Part shown: positions 1-13,371 of the stretch, piece after piece
Numbering within the stretch: the stretch's first letter is position 1
Layout: every line of letters starts with the position of its first letter
Assembly: GCA_003693905.1 (NCBI GenBank)
Contig: RFLL01000303.1
Location: 1 to 13,371, forward strand
Source: Alphaproteobacteria bacterium
GTDB lineage: Bacteria; Pseudomonadota; Alphaproteobacteria; Kiloniellales; J153
Reading direction: 5' to 3'
DNA: 13,371 nt
Translations under genes and position numbers: made by a program
The notes under the pieces: model-generated
The model's database searches: none
Told to the model about the DNA's origin: nothing
What the model saw: only the letters and a program-made list of their open reading frames with translations

Positions 1-226
1 CGGCAAAGGAAACCGCCAGAAGCGCGGTCGCGGTCGAGCTTTGCAGCAGCCCGGCCGTCGCCAAGCCTATGAGGCAGGCGGAAATGCGGTTGCCGGTCGA
101 GCGGCCGAGAATGCGGCGCACTTCCCCGCCGTAGGCACGCATGATGCCGGTACGCACCATGCGCGTCGCCCACAATAGCAGAGCGACCCCACCGGCGATG
201 TGTAGCAGCAGTTCGTGCCCCGCCAA
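1..226 (-). CDS. Na+/phosphate cotransporter family protein, N-terminal part (cut by window edge)
   Basis: This looks like the first 75 residues of a sodium/inorganic phosphate symporter of the NptA/YjbB type (Na_Pi_cotrans domain) in the inner membrane. The protein begins MAGHELLLHIAGGVALLLWA, a hydrophobic first helix. It continues with a basic loop and a second helix containing GLLQSSTATALL (residues 59-70). The glycine-rich QSS(S/T)A signature is the hallmark of this family. The start is a TTG at 226-224, chosen because a strong Shine-Dalgarno (GGGAGGAAAC) lies just upstream on the minus strand. No ATG, GTG or TTG precedes it in this open frame back to about position 409, and the internal ATG at residue 23 would delete the first helix. 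The gene continues left of position 1. A Pho-box-like element lies about 200 bp upstream, which fits phosphate control. Family membership is quite secure; substrate is inferred from the family. Confidence 0.8.
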   Translation of the reverse strand, partial: MAGHELLLHIAGGVALLLWATRMVRTGIMRAYGGEVRRILGRSTGNRISACLIGLATAGLLQSSTATALLAVSFA

Positions 227-425
227 CCCCGTTTCCTCCCAAGAACCGGCTCTCGATCTCGCGGGCCGGCCAACTTCCGCGGACGGCGCCTCACCGTGCG
301 CATCCCACGTCCCGTCACGCGCGCATCCCCGACAGACGACCGCCGCATGGGTATCGCCGCGGCACGCGGCATGAGATCCCGGCCATTGACGAAACTTTGT
401 TCCAGTATGGCACAGGAATGGCCCG

Positions 426-443
426 ATGTAACAAAACTGTCAC
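426..443. promoter_or_regulatory. Pho-box-like double repeat upstream of the Na+/Pi cotransporter gene
   Basis: On the plus strand the site reads ATGTAAC-AAAA-CTGTCAC, two 7-mers with 11-bp periodicity. It matches the PhoB consensus CTGTCAT-N4-CTGTCAC at 15 of 18 positions when the spacer is taken as AAAA. Because TGTNACA is its own reverse complement, the element also reads as a direct repeat on the minus strand, the strand of the cotransporter gene. On that strand a TTGTTA (434-429) and a CATACT (409-404), spaced 19 nt, could serve as -35 and -10. This would give a leader of about 170 nt to the TTG start. The rest of the 227-499 gap shows nothing else I can name. The PhoB assignment is an inference from motif plus neighbour. 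Confidence 0.45.
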
Positions 444-499
444 AATTGATGCAAGCACTTGCCGGGTCGCATCGCCTGAGATGGACGTCCGTCGCGTAG

Positions 500-880
500 C
501 TATCGCGCAATTTCGCCGCCGGCCTGGCGCCAGGCGCCGATCCCGCCGACCATCGAACGCACATCAGGAAACCCCATGTCTTTCAATGTCTTGGCGGCGA
601 ATGCTGAACGTGCGCCTGTGCCGCAATAAAGGACCAGGGTTTTCTGCGGGATCAATTCCGGGTTGTGCAGCGGACCGTCCGGGGCGGCGATGAATTCGAG
701 CAGCCCCCGCGGAGCATGGACCGCCCCGGGAATATGCCCCTCGGCCCATTCGTGACCCTCGCGCACGTCGACGAACACGACATCGGGCCGCCCGGCCAGT
801 TCCTGTGCCGTGGTTACGCTGATGCAATCGACGGCGGCATTGGCTTCCGCCAGCAGATCCTTGAACCCTTTCTTGAGCAT
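500..880 (-). CDS. Single-domain rhodanese-like sulfurtransferase
   Basis: A 126-residue cytoplasmic protein consisting of one rhodanese domain. Such proteins carry a persulfide sulfur on an active-site cysteine and transfer it to a nucleophile. Visible signatures are VFVDVREGHEW (residues 35-45), GHIPGAVHAPR (48-58) and the active loop CGTGAR (86-91) with catalytic Cys86 and the closing Arg91. The C-terminus MVGGIGAWRQAGGEI is typical of the family. The ATG at 880 is chosen because GGGAGG lies 9 nt upstream and the conserved domain begins right after it. The open frame extends about 75 codons further upstream, but that part is low-complexity and encodes the DNA tandem repeats. No signal peptide or membrane helix is seen. 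Its physiological acceptor is unknown. It lies 193 nt after the LOG gene and 273 nt before the cotransporter gene on the same strand. Confidence 0.88.
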   Translation of the reverse strand: MLKKGFKDLLAEANAAVDCISVTTAQELAGRPDVVFVDVREGHEWAEGHIPGAVHAPRGLLEFIAAPDGPLHNPELIPQKTLVLYCGTGARSAFAAKTLKDMGFPDVRSMVGGIGAWRQAGGEIAR

Positions 881-895
881 GGATGCATACCTCCC

Positions 896-965
896 GATGG
901 ACCTTGGCCGATGGACCTTGGCCGATTGACCTTGGCTGATCGACCCTGGCCGATTGAATTGATCC
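896..965. repeat. 14-bp tandem repeat array in the rhodanese leader
   Basis: Four consecutive 14-bp units are visible on the plus strand: GATGGACCTTGGCC (896-909), an identical copy (910-923), GATTGACCTTGGCT (924-937) and GATCGACCCTGGCC (938-951). A decayed fifth unit, GATTGAATTGATCC, follows at 952-965. The copy nearest the gene is 8 bp from the Shine-Dalgarno region and 16 bp from the ATG at 880. A 14-bp period is not a multiple of three and the array lies outside the coding region. It is therefore regulatory, structural or a slippage product rather than a protein repeat. Confidence 0.9.
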
Positions 966-1041
966 GAAGCGAAGCGCCCCGCAGCTCGTCCCCTCCGGTC
1001 CGACCCCGGCGGCGTTGCAGCTACGGGGACCGGAGCCGGAA

Positions 1042-1058
1042 CGCCGCGACCGGCGGCG
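1042..1058 (-). other. GC-rich hairpin after the LOG gene, possible operon end
   Basis: CGCCGC (1042-1047) and GCGGCG (1053-1058) form a 6-bp perfect stem with a 5-nt loop, 15 nt downstream of the LOG stop codon in the direction of transcription. There is no T-run after it, so it is not a canonical intrinsic terminator. It may slow polymerase or protect the 3' end, or be chance in GC-rich DNA. Confidence 0.25.
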
Positions 1059-1073
1059 ACATGCAAATGCAGG

Positions 1074-1904
1074 CTACAAGGTTGCGCCGGGGGTTCCCAT
1101 GGCATAGATGCGCAACTGCTCGGTCACGAAATCGAACGCCTCGTCCACCGAATCGGTACGAAAAAACAGCCCCAGATCGGCACCATCGATGGTGCCGTAA
1201 CGGCTCAGTGCTTCGAAATTGATCACCTCCGACCAGTAGCGCTCGCCGAACAGGACGATTGGCAGGTGCTTGCGGATCTTGCGTGTCTGGATCAGGGTCA
1301 GCAGCTCGAACAGTTCGTCCAGGGTGCCGAAGCCGCCCGGCATCACCACCACCGCCTTGGCCATGTAGGCGAACCAGAACTTGCGCATGAAAAAGTAGTG
1401 GAACTCGAACACCAGTTCGCGGCTGATGTGCGGGTTCTCGCTTTGTTCATAGGGCAGTGAAATATTGAGGCCGATATTGATCCCGCGCGCCTCCGAGGCC
1501 CCCCGGTTGGCGGCCTCCATGATGCCCGGTCCGCCGCCGCTGCACACCACGAACCGGCGTCCCGAATCGGGCAGAGCCTTGGACCACTCGGTCAGACGCC
1601 GGGCCAGTTCGCGCGTGGCCTCGTAATAGCGCGACAGCTCCAGACGCAGCTCGGCACGCCGCAGCGCCTCCCCTCCCTCGGTCCGCGCGGCCTCCAGCTC
1701 CGCCTGCGCCCGCGCCCGGGGGATGATCCGGGCCGACCCGAAGAAGATGATCGTATCCTCGATCCGGTAGTGCCGGAAGCGGCTGTTGGGCTCCAGAGAC
1801 TCGGCCAGAATGCGCAAAGCGCGGGCATCCGGGCTATGCATGAAGCTGGGATCCTCATAGGCCCGCGGTCGGCGGCTGCTTCGCGGTGGCGAACTGTCGT
1901 TCAT
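1074..1904 (-). CDS. LOG-family protein (TIGR00730-type Rossmann-fold nucleotide phosphoribohydrolase)
   Basis: A 276-residue protein of the LOG / lysine-decarboxylase-like family, whose members cleave the N-glycosidic bond of nucleoside 5'-monophosphates. In plants and some bacteria this releases active cytokinin. The two family motifs are intact: SGGGPGIMEAANRGA (residues 122-136) and PGGFGTLDE (189-197), with Glu197 at the expected catalytic position and MRK at 173-175. The start is the ATG at 1904, which overlaps the stop of the preceding fumarylacetoacetate-hydrolase gene as ATGA, with GGAAGAGAG upstream; translational coupling is likely. The first 40 or so residues are a charged, proline-rich extension compared with short LOG proteins of about 190 residues. 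It is the last gene of the tyrosine-degradation operon, an unexpected companion. The motifs do not tell whether the substrate is a cytokinin riboside phosphate or an ordinary purine nucleotide. Confidence 0.88.
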   Translation of the reverse strand: MNDSSPPRSSRRPRAYEDPSFMHSPDARALRILAESLEPNSRFRHYRIEDTIIFFGSARIIPRARAQAELEAARTEGGEALRRAELRLELSRYYEATRELARRLTEWSKALPDSGRRFVVCSGGGPGIMEAANRGASEARGINIGLNISLPYEQSENPHISRELVFEFHYFFMRKFWFAYMAKAVVVMPGGFGTLDELFELLTLIQTRKIRKHLPIVLFGERYWSEVINFEALSRYGTIDGADLGLFFRTDSVDEAFDFVTEQLRIYAMGTPGATL

Positions 1905-2923
1905 GCACTCTCTTCCTTGTAGCGGTCCTTGCCATCGGCAGCGGGTGCCGCCGATACGACGCGTTGATCGATGGCACCGAAAATGGTGTGCCCGTCCGCA
2001 TCCCGCATTTCTATGCGTACCCGGTCACCAGGTTGCAAGAAGGGCGTTCGCGGGGCCCCGGTCTCGATGGTCTCGATCATGCGGACCTCGGCCAGACAGG
2101 CACCACCGGCGGCGCGGTCCGCATTCGATACCGTGCCCGAACCGATGACGGTTCCAGCGCCCAGGCACCGTGTCCGCGCGGCATGCGTGATCAGGCGGGC
2201 AAAGTCAAATATCATGTCGCGCCCGGCATCGGGACAACCAACCAGGTGTCCGTTGACGCGGCATTCGAGCCTTCCCGCCAGCTTCGCCCCGTCCCATGCC
2301 GGGCCGAGTTCGTCCGGCGTCAGCGCCACGGGGGAAGCGCTGCTGGCCGGTTTGGACTGGAAAAAGCCGAATCCCTTGGCCAGCTCGGCCGGGATCAGGT
2401 TGCGCAGGCTGATGTCGTTGAGCAGCATCACCAGCCTGATGTGGCACCCGGCACGCTCCGGCGCAACGGCCATGGGCACATCGTCCACGATCACTGCCAC
2501 CTCGCCCTCGAAGTCGAGGCCCCAGTCCGCACATCCCAGCGGGATATCGTCGCACGGGCCGAGGAAGCCGTCGGAGACGCCCTGATATATCAACGGTTCC
2601 TGCCACAGGTCGTCGGGCATGTCGGCGCCGCGGGCGCGGCGTACCAGGGCGACATGATGGACATAGGCCGAAGCGTCGGCGAACTGATAGGCACGCGGCA
2701 GCGGTGCCGCACAGGCGGCGGCCGTAAACGGTTCGGCATCGGGTCGGCGGCCGGCTTCCAGCGCCGCCGCGATCTCGCGCAGGGCCGGCTCCACCTCCTC
2801 CCACCGGTCAAGCGCCGCTTGCAGGGTCGGTGCCACCTCGCCCACCCGCACGCAGCGGCGCAACGCCCGGTCGACGACGACTAGGGCGCCATCGCGCCCC
2901 TGCCTCAAGGATGCCAGTTTCAT
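1901..2923 (-). CDS. Fumarylacetoacetate hydrolase family protein
   Basis: A 340-residue enzyme of the FAH superfamily. In this operon its expected job is to hydrolyse fumarylacetoacetate to fumarate and acetoacetate, the last step of the homogentisate route. The pattern of metal and catalytic residues is recognisable: DASAYVHH (83-90), where Asp83 and His90 have the same spacing as Asp126/His133 of mammalian FAH; DFEGEVAV (137-144) with Glu139 and Glu141; LND ending at Asp170; SK at 190-191; and GTVIGSGTVSN (257-267). It is shorter than the about 420-residue eukaryotic FAH and lacks its large N-terminal domain. The ATG at 2923 follows the hmgA-like stop by 9 nt. Only a weak AGGG is near it, with a better GGAGG about 20 nt upstream inside hmgA. 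The 3' end overlaps the LOG gene by 4 bp. An acylpyruvase or other 2-ketoacid hydrolase is possible by family, but context favours fumarylacetoacetate. Confidence 0.85.
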   Translation of the reverse strand: MKLASLRQGRDGALVVVDRALRRCVRVGEVAPTLQAALDRWEEVEPALREIAAALEAGRRPDAEPFTAAACAAPLPRAYQFADASAYVHHVALVRRARGADMPDDLWQEPLIYQGVSDGFLGPCDDIPLGCADWGLDFEGEVAVIVDDVPMAVAPERAGCHIRLVMLLNDISLRNLIPAELAKGFGFFQSKPASSASPVALTPDELGPAWDGAKLAGRLECRVNGHLVGCPDAGRDMIFDFARLITHAARTRCLGAGTVIGSGTVSNADRAAGGACLAEVRMIETIETGAPRTPFLQPGDRVRIEMRDADGHTIFGAIDQRVVSAAPAADGKDRYKEESA

Positions 2924-2932
2924 CGCACGGCC

Positions 2933-4093
2933 CTAGCCTGCCTCCCCCTCCCCGGCCGGCGGCGGCCGCCACGAATCGATGTAGGTGTGGATCTCGACCC
3001 CGTCCGGCACCGGGCCGGGCGTCAGCGGATCGCGGGTATCGACCATGACCGCGATCTCGTCGGTGGCGGCGCGTTTCGGGTTCAGCATGCCCGCCAGCGC
3101 CTTGGGATGCGGCCCGTGAGGAAAACCGCAGGGATGAAACGTGATCATGCCGCAGGCGATGTTGTCGCGGCTGAAGAAATCGCCGCGGTGATAGAAGATC
3201 ACCTCGTCGAAATCATCGTTGCTGTGGAAGAACGGCACCTTGAGCGCGCCGGGATCGGTCTCGAAGGGCCGTGGTACGAAGGTGCAGACGACGAAGCGTT
3301 CGGCCAGAAACGTGGTGTGCGCCGACGGCGGCAGATGATAGCGATGACTCATCAACGGCCGGATATCGCGCACGTTGAGGCGCACTGGCATCAGATCGCC
3401 GTGCCATCCGACGGCATCGAGCGGGTTGTAGGGATAGGTCACGGTGGAGATTTCGCCGCCCCGCTTGATGCGCACACGCCAGGTCTCTTCCTGCCCGTCG
3501 GGGGTCTGCTGGGCACGGAACGCATCGTCGAGGCGCGGGGTATCAAGTACTGCGGGATCGAAGATCGCGTGTGCGCCGACCAGACCCCGCTCGGGTAGGC
3601 CATACGCCCCGCCGGTCGCCTCGATCATCAGAAGCTCGGCCGGTCCGTCGAAAGCAACGCGCCACATGGTACCGCGGGGAATCACCAGGTAGTCGCCGGC
3701 CTCAATAACCAGATGGCCGTAGTCGCAGAAGAAATCGCCGCGGCCTTCATGCACGAACAGAAGGTCGTCACCGTCGGCGTTGCGCACCAGAGTGTCCATC
3801 GCGCCGCTTGTGCGCCAGAAACGATACTGAACGTGTGCGTTGTGAAGCACCGTCGAAGCCGCCCACGGATCGCCCGGTGCCGGCGCGATGCGGTTGAGGT
3901 CGAAGGCGCGCGGGCGCAGCGGCCCCTCCCAGGTGCGCCAACCGGTCGGTGGACGGCGGTGATACATGTGGGTGGCCGGCCCGAAGAAGCCGCCGCGGCC
4001 AAGCTCGCGCTCATAGGTCCCCGGCGGCAGGTCGGCATGGGCCTGGCGCGAGGTCACGCCTTCGCTGCGCGGCAAGGCGATGCGCCGCTTCAT
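2933..4093 (-). CDS. hmgA: Homogentisate 1,2-dioxygenase (short, divergent cupin form)
   Basis: A 386-residue cupin-type dioxygenase expected to open the ring of homogentisate to maleylacetoacetate with non-haem Fe(II). Family features lie in the C-terminal half: PPSAHTTFLAERFVVCTFVP (255-274), then HSNDDFDEV (290-298) with His290 and Glu297 as likely iron ligands. HPCGFPHGPHP (320-330) follows, in which His326 occupies the PHGP position of the third ligand in the human enzyme. DEIAVMVDTRDPL follows. Classical HmgA is about 430-445 residues with HRNCMSE and TPHGPD around the ligands. This protein is clearly shorter and the first ligand motif differs, so it belongs to a divergent branch. The ATG at 4093 overlaps the phhA stop as ATGA. 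Position between phhA and a FAH-type gene supports the assignment. Substrate is inferred from context and family. Confidence 0.85.
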   Translation of the reverse strand: MKRRIALPRSEGVTSRQAHADLPPGTYERELGRGGFFGPATHMYHRRPPTGWRTWEGPLRPRAFDLNRIAPAPGDPWAASTVLHNAHVQYRFWRTSGAMDTLVRNADGDDLLFVHEGRGDFFCDYGHLVIEAGDYLVIPRGTMWRVAFDGPAELLMIEATGGAYGLPERGLVGAHAIFDPAVLDTPRLDDAFRAQQTPDGQEETWRVRIKRGGEISTVTYPYNPLDAVGWHGDLMPVRLNVRDIRPLMSHRYHLPPSAHTTFLAERFVVCTFVPRPFETDPGALKVPFFHSNDDFDEVIFYHRGDFFSRDNIACGMITFHPCGFPHGPHPKALAGMLNPKRAATDEIAVMVDTRDPLTPGPVPDGVEIHTYIDSWRPPPAGEGEAG

Positions 4094-4938
4094 CGCCGGT
4101 CCCCGGATCGGGCCGTGGCAGCCGGCGGGATCAGGCGATCGCCCGCCACCACGGCGCCCGGCGCGATGTCGGGAAGATCCCTCAGCGCCGCATAATACGG
4201 CGTGAAGTCGGGCCGGGTTGCCGCAAAAAGCTGATCGAAGTCGTCAATCACGAAATAGCAGTCCTGAAAATCGTCGATCCGGTATTCGGTGCGCATGATG
4301 CGCATCAGGTCGAAGGCGATACGTTTCGGCCCGGGATCGTCGAGGCAATAGATCGTCTCCCCATGCGAAGAGACGATGCCCGAGCCATAGATGCGCAAAC
4401 CCGCTGCGGTCGCAATCAGGCCGAATTCGACCGTGTACCAGTACAGCCGCGACAGGTTGCGCAAGGCGCCCAGGCTCAGCGCCTTCAACCCGCCGCGCCC
4501 GTAGGCCTGCAGGTAGTCGGCGAAAACCGGGTTCATCAGCATCGGCACATGGCCGAAGACATCGTGAAAGACATCGGGTTCCTGAAGGTAGTCCATCTGA
4601 TCGCGGCGGCGGATCCAGCGCGTTGCGGGGAATTGCCGCCGCGCAAGATGACGGAAAAAGACGTCGTCGGGAACGAGGCCGGGCACGGCGACAATGCGCC
4701 AGCCGGTGGTGCGCGCAAGGATCCCGGACAGGCGTTCGAAATCCGGAATGCCGTCGGCGACGACGCCGAGCGCGGCCAGGCCGTCCAGATACGCATCGCA
4801 GGCCCGCCCGGCAAGCAGGCGCGACTGACGCTCGAACAGGGCGCGCCAGATGGCGTGATCCACGGTGCTGTAGGTGTCCCACCTCTGCGCGATGACGTGA
4901 TCGGCGCCGGGTGCCGCCGGTCCGGATGCGATCCCCAT
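4090..4938 (-). CDS. phhA: Phenylalanine 4-monooxygenase (bacterial type)
   Basis: A 282-residue bacterial phenylalanine hydroxylase that converts L-phenylalanine to L-tyrosine using tetrahydropterin, O2 and Fe(II). The iron-binding triad is plain: His125 and His130 in EPDVFHDVFGHVPML (120-134) and Glu171 in YWYTVEFGL (166-174). Other conserved stretches are DYLQEP (116-121), LRIYGSGIVSSHGE (181-194) and the tail FQDCYFVIDDFDQL. The length matches bacterial one-domain enzymes, with no N-terminal ACT regulatory domain. The ATG at 4938 lies 3 nt after the hpd stop codon, with GAGGGA about 9 nt upstream. A pterin carbinolamine dehydratase (phhB), often the partner gene, is not in the window. Its place between hpd and hmgA feeds phenylalanine into the homogentisate pathway. 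Confidence 0.96.
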   Translation of the reverse strand: MGIASGPAAPGADHVIAQRWDTYSTVDHAIWRALFERQSRLLAGRACDAYLDGLAALGVVADGIPDFERLSGILARTTGWRIVAVPGLVPDDVFFRHLARRQFPATRWIRRRDQMDYLQEPDVFHDVFGHVPMLMNPVFADYLQAYGRGGLKALSLGALRNLSRLYWYTVEFGLIATAAGLRIYGSGIVSSHGETIYCLDDPGPKRIAFDLMRIMRTEYRIDDFQDCYFVIDDFDQLFAATRPDFTPYYAALRDLPDIAPGAVVAGDRLIPPAATARSGDRR

Positions 4939-4941
4939 CGG

Positions 4942-6102
4942 CTATCCCTCGAGGACGCCGCGGCGGATCTGGTCCTGCTCCATGGATTCGAACAGCGCCT
5001 TGAAGTTGCCTTCGCCGAAGCCTTCGTCGCCCTTGCGCTGAATGATCTCGAAAAAGATCGGTCCGATCACCGTGCGGGTGAAGATCTGCAACAGGATGCC
5101 GCCGCCTTGCGTGGGCGCACCGTCGATCAGGATACCGTTGCGGCGCAGGCGCTCCAGATCCTCGCCGTGGCCGGGCAGGCGCCGGTCGACGGCTTCGTAA
5201 TAGGCCGCAGGCGGCGGATCCATGAAGTCGAGCCCGCGCGCCTTCAGGGCCTCGACGGTGGCATAGATGTCGTCGGTGGACAGCGCGATATGCTGAATGC
5301 CCTCGCCGCGGTAGGCGTATAGATATTCCGCGATCTGCGACTTGTCGTCGGCCGATTCGTTGATCGGAATGCGGATCCTGCCGCACGGGCTGGTCATCGC
5401 GCGGCTGCGCAGACCGGTCAGCTTGCCTTCGATGTCGAAATAGCGGATCTGCCGGAAGTTGAACAGACGCTCGTAGAATTCGGCCCACAGATCCATGCGG
5501 CCGCGAAAGACGTTGTGGGTCAGGTGATCGATCTCGCGCAGGCCGACGCCGGGATCCTCCCGGTCGGTGTCCTGCGCCGGATCGACGGGGACGAAATCGA
5601 CATCGTAGATGCTCGGATTGTCGGCGCGATCGACGAGGTAGATCAGACTTTCCCCGATCCCGCGGATCGCCGGGATGTTGAGCTCCATCGGTCCGACGCG
5701 ACCGTGATAGGGCTCGGCGCCGAGTGCACACGCCCGTTCGAACGCCTGGGCCGCATCGCGTACGCGAAACGCGATCGCACACACCGACGGCCCGTGCACG
5801 CGCGCAAATGATTGTGCGAAGCTGCGCGGCTCGGCATTGACGATGAAGTTGATGTCGTTCTGCCGGTAATGGGTCACCGCCTTGGAGCGGTGGCGGGCGA
5901 CCGGGCGGAAGCCCATGATCTCGAACAGACGCCCCAGCGCCGCCGTGTCCTCGGCCGTGTATTCGATGAACTCGAACCCGAACGTGCCCATCGGGTTGTC
6001 CCACAGGTCCCGATGGTCCTCGTGGTCCCGACGGCCGGGGGCTCCAGATGGGCGGGCCCGTGTGAAAGAGCCAGATGTGTCGTGTGTCAACGTGGTCGGC
6101 AT
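4942..6102 (-). CDS. hpd: 4-hydroxyphenylpyruvate dioxygenase
   Basis: A 386-residue enzyme that converts 4-hydroxyphenylpyruvate to homogentisate with Fe(II) and O2. Two vicinal-oxygen-chelate halves are seen, starting at GTFGFEFIEYTAED (39-52) and REIDHLTHNVF (189-199). The iron ligands are His193 (IDHLTHNV), His271 (GIQHIALS) and Glu352 (IFFEIIQRKGD). Their spacings (78 and 81) are nearly those of the Pseudomonas enzyme (79 and 82). The C-terminal gate helix GFGEGNFKALFESMEQDQ is present. The start at 6102 is backed by GAGGAGG 6-7 nt upstream. It gives an N-terminal extension of about 30 charged residues before DNPMG, where shorter bacterial homologues begin. It is the first gene of the five-gene operon and lies about 57 nt from a predicted transcription start. 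Confidence 0.96.
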   Translation of the reverse strand: MPTTLTHDTSGSFTRARPSGAPGRRDHEDHRDLWDNPMGTFGFEFIEYTAEDTAALGRLFEIMGFRPVARHRSKAVTHYRQNDINFIVNAEPRSFAQSFARVHGPSVCAIAFRVRDAAQAFERACALGAEPYHGRVGPMELNIPAIRGIGESLIYLVDRADNPSIYDVDFVPVDPAQDTDREDPGVGLREIDHLTHNVFRGRMDLWAEFYERLFNFRQIRYFDIEGKLTGLRSRAMTSPCGRIRIPINESADDKSQIAEYLYAYRGEGIQHIALSTDDIYATVEALKARGLDFMDPPPAAYYEAVDRRLPGHGEDLERLRRNGILIDGAPTQGGGILLQIFTRTVIGPIFFEIIQRKGDEGFGEGNFKALFESMEQDQIRRGVLEG

Positions 6103-6154
6103 GCTCGCCTCCTCGGGCCGGGCCCGTGCGTGATGGCGCGATCTGCCTCCCCTT

Positions 6155-6164
6155 GTCGTACGAC
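6155..6164. promoter_or_regulatory. Palindromic candidate operator at the hpd transcription start
   Basis: GTCGTACGAC is a perfect 10-bp palindrome lying immediately downstream of the predicted -10 box and covering the expected start point near 6159. A second near-palindrome, TTTGGTTAACAAA (6183-6195), overlaps the -35. Repressor sites commonly sit in these positions. The regulator is unknown; no regulator gene is in the window. Confidence 0.4.
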
Positions 6165-6165
6165 G

Positions 6166-6194
6166 ACTATAGGCTGCCCGCGTTTGGTTAACAA
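6166..6194 (-). promoter_or_regulatory. Predicted sigma-70-type promoter of the hpd operon
   Basis: On the minus strand, TTGTTA (6194-6189) is followed by exactly 17 nt and TATAGT (6171-6166). The -10 differs from TATAAT at one base and the -35 from TTGACA at two. The expected start is near 6159, leaving a leader of about 57 nt to the hpd ATG. It is the best-formed promoter on this strand in the window. Confidence 0.65.
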
Positions 6195-6444
6195 ATCACT
6201 CATCGGCGACCAGGCATCGGCGCCCGGCTGCTGGCGGATCCAGTGACCGATCGCCGGACCGGTGAGCGCCGGCAGCCGCCGGAAAGGCGCAAGACGGTGC
6301 CGGCACCGCCGAGGGGTGGACGGCCGAGCGCAAAAAGGTCGAAAAGCAGCAGCAGCCCGAAAAATAGGGTGCGGCATACGGGCGCGCATGCGAAAAGGAC
6401 ATCCTGCCCGATATCCGCCTCGGGCATGGTGACCTGAAAAAGGG
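6195..6444. other. Non-coding GC-rich stretch between hpd promoter and AT-rich block
   Basis: Several short frames are open here on both strands, but none has a ribosome binding site, a recognisable domain or a consistent codon pattern. The most protein-like is a plus-strand GTG frame at 6243-6437, rich in ERR/PPERR motifs, which has no convincing start and changes character half way. I see no RNA gene or repeat. Confidence 0.5.
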
Positions 6445-6464
6445 AAAAAAGGGCGATATGCCCT
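6445..6464 (-). terminator. Weak intrinsic-terminator-like hairpin reading on the minus strand
   Basis: Read on the minus strand, AGGGC (6464-6460), a 5-nt loop and GCCCT (6454-6450) form a 5-bp stem. A run of T follows at 6450-6445, then CCC and a second T-run. It would stop transcription entering from the right towards hpd. The stem is short, so this is a candidate only. Confidence 0.4.
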
Positions 6465-6507
6465 GATTATAAATATATAAACGAGGCAAAACCCTAATTT
6501 CAGGGCA
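6459..6507. repeat. 8-bp inverted repeat flanking an AT-rich core
   Basis: TGCCCTGA (6459-6466) is the exact reverse complement of TCAGGGCA (6500-6507). The 33 bp between them are mostly A and T and include TATAAATATATAAA. The same GGGC/GCCC element also pairs with 6450-6454, and CCCT at 6492-6495 pairs with AGGG at 6502-6505, so several stems are alternatives. It is either a protein-binding region or a structured leader. Confidence 0.5.
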
Positions 6508-6566
6508 AAATGTCCTAATCGTTCGTGCGTAGGCTCAAAAAAAATCTTCCTGTGACAAATTTGTGC

Positions 6567-6595
6567 TTGCGTTTCGTTTCAGGACCTCTTATATA
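6567..6595 (+). promoter_or_regulatory. Predicted promoter of the small RNA gene
   Basis: TTGCGT (6567-6572), a 17-nt spacer and TATATA (6590-6595) form a plausible sigma-70-type promoter on the plus strand. The predicted start, about 7 nt downstream, falls at 6601-6603. That is exactly where the 5' stem of the hairpin at 6600-6649 begins. A perfect palindrome ACAAATTTGT (6555-6564) lies just upstream and is a possible operator. Confidence 0.5.
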
Positions 6596-6601
6596 TATTC
6601 A

Positions 6602-6743
6602 CGAACAGGGCGTCACGGTCATATTTCTCTTGGGCGTGGCCTGTTCGTGTAGGGAAGTATCCCGACTGAGAACTGCCCTTACACCGTATTGCACGCACAT
6701 CGCACTGACACTCCTCGGGGACCATCCGGTCCCCGTTTCTTTT
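6602..6743 (+). ncRNA. Candidate small RNA, about 142 nt, family not recognised
   Basis: A self-contained transcription unit can be read here: promoter at 6567-6595, 5' end near 6602, intrinsic terminator at 6716-6743. Near the 5' end, CACGAACAGG (6600-6609) is fully complementary to CCTGTTCGTG (6640-6649), a 10-bp stem, with an inner CACG/CGTG stem (6614-6617 with 6635-6638). A second small hairpin, GGGA-AGTA-TCCC, is at 6652-6663. An alternative pairing, GTGTAGGG (6647-6654) with CCCTTACAC (6676-6684) with one bulge, would compete with both. The stretch 6685-6715 is mostly unpaired and could be a target-binding region. It does not look like 6S, 4.5S, tmRNA or RNase P RNA. No plausible reading frame with a ribosome binding site lies inside it. 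It is transcribed divergently from hpd. Confidence 0.5.
6716..6743 (+). terminator. Rho-independent terminator of the candidate small RNA
   Basis: CGGGGACC (6716-6723), a 4-nt ATCC loop and GGTCCCCG (6728-6735) form a perfect 8-bp stem. The plus-strand tail TTTCTTTT (6736-6743) follows directly. This is the best intrinsic terminator in the window, and no protein gene ends before it on this strand. Confidence 0.8.
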
Positions 6744-7222
6744 GCCTGCCGACCAGGCGCGAATGCCTGCAAGGATCGTCTCCCCGGTCCCCATCCCATC
6801 CGGCAAGACGCCGCCGGTGCGACCCGGTCGGCGCCGGGGCCGGGAAGCGATCCCCGTGCGCGCCTGCGCCTTTCCCGCCCCCTGGCTGCCGCTGTCTGTT
6901 GCCTCTCAAGCCTGTCGAGACCCTCTTTCCGCACCTCTCCGTCTATGGCGGTAGGCGAGGCGGATTGCATGGTCAACCGAAAGCGCACACAAGACGCTTA
7001 TTCCCTGTGCAAGTGTGGCAATAATGACTCACCTGGACCGCGACGGACGCGCAACGCCAAGGCGTCGCCATCATCCTCACCTTTATGTGATGAGCTGTGT
7101 CCGTGTGACGAACCACTGCGCAGGGATCAGGATTTCATGCCCTACGTACTTTATATTCTTATGCTGCAATCATATGCATAGAATTACATTCTAATAGTGG
7201 GTTTTTTGTTCCCGGCAATCGA
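6744..7222. other. Intergenic region with no supported gene
   Basis: Roughly 480 bp between the small-RNA terminator and the promoter region of the binding-protein gene. Open frames on both strands lack ribosome binding sites and recognisable domains. GC content falls sharply after about 7140. A 6-bp dyad, TAGAAT-TAC-ATTCTA, is centred at 7186 and is followed by a short T-run at 7202-7207; it is too AT-rich to be a normal terminator. Confidence 0.5.
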
Positions 7223-7251
7223 TTGACTCGCATTTACACGAATTAAATGAC
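7223..7251 (+). promoter_or_regulatory. Possible promoter of the binding protein-chemoreceptor operon
   Basis: TTGACT (7223-7228) is a good -35 match. The -10 is poor: TAAATG at 7244-7249 (15-nt spacer) or AATGAC at 7246-7251 (17-nt spacer). The location in an AT-rich patch about 60 nt before the gene is suitable, but the call is weak. I see no clear flagellar sigma-28 promoter. Confidence 0.3.
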
Positions 7252-7309
7252 TGCGATGGTATGACGCTCCTTCGCACTTCTTTCGTACTGGATTGTGGAG
7301 GATCGTCTC

Positions 7310-8482
7310 ATGATACGCAGGGCTCCCCTTGCTCTGGCTGCCACGGCGTTCGTGCTGAGTGTGGCGACGTCGTCTTTTGCCGCCGACCCCGGCGTGTTCC
7401 CCGATCGTATCGTGCTCGGTCAGTCGGCTGCCTTCGAAGGACCGGCCAGCGCACTCGGTCAGGGAATGCGACTGGGCCTGCAGGCCGCCTTCAAAGAAGC
7501 CAACGATGCCGGCGGCGTCCATGGACGCAAGATCGAACTAATCACCTATGACGATGGCTACGAGCCGGACAAGGCCATCGCCAACACCAAGAAGCTGATC
7601 GAACAGGACCAGGTTTTCGCCCTGATCGGTGAGGTCGGCACGCCGACGTCGAAAGCCACGCAGCCGATTGCCACCGCCGCACAGGTGCCGTTCATCGGAC
7701 CGTTTACCGGCGCCGGCTTCCTGCGCAATCCCGAGCTGGTCAACGTCGTCAACGTCCGCGCCACTTATGACCAGGAAACCGAAGCCTGGATCGAACACCT
7801 GACCACCGACCTCGGAATCAAGAAGATCGCCATCCTGTATCAGGACGATTCCTTCGGCCGCGTCGGGCTGGCCGGGGTTCAGAAGGCGATGAAGAAACGC
7901 GGCATGAATCTGGTCGCCGAAGCGACTTATCCGCGCAACACCACGGCGGTCAAATCGGCGCTTCTGACGATCCGCAAGGCCGACCCGGAAGCGGTCGTCA
8001 TGGTCGGCGCCTACAAGCCGGTGGCCGAATTCATCAAGCTTGCCCACAAGATCAAGATGGACCCGGTGTTCGTCACGATCTCGTTCGTGGGCTCGAAGGC
8101 GCTGGCCAAGGAACTGGGTTCGGACGGAGCCGGCGTCGTGATCACGCAGGTCGTACCGTTCCCCGAAGACACGTCGATCCCGCTGGTCGCCGCCTATCAC
8201 AAGGCGCTGAAAGCCATCGACCCGCAGGCGGAACCCGGCTTCGTGTCGCTTGAAGGCTACATGGTCGGGCGTCTGTTCGTCGAAGCCCTGTCGAAGGCCG
8301 GGGCCGAGCCGACGCGCACCACCCTGCTGGACGCCGTCTATCAGACCGGCCGCTTCGATCTCGGCGGCGTCACCCTCAGCTACGGCCCCGGTGACAACCA
8401 GGGCATGGATCAGGTGTTCCTGTCGGTGATCGAGGCCGACGGAACCTTCAAGGCCGTGGATCGGTTGGGCGCAGGGAGCTGA
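7310..8482 (+). CDS. Periplasmic substrate-binding protein, branched-chain amino acid (LivK/Peripla_BP_6) type
   Basis: A 390-residue exported solute-binding protein. The signal peptide is clear: MIRR, a hydrophobic core to residue 19, and the cleavage context SSFA-AD (after Ala24). The mature part follows the type I binding-protein fold of the LivK family. It opens with [20 protein letters not shown] and continues with [32 protein letters not shown] and [16 protein letters not shown] (second lobe). The start is the ATG at 7310 with GGAGG 8 nt upstream; an in-frame GTG at 7295 overlaps that Shine-Dalgarno and is unlikely. Only 55 nt, AT-rich and without a terminator, separate it from the chemoreceptor gene. 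No permease or ATPase gene follows, unlike normal liv operons. It may therefore deliver its ligand to the receptor rather than, or as well as, to a transporter elsewhere. The ligand cannot be read from the sequence. Confidence 0.9.
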
Positions 8483-8537
8483 GGAAGACAGAAAAACAAT
8501 AAAAACAATAACATACGCTTTTGACAGAGGGACAGCC

Positions 8538-11171
8538 ATGAAAATCAACGCATTCACCTCTGCCGCGAAGGCTCGCGTCGCGGGAGACAAATCCGGCGTC
8601 AGAAAGAAGGCGCTCAGCATCCGCGCCAAACTGTTCATGGCCTTTGGCGCAACCGCCTTCATGACCGTCACGGTCGGTGGCGTTGCATGGCTGTCCTTCG
8701 AGCGTATCGGCGGCAATCTGACCGACATTACCGGGCGCGTCGTTCCGGTGATGAAATCGGCCCTGGAGGTGGCGGCGGAAACCGCACGGCTGAGCGCCGT
8801 TACGCCGACCCTGCAGGCGGCACAAACCCATGACGAACGCACCGCCGCACAGACCCAGCTGACCGCGTCCCGGCAGAACCTGGAACGGTTGATCAAGGAC
8901 CTCGGAACACGCCTTGGCACCGAGGCCCGCGATCAGATTCTGAAGCTGGACGAGAAGCTCGATGAGCTCTCGGGCGACTTCGAAAAACTTGATCAGGCCG
9001 TTGCGCAAGGCATTGATCTGAGTGCACGACGCATGGAGCTCGTCGAACAGGTCGGCAAGATACACACCGGTCTTCTCAACGAGCTGGCACCGAAGATAGA
9101 TGACGCATCCTTCACTCTGGTCATCACCGCCGAGGACGTCACCCAGACCAGCAGTCGGTCGATCCGCGACCTGACCGAGCGCCAGATCGCGACACTTCGC
9201 TCCGCACTGGAAATCAAGGCCGAGATCAACTCTATTTTCGGACTCTATACACAGGTCGCATTCGTTTCCGACCCTGCGTTCCTGCCGCCCCTGATCGAAC
9301 AGTATGCCGCGGCGACAAAGCGCATCGCGGCCATGATCCCCAATCTCCCCCAGACGCCCGTCGCTCAGCGCGTCGTACAACTGACACAGCGTCTGATCGA
9401 TTATGGCGCCGGTGAGGAATCTCTGTTCACCCTTCGTCGCAACGAGTTGACAAATACTGCAACCTCGGCCCGCGAAGCGCGACACAAGATATCGAACGAC
9501 ATTCTGGCCGTGCACGATCAGCTTTCGGCGGCCTTGGCGCAGCTCGTCGATGACGCCAATTTCGACCTGATCATCGGAACCGACGATGCAATCCAGAATA
9601 GCGCCACCGCGATCCAGACCCTCATGGACAAGGACGTGGCAAACTTGCGTGCAATGCTGTCGCTTCAGGCCGAAGCCAACCTGCTCGCCGGGCTGCTGGC
9701 CAGCGCAGCCAACGAGACCACGCTTGCCCTGCTGCAACCGCTCAAAGAGCGTCTGACGGCGACATCGAAGCGTCTTGCACAGAATGTTGCCGCGCTTCCC
9801 GAAGGCGATGAATTCGAGACCATCAAGACGGCCACCGCAGCGCTGCTCGCGTTCACGGCCGGTGACATGAATATTCTGTCACTGCGAACGGACGAATTGT
9901 CCCTGAATGCGCAGGCGGCGGATCTGGTGGCCGATGCACGTGAAGATTCGGCCGATTTGCAGAAACTCGTCCAGGCCTTCGTCGGTCAGAGCGATTCGGC
10001 CATGAAGGCTGCCGTTCAGGAGAGCGAAGACATCATCCATATCAGCAGCCAGATCATGCTGGTCGTGGTCGGGGTCAGCATCGTCGGGGCAATACTCCTG
10101 AGCTGGCTTTATGTCGGACGCGCGGTCATCCATCGCCTGACCGGAGTCGCCTACGCGATGCAGGAAATCAGCAGCGGACATCTGCGCGCCGAAATTCCGA
10201 TCGACGGCAATGACGAAATCACCCGCATCGCCGAGGCCCTGGTCGTCTTCCGCGACAATGCGCTGGAACTCGAAGAAAGTCGCAAACGCACGGAAGAAGA
10301 ACGGGAACGCGCGGCACGGGAACGTCGCGAGCTGATGCTCGAGCTGGCCCGGAATTTCGAAACCGAGGTCGGCGATGTGGTCGAGACCGTCACCGGATCT
10401 TCGCTCGAATTGAAAGAATCCGCCCAGACCATGGCCAGCATTGCGGAGCAGACCCGGAACCGGGCATCGGCGGTTTCCGCGGCCACGCAGAACGCCGCCA
10501 GCGCCGTTCAAAGCGTCGGGTCCGCGGCCGAGGAGCTGTCCAGTTCCATCGGCGAGATCAGTTGCCAGGTTTCGGAATCGACCAAGATCGCGCAGCAGGC
10601 GGTCGAAACCGCAAAGCGCACGACGGCGGCGATCGGAGACCTCGTCGAAGCCGCCCAGCAGGTCGGTGAAGTGGTCGAGATGATCCGGGATATCGCCGAT
10701 CAGACCAACCTGCTGGCTCTCAACGCCACCATCGAGGCGGCGCGGGCCGGCGATGCCGGCAAGGGCTTTGCCGTGGTCGCTTCGGAAGTCAAGAACCTCG
10801 CCAACCAGACCGGCAAGGCAACGGAGCAGGTGGCGGCGCAGATCGCAGCCATTCAGACCCGGACCGGAGAAGCCGCCCAGACGATGGAAGAAATTGCGAA
10901 GGTCATCACCGAAATCGACCAGATCGCGACGACCATCGCCTCGGCCGTGGAAGAACAGAATGCGGCGACCGCGGAAATCGCCCGCAACGCGCAGCAGGCC
11001 GGCACCTCGACCGAGCAGGTTTCCAATACCATCGCAGAGGTCAGCCAGGCGGCGAACATGTCGGGCCAGACCGCCGAATCCCTCCTTGCCGCCGCCAACG
11101 GCCTGTCCGAACAAAGCAATCGGCTGCGGACCCAGGTCGCGCGGTTCCTGGAACAGGTACGTGCGGCATAG
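8538..11171 (+). CDS. Methyl-accepting chemotaxis protein with large duplicated helical periplasmic sensor
   Basis: An 877-residue transmembrane chemoreceptor that would signal to CheA/CheW. In order: basic N-terminus (1-30), TM1 (about 32-54), a very large all-helical periplasmic region (about 55-504), TM2 (about 506-527), a HAMP domain (about 528-580) and the coiled-coil signalling domain (about 610-870). The hairpin tip [20 protein letters not shown] (718-737) is canonical and is followed by [16 protein letters not shown]. The periplasmic region contains an internal repeat: residues 169-304 align with 315-454. About 20 of 54 positions are identical in the core (183-236 versus 335-388), and both copies end in an S/T-L-R-x-x-E-L motif. 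This resembles the nested helical sensor of TorS, which reads out a periplasmic binding protein. GAGGG lies about 7 nt before the ATG. There is no C-terminal CheR-tethering pentapeptide (it ends FLEQVRAA). Receptor class is certain; the sensor homology is my inference. Confidence 0.95.
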
Positions 11172-11190
11172 ACGCCACACAGGGAGACGT

Positions 11191-11240
11191 AAAGCGCGGG
11201 CCAGCATAAAGACTGCATCCGGCAGGAAAAAACGCGCTTT
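11191..11240. repeat. 8-bp inverted repeat after the chemoreceptor gene
   Basis: AAAGCGCG (11191-11198) and CGCGCTTT (11233-11240) are exact reverse complements separated by 34 nt, starting 20 nt after the chemoreceptor stop codon. The long loop and the absence of a T-run beyond TTT make it a weak terminator; it may stabilise the transcript end. Confidence 0.4.
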
Positions 11241-11261
11241 GCCGATCCGCGCCCGGCAGAT

Positions 11262-11290
11262 AGGGTAAGCCGGCCTTCCGGGCTTTCCCT
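11262..11290. other. Imperfect GC-rich hairpin between chemoreceptor and EF-hand genes
   Basis: AGGG (11262-11265) pairs with CCCT (11287-11290), AAGCC (11267-11271) with GGCTT (11281-11285), and GG with CC around a CCTT loop. There is one T-T mismatch and one bulged G. It could end transcription of the binding protein-chemoreceptor unit, although no T-run follows on either strand. Confidence 0.4.
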
Positions 11291-11328
11291 GTTCACCGCC
11301 CGGATCTGTTCGGGTTCTTCATGTCGTG

Positions 11329-11358
11329 ATGAAAACGGGCGCAATGAAAACGGGCGCA
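11329..11358 (+). repeat. Perfect 15-bp tandem duplication containing the start codon
   Basis: ATGAAAACGGGCGCA occurs twice in a row (11329-11343 and 11344-11358), so the EF-hand protein would begin MKTGAMKTGA. Both ATGs are in frame with each other and with the gene, and neither has a recognisable Shine-Dalgarno. Confidence 0.95.
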
Positions 11359-11937
11359 TCGGTTGTCGGACATGTGCGGATGTGCGCGGCTCTCGTCGCC
11401 ATCGTCGCGGGTGCCTCGGCATTTCCAGCATCTCCGGCACTCCCGGCTTCATCCGCAGCCACGCAGTCCGCCGCGCCCCCGACGCCCGAAGTGCGCGCCT
11501 TCGACGCCTTCATTCGCACAAGCGCCCCGATCTGCCTGCGCGCACCGGCGGCGCACTGCATCAAGGTGGGCTGGCGCTTTGCCGACCGCAACCGCGACAA
11601 CCGCCTGAGCGCGGCCGAGCTGGATGCCGTACGCACCGCTGTGAAAGCGTGGAGCGCGTGGCCCGGCAACGGCATGAGCAGATCGCAGCGGCGCAGTGTT
11701 CTGCTCGGCCTTATGGTTGCCGAGGCGATCGGCGCGGCGCGTCTGATCGGCCTCTACGACGAAGACGCCGACGGCCATCTCAGCCGCGCTGAACTGATGC
11801 GCGACATTCGCTTGGACCGGCGCCCGCTCGGGCGCATCCTGCAGGACCCGCGGGCCGTCGACTGGGACCGGCTGCGTGCCCGCCTCGGTGCACTTGCCCC
11901 GGCGCTGGGTACGCTTGCGCCCACCCCGACGGAATAG
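11329..11937 (+). CDS. Secreted EF-hand calcium-binding protein
   Basis: A protein of 202 residues from the first ATG of the duplicated start. A signal peptide is likely: a basic stretch up to Arg17, the hydrophobic core CAALVAIVAGASA, and possible cleavage near residue 31. An Ala/Pro-rich linker follows. Two canonical EF-hand loops are present: DRNRDNRLSAAE (residues 86-97) and DEDADGHLSRAE (144-155), both with acidic or oxygen-bearing ligands at 1, 3, 5 and 9 and Glu at 12. Two cysteines (69 and 77) precede the first loop and could form a disulfide in the periplasm. The start is uncertain because two in-frame ATGs (11329, 11344) lie in a perfect 15-bp repeat; a GTG at 11326 and an ATG at 11380 are also possible. 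It ends 12 bp from the convergent dppF-like gene. Calcium binding is well supported; partner and role are unknown. Confidence 0.8.
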   Translation: MKTGAMKTGASVVGHVRMCAALVAIVAGASAFPASPALPASSAATQSAAPPTPEVRAFDAFIRTSAPICLRAPAAHCIKVGWRFADRNRDNRLSAAELDAVRTAVKAWSAWPGNGMSRSQRRSVLLGLMVAEAIGAARLIGLYDEDADGHLSRAELMRDIRLDRRPLGRILQDPRAVDWDRLRARLGALAPALGTLAPTPTE

Positions 11938-11949
11938 GAAAGCCCTGTC

Positions 11950-12969
11950 CTACACGGCCGATGCGTGGTCCCGGGTGCGCACCGCTGCCGTGCCGGCGGC
12001 GATTGCTTCGGCATGGTGACAGGCGACAAGACGACCATCGAACGAACGCGCCGCCGGACGCTCGCGGCCACAGATGTCGGTGGCGAACAGGCAGCGGCGG
12101 TGAAAGGCGCATCCCGGCGGCGGATCAAGCGGCGACGGCAATTCGCCCTTCAGGGGAATGCGCTTGCGCCGCCGGGTCGGATCGACGGCCGGCGTGCTGG
12201 CCAGCAGGGCCTGGGTATAAGGATGACGGGGCGCGGCAAAGATCGACGCCGCGGCCCCCTGTTCCACCGGCCGGCCCAGGTACATGACCATGACCTCGTC
12301 GGCGATGTGGCGGACCACGCTGAGGTCATGAGAAATGAACAGATAGGCGAGATCGAATTCTTCCTGCAGATCCATCAGCAGATTCAGCACCTGGGCCCGG
12401 ATCGAAACGTCCAGGGCCGAGACCGGCTCGTCGGCAACGAGAATGCGCGGGCGCAGCATCAGCGCCCGGGCGATGGCGATCCTCTGACGCTGCCCGCCTG
12501 AAAACATGTGCGGATAGCGGGCATAGTATTCCGGCCGCAGCCCGACCTTGGCCATCATCGCTTCGGCCCGCGCGCGGCGCTCGGCGGCGCTCAGCCGGGT
12601 GTTGATGACCAGCGGTTCTTCCAGGATCGTACCCACCTTCTTGCGCGGATTGAGCGATCCGTAAGGATCCTGAAACACGATCTGGACCGCCTGACGCAAC
12701 GCCTTGCGACGCGCGCGGTCGGCGGTGGTCACGTCCTGCCCGTCGATCAGCAACCGGCCGCTGGTCGGCGGCTCGATCAGGGTGATCAGGCGGGCCAGGG
12801 TCGACTTGCCACACCCCGATTCGCCGACACAGGCCAATGTGCGCCCGCGCGCCAGGGTGAAGCTGGCCCCGGTCAGCGCCTGAACCGTCGCATGGCCGCC
12901 GATTAATCCGCGCCGGACCCGGTAATGACGTACCAGATTTTGCGCCTCGAGAACGACTTCACCGGTCAT
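11950..12969 (-). CDS. dppF: Dipeptide/oligopeptide ABC transporter ATP-binding protein (DppF/OppF type)
   Basis: A 339-residue cytoplasmic ATPase that would power a peptide (or nickel/glutathione-type) importer together with a DppD-type partner. Motifs in order: Walker [10 protein letters not shown] (49-57), Q-loop at Gln100 ([12 protein letters not shown]), signature SGGQRQR (157-163), Walker B ILVADEP (176-182), and switch His214 in FISHDL. The oligopeptide-family C-terminus follows (RHPYTQALL, then [13 protein letters not shown]). Four cysteines (287, 293, 300, 317) form C-x5-C-x6-C-x16-C. The ATG at 12969 is chosen because GGGGGAGG lies about 6 nt upstream and the conserved domain starts there. 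It overlaps the upstream gene's stop as ATGA. The frame is open for 63 codons further upstream, but that is shadow of the neighbouring gene. Exact substrate cannot be told without the binding protein and permeases. Confidence 0.92.
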
Positions 12970-13371
12970 GACGGGCCTCCCCCGGGCGCCGGTTCGCGTG
13001 CCGCAGCACCGCTTCCGGCAGCAGGCGGCGGCGCGGCGTCGCCGGCACCGCCGAGCGGATAGAAGCAGCGCACGGCGCCGGTCGCATCGGGAACAAGGGC
13101 CGGCCGCTCGGCGTGACAGCGATCGTCGGCATGACGGCACCGCGGCGCAAACAGACACCCGGCAGGCCGGTCGAGGGCGCCGGGCACGACGCCGGGAATG
13201 GTCGCCAGGCGGCGACGGCTGGTGCTGCGTTCCGGCAGGGCATCGAGTAGCGCCGCTGTATAGGGATGGCGCGGGCGCGAAAACAGAAGATCGACACCGC
13301 GTTCCTCGACCTGCTGGCCGGCGTACATGACCGTCACCCGCTGCGCCGTTTCGGCAACCACACCCATGTCA
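12966..13371 (-). CDS. dppD: Dipeptide/oligopeptide ABC transporter ATP-binding protein (DppD type), C-terminal part
   Basis: The last 134 residues of an ATP-binding subunit cut by the right edge of the window. The visible part starts after the switch-histidine region with [20 protein letters not shown] and carries the oligopeptide-transporter C-terminal signature [15 protein letters not shown]. Then come the four cysteines of [12 protein letters not shown] and VRCFYP. Their spacing, C-x5-C-x6-C-x16-C, is identical to that of the neighbouring DppF-type protein. The extreme C-terminus is a Gly/Ala/Pro-rich tail. The stop codon overlaps the start of the next gene by 4 bp, so the two ATPases are probably made in a coupled way to form a heterodimer. 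Walker motifs lie outside the window. Confidence 0.9.

Follow-up and report, generated by a model that had tools for sequence, protein, structure and literature searches.

A probable new small RNA family with an upstream palindrome module in one alphaproteobacterial family

The stretch of DNA analysed here (the window; 13,371 nucleotides) carries, in the best explanation we can offer, a genuine gene for a small RNA of a new family, with a sigma-70-type promoter that would be controlled by upstream palindromes and a conserved core that would act in trans together with Hfq. We consider this explanation as a whole probable, and the presence of an orphan small RNA gene appears well supported by sequence comparison of nine genomes. 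The window belongs to an assembly (G000) that has 455 contigs, a size of 2.33 Mb and a completeness of 59.6%. The features of the region, with their coordinates in the window, are the following.

1901 to 6102, minus strand: context, hpd, aromatic amino acid hydroxylase (phhA), homogentisate-dioxygenase-like and FAH-domain genes (by Pfam), conserved in order
6449 to 6465, no strand: palindrome AAGGGCGATATGCCCTG, strong copy, 10 of 12 positions of the consensus TAGGGC-N5-GCCCTA
6501 to 6517, no strand: promoter-proximal palindrome CAGGGCAAAATGTCCTA, 10 of 12 consensus positions, ending 48 bp before the -35 element
6566 to 6571, plus strand: -35 element CTTGCG, same position in nine of nine genomes
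6590 to 6595, plus strand: -10 element TATATA; relatives have a TAT-rich -10 element
6600 to 6649, plus strand: 5' stem-loop region, a perfect 10-bp stem in the DNA; 5' hairpin predicted in eight of nine genomes
6602 to 6743, plus strand: predicted small RNA of about 142 nt, its start placed from the -10 element
6647 to 6684, plus strand: hairpin 2, GUGUAGGG-AGU..ACU-CCC-UACAC, in five of nine genomes (the window and four of genus g4)
6688 to 6710, plus strand: conserved, largely unpaired core AUUGCACGCACAUCGCACUGACA, the proposed pairing region
6695 to 6705, plus strand: invariant GCACAUCGCAC inside the core, identical in nine of nine genomes
6716 to 6743, plus strand: intrinsic terminator, 8-bp stem followed by TTTCTTTT; stable hairpin in nine of nine genomes
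7295 to 8482, plus strand: context, periplasmic binding protein gene (Peripla_BP_6, by Pfam), the next gene downstream

The -35 element of the small RNA promoter reads CTTGCG in the window, and TTGCGT at 6567-6572 is followed by a 17-nt spacer before the -10 element. The arms of the 5' stem, CACGAACAGG at 6600-6609 and CCTGTTCGTG at 6640-6649, pair perfectly; a transcription start at about 6602 would leave the outer two of these pairs untranscribed. The terminator stem (6716-6735) has eight pairs, seven of them G-C, with the T tail directly 3' of it. Promoter boxes, stem and terminator all lie in the window sequence where a preliminary description of this DNA had placed them. Hairpin 2 is a structure absent from that description, and because bases 6647-6649 belong both to it and to the end of the 10-bp stem, the two compete.

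Taken by itself, the window is weak evidence for such a gene, because a scan of 6300-7000 with an E. coli-type promoter consensus found no site, terminator-like sites hardly exceeded expectation (2 observed versus 0.9 expected) and the fold of 6600-6745 stands out little from shuffled sequence (z -1.84; 6 of 200 shuffles are equally stable). It is the comparison across genomes that makes the evidence strong, with conservation deciding the matter.

The small RNA is present in all nine genomes of the window's family (G000 to G008), in eight as judged by a covariance model and in the ninth by its core and architecture. All nine are multi-contig assemblies, and eight of them are metagenome-assembled genomes (MAGs). 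A DNA search of 98 genomes, comprising the window's own and relatives, gave matches in seven, all among the nine of the family, with a single match in G000. From these seven sequences the covariance model R1 was built, which matches eight of the nine family genomes at 35 to 158 bits (E up to 0.001), as a single copy in each; seven of these matches exist by construction, leaving G005 (35.3 bits over 101 nt) as the one found independently. The ninth genome, G002, reaches 15.2 bits with R1 and possesses the core, the promoter, the palindromes and the terminator hairpin; it carries the RNA a second time where the end of another contig overlaps (L082).

Beyond the family, R1 matched none of 52 genomes of the order and no credible copy was found among the 384 genomes other than the window's own in a class sample of 385, in searches whose stricter filters (applied to more than 40 genomes) lose some weak matches and could miss a copy as diverged as that of G002. 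Three hits in the class at 28-31 bits were rejected, as they share GC-rich terminators and the core is absent. A pattern scan of contigs from named genomes returned ten stretches, nine of them in eight MAGs labelled Kiloniellaceae or Proteobacteria and one in Burkholderia paludis, the last being taken as a chance match with neither a T tail nor a comparable promoter visible around it. As far as seen, the small RNA appears confined to one alphaproteobacterial family, whose records carry these two labels.

The preliminary description had not recognised the family, and neither does Rfam: its covariance models (release 15), those for 6S RNA included, gave no match at the gathering threshold in the window and none at E up to 5 in 6480-6800. 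Among the titles listed by a literature search of open-licence papers, none reports the small RNA or the palindrome motif. We file the small RNA as a new family of a known kind, probably the trans-encoded small RNAs.

Element by element, the unit shows a graded pattern of conservation across the nine genomes. In all of them the CTTG of the -35 element sits 129-132 nt 5' of the invariant GCACATCGCAC core, followed by a TATA- or TAT-rich -10 element. Among seven genomes the 23-nt core shows 91-100% identity, and between these and genus g3 70-78%; the 5' arm shows 51-71% between genera. A 5' hairpin is predicted in all genomes except G002 (z +1.3), with z-scores of -1.7 to -4.4 and often with different sequence, and the terminator hairpin is predicted throughout (z -3.0 to -5.7). 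Hairpin 2 has z-scores of -1.8 to -2.5 in the five genomes that form it and is missing in G001, G004, G005 and G002 (z -0.5 to +1.2), and the z-scores for folding of the whole RNA span only -0.6 to -4.0. The core is largely unpaired in the predicted ensembles but not wholly open, as a 3-bp pairing within it is predicted in several genomes.

The preliminary description had proposed looking in related genomes for conserved stems and for compensatory base changes. Terminator and 5' hairpin are indeed kept to the extent given above, with a 5' arm that is variable in sequence; compensatory changes proved to be few, two-sided changes occurring in 3 of 30 consensus pairs with an unfavourable covariation term of +1.19 kcal/mol. 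Because covariation is weak, the structure rests on the folding of each individual sequence and not on compensatory change. A long-range pairing between 5' arm and core proposed by RNAalifold, which forms part of model R1, has two-sided changes in none of its eight pairs and was not built on.

One rival idea takes the unit for a small mRNA that codes for a short peptide. An ATG frame is found in G007 and G008, and six of the nine genomes have a TTG at the same position in the core. However, no start codon with its frame is common to the nine genomes compared, the TTG is not followed by a common stop, and an indel in G003 shifts the frame, so that we regard a peptide product as scarcely probable. 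With promoter, core and terminator kept in nine of nine genomes, no common frame and no Rfam match, the earlier claim of an orphan small RNA gene devoid of a reading frame is well supported, and its own promoter and intrinsic terminator would make the small RNA an independent intergenic unit.

The position of the gene is conserved on one side. By comparison with relatives, hpd likely starts near 5991, and it is divergent from the small RNA in all eight genomes whose contig reaches that far; G008 is left out of this count, as its contig ends near the promoter and does not include hpd. In G002 hpd and the palindrome array are separated by a gene for an alcohol-dehydrogenase-type protein of 330 aa, and a similar-sized gap of about 1.4 kb is found there in G005. 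Downstream, the next gene in the window follows after about 550 bp; this Peripla_BP_6 gene is unmatched in the compared stretches around the small RNA of the relatives. An EF-hand gene was matched on the downstream side in G002 (overlapping contig), G003, G005, G006 and G008, with no match in the compared stretches of G001 and G004, and the contig of G007 ends before. Because hpd is constant while the downstream genes vary, the small RNA is tied in position to hpd and not to one downstream gene. The window itself has binding-protein and chemoreceptor genes (7295-11171) between the small RNA and its EF-hand gene, and since they are unmatched in the relatives' compared stretches, they look inserted into this locus.

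This variation also weighs against the element being the leader, that is an attenuator or riboswitch, of the gene behind it. The unit does end in a terminator upstream of a same-strand gene in the window (7295), as a leader would. Yet a riboswitch or attenuator would be recognised by a constant downstream gene, and here that gene is a binding protein in the window, an EF-hand protein in five relatives and neither matched as EF-hand in G001 nor in G004; moreover, the terminator is stable in every genome and the next gene in the window is about 550 bp away. We consider a leader quite unlikely.

Upstream of the small RNA, palindromes of the form TAGGGC-N5-GCCCTA are found in all eight genomes with sequence in that place, where base shuffles of the same stretches contain 0.24-0.40 such sites. 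Seven of the eight have three consecutive palindromes at steps of 24 and 29 bp, and G005 and G002 add a fourth, another 30 bp away from the promoter. In the window the array is degenerate: it consists of two strong copies, 52 bp apart and with no good copy between them, and two weak ones. From the end of the last palindrome to the -35 element there are 48, 49 and 50 bp in G000, G001 and G004 and 58, 58, 58, 58 and 59 bp in G003, G006, G007, G002 and G005, respectively. These two distance classes lie about one helical turn apart, as would be expected if a bound protein has to face the polymerase.

The palindromes keep this nearly fixed distance to the small RNA promoter, but not to hpd. The distinction matters for the view that the conserved block serves chiefly as DNA through which the hpd operon is controlled and gives rise to no RNA of its own, a view that draws on the constant place of the block beside hpd and on partial conservation of the hpd side itself: 6103-6440 matches two of eight relatives' loci over 49 nt, and 44-90 nt are shared among three g4 loci. 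Against it, the stretch from promoter to terminator (6566-6745) matches six of the same eight loci and does so more strongly (58-160 nt), and the spacing between palindrome and promoter stays at 48-59 bp even where the additional gene of G002 or the long gap of G005 intervenes on the way to hpd. The array stretch and the downstream stretch had no match in the relatives' loci at E 1e-3. That the block serves mainly as an hpd control region is, in our judgement, most improbable.

Returning to the palindromes as part of a small RNA promoter, a single copy with one mismatch is nothing special, the backward control being commoner in every genome. The triple module, searched with up to three mismatches, gave 15 matches in 8 of 61 genomes of the order, all within the window's family, compared with none in the 52 order genomes outside the family and none for the backward control in all 61; this count misses the degenerate copy of the window, and it includes a pair of matches in G001 that overlap, one on each strand. 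Seven of the matches precede the small RNA, five a membrane-type protein of about 100-126 aa (G001, G003, G004, G007, G008) and two the gene of an XRE-like protein of 86-90 aa (G001, G004), while the remaining one is divergent from the XRE-like gene and stands before a second small RNA candidate (G001). A fixed cis-module in front of the small RNA, the second candidate, the membrane protein and a putative regulator suggests a presumed regulon that is so far undescribed.

The membrane-type protein behind the triple module in five genomes (L143, L145, L149, L151, L153) is about 100 aa long and carries an APASxPxSVLG-like motif, and the two examples tested had no Pfam match above cut-off. In genus g3, arrays with other spacing precede similar small genes beside a YbjQ-family gene (L058, L059, L061), and palindrome arrays are also seen about 90-150 bp before a small protein frame containing VNIGERYRD (L051, L057), the L051 protein being without a Pfam match.

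The XRE-like protein is encoded in all nine family genomes and is our candidate for the regulator. Palindromes with at least 9 of 12 matches were recognised by script upstream of its gene in seven genomes (several in G001, G002, G004 and G005, one in G003 and G008), and by coordinates one palindrome lies 56-58 bp before it in G006 and G007, so that all nine have them. The protein has 85 database relatives, unnamed or hypothetical and in few cases labelled Kiloniellales, Kiloniellaceae or Pelagibius. Its AlphaFold2 model is confident and all-helical (pLDDT 88), and the nearest structures found by Foldseek are the XRE-type palindrome binders HigA2, Aca2 and P22 c2 (TM about 0.5-0.6). It would resemble these in being a small protein with a palindrome-bearing gene and a similar predicted fold; it differs in that the Foldseek E-values are not below 0.16 and sequence libraries give only sub-threshold matches (HTH_21 and VC1465_fam). 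Binding of the palindromes by this protein is putative.

Near the XRE-like gene of G003 lies a frame whose C-terminal end may be that of a glutamine synthetase. A wider scheme may be sketched tentatively, although we find it rather doubtful: an autoregulated XRE-like protein of about 88 aa, its gene beside a glnA-like gene, would bind the phased triple palindromes and control two unrelated small RNAs, the membrane protein and itself, so that RNA would connect nitrogen metabolism with that of aromatic amino acids.

The second small RNA candidate lies beside the XRE-like gene on the opposite strand and has promoter-like boxes, a conserved stretch and a terminator-like hairpin (L152 and L154 in G001, L155 in G004, L162 in G003, L156 in G008, L161 in G006 and L159 in G007). 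The conserved stretch reads CTCCTCACTTAGCGC...TCTCC in the four g4 genomes and GGTCTCC...AGCGC in G001 and G004, and the candidate has no Rfam match at the gathering threshold.

In order to find partners of the core we turned to antisense sites. Outside the small RNA copies, each genome has 0-3 copies of the antisense 11-mer GTGCGATGTGC, which makes 10 places in the nine genomes. One orthologous pair is found among these, where the perfect complement covers the initiation codon of a gene for a class II glutamine amidotransferase (L083 in G007, L080 in G006); this target was rejected, the orthologues in G003, G008 and G002 being without the site. The antisense 18-mer with up to 3 mismatches, a query that fits the form of the small RNA in g1, g2, g4 and g5 and not that of genus g3, was found at 7 places besides the small RNA as compared to 6 for the backward control, and no two of these loci are related by blastn. 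Duplex energies against the hpd start region were calculated for two RNA segments in each of the six genomes with a recognised start (left out were G005 and G002, whose start was unrecognised by the script, and G008, whose contig is without hpd); one of the 12 values was below z -2 (G001, -2.47) and eight were positive. No conserved target of the core thus emerged from the exact or near-exact antisense search in nine genomes or from the hpd-start duplex test in six. The preliminary description had also ventured a link to the divergent aromatic-degradation operon. What supports such a link is the conserved divergent neighbourhood of hpd; the palindromes hold their spacing to the RNA promoter and not to hpd, and the duplex test yielded no consistent signal in the six genomes. 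That description, taken as a whole, is partly supported.

Our first choice is base pairing with Hfq, the mode that small RNAs of this anatomy use most often; protein binding is the main rival. An hfq gene is present in seven of the nine family genomes; the search did not find it in G000, itself 59.6% complete, or in G005. According to the rival, the small RNA is real and regulatory and binds a protein, as sponge or decoy, through the repeated GCAC or the GGA before the core instead of pairing with mRNAs. It gains from the at least three GCAC in or just before the core in eight of nine genomes, from one GGA at nearly the same place in all nine (51-55 nt from the start), from the largely unpaired core and from the lack of a conserved antisense target in the nine genomes. 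It loses from G005, which has two GCAC only, and from the remaining GGAs (1-5 per RNA in total), which are not common to the genomes and leave the RNA without the repeated GGA of Rsm-type RNAs; in addition, the 6S models of Rfam are unmatched and a protein that binds a GCAC motif of this kind is not known to us. Protein binding strikes us as unlikely, if the least so among the alternatives considered.

Base pairing with Hfq, the reading we prefer, has its parallels in Hfq-dependent trans-encoded small RNAs, of which AbcR and the rhizobial alpha-r families are alphaproteobacterial examples. With these it shares the intergenic position, its own promoter, a 5' hairpin, a largely unpaired conserved stretch, a U-tailed terminator and the presence of hfq in most genomes; unlike the known families it has no Rfam match, and its Hfq partnership and targets are putative. 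GacA/Rsm-type small RNAs are defined by several conserved GGA motifs, and here a single GGA occupies a shared position. The GacA site also presumably differs in sequence from TAGGGC-N5-GCCCTA. For RsmX, RsmY and RsmZ, a palindromic upstream activating sequence is described as a potential GacA site (PMC2375449), which is like the present case in that a palindromic regulator site lies upstream of a small RNA promoter. The present family departs from that arrangement in having several palindromes at fixed steps and one shared GGA in place of several.

Taken together, we infer the following course of events. A dimeric regulator would bind the two to four phased palindromes and switch on, or tune, the sigma-70-type promoter 48-59 bp downstream. 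This promoter would yield an RNA of about 140 nt, in which a 5' hairpin of variable sequence is followed by the conserved core, for the most part unpaired, and by a strong, U-tailed terminator. The most likely mode of action of the RNA is in trans and with the help of Hfq, the core forming short duplexes with mRNAs; the pairing part would be the GCACAUCGCAC region and perhaps CUGCCC.

The known small RNAs are extended by a family of nine sequences, for which there are now a covariance model and a defined control module; it comes from a bacterial group in which the members that can be named here are known from metagenome assemblies alone. It also illustrates that a call read by hand from a single sequence, on the basis of boxes, stem and terminator, can prove correct where neither a consensus promoter scan nor Rfam gives a signal. 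The module offers a direct handle on its biology: the same palindromes mark the other genes of the presumed regulon, making the regulator and the role of the RNA testable together.
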